IMG/VR virus record: IMGVR_UViG_3300005511_000015
Coordinates: 1 to 46,109 of that record
DNA from: a virus
Length of the DNA stretch: 46,109 bases
Reading direction: 5' to 3' (one strand)
A program made the translations under genes and the position numbers. Positions 1 through 46,109 of this stretch are shown here, one piece after another; position 1 is the stretch's first letter, and every line of letters starts with the position of its first letter. The notes under the pieces were generated by a model, which did no database searches, was not told where the DNA came from, and saw only the letters and a program-made list of their open reading frames with translations.

Positions 1-110
1 GCCGTTGTGGGCCGCGATGATGTCCGCCTGATCCATGAGACTATGAAGAAGACGACAAAGATCCTTGTCATCATGTCTGTCACGGCGGTAGCGAGGAAAG
101 TCCGGAAGCG
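1..110. repeat. Terminal direct repeat, left copy (contig closure)
   Basis: These 110 bases are identical to the last 110 bases of the window (46000-46109). The repeat lies inside a protein-coding gene that reads through continuously when the two copies are merged. An assembler overlap of a circular or circularly permuted genome is therefore more likely than a physical phage terminus. Confidence 0.95.
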
Positions 111-273
111 CCGCCGTATGGACGGTTTTCTCATGCGCCCATTTGTAGGAAACCATCAGGATGTAAGTATCGCGAACGACATAGACCGCGGAGGCGTTGG
201 GTGGACGCAGGGTCCACGAGGTCATCAGGATGGGCGAAGTTTCGATGTCCAGAAAAAGGAGCTTCGGCCCCAT
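1..273 (-). CDS. DnaQ-like 3'-5' exonuclease, N-terminal part (gene continues across the junction)
   Basis: The 91 codons begin at an ATG whose upstream neighbour's TGA is immediately adjacent. The reading frame continues through position 1 into 45999 and ends at 45517, giving 251 aa in total. The N-terminus KLLFLDIETSPI carries the DxE motif I of DEDD exonucleases (D9, E11). The motif ADIIAAHNGDAFDIKKIN at the join supplies motif II. The enzyme is expected to degrade single DNA strands 3' to 5', as a proofreading or recombination exonuclease. It is the last gene after the lysis cassette on this strand. The fold assignment is strong; the exact role is inferred. Confidence 0.85.
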   Translation of the reverse strand, partial: MGPKLLFLDIETSPILMTSWTLRPPNASAVYVVRDTYILMVSYKWAHEKTVHTAALPDFPRYRRDRHDDKDLCRLLHSLMDQADIIAAHNG

Positions 274-711
274 TCACACCCCGCCTGATTGGACGAAACA
301 CCAGACATGGCCCGACGTATTAACGAATATGACGGCATGACCTGTTGGATTTGCACGGTCCCATTTCAGCTTGTAGGGCGGGATTTCGAACTCAGTGCCG
401 ACCGGGATGTGTGGACGCTTCAGCGGCGCGTCGTCGCGATCGTCCGTGACCTTGCAGTACGCCTTACCATCGCGGGCGTAATAGTCGTCGCACCAGTAAG
501 CGTCAGCCAACCCGCAACACGATACGCTCGGATTATCCGGCTGCATCAGGGAGCCGTACCAGGCGTCGTGGCTGTGGTCTTCATCGTGAGCCCTGACCGG
601 CAGGGCAATAAGCACCAGGCCCACAACAATCAACGGCCAAGCAATCTTGCTCTGCGTGTTCTGGGTAGCGATAAAGCAGCCTAGCACGAAGAGGATAATG
701 CCGAGGATCAT
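274..711 (-). CDS. Secreted or membrane-anchored hypothetical protein
   Basis: A 145-aa protein with two N-terminal hydrophobic stretches (about residues 1-16 and 24-40), ending near LPVRAHDEDHSHD, which resembles a signal peptide cleavage region. A polar domain of about 100 residues follows, with six cysteines (for example SCCGLADAYWCDDYYARDG). It overlaps the preceding gene by TAATG, so it is translationally coupled to the lysis genes. Similar small secreted proteins are common in Rhizobiales genomes and prophages, but no function is recognised. A role in lysis or the envelope is inferred only from position. Confidence 0.65.
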   Translation of the reverse strand: MILGIILFVLGCFIATQNTQSKIAWPLIVVGLVLIALPVRAHDEDHSHDAWYGSLMQPDNPSVSCCGLADAYWCDDYYARDGKAYCKVTDDRDDAPLKRPHIPVGTEFEIPPYKLKWDRANPTGHAVIFVNTSGHVWCFVQSGGV

Positions 712-902
712 TAGGCGTTCTCATATCTATCGAGGTCAGTGCACGGCACGGATTGTCGCGCGATCAGGTCGCCCCAAATGTTGTAGTAGGACTGCATGCA
801 GGTGGGAGGACTTGGCGGGAGAGGTTTAGGTGGAACGTCAGCAGCCAGCGCGATAATGAAGCAGAACGTAATGGCGAGGATGCCGGCGCGGATGTCGATC
901 AA
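711..902 (-). CDS. Small hydrophobic protein of the lysis cassette
   Basis: About 63 aa, with one hydrophobic segment (GILAITFCFIIALAAD) followed by a proline-rich stretch (VPPKPLPPSPP) and a short Cys-containing tail. The preferred start is a TTG at 902 that overlaps the upstream stop as TTGA and has an AGGTGG Shine-Dalgarno about 8 bases before it. The frame stays open to another TTG at 944. A signal segment plus a Pro-rich tail resembles small envelope or spanin-type proteins, but the family is not recognised. Confidence 0.5.
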   Translation of the reverse strand: MIDIRAGILAITFCFIIALAADVPPKPLPPSPPTCMQSYYNIWGDLIARQSVPCTDLDRYENA

Positions 903-1141
903 TGCGGCAACCACCTGTCGAGGCCATATTTGAGGCCCTGCCAAAGGAAGAACATGATGCCTGAGATGATCGAGCCGCCGAGCCAGATGTAAGCGGCTAC
1001 CCGGCTCTTGAACTCCTTCAGATCCTTGACCTCTGCGGCCATATCGTCATGGTTCTTGTTGATGTTCTTCAGCTCGGTCTCGATCGCGCCGAGACGCTCA
1101 TAAATGTCCAGCAAAATGGTAGTTTCTGTCTTGTCGGTCAT
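899..1141 (-). CDS. XhlA-like coiled-coil membrane protein
   Basis: 80 aa. Residues 1-50 form an amphipathic, coiled-coil-like region (IYERLGAIETELKNINKN), followed by one membrane span near the C-terminus (YIWLGGSIISGIMFFLWQ) and a short basic tail. This is the layout of the XhlA/haemolysin family, small membrane proteins that often sit beside holins and endolysins. The ATG overlaps the previous stop (ATGA). An accessory lysis role is inferred. Confidence 0.65.
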   Translation of the reverse strand: MTDKTETTILLDIYERLGAIETELKNINKNHDDMAAEVKDLKEFKSRVAAYIWLGGSIISGIMFFLWQGLKYGLDRWLPH

Positions 1142-1437
1142 CGGAAGGCCGTTACCTGGAGCTTTTCGCCCCCGAACCAGCGATCCTTGAAGGTCACACC
1201 GCTAGTCTTAGCAGCCTTGGCAGCGCAGATAGCTTTCCACGCAGCGTTGCTTTCCTTGATGGCCGCGATGGTTTTGTCGGTATCGTTCTTCGACCAGTAG
1301 ATCGGCTGCGAAACCGAACAAAAAACCCTGTCAGTCGGGACGCTGGAAGCCGTCGTCGTCGCGCAGCTTGTCAGGATTACGGGTGATAGCATCGCGCATA
1401 TCAGCCCGAGCTTTGTTGGCAGTGGAGATCGCGGCAT
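1138..1437 (-). CDS. Rz1-like outer-membrane spanin lipoprotein
   Basis: 99 aa with a basic N-terminus, a hydrophobic core and a lipobox ILTSC (Cys25), which predicts export and lipidation. The stretch CSVSQPIYWSKNDTDKTI is typical of lysis-region lipoproteins of alphaproteobacterial phages. The first third of the gene lies inside the 3' end of the upstream membrane gene in another frame, the embedded Rz/Rz1 arrangement. It probably works with that protein to disrupt the outer membrane. Confidence 0.75.
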   Translation of the reverse strand: MPRSPLPTKLGLICAMLSPVILTSCATTTASSVPTDRVFCSVSQPIYWSKNDTDKTIAAIKESNAAWKAICAAKAAKTSGVTFKDRWFGGEKLQVTAFR

Positions 1438-1573
1438 CGGCTTCCTGAATTCCTTTTAAAGCTGCCTCCGCAGCCCCCGCCGCCATCCACTTCTGCTGAT
1501 CGGCATAACTGATCAGCCAGCGGGCGACGGTGAAGACTGCGGAGATGATCGAGAGAATTGTAGAAGCGGTCAC
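1331..1573 (-). CDS. Rz-like inner-membrane spanin subunit
   Basis: 80 aa with one N-terminal membrane span (residues 3-22, STILSIISAVFTVARWLI) and a helical, charged periplasmic tail rich in Ala, Asp and Lys. It starts with GTG overlapping the holin stop (GTGA). Its last 107 bases also encode the start of the lipoprotein gene, as expected for an i-spanin/o-spanin pair. No sequence signature proves the function; position and topology support it. Confidence 0.65.
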   Translation of the reverse strand: MTASTILSIISAVFTVARWLISYADQQKWMAAGAAEAALKGIQEADAAISTANKARADMRDAITRNPDKLRDDDGFQRPD

Positions 1574-1740
1574 GCAGCGGGTTTCTTGGACACGAAGGAC
1601 CAGACAGCCACGAAGATCGTGCCGAGGCCGCCGAGGATCGCGTCAACAAAAGCGCCGTCAACGACGCCCTTGGTCGTGAAGTACCCGCCGATAGCAGCGA
1701 GGATGGTGCGGACTACGCCCCAGACTTGATCACCAGTCAT
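1570..1740 (-). CDS. Putative holin (Pam3-gp28-like)
   Basis: 56 aa (MTGDQVWGVVRTILAAIGGY and so on) with two hydrophobic segments separated by a short polar turn and ending in SKKPAA. The size, two-span layout and motif match the small putative holins of alphaproteobacterial phages known as the Pam3-gp28 family. A strong ribosome site (AAGGAG) lies 5 bases before the ATG. Holins permeabilise the inner membrane and would release or activate the endolysin encoded just upstream. Confidence 0.75.
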   Translation of the reverse strand: MTGDQVWGVVRTILAAIGGYFTTKGVVDGAFVDAILGGLGTIFVAVWSFVSKKPAA

Positions 1741-1749
1741 TTTGTCTCC

Positions 1750-2067
1750 TTAGGGGTTCATGGCGTCGATTGCGCCGAGCTTGTCGTTGATCGCCTGCGC
1801 ATGAGCGACGGCATCAGCCAGCGCAGCTTCCTGCTCCGGGGTCATGCCGGCGGCCGGGACAGCAGCGAGCTTGTCCATCAGCGCCTGGATGTCGGCTTTC
1901 ACGGCGTCGATCTTTGCGTCGGTAGCGTCTTGGGCGGCCTTGAGGTCTTCGAAGGACATTGAGAACGTCTCCAGTTTTTCGAGGATGATGCCGAGCTGTT
2001 CCTCGATCCGACAAAAGCGCTCGGCGGTGTCCTTGTCGGGGTAGTGGAAATGTTGAATGTGGATCAT
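1750..2067 (-). CDS. Coiled-coil hypothetical protein
   Basis: 105 aa, strongly helical and acidic, with heptad-like spacing over residues 20-75 (EDLKAAQDATDAKIDAVKAD). The C-terminal segment (TPEQEAALADAVAHAQAIN) is seen in many phage hypothetical proteins near lysis or tail genes. The ATG overlaps the endolysin stop (ATGA). No function is known; oligomerisation through the coil is likely. Confidence 0.75.
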   Translation of the reverse strand: MIHIQHFHYPDKDTAERFCRIEEQLGIILEKLETFSMSFEDLKAAQDATDAKIDAVKADIQALMDKLAAVPAAGMTPEQEAALADAVAHAQAINDKLGAIDAMNP

Positions 2068-2564
2068 CCGTTGATCCCTTCGATGCAGAGCCTGCGCTCG
2101 GCTGCGCGGCGGTTGGTCAGGCCCTTCACGACCCGCCCCTGAGCCCTGTTCCAGTTCATCAGGGCATCGCAGGCGGCTCGCGTGTTACCCGCATTGAGAA
2201 GCTTGAATGCCGTCGATCGGCAGGCCCCGGCACTTCCGACGTTGTAAGCAAACGAGATGAAGGCAGCGCGCGTCTTCTCGGAGATCGGGACTCGGATGCA
2301 AGGCGCGATTTCCGCTGCATATCGTGGCAGCTTCTTCGCCAGCATCTCGTCGCACTGCTGCTTGGTGAAACGCTGCCCGAGCTTTACGCCCTCGGTCTCG
2401 CCGTAGCAGGCTGTGACCGGACGGCCCGTGCCGATCTTGTCCACCTTGGCGGTGAGCCAGAGACCTTCCCAAGGCTGGATGAACGCGCAGGCGAGAGCGA
2501 TAACCGCCGCGCTCCCAGCTAAAGCCTTTTTCGCAGCCGAAGTGACCTTTGGCTGATCAGCCAT
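2064..2564 (-). CDS. Endolysin, GH24 lysozyme with signal-anchor N-terminus
   Basis: A muramidase cleaving peptidoglycan glycan strands. In the 166-aa form a hydrophobic segment (about residues 15-30, ALAGSAAVIALACAFI) runs directly into the catalytic region PWEGLWLTAKVD...VTACYGET. The general acid is Glu33, with Asp42 and Thr51 as the likely partners. An uncleaved hydrophobic N-terminus with an internal Cys is typical of SAR endolysins held in the membrane until lysis. Two ATGs compete (2570 and 2564). The GGAG motif is only 3 bases from the first and 9 from the second, so 2564 is preferred. Confidence 0.9.
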   Translation of the reverse strand: MADQPKVTSAAKKALAGSAAVIALACAFIQPWEGLWLTAKVDKIGTGRPVTACYGETEGVKLGQRFTKQQCDEMLAKKLPRYAAEIAPCIRVPISEKTRAAFISFAYNVGSAGACRSTAFKLLNAGNTRAACDALMNWNRAQGRVVKGLTNRRAAERRLCIEGING

Positions 2565-2582
2565 CGACATTTCTCCAATAAT

Positions 2583-2610
2583 TTGAATCAGTTACTCAAC
2601 CGCAGATATT
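2583..2610 (+). promoter_or_regulatory. Candidate promoter for the plus-strand methyltransferase moron
   Basis: TTGAAT and GATATT are separated by 16 bases, about 60 bases before a short ORF and 137 bases before the methyltransferase start. Each hexamer matches 4 of 6 consensus positions. A gene on the strand opposite to all its neighbours needs its own promoter, but the match is modest. Confidence 0.3.
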
Positions 2611-2670
2611 GCAGTGCAAAGCTGCGATCTGGCGTTGCTCGCCAGTAAGTTGTGGTGGTAGGTTCGCGCC

Positions 2671-2736
2671 ATGAAGACGAAGAAACCTCAAGTCGCTAAC
2701 AGCAGCGTCACCGCTCAATTCGGGAACAACCAGTGA
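2671..2736 (+). CDS. Possible 21-codon leader peptide before the methyltransferase
   Basis: A short ORF (begins MKTKKPQVANSS) ends 10 bases before the methyltransferase ATG. The GGAG ribosome site of that gene overlaps its end. It could be a leader peptide coupling translation or a fortuitous ORF. Nothing in it is recognisable. Confidence 0.3.
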   Translation: MKTKKPQVANSSVTAQFGNNQ

Positions 2737-2746
2737 GGAGCCAAGG

Positions 2747-3361
2747 ATGCTTGACCGGCTACTTCGGATTCTTCCGTCCGCGACCATCAAGGGATACGAA
2801 CACCCTGAACTTGTGGAGGTGGTCTTCCAAAAGACCGTAGCGTTTCAACCAGTCCAGAAGTGGAGCGAACTTGCGGATGCTGGCACCGTCCTAGATTTCG
2901 GCGGCGCATGCGGCTTGCATTACAAGATGGCGCAGTCACCAACCGTCCGCTGGGCAGTGGTAGAGACGCCCGCCATGGTACGGCGAGCCAAGGAGCTTAC
3001 CACTGACAAACTTAAGTTCTTCTCCAGCATCAGGGACGCCGCCGACTGGCTCGGTGACATAGACGCGATGCACTCAAACGGCGCCCTGCAGTATACAGAC
3101 GACCCGGAAGCGACTTTGAAGGATCTATGCTCGTTGGGTGCCCGCGCGATGCACTGGAAACGCATGCGTCTATCAGACAAGACTGATCGAAAGGTTCAGA
3201 AGTCCCGCCTGATTGACAATGGCCCCGGCAAGATCACCGGAATGAAGGACAAAACTGTCAAATACCGCGAAACGACAATCCCGGAAGAGATATTCATCAG
3301 CCACCATTTCGACTATCGTCTCGATGATCGCGGATCGGACTGGTTTCGATTTGTCAGATAA
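2747..3361 (+). CDS. SAM-dependent methyltransferase, TIGR04325 family
   Basis: 204 aa. VLDFGGACGLHYKM (around residue 48) is the glycine-rich SAM-binding motif I. The C-terminal YRETTIPEEIFI is typical of TIGR04325 methyltransferases, found in bacterial surface-polysaccharide clusters. It is preceded by GGAG 8 bases upstream. The gene stands alone on the plus strand between endolysin and tail-fibre genes and overlaps the convergent fibre gene by 8 bases. That is a classic moron position, so it may alter the host surface in lysogens. The role is inferred. Confidence 0.75.
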   Translation: MLDRLLRILPSATIKGYEHPELVEVVFQKTVAFQPVQKWSELADAGTVLDFGGACGLHYKMAQSPTVRWAVVETPAMVRRAKELTTDKLKFFSSIRDAADWLGDIDAMHSNGALQYTDDPEATLKDLCSLGARAMHWKRMRLSDKTDRKVQKSRLIDNGPGKITGMKDKTVKYRETTIPEEIFISHHFDYRLDDRGSDWFRFVR

Positions 3362-4346
3362 TGCGGATGATGTAATTGCAGACAATTGTTGGCTGCACGA
3401 CAGGAGTCATACTACCACCCGTGTTATTTGATGTGAATGTGCCAGTTGCTTGAAGGTTGTTCAGAACCGAAATGCTATCAACGCTGTTCCACGCTCTGAA
3501 TATGTTCGACCCGGAAGTCGAGCTGAACAGAGTTGTCGTCGTGCCCTTTACGATCCCGACATCGCCTCCTGTAACCGTTCCCGTCGAGGTAATGCCGGCC
3601 GGCAATTGACCGAGGGTAAGCGAAAGGGCTTGTGTGTTCGAAGCAGAGCCCATTGTCGCCCCGTCTACACCGCCGACACCAGAGGTAAGGCGCGTAGCGG
3701 TCCCCTCCTTCATGGCCGAGACCCGACCAGTCTTATCGGGGACATTGAAGGTAGTGCTGCCGTCGCCGCTGCCGTAAGTCGTTCCCCATCGTGCAAAGGC
3801 GGCAGAGTATGTAGTACGGCTGATCGCTTGACCTGCCGGGAAGATGAATGAGCTGTTCGGGGCTACCGTGTCCCAATAATCCAACCCCCCGAGTAGCGGA
3901 ACGTTGTAAGGATTGCCATACAGTCCGTGGAGATACCAAACGGCGTCGGAATTATTATAGAGCGCCGTATATGGCGTTCCCTGGATTAGCGTACCGGCCT
4001 GCAACTCAACTGACGGAGCAGCTCGCAGGGGTTTAGCGCCGAGGCCATCCACATTTAGTGTGACCGTCGCGCCGTTCGTCGTATGTGGAGTGAAGGCGAT
4101 GATCATCTTGTCCATGTGGGCAAGCGTGTCAAAGATCTGATAGCTCGTTACGGTATAGGCTGTGGAGGTGCCGCCTGTTGCAATGGCACCAGAGATGTCA
4201 TCTCGAAAGCCCGCCGCTGATGCCATCATGGCCCGCGCAGAGTCATTAACAGCGCTGGGTGCCATTCCTTCGGCCCAGTTGACATTGGAGTCAGCCGTAG
4301 CGTTGCTGGCCGCGGTGCGCGACCAGAGGTAATGCAAAAGTCCCAT
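3354..4346 (-). CDS. Tail fibre protein with phage tail collar domain
   Basis: 330 aa. The middle segment (about residues 165-215) contains FPAGQAISRTTYSAAFARWG and GSGDGSTTFNVPDKTGRV, the signature of the phage tail collar domain. Ser/Thr/Gly-rich, beta-type sequence follows to the C-terminus, ending VVQPTIVCNYIIRII. It is a distal tail component, probably trimeric and receptor-contacting. Its N-terminus MGLLHYLWSR resembles the MGLLDS start of two nearby virion genes. It converges with the methyltransferase moron. Confidence 0.85.
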   Translation of the reverse strand: MGLLHYLWSRTAASNATADSNVNWAEGMAPSAVNDSARAMMASAAGFRDDISGAIATGGTSTAYTVTSYQIFDTLAHMDKMIIAFTPHTTNGATVTLNVDGLGAKPLRAAPSVELQAGTLIQGTPYTALYNNSDAVWYLHGLYGNPYNVPLLGGLDYWDTVAPNSSFIFPAGQAISRTTYSAAFARWGTTYGSGDGSTTFNVPDKTGRVSAMKEGTATRLTSGVGGVDGATMGSASNTQALSLTLGQLPAGITSTGTVTGGDVGIVKGTTTTLFSSTSGSNIFRAWNSVDSISVLNNLQATGTFTSNNTGGSMTPVVQPTIVCNYIIRII

Positions 4347-4351
4347 TCAGA

Positions 4352-5113
4352 TTATCCTCGGGGAGAGAAGACAGGAGCCTTGAAGGCGGCTCGCAATTTG
4401 GTGAGATCCTGAGCCCGTTTAGGCGCGAAGTAGATCGGCTGGGCCTGTGGGGGCTGCATTTGAGAGAAGATGTCTCCGCCGCCACCGCCACCTTGAGCCT
4501 CGGCCTGTTGTGGTGCTGGCTGCTGCGGGAAGACAGGAGGCGCCAACAGCCCTGCAGAAGGTGGGGCCAGAAGGCCGCTAGGAGCCGCTGCGGGAGTCGC
4601 TGGTGCGGGTTGTGGTTGCCCGCCCCCATACGCGACCAAGGCCCTCTGAGCGTATTGCGTGCGCTGTGGATGACTCCCAGGCACGTTCCAGTCTTTGGGC
4701 CGCTCGAAGGCCAGCATTGCCCTTGTGGCTTCCTCGGGATTTTGAGCGGCCAACAGCTTGTCATAAGCTGCCTTTTCCGGCCCCTTCAATTCCGAATGCA
4801 GGAACTCAAGCTGCGTGTTAAGATCGGTGTACGGGACGCCCTTCGAGGCCGCGTAATCCTTCAGTGCCTGCGCCCGTGTACTATTCCACTGCGCAATGCC
4901 GATGCTGTCGCTGCCGTCTCGCCCGTCACCAGGGTTTCTGGTATTGGTATTCAGCCCCTGGCCGGACTCGCCCTGAAGATTGCCGACGATACCCGCGGCC
5001 TGAACCGGAGACAGCCCTTGGCTGACAAAGTAGTTGAAGGCGATTTGAGCGTTGTCTTGCGGGGCTGGCTGTTCGGCCTGCCCGCCGCCAAGAATGGAGT
5101 CTAGCAAGCCCAT
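4352..5113 (-). CDS. Virion-associated tail lysozyme
   Basis: 253 aa. Residues 25-165 show the phage tail lysozyme fold: AAGIVGNLQGESGQGLNT with a likely catalytic Glu, then DSIGIAQWNSTR. It probably cuts peptidoglycan locally during DNA entry. The C-terminal third is Pro/Gln/Gly-rich linker, ending in a basic tail. The N-terminus MGLLDSILGGG matches that of the internal protein at 6794-8068, which suggests a shared incorporation signal. Confidence 0.8.
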   Translation of the reverse strand: MGLLDSILGGGQAEQPAPQDNAQIAFNYFVSQGLSPVQAAGIVGNLQGESGQGLNTNTRNPGDGRDGSDSIGIAQWNSTRAQALKDYAASKGVPYTDLNTQLEFLHSELKGPEKAAYDKLLAAQNPEEATRAMLAFERPKDWNVPGSHPQRTQYAQRALVAYGGGQPQPAPATPAAAPSGLLAPPSAGLLAPPVFPQQPAPQQAEAQGGGGGGDIFSQMQPPQAQPIYFAPKRAQDLTKLRAAFKAPVFSPRG

Positions 5114-5288
5114 GTGGTGGATGCTTTTCCAAAGTTTGATCGTTTTCGCGGTATTTGCATCGAATATTTACTGGGAGTGGATGCCAAATCCCTATGTGGT
5201 GTCGGTAGCCGGCTTCGTCGCAGCACTACTGGCGACCGTTGCGCTGAGTAATTTCCTGTTGTGGACGCGCAAGCGCCGCGGGCAGTAA
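5112..5288 (+). CDS. Small two-span membrane protein on the opposite strand
   Basis: 58 aa, beginning MWWMLFQSLIVFAVFASNIY, with two hydrophobic segments and a basic tail (TRKRRGQ). The ORF fills the only 112-base gap between two minus-strand virion genes and overlaps the 3' end of one by 63 bases. The topology looks genuine and no other gene explains the gap, but no ribosome site is obvious. It could be a small moron or superinfection-exclusion protein, or a chance ORF. Confidence 0.5.
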   Translation: MWWMLFQSLIVFAVFASNIYWEWMPNPYVVSVAGFVAALLATVALSNFLLWTRKRRGQ

Positions 5289-6797
5289 TCCCGTCAACAG
5301 AGCCTGAGTTTTCGGGCTCAGCAATCCGGCGACTTCCGGCAACTGCGCAGCTACCTCGGCGGCCAGCGGGGATCGGGAGCGCACCAGAGAATCCAGCGCC
5401 GCCACCTGTCGCTTGGTCGTCAGGCCACCAATCTGGCGGGCAATCGCCGCCGGAATGGCCGCCAGCTTGGCGGGGACGAGGCGGTCCAGCACTTCGGCGG
5501 TATGTTGCATTTTGGTGCCATCCGCCGCCTGCTTGATCGCCGCGATTTCCTCGTTGTTGAAGCCGAGCTTTTTTGCGACCGGAACATTGGTGTTGTTAAC
5601 CGGCCTCGCCAACTGCTTCATCGTTCGCTGCAACGCTTGGCCGTTGGTCCCCGCATCGAGCGCCCCAACTGGGGAATTGGCGTTCAATTCTGCCAGGTTC
5701 ACCTTGCCCTGAATTGTCTGCGACCGCCTGCCGGCGGCGTAGTTGGCGATGGCATCCTTCAATGTCTGGGTATAGCCCGCCGCATCGCCGCTCAGGGTCT
5801 GGGCAGGCGTCAGCGCCGTTTGGCTCTCCTGAAGTGACCCAATAGCCTTGCGCGCGGCCTCGCGCAGCGAAGGATCGGTATTGGTTTTCAGGGACGTGAG
5901 TTCTTTGCGGATAAACTCCACATCGTTGATTTCGACCGGAGGAGCCGGTGGCCTCGGCGGAATCGGCTCCCAGTTCATTTCGGCCTGAAGACGCTGAGCC
6001 GGCGTCATCGTAGAGCTCGGCGGCTTGCCGAGATTTTCCAACCTGTCGGCGGCCTTGAAGACAGCGCCCTGCTCCTCGGGATCAAAGCCCTTCAGGTCAT
6101 TGCGCATCTTCGCCGCAGCGCTTGTCGCCCATTCCGGCTCGACGACCACGTTCATGTCGCGGGCCTGATTGAACCCCCTGCCCCCGCTTTCGACCAGTCC
6201 TTCACCGGTAGGCAGCGCTTTGGCCGCGTTTCGTGCTGCCAGCGCCTGATTGAACTTCTGCGCAACAGACGATGCGCCGACCCCGCCCGCAAGCGCGCCG
6301 GCTACACCTCCGTAGGGCCCAGCAACCTTCTCGCCAATTTCACTGCCTATGGCAGGAGCCGCAACGTTCGTCAGAAGCCTGCCGGCCAGACTTTCTGGGC
6401 CACCCGCCAGCAAGCCGGGGGCGAACTCGGCCCCCTTCTTGAGAAGGCGCCCCGTTTCATACTGTGGCGTGTAGTCGGGCGAGACGATCGGGTCAGTCAC
6501 AGTGGCGCGGATGTCTTGCGAGGTCGGCGCGCTATTCAGTGCCGGGAACGCGTAGCCACCGATCTTTTTAAGCAAGGAAGGATCGACGCCCAGCTTGTCA
6601 CCAGCGAGACCAACACCACGAGACAGCGCAGAGCGGATATCGCCGACGCCGCCCAAACCGCTTATGACGGCACTCCCGAGCCCCGAAGCGATGCTTTTCC
6701 CGGCATCTTCGAGACGAGTTGGCTGGTCAAGAACGAACCCATCAGGAAGGCCCGCGTTAGGCTGATCCAGAACGAAGCCCGGAGGCAACTCGCTCAT
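5226..6797 (-). CDS. Internal virion (ejection-type) protein
   Basis: 523 aa from the ATG at 6797, which overlaps the previous stop as ATGA; a GTG two codons earlier is less likely. The N-terminus has a doubled motif (LPPGFVLDQP, LPDGFVLDQP) seen in large internal virion proteins of short-tailed phages. Small-residue-rich hydrophobic stretches follow (residues 120-185, GLLAGGPESLAGRLL; AGALAGGVGASS), then a helical, charged C-terminal half. This suggests a protein ejected with the DNA that interacts with membranes. No enzymatic motif is visible. Confidence 0.6.
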   Translation of the reverse strand: MSELPPGFVLDQPNAGLPDGFVLDQPTRLEDAGKSIASGLGSAVISGLGGVGDIRSALSRGVGLAGDKLGVDPSLLKKIGGYAFPALNSAPTSQDIRATVTDPIVSPDYTPQYETGRLLKKGAEFAPGLLAGGPESLAGRLLTNVAAPAIGSEIGEKVAGPYGGVAGALAGGVGASSVAQKFNQALAARNAAKALPTGEGLVESGGRGFNQARDMNVVVEPEWATSAAAKMRNDLKGFDPEEQGAVFKAADRLENLGKPPSSTMTPAQRLQAEMNWEPIPPRPPAPPVEINDVEFIRKELTSLKTNTDPSLREAARKAIGSLQESQTALTPAQTLSGDAAGYTQTLKDAIANYAAGRRSQTIQGKVNLAELNANSPVGALDAGTNGQALQRTMKQLARPVNNTNVPVAKKLGFNNEEIAAIKQAADGTKMQHTAEVLDRLVPAKLAAIPAAIARQIGGLTTKRQVAALDSLVRSRSPLAAEVAAQLPEVAGLLSPKTQALLTGLLPAALARPQQEITQRNGRQ

Positions 6798-8068
6798 TGC
6801 CACTTCCCGTTGCGGAACGTGAGTGTCTGTCCCGTCTTTGGATTGGTGGCCGTGGCGCCCTCCTGGTACTGTGGAGTTGCTGCCTTCGGAATTGGTGCAG
6901 CATTGGCAAACAGCGGATTCTTCTCCGCGTATTCGGCAATCTGATCCTCGAAGCCGGAGTCCAGCCGGCCGTTATGGGCCTTGGCGTACTCTCGAGCCTG
7001 CTTCGCAATTTCGACATTGCGTTGCTGAACCTGCCGGCCGATCTCGATGATCTTCTTATTGCCCTCTGGCGTGTTGCTGAGGTTAGCAACTGTGCCGTTG
7101 AGGTAATCGCGGTCGGCGTTCGAAAACCCGGTTCCGAGTGAGCCGCCGGCAGCATCAAGAACGGACTTCTGCGACAGCTTCTGGAACAGCTCGTTCGGCG
7201 ACGCCGTATCAGCGCCCGCAATCCCGGCCGATACAGCCAGCCTCTTGAGGGTCGTCGCCGCTTCGCCGCCAGTGCCCGAGTAGAAGTTCGGGTCGCTGAT
7301 GAGCTTTTCCATCAGGTTCAGCGTCCCGATGGCAGCGGGCGCTTGCATGCCGGCCTTCTGGATATCGTTGAACCGCTCGCCATAGCCCTTGCCGATTACC
7401 TTGTCCTGCTCCTTCTCGCCATTGATGACGTTGCTGATGCTGGTGTTCGCAGGGCCATAGCTCGGCTTGCCGGTCGTGGTGTCGATTGACATTGGAAGGT
7501 TCTCGGGAGCACCGTATTGCTTGCGCTCTTCTGCCGTGGCCGGCCGCACCTTCTCCTGATTAGCGTACTTGGTGAGCAAGGTTTTCAGCACTTCCGGATT
7601 GCCCGGCGCGCGACCGTTGCCGACAGCCGCCACCACAGCCTCTTCAGGCACTCCAATCTTGCGCAGATAGGCCGCGGTCTGGTTAGCGGTCTGTGCAGCG
7701 GGGTTATCAATCTGCCCGCTCACTAGGCCGCTGACGCCGTTAAAGAGCGCCGGCAGTAAGCCGCCAGCGTGCACGAAGTTATAAGCACCCGCGCCTAGGC
7801 GGTCACCCAAACCCGGCCCCTGCGGCATCGTAGGCGCCTGCATCGGCTGCTGCGGAGCTGATTGCGGAGCCGGTGGCTGAGCCATAATAGGAGCGCTTGG
7901 TGCTGAAGTGATCGGCATCTGCGCCATAGAGCCCATCGGCGATCCATACTGGGCCTGATCAGACTGCAAGCCGCCGCCGAACTGCTGGTTCATCGCGTTG
8001 TTGCGCAGAAAATCCAGCAATCCACCGCCAGAGCCACCAGATTGGAAAAGAGAGTCCAGCAGCCCCAT
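6794..8068 (-). CDS. Internal virion structural protein
   Basis: 424 aa. The N-terminus (MGLLDSLFQSGGSGGGLLDF) and a Met/Pro/Gln-rich low-complexity region (residues 35-90) precede a mainly helical domain. The last 20 residues (ATNPKTGQTLTFRNGKWQ) form a small motif often seen at the end of phage ejection proteins. It lies between two other putative internal proteins. Function is inferred from neighbourhood and composition. Confidence 0.6.
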   Translation of the reverse strand: MGLLDSLFQSGGSGGGLLDFLRNNAMNQQFGGGLQSDQAQYGSPMGSMAQMPITSAPSAPIMAQPPAPQSAPQQPMQAPTMPQGPGLGDRLGAGAYNFVHAGGLLPALFNGVSGLVSGQIDNPAAQTANQTAAYLRKIGVPEEAVVAAVGNGRAPGNPEVLKTLLTKYANQEKVRPATAEERKQYGAPENLPMSIDTTTGKPSYGPANTSISNVINGEKEQDKVIGKGYGERFNDIQKAGMQAPAAIGTLNLMEKLISDPNFYSGTGGEAATTLKRLAVSAGIAGADTASPNELFQKLSQKSVLDAAGGSLGTGFSNADRDYLNGTVANLSNTPEGNKKIIEIGRQVQQRNVEIAKQAREYAKAHNGRLDSGFEDQIAEYAEKNPLFANAAPIPKAATPQYQEGATATNPKTGQTLTFRNGKWQ

Positions 8069-8932
8069 TTACTTCTTGCCCCACAGATTGCCGAGTGAGC
8101 CGATGCCGCCCATGATGGTGGCGAACTGCTGCGCGCCGCTCATCGTGTTCGTGCCGGTAGACTGGCCTGTGGACTGTCCACCCAGGCCGGCAATCGGGAT
8201 GCCGATCTGCGCAAGCAAGCCGAGAGCTTGTACGGGGATGCCGCGCCGCGCCGCTTCGGCCTGCAGGGTTGCATTGTTCCCTGCGTTAGCCGCGTCCGTT
8301 GCCTGGCTGGATGCGTCAACACCTAGCCCCTGGTTTGTCAGCTTCTGCTGCTGCAATCCGGCGAGAATGCCCGCATTGGTATTGCCTGCATTATAGAGGT
8401 TGCTTGCAGCGCCTTGCTGCGCATCACGGTTGGCGTTGAATTGGTTGACAAGAACTGGGGCGAGACCCTGCGTAAGCCCACGGCCAAGCGCCTGCGAATT
8501 TGCGCCGCTGAAGTCGCGGCCCGCCGCCGCGAACTGACCATTCACGCCCTGCGTAATGTCCCCGGTCAGCGTGGACAGATAATCCTTCAGGCCCGGCGTC
8601 GAATATGGGTCATAGTTCGTGTTGCTCGCGAGCGGATTCGTCTGGTCGACATAGCGCTGATAGTTGGCGTTGACGTTGCCCGCCTGATCGGTCGCGCCGC
8701 CGCCACTCAATAGCGACTTGGCATAGTCCGCGATCTGAGGCGCGTAGGTCGCCGACGCATTGTTGGCGTTGCTGACCATTGAGGTCAGGGCGTTGCTCTC
8801 CGCGCCAGTTACACCGGTATTGTTGAGGTTGCTCGACAACTGGCTAAGGATGCCCTGAAGTTGAGGCTGCGCAACTTCCCACGGAGCCGTGGTGCTGCTC
8901 TGCGTCTGTTTTTGCTCGCTAGTGCCGCCCAA
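8069..8932 (-). CDS. Internal or tail structural protein
   Basis: 287 aa, very rich in Ala, Asn, Gln, Gly and Ser, starting MGGTSEQKQTQSSTTAPWEV. The central part (GRDFSGANSQALGRGLTQGL) resembles internal proteins of podovirus-like phages. The C-terminus has a hydrophobic stretch (ALGLLAQIGIPIAGLGG). It stops one base before the next gene starts. It is probably part of the DNA-ejection set with the two genes that follow it in transcription. Confidence 0.6.
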   Translation of the reverse strand: MGGTSEQKQTQSSTTAPWEVAQPQLQGILSQLSSNLNNTGVTGAESNALTSMVSNANNASATYAPQIADYAKSLLSGGGATDQAGNVNANYQRYVDQTNPLASNTNYDPYSTPGLKDYLSTLTGDITQGVNGQFAAAGRDFSGANSQALGRGLTQGLAPVLVNQFNANRDAQQGAASNLYNAGNTNAGILAGLQQQKLTNQGLGVDASSQATDAANAGNNATLQAEAARRGIPVQALGLLAQIGIPIAGLGGQSTGQSTGTNTMSGAQQFATIMGGIGSLGNLWGKK

Positions 8933-9317
8933 GTTGTTTCTCCAAAATTACGTACTCGGCCCTATAGCCGTCCAAGACGCGCTCCCAGCCTTTTCGGCCG
9001 TAGATGCGCATCGTTTTGCAGCCTTCAGCGGCTGCGTATTGTTCGATCTTTTTAAAGAGAGGCAGCCAACGCTCCCGCTGATGCCCGCTGCACGCTGTCA
9101 ACGTGCATACGTCCCGGCTCAGATGCGTAGTTGCCGCCGCTTCAATGTGGTCACTCACTGCGAGCCAGAGCAATTGATTGCCCGCCAAAACACCGCGCTC
9201 GATGTCCGCGAAATCGCTGAGATTGGTTCGCTCTATGGCCGCTCGGATCATGCCGCCCGCGTAGGGCCAGATTTGATGGACTTCCTTGGGCTCGACGCAG
9301 AGCAGATCTACGCTCAC
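8919..9317 (-). CDS. GNAT-like protein of the tail cluster
   Basis: 132 aa with the layout of a degenerate GNAT acyltransferase: LLWLAVSDHIEAAATTHL as the central strands, then RWLPLFKKIEQYAAAEGC and MRIYGRKGWERVL as the C-terminal part. Small proteins of this type recur between tail and internal-protein genes in podoviruses. The function there is unknown; the catalytic activity is not assured. It overlaps the neighbours on both sides (14 and 4 bases). Confidence 0.55.
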   Translation of the reverse strand: MSVDLLCVEPKEVHQIWPYAGGMIRAAIERTNLSDFADIERGVLAGNQLLWLAVSDHIEAAATTHLSRDVCTLTACSGHQRERWLPLFKKIEQYAAAEGCKTMRIYGRKGWERVLDGYRAEYVILEKQLGRH

Positions 9318-9943
9318 GCGACGCGATACCCGAACATGTACGTATCGGTTGCAGTGCCGCTGATCGTCGTTATCCCAGTAGGCAGAAACACAAAGCCCTC
9401 AACGTAATCCGTCGATCCGTTCAATTGGACCAGACCTGATACGGTGCTGTAGGCCGTTACAGATGATGTGGCCGCCATATAGGAGCCATTCAGAACAACA
9501 GAGCCGTTCTTAGCGATTGCGGCCTGCGGGGAGTCGCTGGTCGATGTCGAGGCTCTGGCGTTGAGATGGAAAAAATACCATCCAGCTCTTGTCGGCTGAA
9601 ACCTGAAGTTCGTTGCATTGTCAAAATAGTTCTGACTATCAACGACCTCGTTGGAGAACTGGATCTTGTTATAAGCGTTTCCTGTCGCGCCAGTCTGGTT
9701 CGAGCCATTCCTGTTAACGTGGAAGTAGCCGTGCCCAACCGTGTTCTGCAGCGTGGTGATGTTGGTGGTGTTGGTCGCTATGTTCGCCGTGTTGGTGGCG
9801 ATGTCAGCGGTGTTGGTGGCAATATCTGCCGTAGTTGTTGTGATGTCGTCTGTGTTCGCTGCCGTCTTCTCATGCACCTGCTGCAGCGACATAATGACCT
9901 TTGACGGGTCTTTCTCCATCGCGTCAGGAACGTAGTAAGTCAC
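9314..9943 (-). CDS. Fibre protein with heptad stalk and C1q-like head
   Basis: 209 aa. Residues 33-63 are heptads of the type ADIATNT repeated about four times, a trimeric stalk coded by near-identical 21-base units. The C-terminal 130 residues (FSNEVVDSQNYFDNATNF, RAGWYFFHLNARAS, YVEGFVFLPTG) match a C1q/TNF-like jelly-roll. Such proteins form trimeric knobs on tails or capsids and may bind surface glycans. It overlaps the nozzle gene by 4 bases. Confidence 0.75.
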   Translation of the reverse strand: MTYYVPDAMEKDPSKVIMSLQQVHEKTAANTDDITTTTADIATNTADIATNTANIATNTTNITTLQNTVGHGYFHVNRNGSNQTGATGNAYNKIQFSNEVVDSQNYFDNATNFRFQPTRAGWYFFHLNARASTSTSDSPQAAIAKNGSVVLNGSYMAATSSVTAYSTVSGLVQLNGSTDYVEGFVFLPTGITTISGTATDTYMFGYRVA

Positions 9944-11640
9944 ACCAAACCCTCTTGCTTGATGTCAGGCTCGACGCCCGCCGCATATGTCCACTGCGTG
10001 GTAGCCGGGATGCGGATTTTCATCCTTGAGTACCGCGTGGATTTGATCAGATCGACCTTACCCGTCCTGGAGTTCATGGCCGCTTCAGGAAGCGAGGTCG
10101 GGCTTGCCGATACTAGCTCACGATAGGAAGCCGATCCGTAGAGGCTCGGCGCGTCGCACACTGGCCGAAAGCCATTCAACCTTATCCTGCGCCCGTCAGT
10201 CCCCTGCTCTGCCGTCTCCATCGTCGCCTCAAGATTGGAGCCGGAAAAGAAGCCAAGCTGATGTGAGCTGTCGTATTGCGCGATCAGCGGCTGAGTGGAA
10301 ACCGCAAACGAGTCCAGTGATGCTGCCAGATCATCGATTGATGATGACAGCGCATCGAGACTTTCCAAAGCTATGCCGGGCTGAGACATGCCGAGCAGGT
10401 ATTCACCGCTCATCGAAAGCGTAAACCATCGGTCGAGAGCGTAGTCGTATCCAATGATCTTGTCATAGAACGTGCTGACGCCCGAAGTTGACTTGTAAGC
10501 CCAGAATGCTCGGGTGGACCTCGGGTCAGAGGCTCCGATGAACATGCGCAACTCAGTCTTGTCGAGATCATCGAAGAAGGTCCGGTCAACCCGTTCTCTT
10601 CCGATCTGCTCCGGCAGTCCACCCGGCGCGATTTTGTAGAAGCCCTGCGCTGAGTGAAAGAAAATCAGCGAACCAGCGCGAACGATGCTATAAGCAGCAA
10701 AGAGACCAAGATCCTGCGCGATACGTTCAATCTGGAAGATCAGGGGTGAGCCGGGGATGTAAGACATCCGCCGAATAACCTGGTCCTGAAAAACGGTTCC
10801 GAACTCACCACCCGCTACGCCGCGAACAATACCGCCGTCAGGGAAATCCTGGAAATCCGATGAGCCTACTCCGCTGGTCCAGCCCGTCGTATCGTTGAGG
10901 GCAGACCATTGAATTCGGAAGGGGTTGGAGAGTAGTCCAGAAAGTACGAGGAAGCGCCCAACAGTGCTGATATACGCCGCCTGAGGTGGCGACCCAGCGT
11001 TGTCTGAAAATGTAGAATCAGAAGCCAGATTAAAGTTCTGAAGAACGACGTTCTCTTGCGTGGCCTTGACCAAATTGCCGAACTGCTCAAATTGCCATTG
11101 AGCGTCGGAAGATAGATCAGAATAGTGCGCTGTTACCGAGTGTGTGCCGGTCCCTATCGAAGCGGTATTGATCGCGGTCCCGCCCGGCGTAGCCGAGATC
11201 GTGAAGGTCCCGGAGCCAAGGACTGTCTTGACGTAGTAAACCGTACCAGCGGTGATGGAAGCAGGCAGCGCGCCGCCACTGTTGAAGAACGCTACGGGTT
11301 CGTTGGCCGCAAAGCCATGCGATGCGAGAGATACTACGCCAGGGCTCGCAGAGGAGATTGTAACCGTTGCCCTCCTGCCAACCGGAATCCACGAAAAGTC
11401 TCCGTTGTTAGCCATATACAGGCCATTGACCGTGCCGGCGAAGATGGCAATGGAGCCATCCGATTTCAGCACATAGCGAGAGCCACGACAGGCAGAAGGC
11501 AAGGACTGAGACAGGATGGCGAAATCAGGGAATGGGCCATAGCCATCACCGCGAGGCAGGACATTCTGAATGTTCTTGGTCGCCTGCGCCTCAAAATCGC
11601 TGACATCGGGTTTCCATTCCCCGAAAGGCAAAAGAGGCAT
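9940..11640 (-). CDS. Tail nozzle/hub protein with an inserted beta domain
   Basis: 566 aa. The beginning (MPLLPFGEWKPDVSDFEAQA) and the beta-propeller-like body (YIPGSPLIFQIERIAQDLGL, GYDYALDRWF) resemble the T7 gp12/P22 gp10-type tail nozzle and hub proteins of podoviruses. Residues 92-170 look like a separate insertion (GFAANEPVAFFNSGGALPAS, GTVYYVK, ISATPGGTAINTA), a module that recurs in unrelated phage proteins. The start overlaps the stop of the previous gene by one base. Confidence 0.7.
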   Translation of the reverse strand: MPLLPFGEWKPDVSDFEAQATKNIQNVLPRGDGYGPFPDFAILSQSLPSACRGSRYVLKSDGSIAIFAGTVNGLYMANNGDFSWIPVGRRATVTISSASPGVVSLASHGFAANEPVAFFNSGGALPASITAGTVYYVKTVLGSGTFTISATPGGTAINTASIGTGTHSVTAHYSDLSSDAQWQFEQFGNLVKATQENVVLQNFNLASDSTFSDNAGSPPQAAYISTVGRFLVLSGLLSNPFRIQWSALNDTTGWTSGVGSSDFQDFPDGGIVRGVAGGEFGTVFQDQVIRRMSYIPGSPLIFQIERIAQDLGLFAAYSIVRAGSLIFFHSAQGFYKIAPGGLPEQIGRERVDRTFFDDLDKTELRMFIGASDPRSTRAFWAYKSTSGVSTFYDKIIGYDYALDRWFTLSMSGEYLLGMSQPGIALESLDALSSSIDDLAASLDSFAVSTQPLIAQYDSSHQLGFFSGSNLEATMETAEQGTDGRRIRLNGFRPVCDAPSLYGSASYRELVSASPTSLPEAAMNSRTGKVDLIKSTRYSRMKIRIPATTQWTYAAGVEPDIKQEGLV

Positions 11641-13775
11641 CAGTTAATCCTCGTCCAGGTCTCGTCAGTCTTGGTCACTTCGGTCCATGTCGAGGATGGC
11701 TCGCTCTTTCGGGTCCAGGTTTCGGCTTGCTTGGTCACTGGCACCCACGTTCCAGCCGCGACTCCAAAGACGAGTTCGATGTCAGTGCCGCTAAACAGGT
11801 ATGATGCAGGACCGGCGGTCAGGTATTTCGCCCACAGGAGCGATGCATTCGAGCCTGACAGCGTGTAGGAGCCCACATCGGCAGCAAGCCGCTTGCCGGT
11901 GCCAAGAACGATAGTCGCCGTTGAGCCCGTCAGCGCGTAAGAGCCAGCGCCGGCTGCCAACTTGTAGCCGTGCTTAATGCCAGCAGCCGTTCCAGTGAGG
12001 CTGTACGAACCAGCCCCAGCGGTCAGCTTGTAGCCATGTTTGATAGCCGCAGCCGTTCCGGTGAGGCTATAGGAGCCAGCACCGGCGGGGATTTTATATC
12101 CGTGCTTGATCGCAGCCGCTGTGCCAGTGAGCGAATAGGCCCCGGTGCCCGCTGGAAGTTTCCAGCCATGAAGCAGAGAGGCGGCTGTGCCTGTTATGCT
12201 ATAGGAGCCTGCGCCCGCAGATAGAACCTTGAGCGAGGCCTTGGTAACTGTTGCGTCCGTACCTGTAAGGGCGTAGGAGCCTGCACCAGCCGCCAGTTTC
12301 CAACCATGCTTGATGGTGGCTGCCGTACCCGTAAGACTGTAGCTACCTGCCCCAGCGACTACCGGCTTGTTCTTGCGGATCGTCGCGGCTGTACCGGACA
12401 GCGCATACGAACCGGCGGCGGCTGGAAGCATGCGACCGCGCTTGATGGTCGCGGCGGTGCCGGAGATCGAGTAGGAACCGGCGTCTGCGGTTAGGGTCTT
12501 TCCCCCACCCCCGCCCGATGGCGGCTGGAACAACGCGACCAGCAATCCGGCTCGGCAATTGGCTGAGATCGAACTCGCTGTAAGTGTTCCGGTCGAACCG
12601 GAAGCCAGCGTTTCTCCAGAAAACGTCGCCCCAATGGCTTCGAAATTTGAGTCCGCCTCCCCAAAGGCGACCATTGCCGTAGCAACAGGCGTAGTGGCAG
12701 CAACCAGCTGGTGCATACCGTCTGCGCTATTGTCCCCCGCTATCGAAAACCCAACTAAAAGTTCGTTGGATACAGCCCCCGTAATAGCGGTCGCTGCGAC
12801 CGTCGCTGCGGAGCTACCCGCAGTGGCAGATGATCCCGCATCATAAGACGGGGTGCCGGCCGTAGACGAGCGGAAGCAAAGGACACGCCCCCAAGCGATT
12901 CCGCCGCCCGTCCGAGTGAAATTAAAGCTGGCTGGCGTGCTCGCGCCACGGATGGCGTACCCTAGAACGCCGGATGCAATGCCGCCAGCCCCGGAAGTCG
13001 TATTGCCGCTGTTCTGAGCCGTCGCTGCCGCCGCCCATCCTGACGGATAGGAAAATGCAGCGTTGCCTCTAGCACTGATGGTCGCGACCAAGATATCGTC
13101 TTGCGCAGTGCCGCTTGGCTCGGCTGATAGATTAATGCTACCGCTGGATACCTCGACCGCGTTGGTAAACCCAACGAGCAGCCAATCCGGGCCGTCAGTA
13201 TCAAACACATAGACAATAAGTTCGGAGGCGGTCGAGGTTACCGTTACGTTTCCCGCAGACGCTTGATCTGCATGACCGAGGCGGTAGCCTAAAGCACCAC
13301 TTACCGTAAACGTAGCGTCCGAAGTAACCCCAGCAGAGAAAGTCGGGGCGGTTGTCGAAGTAAAATTGCCCGCCTTGGCGATGACCGTGCTGCCTGCCTT
13401 GACAGGGAAAGTAACCGACAGAGATTGCGTTGTCGTCGTATCGGCGCAAGCTTTGTAATAGACCCCGGAAGGGCGAACATTCGGGCTTCCCGATAATGCG
13501 TATACACCCCCCACAGCCATTGAGCTGGAGCTTGGCGAGGCAAACGTCGCAGTTGTTCCGGTCGGGACAACCGCGGCACAAGTTCTTGCAGTCTGGCGGG
13601 AAGTTGTTATGCCCCCAATAGTGAGCGGGTATTGAAAAGCAAAGCCGCCGGGATCAAACGCCTCCGCAAAAGCAAAAACGACGCGCCCAGCAGCAGCCGT
13701 TCCAATAGGAACACTCGCGATAGAGGCGGTACCGGTGCGGAACGTCGAATCAGCTAGTGCAGCAGTAACCGCCAT
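11640..13775 (-). CDS. Large repetitive tail protein (22-residue repeat array)
   Basis: 711 aa. Residues 1-420 are Ser/Thr/Ala-rich beta sequence containing two related globular parts. A GGGGG linker is followed by eleven tandem repeats of mostly 22 residues (consensus AGAGSYSLTGTAAxIKHGYK). The last 39 residues form a Trp-rich tail with repeated TWxxVTK/ETWTR motifs. Repeats of this kind occur in tail and adhesin proteins of alphaproteobacterial phages. It probably forms an extended fibre. A GAGGTGAGGG ribosome site precedes the ATG. Confidence 0.75.
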   Translation of the reverse strand: MAVTAALADSTFRTGTASIASVPIGTAAAGRVVFAFAEAFDPGGFAFQYPLTIGGITTSRQTARTCAAVVPTGTTATFASPSSSSMAVGGVYALSGSPNVRPSGVYYKACADTTTTQSLSVTFPVKAGSTVIAKAGNFTSTTAPTFSAGVTSDATFTVSGALGYRLGHADQASAGNVTVTSTASELIVYVFDTDGPDWLLVGFTNAVEVSSGSINLSAEPSGTAQDDILVATISARGNAAFSYPSGWAAAATAQNSGNTTSGAGGIASGVLGYAIRGASTPASFNFTRTGGGIAWGRVLCFRSSTAGTPSYDAGSSATAGSSAATVAATAITGAVSNELLVGFSIAGDNSADGMHQLVAATTPVATAMVAFGEADSNFEAIGATFSGETLASGSTGTLTASSISANCRAGLLVALFQPPSGGGGGKTLTADAGSYSISGTAATIKRGRMLPAAAGSYALSGTAATIRKNKPVVAGAGSYSLTGTAATIKHGWKLAAGAGSYALTGTDATVTKASLKVLSAGAGSYSITGTAASLLHGWKLPAGTGAYSLTGTAAAIKHGYKIPAGAGSYSLTGTAAAIKHGYKLTAGAGSYSLTGTAAGIKHGYKLAAGAGSYALTGSTATIVLGTGKRLAADVGSYTLSGSNASLLWAKYLTAGPASYLFSGTDIELVFGVAAGTWVPVTKQAETWTRKSEPSSTWTEVTKTDETWTRIN
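11763..12500 (-). repeat. Tandem 66-bp repeat array within the tail protein gene
   Basis: Eleven imperfect units fill 738 bases: nine of 66 bp and two of 72 bp, all in frame. Units 6-8 are the most alike (AGAGSYSLTGTAA), while outer units have diverged. This fits expansion by unequal recombination. Gain or loss of a unit would keep the frame and change fibre length. Confidence 0.9.
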
Positions 13776-13797
13776 TAGACCCTCACCTCAAAGGGCC

Positions 13798-14190
13798 TTA
13801 GCTCGCATCCCAGACCGGGCGAGCAACGTCGTCAACCGATCCCAGCAACAATCGCCTGTGGTTCCTCCCGCACGAACAGATGAAGATGTAAATGTCCGGC
13901 ATTTCCTCATCGGGATGAGACTTGTGCGCCTCGATCTCGTGGTTCTCGGGATGCCGGCAGCAACTCGGGATTTTCTGATTGTGCTCCAGCCCCTCGATGT
14001 ATTTCGTCGGGATAAAGCCGTCCGGGAAGTCTTCGACCCTCACCCGAGGGCAAGCGAGCACCCTCGTTTCAGGCAGGATAGCGCCCTTCTCAAACCTTCC
14101 GTGCCGTGCAGCGATCGGGCCGAGCGCCTTGAACTTGTCGTTCTTCGATGGCGCGATACGCTGGACCGAAGAAAGCGAGTGTGGCTTCAC
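13798..14190 (-). CDS. Hypothetical protein with Cys/His cluster
   Basis: 130 aa. The C-terminal half contains IPSCCRHPENHEIEAHKSH and IFICSCGRNHRRL, a possible metal-binding Cys/His cluster. The N-terminal half is basic with no recognised domain. It lies between the repetitive tail protein and a structural protein gene and overlaps the latter by ATGA, so a structural or assembly role is plausible but unproven. Confidence 0.7.
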   Translation of the reverse strand: MKPHSLSSVQRIAPSKNDKFKALGPIAARHGRFEKGAILPETRVLACPRVRVEDFPDGFIPTKYIEGLEHNQKIPSCCRHPENHEIEAHKSHPDEEMPDIYIFICSCGRNHRRLLLGSVDDVARPVWDAS

Positions 14191-14624
14191 GCAAGCGTCC
14201 AGATCGAGCCGCCGAAGTCGAGCGTCAGCGTCTCAGTATCCGCAACCGTGAAGGTCGAGCCGTAATCCCACGAAGCCGCCAAGGGATCGGCGGTCGGCGT
14301 GGTCGGCGTGTCATCGTAGTAGCTGATGTAACGGCCGGTCGTAGAAGACCCGAGGTTACCGCCAGAAGCCGTCCAAACCACGTCGGTAGCGGTCGCCGTC
14401 ACCGTGCCGCCCGAGCGGCTTGACGTGAAGGTAATGCTCGATCCGCCGGTCGTATAGCCGTTCGCGCCGGAGATCTGCGTCAGATCCGCGATCGTCGTGT
14501 CCGTGGCAACAACGGGCGCGTCCGTGTGAATGGCCGCTTTCCAGGTGTCGGTAGCGCCAAAGGCATCGACTTCCTTGTTGGCGAGAACCTGAACAAAGTT
14601 CTCATATTTGGTGTATGTCGCCAA
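14187..14624 (-). CDS. Predicted virion structural protein
   Basis: 145 aa, almost all beta-type and Thr/Ser/Gly-rich (GGSSITFTSSRSGGTVTATA). Short proteins of this look, often beginning MATYTKYENFVQ, accompany adaptor and tail genes. Its exact place in the particle is unknown. It lies between the adaptor gene and the Cys/His protein. Confidence 0.65.
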   Translation of the reverse strand: MATYTKYENFVQVLANKEVDAFGATDTWKAAIHTDAPVVATDTTIADLTQISGANGYTTGGSSITFTSSRSGGTVTATATDVVWTASGGNLGSSTTGRYISYYDDTPTTPTADPLAASWDYGSTFTVADTETLTLDFGGSIWTLA

Positions 14625-14633
14625 TCTGATCTC

Positions 14634-15275
14634 CTATGGAGTTGAACCGCTGACCTGCATGGTCATCGGCCCAGCATTGAATGTTGATGCGAGGGAAAGA
14701 CGGTTCAGCCCGTCAATGGCGGAGGCAAAACCCGTCAGCCAGGTTTGAATCCGCTCATCTTCCTTGGTGTAGGGCGCGGCTTCCAGGAGAGCGCCGTAAA
14801 GGTAGACATCGGGAGCGAGCGTCAGGAGCCAATTGGTCGTGTTGTCAGCCAGCGCCGGGATATTGGTCCGGTAGACCATCTCGATGATGTAGGCGTCGTC
14901 TGGCGTCGGGACCAATTCCAGTTCATCGGCGATGATGCTGAAATAAAGCGGCCTGCCAGCAATGTCGCCGATCGACGTTCTATACTCGTCCATCTGCCCG
15001 CCGCTCTTGTACAAGAGATGGGGCTTGCCGCTGACGCTCGAGAGCCGCATACGCCGCATGGACTGGAAGTCGTCCGGCAGCGTGATGAACTCGGGCTCAT
15101 CACTCGCGATGTCCACGGTCGTCGTAGACCGCGTTTCCATCTGCCGAGCGTAAAGCTCCCGGTTCAGCTTGGCTTCGCAAAGCGTGATGAACTCGGGAAT
15201 GCGGCCGCTTAGGTCGTCACGCGCCAGCCAATTAGCGACCGCAGCCTGCAACTCGGTATAGTTTGTGATCGCCAT
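14634..15275 (-). CDS. Head-tail adaptor protein (SU10-adaptor/P22 gp4-like)
   Basis: 213 aa with the hallmarks of this family: TELQAAVANWLARDDLSGRI at the N-terminus, FITLPDDFQSMRRMRL, then a central beta part and YLYGALLEAAPYTKEDERI. It forms a dodecameric ring under the portal that connects it to the tail nozzle. It starts one base into the upstream stop (TGATG), so it is coupled to the conserved small protein before it. Confidence 0.8.
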   Translation of the reverse strand: MAITNYTELQAAVANWLARDDLSGRIPEFITLCEAKLNRELYARQMETRSTTTVDIASDEPEFITLPDDFQSMRRMRLSSVSGKPHLLYKSGGQMDEYRTSIGDIAGRPLYFSIIADELELVPTPDDAYIIEMVYRTNIPALADNTTNWLLTLAPDVYLYGALLEAAPYTKEDERIQTWLTGFASAIDGLNRLSLASTFNAGPMTMQVSGSTP

Positions 15276-15604
15276 CAGAGACCCGTGACGCCAGTGATGA
15301 TGGTCGGCTTCTTGTCCGTCCGGAGATAGGCCCAGTCAGGGTCATGGAGCTTCTTCCAAACCAGACCGTCCCACTCATCGCTATACATCTGCAGGCCAGT
15401 GTTGCCCTTGGCATGCTCCTCATAGAACCACTGAAGAGCGATCGTGTTTGGAATGCGCGCATAGTGGCGCCCCCAATCGGATGTTTGAGCCTGAGAGCGC
15501 TGCTCCTTGTTCAGATCAAGGATCGGCTCGACATCCTGTACGTTGACGAAGGTGAGAGTTTTCGCACCCTCATCAACGTAGAGTTTGCGCGCGACCTCAC
15601 TCAC
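15275..15604 (-). CDS. Conserved hypothetical protein upstream of the adaptor
   Basis: 109 aa beginning MSEVARKLYVDEGAKTLTF from a GTG that overlaps the previous stop (GTGA). It contains ALQWFYEEHAKGNTGLQMYS and WAYLRTDKKPTII. It appears to belong to a small family that sits beside adaptor genes in podovirus-like phages. No function is known; a structural or chaperone role is inferred from location. Confidence 0.65.
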   Translation of the reverse strand: MSEVARKLYVDEGAKTLTFVNVQDVEPILDLNKEQRSQAQTSDWGRHYARIPNTIALQWFYEEHAKGNTGLQMYSDEWDGLVWKKLHDPDWAYLRTDKKPTIITGVTGL

Positions 15605-15897
15605 TGAGTGATTTCCGTGACCGATACGGTTGTAACGGCGCCGATGGCTGCGATTTTCTGGCCGGGGGTAACGATGAAATAATCCACCCAGTTCGCCGGC
15701 ATTAAAGCATCGCTCGTGGTGGCGGTCGGGGTGCCGTCACCGATCTTGATATTGCAGGCGGTCGTGGTTGCGACACGGATCTGATAGGTTTGAGAGCCGA
15801 ACGCGGATGAGGCTACAGAGACAGTCGAGGTCGTGATGACCACGTTATTCTGCGTGCCCAGCCGCGCACTATCGACGTTGGCGAAGCCTCGTGACAT
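15601..15897 (-). CDS. Small beta-rich structural protein
   Basis: 98 aa, beta-rich (NNVVITTSTVSVASSAFGSQ), with a small-barrel look common in head decoration or head-tail joining proteins. It follows the accessory head gene after a terminator hairpin. There is no enzymatic motif. Confidence 0.6.
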   Translation of the reverse strand: MSRGFANVDSARLGTQNNVVITTSTVSVASSAFGSQTYQIRVATTTACNIKIGDGTPTATTSDALMPANWVDYFIVTPGQKIAAIGAVTTVSVTEITQ

Positions 15898-15911
15898 CTA
15901 TGTTCTCCAGA

Positions 15912-15939
15912 AGGGAAAAGGCCCGCCCGAAGGCGAGCC
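15912..15939 (-). terminator. Intrinsic terminator with UUCG loop
   Basis: In minus-strand sense GGCTCGCC-TTCG-GGCGGGCC is followed by TTTTCCC. The 8-bp stem has one G-U pair and a stable UUCG tetraloop. It lies directly after the accessory head gene and would reduce transcription into the tail genes. Confidence 0.75.
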
Positions 15940-15944
15940 AATGA

Positions 15945-16352
15945 TTATCCACGAGCCACGACAGCGTAGTAGTAAAGGATACCGCCACCGGTAGCGCCGG
16001 AGCCGGTAATCGCCAGTCGGATTGAATCGCCCTCGTTGAAGGTGTTCGCGCCGGTAATGGTCGAGTTGGCGGTAACGCCGTTCGCGACCACGCCAGAGAC
16101 TGACGCCGCATCGAGATCGCCCGCAGCCGAACCGGACTGCGTGATAACGAACGAGCCGCCCGTTACTGCCGTGCCGGCGATGGTGGTCGTCACCGTTGCG
16201 TCGTTGGACACGGTAGCGGAGCCGATCATAGTCCCGACTTCGAGGATGCGCCCCTTGAACGGCGCGCGGAGCGTCAGAACCGCATTCGCGGCGCTGGCGA
16301 CCGTGCCGTCCAGGACCATCTCCTGAAGCGGATGAGAAATGGGAAGAGCCAT
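15945..16352 (-). CDS. Accessory head (decoration-type) protein
   Basis: 135 aa, Thr/Ala/Gly-rich and beta-type: VLTLRAPFKGRILEVGTMIG, then YYYAVVARG at the C-terminus. It follows the major capsid gene and is bracketed by two near-identical terminators, suggesting its dosage is set separately. Position and composition suggest a capsid decoration protein; the family is not certain. Confidence 0.6.
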   Translation of the reverse strand: MALPISHPLQEMVLDGTVASAANAVLTLRAPFKGRILEVGTMIGSATVSNDATVTTTIAGTAVTGGSFVITQSGSAAGDLDAASVSGVVANGVTANSTITGANTFNEGDSIRLAITGSGATGGGILYYYAVVARG

Positions 16353-16363
16353 TTAAAGCCTCC

Positions 16364-16392
16364 AAAAGAGAGGGGCGACCCGAAGGCCGCCC
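16364..16392 (-). terminator. Intrinsic terminator after the major capsid gene
   Basis: In minus-strand sense GGGCGGCC-TTCG-GGTCGCCC (8-bp stem with one G-U pair, UUCG loop) leads into CTCTCTTTT. It is built like the hairpin on the other side of the accessory head gene. The short U tract suggests partial termination. Confidence 0.7.
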
Positions 16393-16412
16393 ACTGAGTT
16401 GATGATGAAGGC

Positions 16413-17378
16413 TTACGAGCTGGTCAGGTCGAACACGCCGCCGCTGGCCTTCTCGTTCCTGGATTCCAGGGTGTACTGAGAGAGGACCGTGCGTGCGTCG
16501 GAGTCGCCCGTCTTCGCCAGATCGTAGGACAGGAAGTTACGGCCCGGCAGCGGGGCATAGGCCCACTTGTCCATCTGGAGCACGAGGACATCCTTGGTCC
16601 GCATGAACAGGTCGGGGATCGCCTTCAGGGTGCCGAAGTCGGACACGTAGACATCGACTGCGGCCGTGATCTTCTTGCCGGCGGCGTCCTGGGTCGGGGT
16701 GGACCGGCCCGTGAACATCGAGAACGCCTGCTTGTTGAACGAGCCCATCAGGATCGTGGTCGGACGACCACCCTGATCGTAGCACTTCTTGAGAACGTTC
16801 TTGAGCTGGTTTTCCGTGAACGCCCGCTGCGTCGCAGAGTCAACGCGAAGCGAAGTGCCATCCGCCGCGGTCGGGTCAGCGCCAGTGCCGCCGCCCTTGT
16901 CCGTGTTGGTCTTGATCCACGACAGAGCGTCAGCGAGCTTCGGCGCGGTCGAGGAGTTGCCCGTAACCTTGGCCTGGTTTGCACCGGTCAGGATGGCTTC
17001 GATATCGCGCTTCAGCTCCATGCCCTTGAGCATGACCTGATAGTCCATTTCCGAGCCGCGGCCGGCGTGGTCAACCGCCTGCTGGGTGCCGGTAACGCGC
17101 GGGGTCTTGCGCGAGATTTGGCAGATGTTGCCGAGACGAACGGTCGCCGTGGTGGCGTCCGCCGCGTAGCCGTCGTCACCTTCGAGCTGAGCGTTCGAGG
17201 TGGACGCAGCCGCCAGCGCCTGGGTCTGCCACTCATGATTGGTGGCCGATGCCTTGGAGCGCTCGATGCCCGAATAGAACGGGGTTTCAGTGGGGTCGAT
17301 GCGGCTGATTTCGTCCGAGAGGTCTTCCCGGTTGCCGATCGCGGAAAACGTAGTGAATGCAGAGGTAGCGAGAGTCAT
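16413..17378 (-). CDS. Major capsid protein (DUF5309, SU10-type)
   Basis: 321 aa with family features: FTTFSAIGNREDLSDEISRI and DPTETPFYSGIERSKA at the N-terminus, VSDFGTLKAIPDLFMR and VLVLQMDKWAYAPLPGRNFL in the C-terminal half. It has the HK97-like fold of the DUF5309/SU10 major head protein family and would be the main shell subunit. It follows the scaffold gene and precedes a terminator, the usual setting for a highly expressed head gene. Confidence 0.9.
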   Translation of the reverse strand: MTLATSAFTTFSAIGNREDLSDEISRIDPTETPFYSGIERSKASATNHEWQTQALAAASTSNAQLEGDDGYAADATTATVRLGNICQISRKTPRVTGTQQAVDHAGRGSEMDYQVMLKGMELKRDIEAILTGANQAKVTGNSSTAPKLADALSWIKTNTDKGGGTGADPTAADGTSLRVDSATQRAFTENQLKNVLKKCYDQGGRPTTILMGSFNKQAFSMFTGRSTPTQDAAGKKITAAVDVYVSDFGTLKAIPDLFMRTKDVLVLQMDKWAYAPLPGRNFLSYDLAKTGDSDARTVLSQYTLESRNEKASGGVFDLTSS

Positions 17379-17390
17379 AGTCTAGCCTTT

Positions 17391-18482
17391 CTATCGGCCG
17401 GCTCTCCTGAGTCTCAGGAGTTGAGCGCCTATCTCGGCGGCTTTGTTGCCGGACGCGTTTTCAAGTTGTTTCTGGAGGGCTTGGATTTGCTGCGCTGAAC
17501 CGTTGTTGACGGTCCTTGCAGCGCCTGGTCGCTGAACCGGAGGAATGGGCTTGGTGGCGACAGCCTTGGGAGCCTTCTGGATGTCTCGGTACTTCAGACC
17601 GTCCGCAATGAGCTTCTGAATGCCGGCGTTGGACAGGATTTCATGTCCAGTATCGTCAGCGATCCATCGGGAGAGCGTCTCGTTCTTAAGTCCCAGATCG
17701 TCCGTGAGCATCGCAACGGCGCGGGCGCGTAAGTCATTGGCCTTCTGCGGGTCCGCCATTTCAGGGACCAGATCGATCAACAACTTGTTCTGCTCGGCTT
17801 CGTAAGCATTCCGCTTATCCTGCCGTTCCTGCGTCTTGCGTACTTCAGAGGCGTGAGATTCCGCTTGAGCTGCCTGCAATTCCATCTGGCGAACCTGCCA
17901 AGCCTGGAACCTGAAAGGATCTTCGGCCTGCAGCTTCCGCACATCAGCAACCGACTGGATGTCTCCAAATTCGGCCTGAAGCGCGTCCTGGATGACCTTG
18001 ACGGCACCCGAAAGCTTGGTCTCGTACTGTTGCCTTGCCTGTTCCGCCGCCTGCTCCTTGGCCTGTGCGGCCTTGAGCTTTTCAGCGACATCATTCTGAC
18101 CTCGGCGAAATTCGCGCTCCCGTTCCTGTTCGCGAGTGTGCAGATATTCCTGCGTCTCACGAGGCAAGGATTGAAAACGTTCCTTCTCTGCCTGCGTCCA
18201 AGACCTCGGCGGATCGATGGGCGGCAGTTCTTCTGCCGGTTCGACCTCCGTGGTTACTTCAGCGGGGTCCGTTTCCGGGTCGCTGTTGGCTTGCGCCAAT
18301 TCGGGCTCGACCGGATCAGCCTTGGGCTGCTCAACGGGAGCTTGTACCTGTCGTCGTCGCTGGCCTAGAAGCCGCGCCGCTTCTGAAACTGTAAGTTCTG
18401 ATGTGGTGGGCTCGGGCGCCGGGACGCTAGCGACAGGCACAGGTGCGCTGTCACTCGCGGGGGCGAGTGCTTCGTCAGACAT
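17391..18482 (-). CDS. Scaffolding protein
   Basis: 363 aa from the ATG at 18482, chosen because AAAGGAA precedes it at good spacing. The protein is acidic and Pro-rich at the N-terminus (residues 1-105), then strongly helical with a long coiled coil (QEREREFRRGQNDVAEKLKA to about residue 235). It has a basic C-terminal tail (LLRLRRAGR) that could bind capsid. Composition and position immediately before the capsid gene are typical of scaffolds. Confidence 0.8.
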   Translation of the reverse strand: MSDEALAPASDSAPVPVASVPAPEPTTSELTVSEAARLLGQRRRQVQAPVEQPKADPVEPELAQANSDPETDPAEVTTEVEPAEELPPIDPPRSWTQAEKERFQSLPRETQEYLHTREQEREREFRRGQNDVAEKLKAAQAKEQAAEQARQQYETKLSGAVKVIQDALQAEFGDIQSVADVRKLQAEDPFRFQAWQVRQMELQAAQAESHASEVRKTQERQDKRNAYEAEQNKLLIDLVPEMADPQKANDLRARAVAMLTDDLGLKNETLSRWIADDTGHEILSNAGIQKLIADGLKYRDIQKAPKAVATKPIPPVQRPGAARTVNNGSAQQIQALQKQLENASGNKAAEIGAQLLRLRRAGR

Positions 18483-18511
18483 AAAGTTCCTTTGTGCTAG
18501 GTGAGCCTGAA

Positions 18512-18528
18512 GCGCCGACAACCGGCGC
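18512..18528 (-). other. Stem-loop upstream of the scaffold gene
   Basis: GCGCCG-5 nt-CGGCGC forms a perfect 6-bp stem about 30 bases before the scaffold start. It has no U tract, so it is not a classical terminator. It may protect or regulate the scaffold-capsid mRNA. Confidence 0.4.
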
Positions 18529-18627
18529 GCGGCTCGATCTCTTCAGACCTCGTAAGGCCGTGAAGCTTCAGCGCCGTGCTGATTTGGTGATTAACGTCGA
18601 AATTGAACTGCGGCGGGAGCAGCAGAG

Positions 18628-18918
18628 TTATACCTGGGACCAGTCGGGCTTTGGCCGGTTCAGCATCTCGTCCAGTTGCTTCTTCGCCAGATTGCCGCCG
18701 GTCATGACGATCTGAAGGTGATCCTTCAGCAAGCCGAGGTTTTTTAACTGAGCCCATATGTGCTCTCGCGCTGCAGCGTCCCGAACCGGCGTATTTTTCC
18801 AAAGCGCGATATAGTCCGCCTCGATGGTCGCCAGTGCCGCGTTGAAGACTTCGCTCTCGAGGATGTCCCGCGCTCGGTCGGCGCGGACCGACTGTTCAAG
18901 CAGCTTGTCGGCGTTCAC
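18628..18918 (-). CDS. Small conserved head-region protein
   Basis: 96 aa, helical. It contains the pattern ESEVFNAALATIEADYIALW then TPVRDAAAREHIW, which recurs in a family of short phage proteins between portal and scaffold genes. Function is unknown. Its start lies 23 bases inside the glycosyltransferase gene. The next 130 bases downstream carry no convincing gene. Confidence 0.7.
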   Translation of the reverse strand: MNADKLLEQSVRADRARDILESEVFNAALATIEADYIALWKNTPVRDAAAREHIWAQLKNLGLLKDHLQIVMTGGNLAKKQLDEMLNRPKPDWSQV

Positions 18919-20227
18919 TGAGCATGTCCTTTAGGTATTGTCTGACGGTCGCGATGCATGGCGCCCAGTCATCCTGCTTTTTCTGCCGGATGACCGTCAT
19001 CGAGTCGTACCAGATCGTCTTCCGGCTGTTCCGGTCCCAGCGCCAATCCGAGGCATTTGTAATGAGAATGAAGACTGGCTTCCCGAGCGCGCCGGCAAGA
19101 TGCGCAACTGCGGTATCCACAGTCACAACTACGTCCAAAGCCTGGATCAATCTCGCGGTATCGCGCCATGTGCTCGCGAGAGGTTCGAGATTGGCAACGA
19201 ATCCGTCAAAGCCGAGATTTGTGACTTCGAGACTGGCTGGTCCGGCCTGTAGTGAATAGAATGCCGCGCCAGGTATGTCGAAGAGGGGGCAAAATTCCGA
19301 GAACGCCATGGAGCGATGAACGTCTTGCCCGTATGCTGGATTTCCTCGCCAAACCAGACCGACATTCAACCTGCCCCGTCGCGGTATGTTAGCAGGCTCT
19401 GCGGAAAAATACCTTTTCCCGTCCACTCCGTGAATTTCACACCCAACCCGCCATGGCAGTGACATTGAGCCAATGACAAAGTCGCTTTCGAATGGTCCCC
19501 CGAGAGGTACAATCCCATCAACTGCGATGTTGTCAGACACGAGTTCAAGCAGGTTCTGAACTGGGCCGCATAAGAGGACACTGGCCGGCCCAAGCTCTCG
19601 CAGTTTCGGTATATATCGACAGAACTGGATGAAATCGCCCGAGCCCTCTTCGTGGTAGACAACGATCGTTTTGCCCGTCAGGTCTTCACCCTGCCAATGC
19701 ACGACATCCGCCGGCAGCTTGGCTTGTGTGATCAGGTGGCCGCCGCTCTCGTGCAACTTCCAGACGGCCGCTTCCCGACGCGCCTCGAATTCCCTGAGCC
19801 CCTCGTTGAGCTTTCCCTGCGCCAGGATCGCGAGCGCCCTGTCCTTCAGGATGTTCGGGTTGGGCTCGATCTCATAGGAGCGCAAATAGTATTCTGCGGC
19901 CTTCTCGTTCTCACCCATGCCACGGTAGGCTACACCCACATGATGCAGCACCTTAGCCCGCCAATCCTGCGGCGCGATGGTCAGGCAGCGCAGGTAGATA
20001 TCCTTGGCCTGCTTGAACTCACCCGCCCTTTGAAGCGCCGATCCATAATTGAACATCGCCGATATTTCGTCCGGCGCCAGCTCATAGGCCCGCTTGGCAA
20101 GCGGCAGGAAGTGTCTCGCGCCGTCCTTTTTTTCGGAGATCAGTGCAAACTGGTCTACTAAGGCAATCGGATCGTCGGGATTGCGGATCAGCTTGTTAGC
20201 TGTTGCGCGGTATTTCTCGACGTTCAC
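18896..20227 (-). CDS. TPR-glycosyltransferase (GT-B, heptosyltransferase/GT9-like)
   Basis: 443 aa. Residues 35-150 are tetratricopeptide repeats (AKRAYELAPDEISAMFNYGS, HHVGVAYRGMGENEKAAEYY). Residues 165-440 form a GT-B transferase: LTGKTIVVYHEEGSGDFIQF, NVGLVWRGNPAYGQDVHRSM, and VVTVDTAVAHLAGALGKPVF with the conserved DTAVAHLAGALGKP motif. It would transfer a sugar to a protein or glycan. It overlaps the FkbM gene by 4 bases and is cotranscribed with portal and scaffold. That context suggests virion glycosylation, though host-surface modification remains possible. Confidence 0.8.
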   Translation of the reverse strand: MNVEKYRATANKLIRNPDDPIALVDQFALISEKKDGARHFLPLAKRAYELAPDEISAMFNYGSALQRAGEFKQAKDIYLRCLTIAPQDWRAKVLHHVGVAYRGMGENEKAAEYYLRSYEIEPNPNILKDRALAILAQGKLNEGLREFEARREAAVWKLHESGGHLITQAKLPADVVHWQGEDLTGKTIVVYHEEGSGDFIQFCRYIPKLRELGPASVLLCGPVQNLLELVSDNIAVDGIVPLGGPFESDFVIGSMSLPWRVGCEIHGVDGKRYFSAEPANIPRRGRLNVGLVWRGNPAYGQDVHRSMAFSEFCPLFDIPGAAFYSLQAGPASLEVTNLGFDGFVANLEPLASTWRDTARLIQALDVVVTVDTAVAHLAGALGKPVFILITNASDWRWDRNSRKTIWYDSMTVIRQKKQDDWAPCIATVRQYLKDMLSERRQAA

Positions 20228-21015
20228 GCCGCCTCCTTGACGGTCTTGACGTTCTCCAGCGTCTTGTCGGTCTTGTGGATGGCCAGGATGTTCATCCCGT
20301 TGTTGAGCACCACATAACCTTCATTCCGCAGCGCGGCCGATATCGCGTCCCTGTCTGATTTTATCGTCTCCACGAACAGGATGGGCTTGCAACGCTCGAT
20401 GGTCTCCCGCGCGCCGTCCAGCGCCTCGGCTTCCATCCCCTCGAGGTCCAGCTTCATCAAATCCATGCGTTCAAGGCCCAGACCATCAATCATGATCTGT
20501 TTCACAGTCGAGGTCGGCTTAGCGTAATCGATCGGCTGACCGATGAACTCGGTTCCGACACGCGGCTTTAATTCGAAAGACCCGAAACTGCCCTGTTGGG
20601 TGTAGTCAGGTTCGGGTATGGACAGTTCGCCCGGTACGTCCGCGAGCGCTGCCCATAAGGCTCGTGCATTAGAGCAATTCTGAAGGGCCAGATTACCTGC
20701 CAATGCGTAGAAAACTCTCTCCTGCGCCTCTACTGCGAGGACAGAGCCCCACCCACGCATAAGGCGAGCCCATTCAACAGAATGCACGCCAATATTGGCG
20801 CCACCATCGAGAGCAACAACGCCGTCGCCGAAGTGATTTCGCCGGCACATAAGCAGGTCTTTGAGGCTTTGCACGTCGCGTGGATCATAGCAGCCGTTCT
20901 CCATGATCTGGGCGCCGACGCCGTAGAAATCGCCAGTGTGCGTATGGTTATAGTCGAAACGATTGACGATTAACGGGCCGTGGTCGGAAGAAGCTAGGAC
21001 AAAGGCTGTCGTCAC
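20224..21015 (-). CDS. FkbM-family methyltransferase
   Basis: 263 aa. VVALDGGANIGVHSVEWARL (around residue 67) is the SAM-binding motif of FkbM methyltransferases. MDLMKLDLEGMEAEALDGA is the second family signature. Members methylate sugar hydroxyls, often on surface polysaccharides. It overlaps the portal gene (4 bases) and the TPR-glycosyltransferase (4 bases), so the two enzymes probably act on the same glycan. Confidence 0.85.
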   Translation of the reverse strand: MTTAFVLASSDHGPLIVNRFDYNHTHTGDFYGVGAQIMENGCYDPRDVQSLKDLLMCRRNHFGDGVVALDGGANIGVHSVEWARLMRGWGSVLAVEAQERVFYALAGNLALQNCSNARALWAALADVPGELSIPEPDYTQQGSFGSFELKPRVGTEFIGQPIDYAKPTSTVKQIMIDGLGLERMDLMKLDLEGMEAEALDGARETIERCKPILFVETIKSDRDAISAALRNEGYVVLNNGMNILAIHKTDKTLENVKTVKEAA

Positions 21016-22748
21016 TTACCACCCTTGGGCTTCGGAGCGCTCTTCATCTGCTCCATCTTCTGATCATGCGCCTCGGCACCCTGCGCAACCTTGAATACGC
21101 CAGCTTCCATCTGCTGGCGGTGCTGCTCTGCGCTCTGCGCCATCTGCTGCTGATGTTCCCGCTCCTTGCGGGCCTCTTCGCGCTCGGCAATTCGCTCCTG
21201 TAACTGGAACTCAAGAATGGCCAGTTCGCGCTTCAGCTCGAATTCCCGCTCAGACTGGATCATCTCAGCCTGCGTCTTGCGATCCTGTGTCGCAATATCG
21301 GCCTGCGCCTGTGTGGCCTCGATCTGGGCCTTACGCTCATCCGCCTGCTGGTCAAGCTGGGCCTGAACACCAAGCTTCTGCTGATCGCTCTGCGCCTTTA
21401 GCTGTGCAACCTGGACGGACTCAGGAGTTGGCGGCGGTGGCGGCGGATATTTTGGTGACCCGTCCGGGTTCTTCTCGCTGGGATCATTGAAGAACTTGTT
21501 CGCGTTCTTGTGGCCCATGATCCGGGCGATTTCGGAGCCGGTATTGTATAGCTCCTGATCGCCAACCAGATTGGTCTTGCCGCCGGCAATCATTTCCTTC
21601 TGGACGTTGGCCAGCGCCATGATCTGCGCAAACTGCTCGCCCTTGCCGCCGTTCCCCAAGCCGACGTTGATCGTCATGTCGTTGCGGGTTTTCCAGTTCC
21701 GCGGATCAACCTCAACCCATTTGTTCCGCAGCCGAACCGTCTGTTGTTCCTGACCGTGCGAGCGGATGGTGTGGTGCAGCAGCGAGAAGATATCGCGCAC
21801 GCCCTCGGCCATGATGCGCGCAATCAGCTTCATGCGGGCTTGGGACGCGCTGAACACCTGCGCCACAGCCGTCGCTGACTGGTTCTGCAGGGCATTGGCA
21901 TCGACGCCCTGCCCCTGCCGGCTGACGCCAGTCCGCATTTCCAACAGCGAATCCATGTACCCCATGGCCGCGAAGGAGGCTTCCGAGGTGTCCGGCACAA
22001 CTTGGTAGTTCAGGCCGCCAGGCTGCTTCGTGCGGATGATCCTGCCCGGCCGCTTTGGCCCCAACAGGTCGTCAATCGTGCTGGCGCCCACATGGCTTTC
22101 GGCAATCTCGACATCCGCCCCGCTGGACAGGTATTTGCTGTCCAAGCCGCTCCGCAGCAGCGAAGTCTTGATCTTCTGAATATCTACAACGAGGTCCGCG
22201 ATCGACCGGCCGAAGAAGCGATGGGTAATCGGGACCGGCGTCGTGCAGGCGAATGGAATGACATCGATCGGCTCGATGCATACCTTGCCGTCCTTCTTCA
22301 GGATCTCGCCCTGATCGCCACCCGTAATGACCATGTAAAGACAGGCACGGCCCTTACCTTCGTAGTCCATCCTAACGTAGTGCTCGGTAATCTTGACCAG
22401 GCGGGCAGCGGCGTTGATGTTGCCGGCGCCGGTATGCTCCTGAACCGAATCCCGACTGATCGTCTCGTTGTCGCTGGTGCCGGTATAGTCGTTCAGCGCC
22501 CTAATTTGTTCTGCGTCGAAACCCTCGTCAATGAGCTGGGTTTCGGTCTTGGTGACGACCTCATGGTAGCAGTAATTGCAGGTCTTGATGTCACGAGCGT
22601 TGCGCTCGATCCCGAACTCTTCCGGGGGAACGCCTAGCACCTTGGCCGATGCCAGCTTGCGCGTGGTGACAATCGTGATGTCGTGCGTGATCGGCTCTGG
22701 CGGCGGCTTGGGCATAGCCGCCAGTTGTTCAGCCGGGGTCATGTCCAT
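21012..22748 (-). CDS. Portal protein, C-terminal major part
   Basis: 578 aa of P22-like portal sequence. VPPEEFGIERNARDIKTCNY starts the wing region, VDIQKIKTSLLRSGLDSKYL and MRTGVSRQGQGVDANALQNQ are core motifs, and the last 150 residues are a Gln/Glu/Lys-rich coiled-coil tail. Family members are single chains; here the first about 190 residues are a separate ORF that ends TGATG into this ATG. Upstream of this ATG the frame reads R-L-L with no stop in view. Confidence 0.85.
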   Translation of the reverse strand: MDMTPAEQLAAMPKPPPEPITHDITIVTTRKLASAKVLGVPPEEFGIERNARDIKTCNYCYHEVVTKTETQLIDEGFDAEQIRALNDYTGTSDNETISRDSVQEHTGAGNINAAARLVKITEHYVRMDYEGKGRACLYMVITGGDQGEILKKDGKVCIEPIDVIPFACTTPVPITHRFFGRSIADLVVDIQKIKTSLLRSGLDSKYLSSGADVEIAESHVGASTIDDLLGPKRPGRIIRTKQPGGLNYQVVPDTSEASFAAMGYMDSLLEMRTGVSRQGQGVDANALQNQSATAVAQVFSASQARMKLIARIMAEGVRDIFSLLHHTIRSHGQEQQTVRLRNKWVEVDPRNWKTRNDMTINVGLGNGGKGEQFAQIMALANVQKEMIAGGKTNLVGDQELYNTGSEIARIMGHKNANKFFNDPSEKNPDGSPKYPPPPPPTPESVQVAQLKAQSDQQKLGVQAQLDQQADERKAQIEATQAQADIATQDRKTQAEMIQSEREFELKRELAILEFQLQERIAEREEARKEREHQQQMAQSAEQHRQQMEAGVFKVAQGAEAHDQKMEQMKSAPKPKGGK

Positions 22749-23320
22749 CAGTAGGCGGCCTCTTCGGCGGGCTCTTCAGCCTCTTCGCCGTTCTGCGTGT
22801 GCTCGACGATCTTCATGGCCCCGTCAGACATCTCGACCGCCTGCAGCATCGCCATGTACTGAACGTCGGTCAGGCCGTAATACGTCTCCCGCTCCTCCTG
22901 GTCGCTCTCTTCCCACCACACCTTGACGATGCCGACCTTTTGCAGAAGCGCGTCCTTCACGAACGAATAAAGCGTCATGAAGCCGGGGTTTTGCTGCATG
23001 AACACGTGGTTCACGTAGTCGGTCTCTTGCTGTGCAGCCTCTTCGTCCTCAGGTCCGACCGGGTCAAACCGCACAACCTCATCAGAGCCCGCAAAGATGT
23101 CCATCAGCGAGGGCATCAGGCCTTCAATGGTATCCGCCACGTCAGACGAAACAGCGCTCGAGCGGCCATCCTGAGCCGGCAGATCGGTCATCCGACCGAG
23201 GTAGTAATCCATGGCTTTTTCGCGCTCGGCAGACAGCTCAGCGGCATTGTTCGCCGACAGCGCCGCAGCCTTCTGCCCCTGAAGAAGGGCCTTGAGCGAG
23301 ATCGTGTCCATCTTGGGCAT
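22748..23320 (-). CDS. Portal protein, N-terminal part (separate ORF)
   Basis: 190 aa from the ATG at 23320, which overlaps the previous stop as TAATG. It has the portal N-terminus: DYYLGRMTDLPAQDGRSSAV, SDVADTIEGLMPSLMDIFAG, VNHVFMQQNPGFMTLYSFVK and KVGIVKVWWEESDQEERETY. It ends in an acidic linker (EEAEEPAEEAAY) exactly where intact portals carry a variable loop. Either the portal is made of two chains or a frameshift joins them. Confidence 0.85.
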   Translation of the reverse strand: MPKMDTISLKALLQGQKAAALSANNAAELSAEREKAMDYYLGRMTDLPAQDGRSSAVSSDVADTIEGLMPSLMDIFAGSDEVVRFDPVGPEDEEAAQQETDYVNHVFMQQNPGFMTLYSFVKDALLQKVGIVKVWWEESDQEERETYYGLTDVQYMAMLQAVEMSDGAMKIVEHTQNGEEAEEPAEEAAY

Positions 23321-23460
23321 TAGAGGCCCAGCGTCTCTAGCCGCCACTCGCGGCCCGGCATCAATGCCGCGCTATGCATGATCAGGATGCCCAAGCTGAT
23401 GACATAGGGTAAAATAATCGGGTATGGCAGGTCATTCTTCTCCGCGAGGTATACGTACAT
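23320..23460 (-). CDS. 46-residue single-span membrane protein
   Basis: Starts MYVYLAEKNDLPYPIILPYV and continues as one hydrophobic segment (residues 14-34), then MPGREWRLETLGL. It fits exactly between terminase and portal, overlapping the terminase stop (TGATG) and the portal start (TAATG). This strongly suggests a real translated gene. Function is unknown. Confidence 0.7.
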   Translation of the reverse strand: MYVYLAEKNDLPYPIILPYVISLGILIMHSAALMPGREWRLETLGL

Positions 23461-24758
23461 CAGGCGACGCCTGCGTTAGCGTAGATCAGCGGCCGGTTGA
23501 ACTTCGCATAGCCGGACGGCTCGACATAGCAGCAGGCCATCATGCCCAACGAATCCGCCGCATGGCTCGCCCAATTGTGCAAAGGCCCAAGTCCAACATT
23601 GCGTTCTTCGTCTCGCTTTTCCTGATAGTGAACGATGGCGTTGCGCCCGGCTTCCGTGGTCGCCTCGTTCCACCAAATCTTGTCACCATGCCTGCGCAGG
23701 GCCTCAACGCGGATCATTGCCGCGCCCTTGCCTTGATTCTGCACTGAAGGTTCGACCTGGAACCCGGCATCCCGCCAATGGTCCTCGTATCGCTTGCCTG
23801 TGATCTTGTCGTGATGCGCGCCATCGTGCGGCAGATAATTGATGGCCTTCTCGTAGCCACGCTCACGCATCCAATTGACGTGGTAGGCAAGCACCTGGCC
23901 AACGCTCTCGTAATAGTCGAGAACCCTGATCTCCTGCTGCACCCACTGGACAATCCAGATGGTGTAAGCGTCGGCCAGTCCACCTGAACCGCCGATGTCG
24001 TGGAACGCTCGCAGTGGCAATAACGGATCCGCAGATACCCGGCCAATCCTGCCCTGCGCTCGAGCCTTGGCCATCATCTGGGCAAAGTAGGCGCCGACAA
24101 TGGCGGCGTCGAACGAACACTCGAACTCGCGCTCGTATTGGTCTTGTGTCAGGCCCGACTTGAGACTTTCCAGCTCCTCGGGCTTGATGATCCCGGTTTC
24201 GCTGGCCTTGAGCGTGAGGCGGAAGAAGTCTGATGCGGGCGTTCCATCTTCGGCGAGGTCGATTTTGTAGAACCAATCTCGACCGGCTGGAGTACCAATG
24301 AACGTTCCCCATCCGCTATAATCTGAAAGCGTAGGTCTGATAACCTCAGGCCACGCTCTCGGGTCCATTTGTGCAGGCTCGTCGATAGTGACGCCATCAT
24401 GGTAGAGCCCGCGCATTCGATCGTAATTGTCGGCCCCGTAGAGCCGGATTCGAGCGCTATTAGGATATTCAACCCAAAGCTCCGATTCCGATGTCTTAAT
24501 GCCCGGTATGGGCGCGCTGTAGTGCTTCAGGTAAGACCAGGCTATGTCCTTGGCCTGCGTGTAGGTCGGGGCAACATAGGCATACCTGGGAGGCGGATAT
24601 TGCCTCGGGTTGCTCAGCGCCGCCTTGATCTTGTCGTTGATGCAGCCGACTGTTTTACCAAAGCGCCGATGGGCTACGATCTTGGCAAAGCGCTCGGTGC
24701 GCTCGTGGTAGGGTATGAACTGCGGCCGCGGGCAATAGGGTATTACGACTTCAGCCAC
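23460..24758 (-). CDS. terL: Terminase large subunit
   Basis: The DNA-packaging motor ATPase and nuclease, 432 aa from a GTG start. IVAHRRFGKT (residues 28-36) is the Walker A region and GVTIDEPAQM (Asp126, Glu127) Walker B. FIGTPAGRDWFYK is the motif III/coupling region. RAFHDIGGSGGLADAY and NWASHAADSLGM carry acidic residues of the RNase H-like nuclease domain. It overlaps the small subunit by 16 bases and leads into the portal genes. Confidence 0.93.
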   Translation of the reverse strand: MAEVVIPYCPRPQFIPYHERTERFAKIVAHRRFGKTVGCINDKIKAALSNPRQYPPPRYAYVAPTYTQAKDIAWSYLKHYSAPIPGIKTSESELWVEYPNSARIRLYGADNYDRMRGLYHDGVTIDEPAQMDPRAWPEVIRPTLSDYSGWGTFIGTPAGRDWFYKIDLAEDGTPASDFFRLTLKASETGIIKPEELESLKSGLTQDQYEREFECSFDAAIVGAYFAQMMAKARAQGRIGRVSADPLLPLRAFHDIGGSGGLADAYTIWIVQWVQQEIRVLDYYESVGQVLAYHVNWMRERGYEKAINYLPHDGAHHDKITGKRYEDHWRDAGFQVEPSVQNQGKGAAMIRVEALRRHGDKIWWNEATTEAGRNAIVHYQEKRDEERNVGLGPLHNWASHAADSLGMMACCYVEPSGYAKFNRPLIYANAGVA

Positions 24759-25009
24759 GTAACACTGATCTTGAAGTCGCCCTCTTCCCCGTTCTCGACG
24801 GGCTGCGGCGCCTTGCCTTCCACGCGGTCCATGATCTCTCTGAACGCCGGCACGTCGCCTTCCTGGGCCTTGGCAATGATTGCAGCCAACATGCGATCCA
24901 GCGCAGCCCCATCGGCATCCTGAAGTCTTGCAATGAGCTTCTGAGTGATGATGCGGGGCTTCTTGTGATTGGCCTTTTTGCCCTCTTGGTTTCCGGCTTC
25001 AAACGGCAT
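24743..25009 (-). CDS. terS: Terminase small subunit (DUF5681-like)
   Basis: 88 aa. The beginning MPFEAGNQEGKKANHKKPR matches the FxxGNQEGxKA motif of DUF5681-type small terminase proteins. Helical sequence follows (ALDRMLAAIIAKAQEGDVPA). It recognises phage DNA and recruits TerL. The gene overlaps terL by 16 bases in the normal order. Confidence 0.75.
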   Translation of the reverse strand: MPFEAGNQEGKKANHKKPRIITQKLIARLQDADGAALDRMLAAIIAKAQEGDVPAFREIMDRVEGKAPQPVENGEEGDFKISVTWLKS

Positions 25010-25021
25010 GTTGCATTCAGG

Positions 25022-25294
25022 TTACGTTTTTGTAAGCTTTAGCTTTTCTTCGGTCAGGGCAATGAATTTGGGTATCGAAGCAAGGTGCCAGCTATCCGCC
25101 TCCATTGACATCAGATGGCGGTACAAATCTTGATAGGCTGATGGCGATCCATACGCACTCGCCCAGTCAACATCCTTCGGCGCTTCCACAGCCTTTGGCT
25201 CCTCAATCGGCACGCCCATGATCTGCTTTACCCGCTCCTGCTCTATTTCTTCCATGCGCTTGCGGATGGATTCACTGTCGTCTGCTATGTTCAT
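25022..25294 (-). CDS. Hypothetical protein before the terminase genes
   Basis: 90 aa from the ATG at 25294, which overlaps the upstream stop (ATGA). An earlier in-frame start at 25312 is less likely. It is helical and charged at the N-terminus (SIRKRMEEIEQERVKQIMGV), with a second part ASAYGSPSAYQDLYRHL. No family is recognised. Confidence 0.65.
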   Translation of the reverse strand: MNIADDSESIRKRMEEIEQERVKQIMGVPIEEPKAVEAPKDVDWASAYGSPSAYQDLYRHLMSMEADSWHLASIPKFIALTEEKLKLTKT

Positions 25295-25491
25295 GGCTCG
25301 AACTTCACCCACTTTTGGAGCATGGCGGGATCAAAGCAATCCCTGTGAACCACGCCCTCAACGAACCATATAGCCGGAATAAAGCCATCTTCGCGGGTCA
25401 TCTCGACCGTCATTAAGGGCCCACCAGACAGCAATGAAACAACATCGCCATCCTTGAACTGCATGAACGCCGCCCTGTCAGCTGCGCTCAT
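25291..25491 (-). CDS. YodC-like protein (DUF2158)
   Basis: 66 aa. FKDGDVVSLLSGGPLMTVEM is the core signature of DUF2158, with WFVEGVVHRDCFDPAML after it. It is a small single-domain beta protein of unknown function, common in bacteria and phages. It overlaps the genes on both sides by four bases, within the pre-terminase block. Confidence 0.75.
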   Translation of the reverse strand: MSAADRAAFMQFKDGDVVSLLSGGPLMTVEMTREDGFIPAIWFVEGVVHRDCFDPAMLQKWVKFEP

Positions 25492-25712
25492 TGTGGACCC
25501 CCATTCGTAAACTCGCTGAACTCAGCAATCGCGTCGTCAGCCTCTTTCTCGATCTGGCTCGCAACGCGCTCGATCTCTTCAGATACGGCCTCATGCTTCT
25601 TGCCGGCCTCGTCCAGCTTGGCAATGGCAGCATCCCGCCGATCCTTGCCTTGCTTTTTTAACGCATCCAGACGCGCCCTGATCGATCCTGGCTCGTATCC
25701 TGAAACGCTCAT
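25488..25712 (-). CDS. Coiled-coil hypothetical protein (possible frameshift extension)
   Basis: 74 aa and almost wholly helical (KKHEAVSEEIERVASQIEKE). A GAAGAG motif lies 9 bases before the ATG, so it can start on its own. Its frame is open upstream all the way to the A10 run near the end of the preceding ORF. A -1 slip there would fuse the two proteins. Confidence 0.65.
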   Translation of the reverse strand: MSVSGYEPGSIRARLDALKKQGKDRRDAAIAKLDEAGKKHEAVSEEIERVASQIEKEADDAIAEFSEFTNGGPQ

Positions 25713-25735
25713 GCCTGATATCTCTTCAATGACCG

Positions 25736-26035
25736 CTATGGGATGCTCTGAATTTTTTTTTTACGCTCAAGCGCCGCTTCAATGTCCGATGCCGTGGCCT
25801 CTGGACCTACCTCGACCTCTTCGTCCCCGATTTGGAAGATCTGGGTTCTTCCTCCCAGCCCGTAGCGCATAGTCGCATCTTTCCCGCCCGGAAGATGTCT
25901 TAGCGCCTGCCTGATCGCGTTGATGCTCATGCGTTCTTGACACCTGATGTCGTTGAGGGCCACTGCAAGGTTAGCTGCAAGCCATGCAAGGTCATTGTCA
26001 CTAACCAGCGTCATTGGTCTAGGGAAGCCGCTCAA
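25736..26035 (-). CDS. Hypothetical protein ending at an A10 run
   Basis: 99 aa from a TTG at 26035 that has GAAGGAA just upstream; an ATG at 26014 (92 aa, MTLVSDNDLAWLAANLAVAL) is the alternative. The protein is helical, with a short beta part (RYGLGGRTQIFQIGDEEVEV). Near the 3' end ten consecutive A residues encode KKK, and the frame stops five codons later. No function is known. Confidence 0.6.
   Translation of the reverse strand: MSGFPRPMTLVSDNDLAWLAANLAVALNDIRCQERMSINAIRQALRHLPGGKDATMRYGLGGRTQIFQIGDEEVEVGPEATASDIEAALERKKKIQSIP
25753..25762 (-). promoter_or_regulatory. A10 slippage site
   Basis: Ten A residues in sense orientation near the end of the preceding ORF. A net -1 shift reads on as NSEHPIAVIEEISG and enters the frame of the next gene without a stop. 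Long A runs promote both ribosomal and transcriptional slippage. Confidence 0.5.
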
Positions 26036-26174
26036 CCAATTCCTTCAGCCGATCAACATAAACTGCCATGGTCGCCTTTGACGGCTGCCGGGCCCCCGGA
26101 ACGCCAACAATGGCCAATAGATTGGCGTATTGAGCGATCACGGCCTTGGTCTCGATCTCTACTTGGTTCATCAC
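26019..26174 (-). CDS. Small helical hypothetical protein
   Basis: 51 aa from the ATG at 26174, selected because a GGAG lies 8 bases before it. The frame is open further upstream to 26375, but that part contains two stable hairpins and reads poorly. The sequence MNQVEIETKAVIAQYANLLA is helical. Function is unknown. Confidence 0.55.
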   Translation of the reverse strand: MMNQVEIETKAVIAQYANLLAIVGVPGARQPSKATMAVYVDRLKELVERLP

Positions 26175-26210
26175 ATTCTCCTGCCTGACTGGCCGGGCTT
26201 GATACCGGCT

Positions 26211-26236
26211 GCTCACGGGCGGCTCGTTTTGTGAGC
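26211..26236 (-). repeat. Hairpin with conserved 14-nt loop, copy 2
   Basis: In minus sense GCTCAC-AAAACGAGCCGCCC-GTGAGC. The 6-bp stem differs from that of copy 1, but the 14-base loop differs at only one position. It lies in the leader of the 51-aa gene. Confidence 0.6.
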
Positions 26237-26279
26237 TGACTTGTACCCTTGCGGCCCCTTTCGGCATCTCTTGCGAGAG

Positions 26280-26305
26280 TGAGGCGGGCGGCTCCTTTTG
26301 CCTCA
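26280..26305 (-). repeat. Hairpin with conserved 14-nt loop, copy 1
   Basis: In minus sense TGAGGC-AAAAGGAGCCGCCC-GCCTCA: a perfect 6-bp stem closing a 14-base loop that includes an AAAAGGAG ribosome-site-like motif. The second copy lies 69 bases further along with a different but equally complementary stem. Confidence 0.6.
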
Positions 26306-26431
26306 GTACCAGTACCCTACCGTCGTGCGTGTCCTTCCACGCCGCAGTCAGAACTTTTTGTACCACAAAACCCACTGTCTGATCACCAGTCGTGGCGGAT
26401 CAACTTGCTCCGCTGGTCATTGTCCCCAAAC

Positions 26432-26635
26432 TCAACCAGCGTCATTCTCTGGCGCTTGATACGGAATCCCATCTATCCCGGCACCATGGTAAGGCACCAT
26501 CTCGCAAACCACTTCAGTTCCAGATTCCGCCATACGGTTGAACTGCTCTACCATCGCTAACGCCATCTCTTCCAAAGTCTCAGGCCGATGCCAGGTCTTG
26601 GTGGCGAAATCAGCGTAGATCACGGTTGCGGACAT
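26432..26635 (-). CDS. Hypothetical protein
   Basis: 67 aa from the ATG at 26635 (MSATVIYADFATKTWHRPET), preceded by GGGAAAG. The frame is open to a GTG at 26737, but the extra part has low-complexity Arg/Ala sequence. It is helical in the middle (EEMALAMVEQFNRMAESG). Function is unknown. Confidence 0.55.
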   Translation of the reverse strand: MSATVIYADFATKTWHRPETLEEMALAMVEQFNRMAESGTEVVCEMVPYHGAGIDGIPYQAPENDAG

Positions 26636-26725
26636 TCGCTTTCCCGACGGGGCGCGACTCCCGCATCCAATGGCCGAGGCGCGCGCAACGGCCGCGTATA
26701 GCTTTTTACGCCACGGGATTAGGGT

Positions 26726-26820
26726 TTCGGGCACCACTCAGCATGTCGAGAGCCTCGGCACGTAAGTCGGCCGCGTCAGCAGGGGGATGCGCTCTATCGG
26801 TTTGCTTGAGGGTGCCCGAA
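26726..26820. repeat. 10-bp inverted repeat with 75-bp spacer
   Basis: TTCGGGCACC (26726-26735) and GGTGCCCGAA (26811-26820) are perfect inverted copies in a non-coding stretch between the HNH gene and the next gene. It may be a protein-binding site or the edge of a past insertion. Nothing else is seen in this interval except the terminator beside it. Confidence 0.4.
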
Positions 26821-26831
26821 CTCGGAAATAG

Positions 26832-26861
26832 AAAAACCCGCGACCAGTTTCCCGGCGCGGG
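26832..26861 (-). terminator. Intrinsic terminator downstream of the HNH gene
   Basis: In minus sense CCCGCGCCGG-GAAA-CTGGTCGCGGG runs into TTTTTC. The stem has one bulged T and one G-U pair and carries a GNRA loop. It lies after the replication-block HNH gene and would separate that transcript from the pre-terminase genes. Confidence 0.8.
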
Positions 26862-26933
26862 CTATCTTGTGATCTACGTGCTGATGGCAAATCACTCGGA
26901 TGGTGGCTTTGGTACACCTAGTTACTCCCGGTG

Positions 26934-27272
26934 TCAATACCCTATACCGGTTGGGGGTACAGCCGCTTGTGGCGGCTTGAAACGTTGATCCTTCCTGTAT
27001 GAGGACCGCGCGTCTTCCCGGCTTGCGGCCGCCTCAAAAGCCCAAGATGGAGCAATCGTGTCACTACGACGCACGTTGCATGTGCGACACGCCATAACGA
27101 TGTTGCGCCACGCAGTAGATCCGCCGTGAGCGCGCGGCATCAATTCATCAACGGTTGACGCCTCGAACGGGACCAGTTCATGGCACCAAAAGCATTTATC
27201 CCCCTGATGCTCATGCAAATAAACCCTGCGCCTGCGCCTTTCGATGCTGTTGCGGCGATTTTTCTTGCTCAT
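26934..27272 (-). CDS. HNH endonuclease
   Basis: 112 aa from the ATG at 27272 overlapping the previous stop (ATGA). CFWCHELVPF, STVDELMPRAHGGSTAWRNI and ACRTCNVRRSD show two CxxC zinc sites around a DELMPRAHGG...N core of the HNH type. Small HNH proteins of this kind occur near terminase genes and may assist packaging, or act as free homing nucleases. A terminator follows. Confidence 0.85.
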   Translation of the reverse strand: MSKKNRRNSIERRRRRVYLHEHQGDKCFWCHELVPFEASTVDELMPRAHGGSTAWRNIVMACRTCNVRRSDTIAPSWAFEAAASREDARSSYRKDQRFKPPQAAVPPTGIGY

Positions 27273-27823
27273 CGCCCCTTCTCCATCGCAAAGCCATAAA
27301 CCAGCGCTAAGCAATCCAAACACTCACGAAACCGCATCCCGTAGTATTCCTCCCACCTCTTCCCGGTCAGCCCTCTCGACTGCGCAATCTGCGCCCGCGT
27401 CTTGCTGTGAACCAAAACGTCGTGCGTCAGCGCCGCGCCATCCTGACCAAGCGCCCGATATACAATCGCCAATTGCCTTGCAGCCCGCCTCTGGGCCTCC
27501 GTGATAGGCTCCGGCATCACGCCCCCATCCACGGCTTCCTTTGACGGATCAATCGCCCTCGGCCCTCTCTCGGCGGTCTCAAAGTCGCTCTGAAACTCCC
27601 GCCCCGCCTGGTACTGCGCTTCGTCGATCATGTGGCGAGCATGGAGGTCTGCCAAAGGATCGTCCCGAGTTGAGCGCATGACGATGATCTTTCCCCCCGC
27701 CTCGTATGGGTCATCCACCTCTTTTGGTGTCAGGTAATTCTCTACGCCGCGATTGGAATCTGACGCGCGTCGATCGTGTGCCTTGGATGGGTCGTAAGGC
27801 TGCCTGCGCTTGGTTCGTGCCAC
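27269..27823 (-). CDS. Conserved hypothetical protein, possible HTH
   Basis: 184 aa from a GTG. The C-terminal half reads LGQDGAALTHDVLVHSKTRA then AQSRGLTGKRWEEYYGMRFR, resembling a helix-turn-helix-like unit seen in phage proteins near terminase or replication genes. Residues 65-95 are charged. A DNA-binding role is likely; the family name is uncertain. Confidence 0.65.
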   Translation of the reverse strand: MARTKRRQPYDPSKAHDRRASDSNRGVENYLTPKEVDDPYEAGGKIIVMRSTRDDPLADLHARHMIDEAQYQAGREFQSDFETAERGPRAIDPSKEAVDGGVMPEPITEAQRRAARQLAIVYRALGQDGAALTHDVLVHSKTRAQIAQSRGLTGKRWEEYYGMRFRECLDCLALVYGFAMEKGR

Positions 27824-27846
27824 TGTGATGCCCCGGTGTGATACTG

Positions 27847-28224
27847 TTATCGGCCCTGCGCCGCTCGTTTCGCACGCACCAACTCAACCTTACGCAGGTA
27901 ATCCTGGTGTTCCTCGCAGGCCCGCCTAACCTCGAATACGCTGGGCAGCCACTGTGATTTGCTCGGCAGGCCCGTCCTCGGGTCCGTGATGTAGTCGATC
28001 ACCTCCGGCGGGTACTCGCTCAATACCGATGCCGTCGCCGCCGCATAGATCTCCGGGTCGCTCGCCTCCGCTTTGCGATAGCAGCCGAACATCAGGGACG
28101 CTCGCGTTGAGGCGTGCACTCGGAGAAGGCGGGCGTTCTCCAAAGCTAATTCCTTGTTCCGCATGTCTTCGGGCGATGTGACTGAGAGATTTAGCTTCTT
28201 GAACCGATGTTCCTGATCGTCCAT
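27847..28224 (-). CDS. Conserved phage replication-region protein
   Basis: 125 aa from the ATG at 28224. The central part MFGCYRKAEASDPEIYAAAT and VLSEYPPEVIDYITDPRTGL resembles proteins that follow replisome-organiser genes in Rhizobiales prophages. A role in helicase loading or replication control is inferred only. Its first 299 bases overlap the 3' end of the preceding replication gene in a different frame. Confidence 0.75.
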   Translation of the reverse strand: MDDQEHRFKKLNLSVTSPEDMRNKELALENARLLRVHASTRASLMFGCYRKAEASDPEIYAAATASVLSEYPPEVIDYITDPRTGLPSKSQWLPSVFEVRRACEEHQDYLRKVELVRAKRAAQGR

Positions 28225-28924
28225 TTGCCACCTGTGCAGGCTGGTCTTCCCAGCGGTTTTGGTTGAGGAAGGTTGCGGGATTGAGCCAAGCCCGGTCGGG
28301 CGGCTTTTCGCGGATGTATGCGAACACCCCCTCAACAATGGCATCGAGGCCGGCGCGCTTTCTGGCAGCAACGAAGGCTTTTAAGGCAGCAGGCTTGCCA
28401 ACCTTGTTCGGCCAAGCCTCCCAAAAACCAGCGAACTCGAAATCATACGAAAGCGCGTCTTCGCGCGTATCTTTCTTGTCTAGCCTCTGGCTTCTGGCTT
28501 CTGGCTTCTGGGCTTTATCCCCCCCGTTATCCGTTGGGTTATCCTGGGGGTTAACCCCACCCTTAACCGTTGGGTTGCCACCTTTCTTGCCATTCTCCTT
28601 ATCTTTGATAGCCTTAGCGTGGTCGCGTCGCATACGACGTGAATAGATCGTTCCGTCTTCGTCCCTGCTAAAAACCCCGTTTGTTTCCAGCTCCAAAAGA
28701 AGAAAAATGCACTCTTTTTCGGAGATTCCAGCGAGGCCGGCGAGCTGCTTTTTGTCTATGCGCTTACCGTTGACGAGCAGCGATCCGTAATTATCCGCCG
28801 CGTGCATGATGCACATCATCTCGGCCCATAGCCCGCGCGCACCGATGGAGCACAGGCGCAACATTGCGTCCGCCCTCCAATCGGCGGGATAAAACTTCAT
28901 CCAGGGATTCCCGGCTGGCTTCAA
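27926..28924 (-). CDS. Winged-helix replisome-organiser-like protein
   Basis: 332 aa. Residues 1-105 (NPWMKFYPADWRADAMLRLC, IDKKQLAGLAGISEKECIFL) match DUF1376/replisome-organiser N-termini with a winged helix. Then comes a low-complexity linker, and a C-terminal part FEFAGFWEAWPNKVGKPAAL...WLNPATFLNQNRWED typical of DnaD/DnaC-like initiator proteins. Past residue 235 the sequence is Arg/Ser-rich and overlaps the next gene, so the true C-terminus may have been shorter. It probably recruits host helicase to the phage origin. Confidence 0.75.
   Translation of the reverse strand: MKPAGNPWMKFYPADWRADAMLRLCSIGARGLWAEMMCIMHAADNYGSLLVNGKRIDKKQLAGLAGISEKECIFLLLELETNGVFSRDEDGTIYSRRMRRDHAKAIKDKENGKKGGNPTVKGGVNPQDNPTDNGGDKAQKPEARSQRLDKKDTREDALSYDFEFAGFWEAWPNKVGKPAALKAFVAARKRAGLDAIVEGVFAYIREKPPDRAWLNPATFLNQNRWEDQPAQVANGRSGTSVQEAKSLSHIARRHAEQGISFGERPPSPSARLNASVPDVRLLSQSGGERPGDLCGGDGIGIERVPAGGDRLHHGPEDGPAEQITVAAQRIRG
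28486..28511. repeat. 7-bp tandem repeat in a coding linker
   Basis: TCTGGCT is repeated 3.7 times within the linker of the replisome-organiser-like gene. The unit is not a multiple of three, so loss or gain of one copy would shift the frame. It could act as a slipped-strand switch. Confidence 0.7.
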
Positions 28925-29169
28925 GCGAGCATCCCCAATGCGTGCATGTAGGTTTCCAGGATCTGATCCTGAGCGGCCCGATCTTCGGAACTAAGCTTCC
29001 GCAACGCGATTATTTTGCGTAGCGCCTTAGTGTCGAAGCCATTGCCCTTGGCTTCCGAAAAAATGTCGCCGCGGTCGTCAGTGAGCCCCTTGATCTGCTC
29101 GTTGACGCTCTCAATACGCTCCACGATAGCCTTCAGTTGAGCGTTGCTGTTGTGACCCGTCTCTGTCAT
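28921..29169 (-). CDS. gapR: GapR-like nucleoid protein (DUF2312)
   Basis: 82 aa from the ATG at 29169, after GGGGAAG. LKAIVERIESVNEQIKGLTD, DRGDIFSEAKGNGFDTKAL and IIALRKLSSEDR are the GapR hallmarks. Alphaproteobacterial GapR binds overtwisted AT-rich DNA and supports replication and chromosome organisation. In the phage it may aid replication or compete with host GapR. The start lies 59 bases inside the VRR-NUC gene. Confidence 0.9.
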   Translation of the reverse strand: MTETGHNSNAQLKAIVERIESVNEQIKGLTDDRGDIFSEAKGNGFDTKALRKIIALRKLSSEDRAAQDQILETYMHALGMLA

Positions 29170-29551
29170 TTTCTTCCCCTGCTGTTGGATTTGACGCAGA
29201 CGCAACAGAACGCTTTAAGATGTTGTAATATTCGAGGGTCACCAGCGCCTCGTCCAACGAGTGGGCGACCTCAACAACGGCCCCGCAACGGCGCATTGCC
29301 TCATGGCACTCGCTCTGCAAGGCAGTGGGGCGGCCCTTGGCAGCCTTTAACTCCAAGGCGTACATCCGGCCCCGCTTGAGAAATATCAAATCAGGAACGC
29401 CGGCAACGACGCCCAGCGCCTTGAATAGCCGCCCCTCGAATGCTGTCCGCTTCCCTCCATTGGCTGGGTGGAAATAGAACACGTCCGGCTCCGCTCTCGC
29501 ATTGAGATGCGCGACAACAGCCTTGTGAATTTCTTGCTCAGGGCGTTTCAA
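29111..29551 (-). CDS. VRR-NUC domain nuclease
   Basis: 146 aa. FEGRLFKALGVVAGVPDLIF followed by GRMYALELKAAKGRPTALQS gives the PD-(D/E)xK core of VRR-NUC nucleases (Asp in GVPDL, E-x-K in LELK). Family members cut branched or flapped DNA in phage replication and recombination. The start is taken as TTG at 29551: it overlaps the previous stop (TTGA) and is 8 bases after AAGGAG. A GTG at 29560 falls inside that ribosome site. Confidence 0.85.
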   Translation of the reverse strand: MKRPEQEIHKAVVAHLNARAEPDVFYFHPANGGKRTAFEGRLFKALGVVAGVPDLIFLKRGRMYALELKAAKGRPTALQSECHEAMRRCGAVVEVAHSLDEALVTLEYYNILKRSVASASNPTAGEENDRDGSQQQRSTEGYRGAY

Positions 29552-29682
29552 GCCGCGCACTCCTTGCGGAGCAGGGCCGCCACTTGGGCCACACGCAGCT
29601 CATGCCGAAGCTTGTCCCGGCGCCTCGGACTCGCAGTCTTAAGCGCCTTCTTGCGCCGGTTGATGATGGTGCGGATCTTCAT
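29548..29682 (-). CDS. Very basic 44-residue protein
   Basis: From the ATG at 29682, which overlaps the preceding stop (ATGA): MKIRTIINRRKKALKTASPR and so on, with about a third Arg/Lys. It likely binds nucleic acid or nucleoprotein. Its last codons contain the ribosome site of the VRR-NUC gene, so the two are translationally coupled. Not recognised. Confidence 0.55.
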   Translation of the reverse strand: MKIRTIINRRKKALKTASPRRRDKLRHELRVAQVAALLRKECAA

Positions 29683-29858
29683 TCGGCGGCCTCCAACTGC
29701 GGCTTGCCTTCCGTGTAGAAGTCCACGATGGCCATCATCTTGTGCAGCCATGCAGTCGTCACGACGGAATAGCCAAGCTCTGCAAGCTCGACCCGAAGCT
29801 TCTCCATGCGGATGCGCTTCTGCTCCGGACTGCGATCGATAACCAAATCTTCCATCAT
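29679..29858 (-). CDS. 59-residue hypothetical protein
   Basis: Starts MMEDLVIDRSPEQKRIRMEK and continues as helical sequence ending in GKPQLEAAE. It is bounded by ATGA overlaps at both ends, between the DnaA-like gene and the basic protein gene, which supports it as a real gene. Function is unknown. Confidence 0.65.
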   Translation of the reverse strand: MMEDLVIDRSPEQKRIRMEKLRVELAELGYSVVTTAWLHKMMAIVDFYTEGKPQLEAAE

Positions 29859-30340
29859 GCGCTCAACACCTCCCGGAGATACTGAGCATCCTGCACAATC
29901 GGGTCACGACCATCCTTGACCATGCCATCCATCCTTCGGATGCTGTGCAGGACTGACGTGTGGTCGCGGTGGAAGAACTTGCCCAGCGTCGGCAGCCCGT
30001 GTGCCGTGAACTCGCGCGCCAGGTACATCGCCACCATGCGCGGACGCTGGACCTTGTGATCCCGCCTCGGGGAAATCATGTCGTTGTGGCTGATGCCGAA
30101 GTGCATGCAGACAACGCGCTTGATCGCGTCAACTGTAAGCTTCCCTGTCGGGACCGGAAGGATTCCGATCTCAATGGGAATGGCCACTTCTGGCTCTGAC
30201 TTGATCTCAATCAGCTTGGCGCGCGTGGCCTGAAACGGCACCGAGTAATCATGGTGCTCCTTGAGCAAAGCCAACAGTCGTTTCGTGGCGATCTCGGCCT
30301 TTGTGCCAAAGTCGCAGTCGTCGTTGATGGATAAACGCAT
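29855..30340 (-). CDS. DnaA domain IV-like DNA-binding protein
   Basis: 161 aa. The C-terminal 95 residues are a DnaA domain IV: VVCMHFGISHNDMISPRRDH, QRPRMVAMYLAREFT and FFHRDHTSVLHSIRRM, the last being the DnaA signature that contacts DnaA boxes. The AAA+ ATPase domain III of host DnaA is absent, so it probably binds origin-like sites without ATPase action, as an initiator or competitor of host DnaA. An AGGGCAGGGG ribosome site lies before the ATG. Confidence 0.85.
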   Translation of the reverse strand: MRLSINDDCDFGTKAEIATKRLLALLKEHHDYSVPFQATRAKLIEIKSEPEVAIPIEIGILPVPTGKLTVDAIKRVVCMHFGISHNDMISPRRDHKVQRPRMVAMYLAREFTAHGLPTLGKFFHRDHTSVLHSIRRMDGMVKDGRDPIVQDAQYLREVLSA

Positions 30341-30440
30341 AACCCCTGCCCTCTTTACTGTGCCCGCACATGTGATGGCCGGCGGGCGCTGGCCTACCTC
30401 GGCGGATCTGCTTTGTGAAAGTGTGAATGAGAGTTATGCA

Positions 30441-30932
30441 TCATTTCATCCGCCCCTTAGCCAGCGCACGAACCGGGTAAGGCTGGCCCGAATAAAAATC
30501 CTCGTCCTGTAAAAGCAGGGCAGCCGAACGCGGTGCCTGGTTTGCGTCATCAAGAAGCTCCCGCAGTTTCCGGCGATGCTTGCGCTCGGCGGCGGCCAGA
30601 TCGATCGCCTGAATCCATGCCTTGAGCTGCAGCCACCAGCGCGGCGTGTTGTCGGTCATGACGGCTGATAGAAATTCCCTGCCCCATTCCGATTGGAGAA
30701 GGGAGGCCAGCGCGTCGCCTGGAATTACAACGCGCTCAGATAGCCAGCGTTCACACGCCCGCACGGAATAACCCGTGATGTCAGCGAGATGGTGAGCTGT
30801 CTTCACAGGGAAAACGTCACGCGATTTCCGCATGAGATCGGCATTCAGCCGACGCCCGCGACGGTTCTGGCCGACGCTATCGTCGGTGCCTGTTTTTGCG
30901 CAATTCGCCGTTCTGGCTACTGTTGCCGTCAT
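30441..30932 (-). CDS. Putative DNA-binding protein, head of the replication block
   Basis: 163 aa from the ATG at 30932, preceded by TAGGAG. After a basic region (QNRRGRRLNADLMRK) comes HHLADITGYSVRACERWLSE, a helix-turn-helix-like segment, then a helical C-terminus (LDLAAAERKHRRKLREL region). Position suggests control or initiation of the replication genes. The family is not recognised. Confidence 0.65.
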   Translation of the reverse strand: MTATVARTANCAKTGTDDSVGQNRRGRRLNADLMRKSRDVFPVKTAHHLADITGYSVRACERWLSERVVIPGDALASLLQSEWGREFLSAVMTDNTPRWWLQLKAWIQAIDLAAAERKHRRKLRELLDDANQAPRSAALLLQDEDFYSGQPYPVRALAKGRMK

Positions 30933-31004
30933 CGAAGTTACTCCTACTGGGGACACATGGTGGAAACGAACGTGGGCTTCACACAGATCGGGCTTACCGC
31001 CGCG

Positions 31005-31337
31005 CTAATACTCAACAGGCTGCGCAACCAGCAGCGCATAGACCGCATAACCAACGACACCCAAGGTGACGATGACGCTGGGGGCAGCAAAGAAGGCGAT
31101 GGTGAACGCCCACGAGCCGAACTCGCGATGGTCGATCGGGTCGGGAATAAAATCGCCAGCGACAACTGAATGCCGCTGGCAGTTGGGCTGAGGAGCCTGT
31201 CGCTCACTCGGCCGGGAGGTCGGGAAGAAAATTATGTTGTCGCGCCGCGTTGTGTAGGGCGCGTGCAGAGAGCGGAGCTGCGGTTGATCCCCCGACGTGG
31301 CTCCGCTCGTCACTTTCGGTGTCCGCCAATGCGTCAT
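31005..31337 (-). CDS. Possible membrane protein in the divergent region
   Basis: 110 aa from an ATG with only a weak ribosome site. The last 55 residues look genuine (DPIDHREFGSWAFTIAFFAA, VGYAVYALLVAQPVEY; one or two membrane spans). The first half reads like non-coding sequence. A shorter product from an unusual start is possible. Apart from this, the 430 bases between the two arrays hold no clear gene. Confidence 0.35.
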   Translation of the reverse strand: MTHWRTPKVTSGATSGDQPQLRSLHAPYTTRRDNIIFFPTSRPSERQAPQPNCQRHSVVAGDFIPDPIDHREFGSWAFTIAFFAAPSVIVTLGVVGYAVYALLVAQPVEY

Positions 31338-31363
31338 GGCGCACCCGCTTCCAGGAGAGTGAG

Positions 31364-31462
31364 ATGTTCGATTGGATACTGATCGCGCTCGGCGCGGGTC
31401 TGGTGCTTTGGCTTGCGTTGTTTTTGACCCTCAAATGGCTCTTCCGAAACCATCCGAAATGA
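31364..31462 (+). CDS. 32-residue single-span membrane protein
   Basis: The first gene of the plus-strand array: a strong CCAGGAGAG ribosome site 6 bases before the ATG, then MFDWILIALGAGLVLWLALF and a basic tail (WLFRNHPK). It has one membrane span. Function is unknown. Confidence 0.65.
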   Translation: MFDWILIALGAGLVLWLALFLTLKWLFRNHPK

Positions 31463-31657
31463 AATCGCGCGCTGACGAATCCCAAAATGAGACGATGCGC
31501 ATGGCACGCATGGGAGTTCCGCAGAAGGAACATTTGACTCAATTTTCTCGGGATATCCGTAATTGTATGGATACTGGTGCGCGTGTTTCCTCTTGCGCCC
31601 TGTCAGGTTGTGAACACAGTATGAGCACAAGTGTGATTTGCGGGGGAGTCGCCGGGA

Positions 31658-31915
31658 ATGGGAATGCACAAAGAGGCGCCCAGCGCGCCCGATACTTATG
31701 GACTGCCGGAATACTTCATCAGCGAAGTCGTCACGGAGATCGACGGACCGAATGTCCGAATCATCTGCGGCGTTCGCCGTGGCGGTCAGGTCCACTGGCT
31801 CTACAGTTGCGTGATGCGCGCCGACCTTTTGATGATAAGCGGCCAGCAGTGCATCAACACCGCCGAAGAGGCGTTCAACCTCCAACAACTGATCGACCGC
31901 CCCGTCACTCATTGA
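31658..31915 (+). CDS. Conserved hypothetical protein
   Basis: 85 aa. LPEYFISEVVTEIDGPNVRI and VHWLYSCVMRADLLMISGQQ suggest a small compact alpha/beta domain. A GGGGGAG motif lies upstream of the ATG. It converges with, and overlaps by 7 bases, the minus-strand repressor gene. Function is unknown; it may belong to the immunity region. Confidence 0.6.
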   Translation: MGMHKEAPSAPDTYGLPEYFISEVVTEIDGPNVRIICGVRRGGQVHWLYSCVMRADLLMISGQQCINTAEEAFNLQQLIDRPVTH

Positions 31916-32109
31916 GGTTCCCCGAAAAAGTCGGGCCTCAGTTCGTGGCGGGAGATCCCCGTTTCCTTTTCGATCTGGTAAACCCTGGTCAGCGGGACGG
32001 TCTTTTGCGCCCAGCGCGTCACAGTCGCCTTGTTGACCCCCGTCTTGCGCGCGAGGTCTGCAAGGCGAAGGCCCTTGGCGTCCAACAATTGGGTAAGGGA
32101 TACGTGCAT
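31909..32109 (-). CDS. Cro/YdaS-type HTH repressor
   Basis: 66 aa from the ATG at 32109. LTQLLDAKGLRLADLARKTG and VNKATVTRWAQKTVPL form a helix-turn-helix, with a short tail GISRHELRPDFF typical of Cro-like YdaS proteins. It is the only minus-strand gene inside the early array and is divergent from the second HTH gene, the layout of a lysogeny switch. Its -10 element lies only 6 bases before the ATG, so the mRNA may be leaderless. Confidence 0.8.
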   Translation of the reverse strand: MHVSLTQLLDAKGLRLADLARKTGVNKATVTRWAQKTVPLTRVYQIEKETGISRHELRPDFFGEPQ

Positions 32110-32115
32110 GCCGAC

Positions 32116-32144
32116 ATAGTTGCGCAACTAGCAACGGAAGTCAA
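32116..32144 (-). promoter_or_regulatory. Candidate promoter of the minus-strand repressor
   Basis: TTGACT, 17 bases, AACTAT. The -10 element overlaps the palindrome AGTTGCGCAACT, so repressor binding there would block it. The expected start point is close to the ATG. Confidence 0.5.
32118..32129. promoter_or_regulatory. Operator-like palindrome AGTTGCGCAACT
   Basis: A perfect 12-base palindrome overlapping the minus-strand promoter. A related TTGCGCAA lies at 32154-32161, and further GCAAC half-sites at 32131-32135 and 32199-32203 in the same 95-base divergent region. Confidence 0.65.
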
Positions 32145-32204
32145 GGGGTAATGTTGCGCAATCCGTTAACGACATCGCAAGCGGGAATCGACAATCTCGC
32201 AACC

Positions 32205-32567
32205 ATGTCCAGAAAGCCCAATAGAGCCCCGCTGGCGCAGATCTACGCCAACCGCACGCCAAGGCGCCCGCACTATTTGCATGAACTGATGGAACGCCAC
32301 GGCGTCACCAGGGCCGAGATTGTGGAGGCGCTGGATGTGGACAAAAGCCAGCTTTCCCGGTGGCTGGACGAAGATCGCCCCTCCACCCCATCCCCCGAAT
32401 GGGCCCGCAAGCTCGGGGAATTCTTCGGGAAGGGCCATGATGTCGTTGATATATTCACCGACCCTGACGTAGACTGGCTGTCTAGGCTGCTTCGGGATAG
32501 ATCGGCGGACGAAAAAGAGCGCATAAGAGCCATGATAGAGGCTGCTTTCCCCGCCAAGCGGGCATAG
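32205..32567 (+). CDS. XRE-family HTH transcriptional regulator
   Basis: 120 aa from the ATG at 32205. HYLHELMERHGVTRAEIVEA and LDVDKSQLSRWLDEDRPSTP form an XRE-type helix-turn-helix, then WARKLGEFFGKGHDVVDIFT and a short helical C-terminus. It has no peptidase domain, so it is not a LexA-like CI. It faces the Cro-like gene across shared operator sites. A terminator follows at once, isolating it from the next genes. Confidence 0.8.
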   Translation: MSRKPNRAPLAQIYANRTPRRPHYLHELMERHGVTRAEIVEALDVDKSQLSRWLDEDRPSTPSPEWARKLGEFFGKGHDVVDIFTDPDVDWLSRLLRDRSADEKERIRAMIEAAFPAKRA

Positions 32568-32576
32568 GAGCCGGGG

Positions 32577-32600
32577 AAGCCCGCCTAGAGCGGGTTTTTC
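32577..32600 (+). terminator. Intrinsic terminator after the XRE regulator
   Basis: CCCGC-CTAGA-GCGGG followed by TTTTTC, ten bases after the regulator stop. It separates the regulator from the early operon, which has its own promoter 40 bases further on. Confidence 0.8.
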
Positions 32601-32615
32601 TTTGCCTGAAAAAAA

Positions 32616-32668
32616 GTTGCAAGTTGCGCATCTTTCCTATTGCAGTCGGTTGCGACTTGTGCAACTAT
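32616..32668 (+). promoter_or_regulatory. Early promoter with GTTGC operator half-sites
   Basis: TTGCAG (32640-32645), 17 bases, AACTAT (32663-32668). Direct GTTGC half-sites at 32616 and 32623 lie before it. An inverted GTTGC-7-GCAAC pair (32649-32665) covers the spacer and -10. The same half-site appears around the repressor promoter, implying common control. Confidence 0.6.
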
Positions 32669-32704
32669 ATCCCTGTCAGCAAATCACCAGCCAGGGGGAC
32701 GGCA

Positions 32705-33010
32705 ATGGCCAGTCAAATATATCTCGTCATCTGCGGAACCCGCGAGCCCTACGTCGCCGAGCGCGATCTGAAAGAGATGGGCCGCGAGGAAACCATCAAG
32801 TCTCTGGCTGCCGGCGAGTGGGGCAACCTGATGACCGGCGAGCGCTTCACGGTCTCCTCAATCATCGAAGTCGGCACCGACAAAGATGTGACGGAAGAGT
32901 TCAAGACCGCCGCGCTCCTGCTGATGGACAGCTACCGCACGCCGATCAGCGGTGAAGAGCTTGCAGCAGTTCAGGCCGACCGCCGCCGCGCAATCGAGAT
33001 GGCGGAGTAA
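32705..33010 (+). CDS. First early-operon gene, hypothetical
   Basis: 101 aa from the ATG at 32705 after CAGGGGGAC. It is soluble and acidic (AERDLKEMGREETIKSLAAG, EWGNLMTGERFTVSSIIEVG). It lies directly behind the operator-controlled promoter and is probably expressed first on induction. Function is unknown. Confidence 0.65.
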   Translation: MASQIYLVICGTREPYVAERDLKEMGREETIKSLAAGEWGNLMTGERFTVSSIIEVGTDKDVTEEFKTAALLLMDSYRTPISGEELAAVQADRRRAIEMAE

Positions 33011-33015
33011 CGGCG

Positions 33016-33228
33016 ATGGCCCTGCACATCATCAACGGCGTCAAGATCCACACCAATCACGATTACCCGCCGATCCCGGTTCGCTGCATGGACTGGTCTG
33101 CAGTCACCGACAATTACGAAGCTGAGAGCGACAGCGAGGGCTGGTGGTCAACACACCCGGTTGGGCGCGGCCCGACCGAGCAGGCAGCAATCGCCGATCT
33201 TCTTGAGCAGATCGAGGACGAACGATGA
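33016..33228 (+). CDS. Small hypothetical protein
   Basis: 70 aa. The pattern YPPIPVRCMDWSAVTDNYEA followed by GRGPTEQAAIADLLEQIED belongs to a family of short phage proteins in which a G-x-G-x-T-x-x-x-A-I motif precedes a helix. Function is unknown. The stop overlaps the next ATG (ATGA). Confidence 0.65.
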   Translation: MALHIINGVKIHTNHDYPPIPVRCMDWSAVTDNYEAESDSEGWWSTHPVGRGPTEQAAIADLLEQIEDER

Positions 33229-33383
33229 CCGAAGATATCGAAGCCTTCGAGCGCTACATGCGCTTACCCGAAACCAACCAAGCCGTGATGAAGGCCCTGT
33301 ACGACCAGTTCATGGCGCCTGCCGATTACGTCGCGGAAATGAAGCTGCAGACCGTGCTTTGGCGGGAGGTGGCAGATGCGTGA
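33225..33383 (+). CDS. 52-residue helical hypothetical protein
   Basis: Begins MTEDIEAFERYMRLPETNQA and ends TVLWREVADA. It is coupled at both ends by overlaps and carries the ribosome site (GGGAGGTGG) of the next tiny gene near its end. No known family. Confidence 0.6.
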   Translation: MTEDIEAFERYMRLPETNQAVMKALYDQFMAPADYVAEMKLQTVLWREVADA

Positions 33384-33444
33384 CTACTGGATCGCTATCG
33401 TTCTCACAGTCGCAGGGAGCTTCGCAATCGCATGTCTGTTCTAG
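33376..33444 (+). CDS. 22-residue single-span membrane peptide
   Basis: MRDYWIAIVLTVAGSFAIAC plus LF, nearly all one membrane span. A near-ideal GGGAGG ribosome site lies 6 bases before the ATG. It overlaps both neighbours. It may regulate a host membrane protein; function is unknown. Confidence 0.5.
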   Translation: MRDYWIAIVLTVAGSFAIACLF

Positions 33445-33614
33445 CCTTCGATCAATCGATTTGTCCGAAGTGCAGCGCTGTAGCTACGGCTGACTTCGTT
33501 GATATCGGGGTGGGTATGCAGCAGTGCGGTCCATACTGCTGCGAATTTTGCGGGTGGAGAGAAGACAGTCCGAACAATCTCTTCGAGATCAGCGATGAGG
33601 ACGAATTGCTATGA
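33432..33614 (+). CDS. Small zinc-ribbon protein
   Basis: 60 aa. CPKC near the start (residues 11-14) and CCEFCGW (36-42) give a four-Cys zinc-ribbon-like site; the tail is acidic (ISDEDELL). Such small ribbons often bind nucleic acid or polymerase subunits. The specific role is unknown. The end overlaps the next ATG. Confidence 0.6.
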   Translation: MSVLAFDQSICPKCSAVATADFVDIGVGMQQCGPYCCEFCGWREDSPNNLFEISDEDELL

Positions 33615-33811
33615 ACGACGACATCGGCCGCATGACCAAAGGTCTTCGCGACAACGCCAAGGATTTATTCGACGTCTACATGTTCCAGCCTGCGCGCCAC
33701 GCAGAGTTCGGCGCCAGGGAAATCGAGGACATCGAAGAAACGATCATCGGATTGAACGCGGTGATCCGGCAGCACAGGCGGAAGAGCCTGAAGGTGGTCT
33801 CCAATGGTTGA
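33611..33811 (+). CDS. Small helical hypothetical protein
   Basis: 66 aa (MNDDIGRMTKGLRDNAKDLF and on), helical throughout, ending KSLKVVSNG. It overlaps the zinc-ribbon gene by 4 bases and the Rad52-like gene by 8, so it is translated with the recombination genes. Function is unknown. Confidence 0.6.
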   Translation: MNDDIGRMTKGLRDNAKDLFDVYMFQPARHAEFGAREIEDIEETIIGLNAVIRQHRRKSLKVVSNG

Positions 33812-34475
33812 TGCCCAAGAAATATTCGATGCCCTCTGCGAGCCCTTCCCGGTCGAGAGCATCTCATGGCGCGTTGGCTCTACCAATGGCGAGAAAACCA
33901 GCGGCATGGCGCTCTGCTACATCGACGCCCGCGACGTGATGGACCGCCTCGATACCGTCTGCGGTCCCGGCGGCTGGCAGAACAAGTACAGCGACGGCAT
34001 GCAGGGCTCAATTGTCTGCAATATCGGCATCTTAGTCGGCAACGAGTGGATCTGGAAGGCGGACGGCGCCGGCAACACGGACTACGAGGCCGACAAAGGC
34101 GCCCTCTCCGATGCCTTCAAGCGCGCCGCGGTCCGCTGGGGCGTCGGTCGCTACCTGTACGACCTGAAGGCTCCTTGGATGCCCATCACGGCGCGCGGGA
34201 AGAGCTTCATTTTCGAGAAAGAGGCGATCGGCAAGCTGGAGCACTTCTACGAGCAGGAAGCCCCGCGATGCCAATGGGGCGTTCGTGGCGGCATTCAGGC
34301 GTATCGGCTGCTGACATCCGGCATCAAGAACTTCGTAACCGACGCGGCGACCGCCAGCGAGTTCCGCGAGAGCAACAAGGGGCTCATCGCTGGATTGCCG
34401 GTCGCCATGCGCAAGCACCTCAATGACAACCTGGACCGCATCGGCGCGTCCTCAACCCAGCAGGCAGCAGAATGA
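33804..34475 (+). CDS. Rad52/22-type single-strand annealing protein
   Basis: 223 aa. LCEPFPVESISWRVGSTNGE, MALCYIDARDVMDRLDTVCG and YEADKGALSDAFKRAAVRWG with VGRYLYDL are the conserved core of the Rad52-like phage annealing family. It pairs complementary single strands in phage recombination, with a partner nuclease and SSB. The next gene encodes a small protein with an SSB-type C-terminal tip, and the stop/start overlap couples the two. Confidence 0.9.
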   Translation: MVDAQEIFDALCEPFPVESISWRVGSTNGEKTSGMALCYIDARDVMDRLDTVCGPGGWQNKYSDGMQGSIVCNIGILVGNEWIWKADGAGNTDYEADKGALSDAFKRAAVRWGVGRYLYDLKAPWMPITARGKSFIFEKEAIGKLEHFYEQEAPRCQWGVRGGIQAYRLLTSGIKNFVTDAATASEFRESNKGLIAGLPVAMRKHLNDNLDRIGASSTQQAAE

Positions 34476-34741
34476 TTGATCGATACGACGTTGTGACCAG
34501 TCGCAAGGACAAGGACGGCAAGTGGCGCTCCACCAAGATCGGCGCCGCCTTCGTGAAGGAGGATCGCATCAATGTGGTTCTGGACGCGCTTCCGGTTGGC
34601 AATAGCGAGGGCCAGGCTTGGCTCACTCTCTTCCCACCTAAGCAGCGAGAGGAAGGCGCAGGTCAAAAGCAGGCAGCCCGGCAAGCGCCCGCTCGTGCCG
34701 CCACCCGCAATGAAGACATGAACGACGACATCCCATTCTGA
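34472..34741 (+). CDS. Small SSB-like protein with DDIPF tail
   Basis: 89 aa. The compact beta-rich part (IDRYDVVTSRKDKDGKWRST, INVVLDALPVG) could be a small OB-type fold. A Gln/Ala/Arg linker leads to the end EDMNDDIPF, the same terminal hexapeptide-type tip by which bacterial SSB recruits repair proteins. Directly behind the Rad52-like gene, it is probably the phage SSB or an adaptor for host SSB partners. Confidence 0.7.
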   Translation: MIDRYDVVTSRKDKDGKWRSTKIGAAFVKEDRINVVLDALPVGNSEGQAWLTLFPPKQREEGAGQKQAARQAPARAATRNEDMNDDIPF

Positions 34742-35055
34742 TGAGCAACGCGCCACTCAGCGAGCAATTTCGTCTGGCGGCCAAGGATTGGGTCGATAAG
34801 GACGCGGCTGCTTCGATGCTTGAGGAAACCAAGACGGCTGTGCTTGCCCAGCGCATGGGAGCGCTCGGAGACATTCCGGTTAACCGGGCCGAGCAGACCG
34901 TGAAGGCGTCCAAAGAATGGCACGACTGGATCGCCGGCATGGTGAACGCGCGGACCTCGGCCAACCTGGCGAAGGTCAAGCTTGAGTGGGTTCGGATGCG
35001 GTTCAACGAGTGGCAGAGCGAAGAGGCAACCAAGCGCGCGGAGATGAAGCTGTGA
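34741..35055 (+). CDS. Conserved protein of the recombination block
   Basis: 104 aa, helical: FRLAAKDWVDKDAAASMLEE, MGALGDIPVNRAEQTVKASK and LEWVRMRFNEWQSEEATKRA. Proteins of this pattern follow annealing-protein genes in many phages. No activity is known. It starts one base into the previous stop and overlaps the next GTG. Confidence 0.65.
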   Translation: MSNAPLSEQFRLAAKDWVDKDAAASMLEETKTAVLAQRMGALGDIPVNRAEQTVKASKEWHDWIAGMVNARTSANLAKVKLEWVRMRFNEWQSEEATKRAEMKL

Positions 35056-35351
35056 CCCTACGCCAGCGTCAGCCCCGCGAGCGCGACAACAAGCACCTGG
35101 ATTACATCCGGTCATTGCCCTGCTGCATCTGCGGCGACGACACTACGGTGGAGGCCGCGCACATCCGAACGGCCTCCTTGGAGCACGGCAAGGCGCACAC
35201 TGGAATGGCTGAGAAGCCGAGCGATCGATGGGCGCTTCCATTGTGCGGCAAGCATCACCGAGAGCAACACGCATTCGGCAACGAGTTGGAGTGGTGGAAG
35301 TGCCACGGCAAAGACCCGTTCTTGCTGGCCATGACACTGAGGTCGCGATGA
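35052..35351 (+). CDS. HNH-type nuclease, DUF968/Ref-like
   Basis: 99 aa from a GTG overlapping the previous stop (GTGA). YIRSLPCCICGDDTTVEAAH and RWALPLCGKHHREQHAFGNE show a CxxC...H...C...HH metal site. This is the core of the recombination-associated HNH proteins of DUF968/Ref type. Its place behind Rad52-like and SSB-like genes supports a role in phage recombination. Confidence 0.75.
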   Translation: MTLRQRQPRERDNKHLDYIRSLPCCICGDDTTVEAAHIRTASLEHGKAHTGMAEKPSDRWALPLCGKHHREQHAFGNELEWWKCHGKDPFLLAMTLRSR

Positions 35352-35470
35352 TCCCCTCCTATCTCGTCGAAGCCGCTCAGTACATCGAGCATCCGCTAGT
35401 GAAGCTCTGTGTGTTGTTGCTCGCAGGGTGGGCTGGGTTTCGTTTCTGCGATTGGCTGTTTCGCACATGA
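35348..35470 (+). CDS. 40-residue single-span membrane protein
   Basis: MIPSYLVEAAQYIEHPLVKL then CVLLLAGWAGFRFCDWLFRT, one membrane segment with a basic end. It overlaps the nuclease gene by 4 bases. Function is unknown. Confidence 0.5.
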   Translation: MIPSYLVEAAQYIEHPLVKLCVLLLAGWAGFRFCDWLFRT

Positions 35471-35483
35471 AAGGAGACGGAAA

Positions 35484-35789
35484 GTGACATTTCGAGTGGG
35501 GCAGAAGGTGGTTTGCATAATTCATTGGCCCAATGAACTCAGAAAGGCTGATGCAATCTATGCGGAGAAGGATTGCGTCTACACCATCCGCGGCTTTTGT
35601 CCCGGCACAGATGGAAAGACACGCCTCTACCTTCGCGAAATTCATAACAAACCGATGGTGTCTCGGGCTTGCGGATTGATGGAATTTGGCTTCCTAGCGG
35701 ACTACTTCCGCCCGCTCGTCGAGTGCAAGACTGACATCTCCATCTTCACCGCCATGCTCAATCCGTCGAAGCGGAGGGTAAGCGCGTGA
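35484..35789 (+). CDS. Hypothetical beta-rich protein
   Basis: 101 aa from a GTG with AAAGGAG upstream. MTFRVGQKVVCIIHWPNELR and VYTIRGFCPGTDGKTRLYLR suggest a small SH3- or YodC-like barrel. These are common in phage early regions, with no known function. The end overlaps the next GTG. Confidence 0.6.
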   Translation: MTFRVGQKVVCIIHWPNELRKADAIYAEKDCVYTIRGFCPGTDGKTRLYLREIHNKPMVSRACGLMEFGFLADYFRPLVECKTDISIFTAMLNPSKRRVSA

Positions 35790-35938
35790 AAGACCTCCTG
35801 GTCCGCATCATACCGACGTGGCTCTGGATACTGATCGACCTGTTTCCGCCGATCGTGTGGAAGGTCGCAGCCATCGTCGTCGGCATCATGCAGGCCATGC
35901 TTTGGACCGGCCAACTTCTTTCAAAGGCAAATCCATGA
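35786..35938 (+). CDS. 50-residue membrane protein
   Basis: From a GTG: MKDLLVRIIPTWLWILIDLF, then PPIVWKVAAIVVGIMQAMLW; two hydrophobic stretches separated by a PP turn. It overlaps its neighbours by four bases on both sides. Function is unknown. Confidence 0.5.
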   Translation: MKDLLVRIIPTWLWILIDLFPPIVWKVAAIVVGIMQAMLWTGQLLSKANP

Positions 35939-36633
35939 CCGCATCAAACACGAGTTTTACCGCGCAGGGAGGGTCTGTTGTGCTGGGCCGCCTTCAGGGC
36001 GACGGTAAGGCCAGAGCTTGGATGCGAGCACACTTGGACTACCCCTACGTTGAATGGTGTCTAATATGGCCCTTCGCCCTGTCCAGGAATGGCTACGCTT
36101 ACTTCGACGGCGGTAGGATGGCCGCTCACCGCGTCATGTGTGAGCACGTCAATGGGACCCCGCCGACCCCGCAGCACCATGCGGCTCACTCCTGCGGAAA
36201 CGGCGCGAAGGGCTGCGTCAATCCTCGACACTTATCTTGGAAGACAGCATCTGAAAATCAGCAAGAACGCTGGCAGCAATCCGGGTCTCAGCCGAAGCGC
36301 AAGCTGACCTTGGAACAAGTCGATGAGATTAGAGCGCTACAGAACAAGCTTCCTGTTCTTGATATTGCAGCCCGTTTCAATGTTTCGGAGACGAACGTCC
36401 GAGATATCCACGCTGGCCGCCTTTGGCGAAAAGATCGGACAGACCAGCGGATATTCACGAGCGAAGAAATCATCCGCATTTGCAATTCGCCCTTTGGCGT
36501 AGTCGGCGTCGTCAACGGTCTGGCCAAAGAGTTTGGCGTCTCAACCGCCACTATCCATCGCATCCGTAATCGACAGTCTTACCAACACGTACAGCCTGCA
36601 GATCTTGTCCTCAAGAGCGAGGGCGGCAAATGA
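35935..36633 (+). CDS. HNH homing endonuclease with HTH repeats
   Basis: 232 aa from the ATG at 35935. Residues 40-110 form an HNH_3-type core: WCLIWPFALSRNGYAYFDGG, AHRVMCEHVNG, HAAHSCGNGAKGCVNPRHLSW. Two helix-turn-helix-type units follow (LTLEQVDEIRALQNKLPVLD with FNVSETNVRDIHAGRLW; FGVSTATIHRIRNRQSY). Free-standing homing endonucleases have this layout. It is probably a selfish insertion in the early operon, although its ends are neatly fused by ATGA overlaps. Confidence 0.85.
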   Translation: MTASNTSFTAQGGSVVLGRLQGDGKARAWMRAHLDYPYVEWCLIWPFALSRNGYAYFDGGRMAAHRVMCEHVNGTPPTPQHHAAHSCGNGAKGCVNPRHLSWKTASENQQERWQQSGSQPKRKLTLEQVDEIRALQNKLPVLDIAARFNVSETNVRDIHAGRLWRKDRTDQRIFTSEEIIRICNSPFGVVGVVNGLAKEFGVSTATIHRIRNRQSYQHVQPADLVLKSEGGK

Positions 36634-36806
36634 CCGTTTCGGTACAGAACCTCAGAAACGTCGCTGACTACATGAAGAACCAAACGGGTATTGACCCGGC
36701 ATGGCTGCGAGCAGCGGCCGACGAGATCGAACGTCTCCGCGCCGAGGTCGCCAGCCTCAAGGCTGAGCCCCGCATCCTCAATTCCAACTCCAACAGTTTC
36801 ATGTGA
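36630..36806 (+). CDS. 58-residue coiled-coil hypothetical protein
   Basis: MTVSVQNLRNVADYMKNQTG then DEIERLRAEVASLKAEPRI, a short leucine-type coil. It is coupled to the homing endonuclease stop (ATGA). Function is unknown. Confidence 0.55.
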   Translation: MTVSVQNLRNVADYMKNQTGIDPAWLRAAADEIERLRAEVASLKAEPRILNSNSNSFM

Positions 36807-36813
36807 GGTCGCC

Positions 36814-36945
36814 ATGTGCGGAGGATTTCCGAACAGCAAGACAGGTGAGCCGGCGCCCAGGATGACCATCTGGGAAGCGCTTATCGAAATTTGGCGGGGC
36901 GGACGCTGGTACGCGGACACGCGCCCACTCCGCGAGGGACAATGA
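36814..36945 (+). CDS. 43-residue hypothetical protein
   Basis: MCGGFPNSKTGEPAPRMTIW followed by EALIEIWRGGRWYADTRPL. Small and Trp/Arg-rich, it ends in an ATGA overlap with the methyltransferase gene. No known family. Confidence 0.5.
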   Translation: MCGGFPNSKTGEPAPRMTIWEALIEIWRGGRWYADTRPLREGQ

Positions 36946-37814
36946 AAGTAGTTGATCTATTTTCGGGTATCGGCGGCTTTTCCTTGGGTCTGGAAAAGGC
37001 CGGCATGGAGACGGTTGCGTTCTGCGAGATCAATGAATTTTGCCGAAGGGTTTTGAAAGAGCGATGGCCGAACGCATACAACTTCCAGGGCATCTATGCG
37101 CTGAACAGCTTGCTTCGCAGGGTCCGGAAACGGTCATCTCAGGCGGATTTCCGTGTCAAGATATCTCACTCGCTGGAGAAGGTGCCGGACTTGCCGGCGC
37201 CCGTTCTGGACTCGTCTGGCCTCTCCTACGAACCATTCGCATGGTACGACCATTCCGCGCGGTGCTGGAGAACGTGGCAGCGCTGCTTAGTCGAGGGTTG
37301 GACGCCGTACTCGGGCGCATGGCCGAGATCGGGTATGACGCGGAGTGGCATTGCATACCGGCGTCAGCCGTTGGTGCGCCTCACCAGCGCGACCGCATCT
37401 GGATCATTGCTACCGACGCCGGAAGCGACAAATACGAAGGCAATAGCGCTCCGCTCAGCGGGGAGATCGCCGCGCAACTTTCTATCGCCGCTGCCAACGC
37501 CGACCGTGAATGGCAATCACAATCGGAAGGGCCTGAGCAAGACGAGCGGGGATGGCCTGGCGACGTGGGTCAAGAAATGGCCGACGCCAGTAGCTCGAGA
37601 TTACAAGGGCCAAGGGATGTCGGTAGCCCGCCGAGAAGCTGGCAGACCGCCGGACAATTTGTGCTCGGCAGTGCTCTTGACGGACGGCAGTGGCTCACTG
37701 AACCCGCCGTGGGTCGAGTGGCTGATGGGGTTCCCAATCGGGTGGACCGATTGCGCACCCTCGGTAACGCCGTCGTCCCGCAAATCCCGGAAATCATCGG
37801 CAGGGCAATCATGA
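36942..37814 (+). CDS. Cytosine methyltransferase N-terminus fused in frame to a second known-looking domain (frame A)
   Basis: 290 aa. Residues 1-45 are C5-methyltransferase motif I (KVVDLFSGIGGFSLGLEKAG, then ETVAFCEINEFCRRVLKERW). After about residue 50 the methyltransferase continues in the other frame. This frame instead reads WTPYSGAWPRSGMTRSGIAY, SLLPTPEATN and LNPPWVEWLMGFPIGWTDCA. These strings are familiar from methyltransferase-associated phage proteins. Both frames are thus open for about 780 bases. Either this ORF is the expressed relic of a frameshifted gene or the locus is truly dual-coding. Confidence 0.55.
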   Translation: MKVVDLFSGIGGFSLGLEKAGMETVAFCEINEFCRRVLKERWPNAYNFQGIYALNSLLRRVRKRSSQADFRVKISHSLEKVPDLPAPVLDSSGLSYEPFAWYDHSARCWRTWQRCLVEGWTPYSGAWPRSGMTRSGIAYRRQPLVRLTSATASGSLLPTPEATNTKAIALRSAGRSPRNFLSPLPTPTVNGNHNRKGLSKTSGDGLATWVKKWPTPVARDYKGQGMSVARREAGRPPDNLCSAVLLTDGSGSLNPPWVEWLMGFPIGWTDCAPSVTPSSRKSRKSSAGQS

Positions 37815-37828
37815 GGGCCGCACAATGA
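37040..37828 (+). CDS. DNA cytosine-5 methyltransferase, catalytic and C-terminal part (frame B, frameshifted from its start)
   Basis: About 262 aa from a nominal TTG, though homology begins near 37095. It has ISGGFPCQDISLAGEGAGLA (motif IV with the catalytic Cys in PCQ), AVLENVAALL (motif VI), GAPHQRDRIWIIA (motif VIII) and RLRTLGNAVVPQIPEIIGRA (motif X). Motif I lies in the other frame at 36942, so full enzyme needs a -1 shift near 37095, where no slippery heptamer is seen. It would protect phage DNA from restriction if functional. Confidence 0.7.
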   Translation: MPKGFERAMAERIQLPGHLCAEQLASQGPETVISGGFPCQDISLAGEGAGLAGARSGLVWPLLRTIRMVRPFRAVLENVAALLSRGLDAVLGRMAEIGYDAEWHCIPASAVGAPHQRDRIWIIATDAGSDKYEGNSAPLSGEIAAQLSIAAANADREWQSQSEGPEQDERGWPGDVGQEMADASSSRLQGPRDVGSPPRSWQTAGQFVLGSALDGRQWLTEPAVGRVADGVPNRVDRLRTLGNAVVPQIPEIIGRAIMRAAQ

Positions 37829-38055
37829 CGCCGCTGCAACTCGATTACATCGTCAACGGTGCGAAGGTGTTCGTCTATCGGCGCTCCGATGGGAGCGTTT
37901 ATGCCAGCCTTGACGATTTTTCGAAGTTCGGTGCCGAACCTGTGAAGGTTGTCCGAGTGCCGCTGAATGACAAGTCAACCACCGAATCCGTTTTGAAAAA
38001 CGCGAAAGTCAAAAAGGCACTTTCGGACACTTCGCAAGATCGGGAGGCACAATGA
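37825..38055 (+). CDS. Hypothetical protein
   Basis: 76 aa. MTPLQLDYIVNGAKVFVYRR begins a small beta part and the end is polar and Lys/Asp-rich. It overlaps the methyltransferase stop and the next start by four bases each, so it is cotranslated. No known family. Confidence 0.55.
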   Translation: MTPLQLDYIVNGAKVFVYRRSDGSVYASLDDFSKFGAEPVKVVRVPLNDKSTTESVLKNAKVKKALSDTSQDREAQ

Positions 38056-38306
38056 CCTACGCTGAACGCATAGTTGATGACATTTGTCGGCGCTTTCTTG
38101 ATGCGCGGGAGAAGGCCGAGAAGAGCGAAGCCATAGCGCACAACAGCTATGGCGCCGGGTTCGACCGCGGATACTCGGACGCCTTGGGCGAGCTGCTTGA
38201 GCACATTACGGGCGACGCGGCCCAAGCTGTTGCCGGCCGGACTCCCCAGGAGACCTCTGGGGCGAATGCGAACTCTCCGGCAATCTGCGAGGGCAAAAAT
38301 GGCTGA
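38052..38306 (+). CDS. Hypothetical helical protein
   Basis: 84 aa: MTYAERIVDDICRRFLDARE, then AIAHNSYGAGFDRGYSDALG and a polar tail. It has the look of a small early phage regulator but no recognised domain. It overlaps the previous stop (ATGA) and the next start. Confidence 0.55.
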   Translation: MTYAERIVDDICRRFLDAREKAEKSEAIAHNSYGAGFDRGYSDALGELLEHITGDAAQAVAGRTPQETSGANANSPAICEGKNG

Positions 38307-38601
38307 GATTGATTGGAAGCCAGTGAGCGAGCGTCCCGAGTGGGATAACCAGCCGGGTCGGCAATTCATTCGGCTAGAGGGATCGCGCGATCATAGCGGC
38401 TTGAGCTGGGGGCGTATCCATTGCGGTCTGGCCTACATCCGCAAGCCAGGAGAGCCGGACGAGCTAAAGGGCTATCGGGAGATAGATATCCTGCAGCTAT
38501 GCGAAGACGGCGACATGGATTTGTGGAGTGCTGAAGTCACGCATTGGGCTCCGGCCTCATTCTCTGCGCCGGTTTCTTCTGGTGTCCGTGAGAGCAAATG
38601 A
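38299..38601 (+). CDS. Hypothetical protein (DUF551-like features)
   Basis: 100 aa from the ATG at 38299 (MAEIDWKPVSERPEWDNQPG). Trp-rich strands and a C-terminal part DMDLWSAEVTHWAPASF resemble short phage proteins ending in a THWxP motif, as in DUF551 proteins. Function is unknown. Confidence 0.55.
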   Translation: MAEIDWKPVSERPEWDNQPGRQFIRLEGSRDHSGLSWGRIHCGLAYIRKPGEPDELKGYREIDILQLCEDGDMDLWSAEVTHWAPASFSAPVSSGVRESK

Positions 38602-39278
38602 CAATGCACTATCACGGCACGCCCATTACTCCGATTACCGCGCTCTACGAGTTGGCGGGACGGAATTTCTGCGTGTCGTTCGCCCACCCTGCGGACGTAG
38701 CCCGCTGCCACCAAATCGGCCAGTCAGTCATGCTTGATAATGGCGCATTCTCAAAGTGGAAGTCCGGCAAGGACACGAACTGGGACGGCTTCTATGCCTG
38801 GTGCGACAAGTGGCTTGCCTACCCGACCACCTGGGCAATCATTCCGGACGTGATCGACGGCGGTTCGCAATTGCAAGACGCCATGATCCGGGAATGGCCG
38901 CATGGCGACCGCGGCGCTCCGGTCTGGCATATGGACGAACCGCTAAACCGCCTTCTACAGCTCACCGACAAATGGCCGAAGGTCTGCATCGGATCAACCG
39001 CAGAATATGCCGTTGTGCTCTCCGAGCCTTGGGAGCGTCGGATGGATGAGGCTTTCAACGAAGTCACCAAACGTCATTCGCGCCTGCCGTGGCTTCACAT
39101 GCTGCGCGGGATGCAATGCCTGGGGCTCCGCTGGCCGTTCGCGAGCGTCGATAGCACCGACATCGCCCAGAACCACCATCGACCACAGAACACGCCCCGC
39201 GGCATGGCTGACCGCTGGGACGCTATCCAGTGCAAGGCCGCGTGGGAACTGCGACCCGAGCAAATGGAGCTAGCATGA
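38598..39278 (+). CDS. TGT/DpdA-like TIM-barrel protein
   Basis: 226 aa. The pattern GRNFCVSFAHPADVARCHQI, GQSVMLDNGAFSKWKSGKDT, WAIIPDVIDGGSQLQ, PVWHMDEPLNRLLQL, GSTAEYA, and LHMLRGMQCLGLRWPFASVD is a phage protein family. I associate it with distant similarity to tRNA-guanine transglycosylase and DpdA. Those enzymes exchange a guanine base for a deazaguanine in tRNA or DNA. The TGT zinc site is not visible, so activity is uncertain. It overlaps a deoxyribosyltransferase-like gene by ATGA. Confidence 0.5.
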   Translation: MTMHYHGTPITPITALYELAGRNFCVSFAHPADVARCHQIGQSVMLDNGAFSKWKSGKDTNWDGFYAWCDKWLAYPTTWAIIPDVIDGGSQLQDAMIREWPHGDRGAPVWHMDEPLNRLLQLTDKWPKVCIGSTAEYAVVLSEPWERRMDEAFNEVTKRHSRLPWLHMLRGMQCLGLRWPFASVDSTDIAQNHHRPQNTPRGMADRWDAIQCKAAWELRPEQMELA

Positions 39279-39661
39279 CGAAGATTTACCTCTGTGGTCC
39301 GATCAACGGCTGCACGGACGAGGAATGCAAAGACTGGCGCGAACTGGTCAAGACGAAGTGGCCCGACACCATCGATCCCATGCGGCGGGACTACCGCGGC
39401 AAGGAGGACGAGAGCGTCAAGCAGATCGTTGAACTCGACAAGATCGACATCACGAACTGCGATGTTGTCCTGGTGAATTACGACAAGCCCAGCGTCGGGA
39501 CGAGCATGGAAATCCTCTATGCGTTCGAGCGCGGCAAATTCGTCGTTATCGTCGCTGACCACGGCACCCGGATTAGCCCTTGGCTCCGATATCACAGCCA
39601 CGCCATCGTCGGCTCGTTCGCCGCTGCCCTCCGGTTTATTGAGGATGTGGTGCAGGCATGA
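39275..39661 (+). CDS. Nucleoside 2-deoxyribosyltransferase-like protein
   Basis: 128 aa from the ATG at 39275. TKIYLCGPINGCTDEECKDW is the fold's N-terminal signature (YLxGPI). KIDITNCDVVLVNYDKPSVG and TSMEILYAFERGKFVV carry the second-strand motif and the G-T-x-x-E active-site type Glu. Relatives swap bases on deoxynucleosides or hydrolyse nucleotides. The coupling to the TGT-like gene suggests joint base modification or salvage; the substrate is unknown. Confidence 0.75.
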   Translation: MTKIYLCGPINGCTDEECKDWRELVKTKWPDTIDPMRRDYRGKEDESVKQIVELDKIDITNCDVVLVNYDKPSVGTSMEILYAFERGKFVVIVADHGTRISPWLRYHSHAIVGSFAAALRFIEDVVQA

Positions 39662-39828
39662 GGCACGCGAGACCAAACGAGCGGCTATTTGCGATCACCC
39701 TGTATGCGCAGGGTCTGCCGATCAAAATCCTTTCTTGGGTAGTCGGCAGGCCGCCGCAAACGATAGCCAGGTGGCTGCGAGAGTGTGGCGCAGCCCGTCG
39801 ACGCATGCGTTCACAGAACGTTTCATGA
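39658..39828 (+). CDS. Small HTH DNA-binding protein
   Basis: 56 aa, basic. ERLFAITLYAQGLPIKILSW followed by GRPPQTIARWLRECGAARR is a helix-turn-helix of the transposase/sigma-4 type. It probably binds DNA and may regulate the following genes. It is coupled on both sides. Confidence 0.6.
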   Translation: MRHARPNERLFAITLYAQGLPIKILSWVVGRPPQTIARWLRECGAARRRMRSQNVS

Positions 39829-39920
39829 AACGAGAACGGAAAGAACTTTCCAGAAAAGGGAAAGGACTTTCCCTTTGGGCAGTTTCGAACTTGACGAAAG
39901 ATCGAAAGAGCAAAGCATGA
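39825..39920 (+). CDS. 31-residue basic peptide
   Basis: MKRERKELSRKGKGLSLWAV and on to KDRKSKA, about 40 percent Lys/Arg. It has exact ATGA overlaps with the genes before and after. Very short, but the overlaps support translation. Confidence 0.45.
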   Translation: MKRERKELSRKGKGLSLWAVSNLTKDRKSKA

Positions 39921-40090
39921 ATGATGACGAGCGCGAACGGCTGATGAAGCTGATCAGAGAGACCTACCCTCTGAAAAGCGACTACGAAGAACTGTATGAG
40001 ATGGCCCACCCCGGACCGTGGGTGTGGGGCGTGCAGTTTGCAATCCTCTTTGGGGTTGTTGGAGCGCTGCTCATTTGGGGGCGCGGATGA
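39917..40090 (+). CDS. 57-residue membrane-tail protein
   Basis: MNDDERERLMKLIRETYPLK, a charged helix, then a C-terminal membrane span (VWGVQFAILFGVVGALLIWG). The layout is that of a tail-anchored protein. It is coupled to the following zinc-ribbon gene (ATGA). Function is unknown. Confidence 0.55.
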   Translation: MNDDERERLMKLIRETYPLKSDYEELYEMAHPGPWVWGVQFAILFGVVGALLIWGRG

Positions 40091-40371
40091 AATGTAATGC
40101 AGGCATAGAGATGCCATCGAAAGGCCCCTGCCCGAAGTGCGGGGCGCGTCTTGGCGATGTCTGCTGGCCCGGCATCAACAACGACCTGCACGAGTTAAAT
40201 AGGCTCCGCAAAGGCATCCAAGACTATCTGGACGGCAACTTCGGGCCTGATTTCCCAACGAAGTACGACACCTGCCCGCACAAGAAGTTTGGCTGGGAAG
40301 ATTGCGGGCAATGCATCGATGAGCACTTCACCACCCTTCTAAACCCCAAAGGAGAAGCAAATGGTCTCTGA
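40087..40371 (+). CDS. Zinc-ribbon hypothetical protein
   Basis: 94 aa. CPKCGARLGDVCW near residue 15 and CPHKKFGWEDCGQC near residue 63 supply two Cys-rich knuckles. The middle is helical. It may bind nucleic acid or proteins; function is unknown. Its end overlaps the next gene, which has an AAAGGAG ribosome site within it. Confidence 0.6.
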   Translation: MKCNAGIEMPSKGPCPKCGARLGDVCWPGINNDLHELNRLRKGIQDYLDGNFGPDFPTKYDTCPHKKFGWEDCGQCIDEHFTTLLNPKGEANGL

Positions 40372-40516
40372 TGTTTTGTCTGACGGCGCCGATCGAATTC
40401 GTTGGTATTTGAAGGAAATGCCGGACGTCTACGAAGATCTGAAGCCGCGCCTCGACAAGCTTCTGGCTGAGATGGACGCCATCCGCGTTGAACTCGACAC
40501 TCCGCCGAAGGACTAA
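40361..40516 (+). CDS. 51-residue helical hypothetical protein
   Basis: MVSDVLSDGADRIRWYLKEM to the acidic end VELDTPPKD. Helical, with a good ribosome site (AAAGGAG). It lies just ahead of the excisionase-like gene. Function is unknown. Confidence 0.55.
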   Translation: MVSDVLSDGADRIRWYLKEMPDVYEDLKPRLDKLLAEMDAIRVELDTPPKD

Positions 40517-40518
40517 CA

Positions 40519-40779
40519 ATGACGATGCCGGCACCCGATACGTTGGAGCGTGAGCAAGGCAAGCTCTACTTGAGTGATGCCGAACTCATTCGGCGCCTCG
40601 GCGTGCCGGAGAAGCACATGCGGAAGATCCTCCCCGGCCTGGAATCCAAGTATGGTTTTCCACGGAAACAACCGCTTTTTGGGGACAGGCGCTATTGGCC
40701 GGCTGTGAAAGCGTGGTTGGATAAGCGCAACGGGATCACGATGAGCCCGCAACCTGCACGGAGGGAGAACAATGACTGA
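40519..40779 (+). CDS. Excisionase-like winged-helix protein
   Basis: 86 aa. LYLSDAELIRRLGVPEKHMR followed by YGFPRKQPLFGDRRYWPAVK and AWLD shows the winged-helix plan of Xis/AlpA-type proteins, in which a helix-turn-helix precedes a tip and a recognition wing. It overlaps the integrase start by 8 bases, the usual xis-int order, so it is probably the recombination directionality factor. Confidence 0.65.
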   Translation: MTMPAPDTLEREQGKLYLSDAELIRRLGVPEKHMRKILPGLESKYGFPRKQPLFGDRRYWPAVKAWLDKRNGITMSPQPARRENND

Positions 40780-42055
40780 ACGCACGCCGCCCCGCGTCGA
40801 GGATGCGCCGGGCCTGGTCTGGCGCGAACGCAAGCGGGCTGAAACGTGGGTGGCCTATTGGCAGGCCCGAAGCGACTTGGTGAAAAAGGGCTACGCGCCC
40901 GGCGCCGTCCGCCTGTGGGAAGGCGCGGAGTTGGACGATATCGACGCGCTGGAGATCGCCTCGCAGTGCCGAGAGCATCAGTCGGTCATGCTGATCTGGA
41001 GCCGCGAGCGCGATGCCGGCGGCAAGCTGATGCCGATCGTCACCCTGTCCAACCTGATCGAGAAGTACCAGACGGACCCGGATTCTGCCTTCCACAAGAA
41101 GCGGTATGACGCCCGGCAGGGCAAGGCAGCACTGCTCAAGCGCATCGACGCCCGCTTTGGCGACGTCATGCTTGCCGACATTACCGGCCGGATGATCCCC
41201 TCCTGGTATAAAGAGTGGAGCGACAACGGCCGGAAGCTATCGGCCGGCGGGGCCTTCGTGGCGACCCTGCGGACCCTGTTCCGGTTCGGCGCCGGGATGC
41301 TGGACGACCAGGAATGCGCCCGCCTCGCCGCTGCCATGTCCAGCCAGAGCTATAAGGGAACCAAGCCGCGGGAGGTCGCCCTGTCTGCTGAGCAGGCGAT
41401 CGCCATCCGTAAGGCGGCCCATGACCGGGGCTGGCCCTATATGGCCCTCGCCCAGGCTATCCAGTTCGAACTGACCATGCGGCAAAAGGACGTCATCGGG
41501 GAATGGGTTCCCGTGAAGGAGCCCGGCGTTTCGGACGTCATCCAAACGAAGAAATTCAAGGGCCAGAAGAAGACCAAGAAGTGGATCACTGGCCTCCGCT
41601 GGGAGAAGATCGACGAGAACCTGGTCCTGCACCACGTCACCAGCAAGCGGGACAAGAAGATCGAGGTCGATCTGCGGCTGGCGCCGATGGTCATGGAAGA
41701 GATGGAGCGGATGTTCAAGGTTCCCGCCGGCGACCTACAGCGCGCCCACCTGCCCGCCTCCGGCCCGGTCATCCTGTGCGAGGTCAATGCCTGGCCGTAC
41801 TTCAATACCGAGTTCCGGCGCAAGTGGCGGAAGGTGGCCAACACGGCCGGCGTTCCGAAGACCATCAAGAATATGGACACCCGGGCTGGTGCGATCACTG
41901 AAGCGACCGACGCCGGGGCGGATCTGGAGCACGTCCGGCAGGCCGCGACCCACAGCAACATCTCGCAAACCCAGAACTATTCCAGGGGAGCGACCCAGAA
42001 GATTGCAGGCGTCATGACCCTGCGGACCCAGCACAGGAACAGACCAAAGACGTGA
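40772..42055 (+). CDS. int: Tyrosine-family integrase
   Basis: 427 aa with an N-terminal arm-binding and core-binding part (to about residue 195) and a catalytic domain. Catalytic residues can be placed as Arg237 (ELTMRQKD), Arg371 in MDTRAGAITEA (box II, with Asp at the first His position), His394 (ATHSN) and the nucleophile Tyr403 (TQNYSR). It inserts the phage into the host chromosome. A putative attP follows at once. The phage is therefore temperate. Confidence 0.9.
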   Translation: MTERTPPRVEDAPGLVWRERKRAETWVAYWQARSDLVKKGYAPGAVRLWEGAELDDIDALEIASQCREHQSVMLIWSRERDAGGKLMPIVTLSNLIEKYQTDPDSAFHKKRYDARQGKAALLKRIDARFGDVMLADITGRMIPSWYKEWSDNGRKLSAGGAFVATLRTLFRFGAGMLDDQECARLAAAMSSQSYKGTKPREVALSAEQAIAIRKAAHDRGWPYMALAQAIQFELTMRQKDVIGEWVPVKEPGVSDVIQTKKFKGQKKTKKWITGLRWEKIDENLVLHHVTSKRDKKIEVDLRLAPMVMEEMERMFKVPAGDLQRAHLPASGPVILCEVNAWPYFNTEFRRKWRKVANTAGVPKTIKNMDTRAGAITEATDAGADLEHVRQAATHSNISQTQNYSRGATQKIAGVMTLRTQHRNRPKT

Positions 42056-42192
42056 ATAGCGGACGGAATAGCGGACGGATTTTAAGTTATTGAATTTGCT
42101 GAGGAAGAAACGAGGCCCGGAGTGCCTAGGTGAACGCCATAATCAGGCAATTCATTAGGTCTCGTCAGCACTTAGCAAATCTTCCGTCCGCT
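42056..42192. other. Putative attP region with integrase arm sites
   Basis: Directly after int: a perfect tandem repeat of ATAGCGGACGGA (42056-42067, 42068-42079), an inverted copy AGCGGACGGA at 42183-42192, and an inverted pair ATTTGCTGAG (42094-42103)/CTTAGCAAAT (42171-42180, one mismatch). Such spaced direct and inverted sites around an AT-rich core are typical of phage attachment sites. The exact core cannot be fixed without an attB. Confidence 0.5.
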
Positions 42193-42238
42193 GTCCGAAA
42201 GAGCAACCGACGCATCAAGCGTCATACGGAGAGCGACT

Positions 42239-42466
42239 ATGGCGAAGGCTACTTCACTGCGGGCGGCAAAGTCTGAAGCCCAGATCATCAAGCTACAGCG
42301 GGACCATTACGGTTTCCAGAACTGGTGCATCATGACCAACGGGCACCAGGTCTGGATCAGCCGGCAGAAGATCGGTGAACAACCCACCCACAGCATTGAG
42401 ATCCCCAAGGGCATCTTTGACCGGCTGCTGGCCATGTACGAGCGCGAGCAGCCCATCGTCCGCTGA
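42239..42466 (+). CDS. Hypothetical protein after the attachment region
   Basis: 75 aa with a GGAG upstream. QIIKLQRDHYGFQNWCIMTN and VWISRQKIGEQPTHSIEIPK suggest a small alpha/beta domain. No known family. It begins the final cluster of small plus-strand genes. Confidence 0.6.
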   Translation: MAKATSLRAAKSEAQIIKLQRDHYGFQNWCIMTNGHQVWISRQKIGEQPTHSIEIPKGIFDRLLAMYEREQPIVR

Positions 42467-42507
42467 CCAGTCTTTCAAACAGTCCGCCAGATGAACAGGA
42501 GATAACG

Positions 42508-43086
42508 ATGCTTACTGCGCAGCTATATCGGACGATTGTAGCTGATCCGCCGTGGCAACCCACGCTCGGCGCGACGTGGAACAGCCGCATGAGCGACAAG
42601 GCCGGTCCGCAACGGTTCTATAATACACTGTCGGTGCCTGAGATAATCGCGCTGCGCCCCGCTGCCGCTGAGCAGGCCCACTTCTATATCTGGGGCGTCA
42701 CTCAGCATATTGACTGGACCTATGACGTTGCTCGCGCGTGGGGTGCAGACCCGATTATTCTGTTGACGTGGAAGAAGCCGGGCCTTGGGGCTGGCCGCTT
42801 CCGCTGCAACACAGAACACGTCTTGGTGGCCCGCAAGGGTCCGCGCGCTGGCAACCCGTTCGGGCAAGGTGGCAGGCACGCGCAAGCCACGGAAGGGACG
42901 CTGTTTGAGTGGCCGCGCAGCCGGCACAGTGAGAAGCCACAAGAGTTCTTTGATCTTGTCGAGCGCCTTTCCCCCGGCCCAAGACTGGAAATGTATGCTC
43001 GTGGTCCTCGGGACGGTTGGGCGGTGTGGGGGAATCAATCGAACGGCGCGCCCGCGAATGCGATGCCGTTATTTGCCGCTCAATAG
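42508..43086 (+). CDS. MT-A70 family adenine methyltransferase
   Basis: 192 aa. YRTIVADPPWQPTLGATWNS holds the DPPW catalytic motif; AHFYIWGVTQHIDWTYDVAR and WPRSRHSEKPQEFFDLVERL are family signatures. It would methylate adenine N6 in DNA and may give protection against restriction. It stands separate from the cytosine methyltransferase locus, so two kinds of methylation are encoded. Confidence 0.9.
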   Translation: MLTAQLYRTIVADPPWQPTLGATWNSRMSDKAGPQRFYNTLSVPEIIALRPAAAEQAHFYIWGVTQHIDWTYDVARAWGADPIILLTWKKPGLGAGRFRCNTEHVLVARKGPRAGNPFGQGGRHAQATEGTLFEWPRSRHSEKPQEFFDLVERLSPGPRLEMYARGPRDGWAVWGNQSNGAPANAMPLFAAQ

Positions 43087-43124
43087 CCCGGTCTGGCCGG
43101 CTGTCCGAAACACTGAAGGAGAGA

Positions 43125-43328
43125 ATGATGGCAGGAAGTTTGGCGCCGCAAAAGCTGGGCGATGCCGATTGGTACTACGAGGAGAAAAGCCACCTCCTCC
43201 TAGTGCATGAGGTCCGCAGCTCGACGGGCAATTACATCTGCACCGAGCAGGTGAAGATCCCCTGGAAGAAGATCGAGGCGTCCCTGAAGCGGGTCAGGGC
43301 TCGCAAGCGGCGCGCGGCGAAGCAGTAG
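43125..43328 (+). CDS. Hypothetical protein
   Basis: 67 aa from the ATG at 43125 with AAGGAGAG just before it; the start region overlaps no other gene. It has beta strands then a basic helix (WKKIEASLKRVRARKRRAAK). Possibly a nucleic-acid-binding protein. Confidence 0.55.
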   Translation: MMAGSLAPQKLGDADWYYEEKSHLLLVHEVRSSTGNYICTEQVKIPWKKIEASLKRVRARKRRAAKQ

Positions 43329-43352
43329 CCCCGACTGGCAAGGAATCCGCAC

Positions 43353-43559
43353 ATGAGGCTAAGACGATACTGCGTGACCGTCATGGATAACTGGACGCCC
43401 ATGCGATATTTCTGGACGTTTCGAGGAGCTTTTGCCTTCTACTTAAAGCACTATCAGTTCGCTCATATTTGGCAATGGTATGGCGAGGCTCAGCAGCGCG
43501 GGGGATCGCAATGGCGGGAAATGCGATCGCCCCAGCGGTTCAAGCCCGGAGTTCAGTAG
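43353..43559 (+). CDS. Hypothetical aromatic-rich small protein
   Basis: 68 aa: MRLRRYCVTVMDNWTPMRYF, FAFYLKHYQFAHIWQWYGEA, then a basic end. Rich in aromatic residues and Arg, it resembles the small membrane-peripheral proteins of phage early regions. No known family. Confidence 0.5.
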   Translation: MRLRRYCVTVMDNWTPMRYFWTFRGAFAFYLKHYQFAHIWQWYGEAQQRGGSQWREMRSPQRFKPGVQ

Positions 43560-43570
43560 AGAGGGAAACA

Positions 43571-43771
43571 GTGACCCGCAAAGAGCGTACCCAAGCGGTA
43601 ATTGAGCGCGGCGATATAGCCGAACTCTTGCGGCTGGCAGAGGGTTACCCATGCGCATGTATGGGCGCGAAAGATGACGAGCCTGAATGCGTTTGCAAGA
43701 TGAACTCGAAACAGGTGCGAGAAGCTGTGTCGTTGGCTGGCCTGCGGCGCGGCAAATTGATACGGCTATAG
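43571..43771 (+). CDS. Hypothetical Cys-containing small protein
   Basis: 66 aa from a GTG at 43571. RTQAVIERGDIAELLRLAEG, then CACMGAKDDEPECVCKM, a four-Cys cluster. It may bind zinc. Function is unknown. Confidence 0.5.
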   Translation: MTRKERTQAVIERGDIAELLRLAEGYPCACMGAKDDEPECVCKMNSKQVREAVSLAGLRRGKLIRL

Positions 43772-43789
43772 TAGTATAGGCAACAGCAA

Positions 43790-43972
43790 ATGAAAATGCG
43801 CGACGCTCTATCCGAGATCCAAACCAAGTTGGAATGTAACCACTTCAAGAAGCCGGGTGAGCCGTGTGATTTAGACAGCGGTGGCTGGTGGACCTGTAGC
43901 TGTGCAGTAATTGCCGACAAGAAGGTGAGCGAATATCAGCGCTCTCTTTCGTTCACGAATGGAGACCGCTGA
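43790..43972 (+). CDS. Hypothetical small protein with Cys cluster
   Basis: 60 aa. ALSEIQTKLECNHFKKPGEP and CDLDSGGWWTCSCAVIADKK suggest a small metal or disulphide site. The end overlaps the next ATG by one base. Confidence 0.5.
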   Translation: MKMRDALSEIQTKLECNHFKKPGEPCDLDSGGWWTCSCAVIADKKVSEYQRSLSFTNGDR

Positions 43973-44172
43973 TGTCAGTATTCTTCTTCAGGGGCAGGTA
44001 TGGATTCGGTGGAAGCCGAAGCAGTGGCGTCTGGTGGATCAGGTTTAATGACTACCTAGTCCATCTCAAATCGCCGGGATACAAGCCGCTTTTCAGTGAA
44101 CGCTACGGATACTATGGCTGGAAATGGTCATGGGGCGGCTGGCGTCTGATTGGGAAGCAGTCGCGGACTTGA
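43972..44172 (+). CDS. Hypothetical Gly/Tyr/Trp-rich small protein
   Basis: 66 aa: MSVFFFRGRYGFGGSRSSGV, SGVWWIRFNDYLVHL and YGYYGWKWSWGGWRLI. The aromatic and glycine content is extreme, so a beta-sheet protein or a surface-active peptide is possible. Its end is followed by a separate short membrane gene. Confidence 0.5.
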   Translation: MSVFFFRGRYGFGGSRSSGVWWIRFNDYLVHLKSPGYKPLFSERYGYYGWKWSWGGWRLIGKQSRT

Positions 44173-44190
44173 GCAGAAATGGAGAGAGCA

Positions 44191-44283
44191 ATGCCTTGGT
44201 ACATCCCGGTTTCTGGCATCATTATTTGGACGGTCTCTTTGCCATTCTGGCTGATCCTTTGGGCCAAAATTACCGGGTACTAG
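44191..44283 (+). CDS. 30-residue single-span membrane protein
   Basis: MPWYIPVSGIIIWTVSLPFW and on, one membrane span, preceded by GGAGAG. Short but with a clear ribosome site. Function is unknown. Confidence 0.5.
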   Translation: MPWYIPVSGIIIWTVSLPFWLILWAKITGY

Positions 44284-44329
44284 GTGTTTTGTATATGGCC
44301 AATGACCTCTGTGCCAATAAACTGCTGGG

Positions 44330-44533
44330 ATGGCCATCAAGATCAGCAAGACACCCGAAGCCGTTCCAAAGACCGGGAGCTATAAGGTCGAGTATCCTGG
44401 TGGAGAACGGTTCTTCTATTACGATGATGAAGCTTCGCGCCGGCTTAGGCCAGATGCAATGACCTCAGAGCAAGCGCTAGCGGCCGCCAAGGAGTTCGCG
44501 AGGAAGGAACGGGAGAGGCTTAAAGATAAATGA
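44330..44533 (+). CDS. Hypothetical charged protein, last of the plus array
   Basis: 67 aa: KISKTPEAVPKTGSYKVEYP, then a helical charged tail (EQALAAAKEFARKERERLKD). Its last 14 bases overlap the convergent DUF4406 gene. No ribosome site stands out. Function is unknown. Confidence 0.5.
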   Translation: MAIKISKTPEAVPKTGSYKVEYPGGERFFYYDDEASRRLRPDAMTSEQALAAAKEFARKERERLKDK

Positions 44534-44801
44534 TCTTGAGGCGAAGGTAGCGCGCCAGCATCCACTCAATGCGAGCGCCGCCGCTACGCCACCAGCCGGG
44601 GAGAAGTGCAATCGCTTCAGCCTCCCGGCAAAGATAGCTCAGCAGGTATTCCATGATCCTGTTGAGTGGCCTGCCCTCTTGGTTGGCTGCGGCGGGATTA
44701 AAAACAATGTGATTTTGCGCACGCAACTTGTCGGCGGCTTCGGCAAATTTCTCTTGATAGTTCTTCCGCCCCGATATCGGGCCTGCCAGATATATTTTCA
44801 T
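44520..44801 (-). CDS. DUF4406 deoxyribosyltransferase-like protein
   Basis: 93 aa. MKIYLAGPISGRKNYQEKFA is the YLAGPI motif; NPAAANQEGRPLNRIMEYLL and ALLPGWWRSGGARIEWMLA carry the family's active-site Glu. DUF4406 is a variant of the nucleoside 2-deoxyribosyltransferase fold. It is the second such protein here, on the other strand. It overlaps the AP2/HNH gene by 4 bases. Confidence 0.8.
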   Translation of the reverse strand: MKIYLAGPISGRKNYQEKFAEAADKLRAQNHIVFNPAAANQEGRPLNRIMEYLLSYLCREAEAIALLPGWWRSGGARIEWMLARYLRLKIIYL

Positions 44802-45313
44802 GGCACATAATGAAGCTTCGCTTTGGCCCTTTGGTAAGCCGCGCTCGCCTCTTCCGCAGTATTAAAGTATCCCAAGTGCATGCTCTTCCCGTCACTCGAT
44901 ATGTATGCCCGCCACTTGTTGAATTTGCGAACAACGCCCCTAAAGCCGCTTCTGCCGGGCGCGCGGGTTATATTGTGGCAGTTATGCTTGTGTGAGACTG
45001 GATTGAGGTTGGCGATTGCGTTGTTAATTCTATTGCGATCTCGGTGATCGATTTCATCTGGCCAGTCGCCATGAACGTAGTACCACGCCAGCCTATGGGC
45101 GAGGTAGGGCGATCGGTCTATCCTTATGGTGATGTAACCGTTCGTCGTCAGCCCTCCAGCCACCGACCCGGCCGCGACCCTAAACATATCGCCGCCGCAA
45201 GTTGCTCGCGTTCCGCGGTCTACCTTCCAAACAAAAACGCCGGAGTCCGGATTGTAATCCAGCAACTCTCGAAGACGGTCCAAATTCGGTGGGGGTTTTG
45301 GTTTTCTGGGCAT
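44798..45313 (-). CDS. HNH homing endonuclease with AP2 domain
   Basis: 171 aa. Residues 10-110: LLDYNPDSGVFVWKVDRGTR, AHRLAWYYVHGDWPDEIDHR, DRNRINNAIANLNPVSHKHN (H...N...H core of HNH_3). Residues 110-165: SGFRGVVRKFNKWRAYISSD, AP2 DNA-binding domain. It is a free-standing homing endonuclease typical of phages. It lies at the end of the exonuclease strand, after a small palindrome. Confidence 0.9.
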   Translation of the reverse strand: MPRKPKPPPNLDRLRELLDYNPDSGVFVWKVDRGTRATCGGDMFRVAAGSVAGGLTTNGYITIRIDRSPYLAHRLAWYYVHGDWPDEIDHRDRNRINNAIANLNPVSHKHNCHNITRAPGRSGFRGVVRKFNKWRAYISSDGKSMHLGYFNTAEEASAAYQRAKAKLHYVP

Positions 45314-45344
45314 AAAATCAGTCTATCACAGAATGACGTGAACA

Positions 45345-45358
45345 CCTATTAAAATAGG
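45345..45358. repeat. AT-rich palindrome CCTATTAAAATAGG
   Basis: A 6-bp inverted repeat with a 2-base centre in the gap between the basic/acidic protein gene and the AP2/HNH gene. It could serve as an operator or part of a promoter for the homing endonuclease gene. No U tract follows, so a terminator is less likely. Confidence 0.35.
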
Positions 45359-45373
45359 CATTTCTGCACTTTT

Positions 45374-45520
45374 TCACACCTGAGGATCAGCAGATATTCC
45401 GAACATCCAGTCATCCATTTCGATATCTTCAACCGTCTCGAAGTCTTCGATGTCGATCAGGTAGGGCCGGAAGGCGCGCCGTTTGCGGCGACGGCGGAAG
45501 CTCTTCTTCTTGAATTTCAT
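45374..45520 (-). CDS. 48-residue protein with basic N- and acidic C-terminus
   Basis: From the ATG at 45520 overlapping the exonuclease stop (ATGA): MKFKKKSFRRRRKRRAFRPY, then an acidic half ending WMFGISADPQV. The strongly bipolar charge suggests a nucleic-acid or DNA-mimic type role next to the exonuclease. No family recognised. Confidence 0.55.
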   Translation of the reverse strand: MKFKKKSFRRRRKRRAFRPYLIDIEDFETVEDIEMDDWMFGISADPQV

Positions 45521-46109
45521 TCTGGCTTCCCCGAGAACCACGACCCGCAGTCTTGGCATTGGAATCTGCGACAACGTTTCTTCAACTTGACTTGAACGCC
45601 CCTGCGCTGCGTATTCGTGCTCTCACAGGTAGGACACGGAATCCCCGGCGGCCTATCCCTGACGGCCTTATAGAGGTTCATATCTGGATGATTGGGCATC
45701 CACGGCTTGATCCGCTCATAGACCCTTGCAAGCAATTCTGTGTCCTGCTTGCAGTATCGCCGCATGATACGCCACGACTTCGGATCGCCGTCCTCGACGC
45801 AGCCTCGCCACAGAGCAGCGCCCGTGTTCGGGATCTTCCGGCCCTCGTTGAGGTAGCGCCCGATGTTGTCCAGCTTGTTGCTGTCGAACTTGAAGGCTCT
45901 ACGGGCTGCTTTCAGGGTATCGATTGTCTTGAAGGGGCTTGGCGGCTTGAAGCCGTTGGTGATGAGGCGGGAGTTGATCTTCTTGATGTCGAAGGCATCG
46001 CCGTTGTGGGCCGCGATGATGTCCGCCTGATCCATGAGACTATGAAGAAGACGACAAAGATCCTTGTCATCATGTCTGTCACGGCGGTAGCGAGGAAAGT
46101 CCGGAAGCG
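45517..46109 (-). CDS. DnaQ-like exonuclease, C-terminal part with zinc ribbon
   Basis: Continues the gene that starts at 273. It carries motif II (AHNGDAFDIKKIN) and motif III (RRYCKQDTELLARVYERI, Tyr and Asp), so the exonuclease set is complete as DEDDy type. The last 40 residues contain CPTCESTNTQ...CQDCGSW, a four-Cys zinc ribbon rarely seen on such exonucleases. The full protein is 251 aa. The ORF runs off the window end only because the contig was cut here. Confidence 0.85.
   Translation of the reverse strand, partial: LPDFPRYRRDRHDDKDLCRLLHSLMDQADIIAAHNGDAFDIKKINSRLITNGFKPPSPFKTIDTLKAARRAFKFDSNKLDNIGRYLNEGRKIPNTGAALWRGCVEDGDPKSWRIMRRYCKQDTELLARVYERIKPWMPNHPDMNLYKAVRDRPPGIPCPTCESTNTQRRGVQVKLKKRCRRFQCQDCGSWFSGKPE
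46000..46109. repeat. Terminal direct repeat, right copy
   Basis: Exact copy of bases 1-110. Removing either copy gives a 45,999-bp circle with an intact exonuclease gene across the join. Confidence 0.95.

Follow-up and report, generated by a model that had tools for sequence, protein, structure and literature searches.

The methyltransferase locus described here is genuinely dual-coding, with two overlapping reading frames on the same strand, frame A and frame B, which are both under selection. It lies in a window of 46,109 nucleotides, i.e., the whole stretch of DNA analyzed, which is phage DNA as judged from matches to portal, terminase, Erf-like, and integrase proteins. We consider it probable that the locus specifies one C5-cytosine DNA methyltransferase made as two polypeptides from overlapping, +1-related frames, and that this enzyme would be an obligate heterodimer with the conserved motifs re-partitioned between the two chains. 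To our knowledge there are few cases of long same-strand dual coding with two recognizable protein families, and the support for them is mostly poor; in the open literature we found no paper on such dual coding in phages generally. The features of the locus are listed in Table 1.

Table 1. Features of the dual-coding methyltransferase locus (positions in the window)
Feature	Position	Strand	Remarks
Frame A ORF	36942..37814	+	ATG 36942, 290 aa; motif I–III segment and PHROG_1008 protein with motif IX
GAGGG, likely ribosome-binding site of frame A	36934..36938	+	from reading of the sequence
Motif I DLFSGIGGF, frame A	36954..36980	+	translation and PF00145
Frame B ORF, large chain	37040..37828	+	TTG 37040; likelier start ATG 37064
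Proposed frame B start codon ATG	37064..37066	+	A-ending Arg/Lys codon before TGG; presumed use
Motif IV GFPCQD (catalytic Cys), frame B	37145..37162	+	invariant in alignment A4
Frame A module WRTWQRCLVEGW...WPRSGM...AYRR	37194..37436	+	conserved; dual-coded with motifs IV–VIII
Motif VI ENV, frame B	37268..37276	+	translation and alignment
Motif VIII QRDRIW, frame B	37385..37402	+	translation and alignment
Motif IX LNPPWVEWLMGFPIGWT, frame A	37698..37748	+	hhalign; four-fold site identity 0.94 in canonical loci
Motif X GNAVVPQ, frame B	37763..37783	+	translation and alignment

Profile searches of both frames, as recommended in a preliminary description of this DNA, placed frame A in PHROG_1008 ("DNA methyltransferase"; residues 88–276, profile positions 62–286 of 329, 4.9e-26), the match extending over the conserved body of this family, and frame B in PF00145 (residues 32–131, profile positions 64–167, 4.4e-23), where it covers motifs IV–VIII. 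A further family, PHROG_363, covers parts of both proteins (frame A residues 1–55 and frame B residues 31–261, the latter with 7.5e-46). PF00145 also matches residues 1–46 of frame A, the motif I region (2.9e-9), and no other PF00145 match able to supply motif I is found elsewhere in the 46-kb record. The translations and the PF00145 matches agree with the preliminary assignment of motif I to frame A and of GFPCQD, ENV, QRDRIW, and GNAVVPQ to frame B, and the two stop codons are separated by 14 bases, as had also been reported. Frame B contains motifs IV, VI, VIII, and X and lacks motifs I and IX; taken together, the two chains have motifs I, IV, VI, VIII, and X and the catalytic PCQ of a C5-cytosine DNA methyltransferase. 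In these enzymes motif I binds the methyl donor S-adenosylmethionine. The AlphaFold2 model of frame B resembles M.HhaI (E 1.4e-8). The model of frame A is of low confidence past the N part (pLDDT 63, pTM 0.29), and with this low-confidence model no significant fold match was obtained in the PDB.

Neither Pfam nor NCBIfam holds a model for the frame A protein, as could be expected if frame A made no protein and merely shadowed a conserved methyltransferase in the +1 frame; Pfam also gave no match with the beta chains of phage isolates. For the best 80 viral loci retrieved with frame B the synonymous codons of frame B were shuffled within the locus (100 shuffles per locus). A homologue of the frame A protein is present in the +1 frame of B in 80/80 of these loci, and in every one of them the real +1 frame outscores all 100 synonymous shuffles; the loci include near-duplicates and hence are not 80 independent tests, the effect being uniform. 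Over the 80 loci the +1 frame contains 192 stop codons with 446 expected, and the −1 frame is flat (880 observed, 881 expected). In the window itself frame A has no stop codon over the overlap against a mean of 4.4, and 0.15% of 2000 B-synonymous shuffles are open. Frame A, which had been noticed to continue past the switch and to read LPTPEATN and LNPPWVEWLMGFPIGWT, is thus open beyond chance.

Identity at the four-fold degenerate sites of frame B was determined for 69 canonical relatives, i.e., homologous loci with motif I in frame with motifs IV–X. It is 0.30 in the single-coded N-terminal part, 0.52 over motifs IV–VIII, 0.94 at the overlap with motif IX of frame A, and 0.32 past the stop codon of frame A. 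In the clade to which the window belongs, codon-position conservation shows coding in frame A alone up to about codon 45 and constraint on both frames from there on. The shuffle test and the four-fold sites, together with the openness of the window, therefore show dual coding, which the preliminary description had put forward as one of two possibilities. The other one, a frameshifted gene in which the alternate frame had come to encode a protein, is not supported, as about 140 viral loci with an intact methyltransferase frame conserve the second frame as well. Results such as those of the shuffle and four-fold tests are impossible for a mere shadow and the constraint ends at the stop codon of frame A; we regard the shadow reading as refuted and leave it practically no chance.

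Frame A carries a motif IX-like element without counterpart in frame B. It is formed by the string LNPPWVEWLMGFPIGWT, which is dual-coded with TEPAVGRVADGVPNRVDRL of frame B and whose correspondence to motif IX of the C5-methyltransferases had been overlooked before. The frame A profile matches the respective motif of mycobacteriophage Shaka gp76 (E 4.9e-10, hhalign). Chains of the gp76 type hold motif IX and, behind it, a motif X of the form GN(G/S)V, and with a query devoid of conventional sequences they match motifs IX–X of conventional single-frame enzymes (E 2.3e-4). When the window family is compared directly with conventional enzymes it also lands on motif IX, weakly (P 0.05), and the link of frame A to the conventional motif IX rests on the intermediate gp76 family. 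Since the canonical large chains have no motif IX and LNPPWVEWLMGFPIGWT gives these profile matches, motif IX appears to be supplied by frame A. The conserved frame A module upstream (Table 1) has a +1 frame match in nearly all loci (hidden Markov model A5). The WPRSGM module and the LPTP repeats of frame A find no match in conventional enzymes; they may contribute to target recognition. In K1ind2, fTaEco01, Paenibacillus phage Jacopo, and mycobacteriophage Shaka, PHROG_1008 proteins of the beta type carry the annotation of a second methyltransferase, either nested in the first or next to it.

The frame A chain could also be real and yet independent, for example a regulator or an anti-restriction protein, its resemblance to motif IX being a relic of its origin. 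This would be compatible with a fold that is without confirmation and with a conserved WPRSGM module that resembles nothing known. However, the second chain nearly always lies over a methyltransferase lacking motif IX, the mycobacteriophage relatives have motifs IX and X on the same chain, and M.EcoHK31I provides a precedent, having motif IX alone on the small subunit and a large chain without motif IX (PMC3404938). An independent function of the frame A chain is in our view improbable.

A frame census of the viral loci found motif I in frame with motifs IV–X in 144 entries. The window-type arrangement, in which motif I shares the reading frame of the motif IX chain, occurs in the window and in the homologous loci labelled L002, L013, L016, L093, L100, L103, L118, and L121/L122, and also in one locus from a bacterial genome (L202). 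A pattern search at the DNA level for this type of junction returned only three contigs, all of them already in the set. In a tree of the IV–VIII region the window, L002, L013, and L016 form one clade (support 99/95), within which frame A identity is 55–78%. On this tree the window-type state requires 5 changes, at least three of which are forced by well-supported branches, the number being approximate due to the few columns. We see about even chances that in overlapping two-chain phage methyltransferases a mere change of frame has several times transferred the motif I segment, which binds the cofactor, from the catalytic chain to its partner, in which case neither chain would join motif I to the catalytic cysteine and the enzyme would work only as a pair.

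A single indel suffices to convert the canonical form to the window form, and one could suppose that a canonical two-frame gene has been broken by a frameshift mutation or a sequencing error, the large chain being dead or the shift artefactual. Yet both frames are still constrained in the window clade, as judged from codon-position conservation, and all four of its members, which are well diverged in frame A, have the arrangement in common. Its presence in four divergent contigs including the window therefore rules out a sequencing error, and likewise a recent break, and altogether a broken gene is very unlikely. Motif I on the frame A chain may instead be the working arrangement itself. Further peculiarities were seen in other loci: in L161, L259, and L234 a further indel shifts the frame of motif IX relative to the IV–VIII module, possibly reflecting re-fusions or decaying copies; in the large chains of L165 and L167 a segment like the post-motif-I region precedes motif I, i.e., the N-terminus is permuted; and upstream of the large chain of L108 (360–810) there is no recognizable motif I in any forward frame.

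How would frame B be made? An equivalent of its proposed start codon is present in all four members (4/4) of the window clade, where CGA or AAA precedes the TGG that encodes the W of "WP". Elsewhere the same codon position is His (CAT or CAC) in 106 of the 118 parsed canonical loci; as the new ATG belongs to one clade, it stands for one or two events, yet an ATG at this place is just what initiation inside the gene would require. The ribosome-binding site before this ATG is weak in 4/4 window-clade loci, and in L118, L121, and L093 the frame B ATG is preceded by a purine-rich stretch. In the window-type locus L103 (about 1504–2142) a frame B TAA stands directly before motif IV and there is no start codon ahead of motif IV; this locus could rely on frameshifting, be broken, or have been misassembled.

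According to the preliminary description a −1 shift, with no obvious slippery site, was required for a full enzyme. With dual coding being real, a programmed −1 frameshift near 37095 could join motif I to frame B and yield a full large chain, the unshifted frame A product being the small subunit. The frames overlap from 37040 on, which makes the shift geometrically possible, and in the canonical relatives motif I is continuous with motifs IV–X. A conserved zero-frame slippery heptamer, the mark of programmed −1 frameshifting, is however missing: no heptamer of the type X XXY YYZ is conserved in frame A of the window clade, in line with the earlier observation, and L013 and L016 have none even with relaxed criteria. 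Moreover, frame B stop codons lie between motifs I and IV in window-type loci of other origins (L103, L121), and most loci of this kind offer a start codon for frame B. A programmed frameshift is thus unlikely. Nor is the need for a shift demonstrated, as no heptamer is conserved, the arrangement is common to divergent contigs, and the frame B ATG arises with the rearrangement. We favor, as the more probable reading, internal initiation and two separate chains.

Lee, Kam and Shaw (1995) reportedly located the coding sequence of the M.EcoHK31I small chain within the large-chain gene, in a different frame. Compared by description, the window resembles M.EcoHK31I (YGGCCR) in having a small chain with motif IX in an overlapping frame. 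The large chain of M.EcoHK31I contains motifs I–VIII and X, a set present in the large chains of about 140 canonical relatives, whereas in the window and its clade motif I is found on the motif IX chain. Because motif I is not on the large chain, the window locus, although it would function in the manner of an EcoHK31I-type enzyme, is a variant and not a plain member of that type; the canonical relatives fit the EcoHK31I plan. ORF29/ORF28 of Escherichia phage K1ind2 and other Kagunavirus pairs ("Mte8-like", in the literature a gene name only, in one phage paper) are annotated nested pairs with the second ORF in +1, and their small chain is, as in the window, a PHROG_1008 protein ending in motif IX. 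They differ in that motif I is in the large chain, the N-terminal part is arranged differently, and a clear GGAG precedes the nested ATG of ORF28 inside ORF29, unlike in the window. Mycobacteriophage Shaka gp77/gp76 likewise consists of two polypeptides, the second one encoded in another frame and belonging to PHROG_1008. The small chain of M.AquI carries motifs IX and X. In splits of the Shaka and M.AquI type both motifs are on the small chain, whereas the window keeps motif X in frame B. In the Shaka locus (L082) the conserved frame A module is found at 1603–1761, upstream of the annotated gp76 start (1744); the annotated gp76, like its many relatives, is probably too short. ShiLan, too, has overlapping frames in a phage methylase, with an HNH endonuclease encoded out of frame (PMC11855218). 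There the endonuclease belongs to a homing insert, whereas the window has no insert and its second frame most probably encodes the partner of the methyltransferase itself.

In the mechanism we propose, frame B would be translated from its own internal start and provide the catalytic chain, and frame A would provide the small (beta) subunit, which has motif IX and probably the part that recognizes the target. Motifs I–III are joined, in the window and its clade, to the beta chain and not to the catalytic chain, so that only pairing of the two chains would complete both the cofactor pocket and the active site. We infer the two separate chains, their pairing, the internal start, and the catalytic activity from the sequences. 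The benefit is probably that the phage DNA would be protected from restriction by this orphan methyltransferase. Just upstream of the methyltransferase an HNH endonuclease is encoded at 35986–36633 on the plus strand (PHROG_59, 2.4e-24). Shortly downstream, at 38598–39278 on the same strand, there is a match to PHROG_887 ("queuine tRNA-ribosyltransferase", 1.5e-49); its product could be DpdA-like and take part in 7-deazaguanine DNA modification, and would then be a second DNA-protection gene.

Bacterial genomes often carry relatives as well, probably for the most part in prophages: 418 gave a match, and among the 80 loci retained 62 show the canonical dual coding. The reference annotation of the bacterial copies lists the large chain alone. 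In one locus on an Enterobacter plasmid (L185, 2739–3764) the gene table likewise has the large chain only, and the K1ind2 small chain matches the +1 frame with 45%. An "x2" annotation of an E. coli locus (L184) was traced to PGAP pseudogene pieces in a prophage and does not mark a restriction-modification system.

To sum up, the dual-coded pair occurs in hundreds of phages and prophages and bears a very strong signature at synonymous sites. As a rule the large chain alone is annotated, and the partner subunit is consequently missing from gene lists, Pfam, and NCBIfam; the annotated gene cloned alone would be expected to give an inactive enzyme. The window-type arrangement would offer a direct test case for whether a methyltransferase can divide its cofactor site between two overlapping chains.
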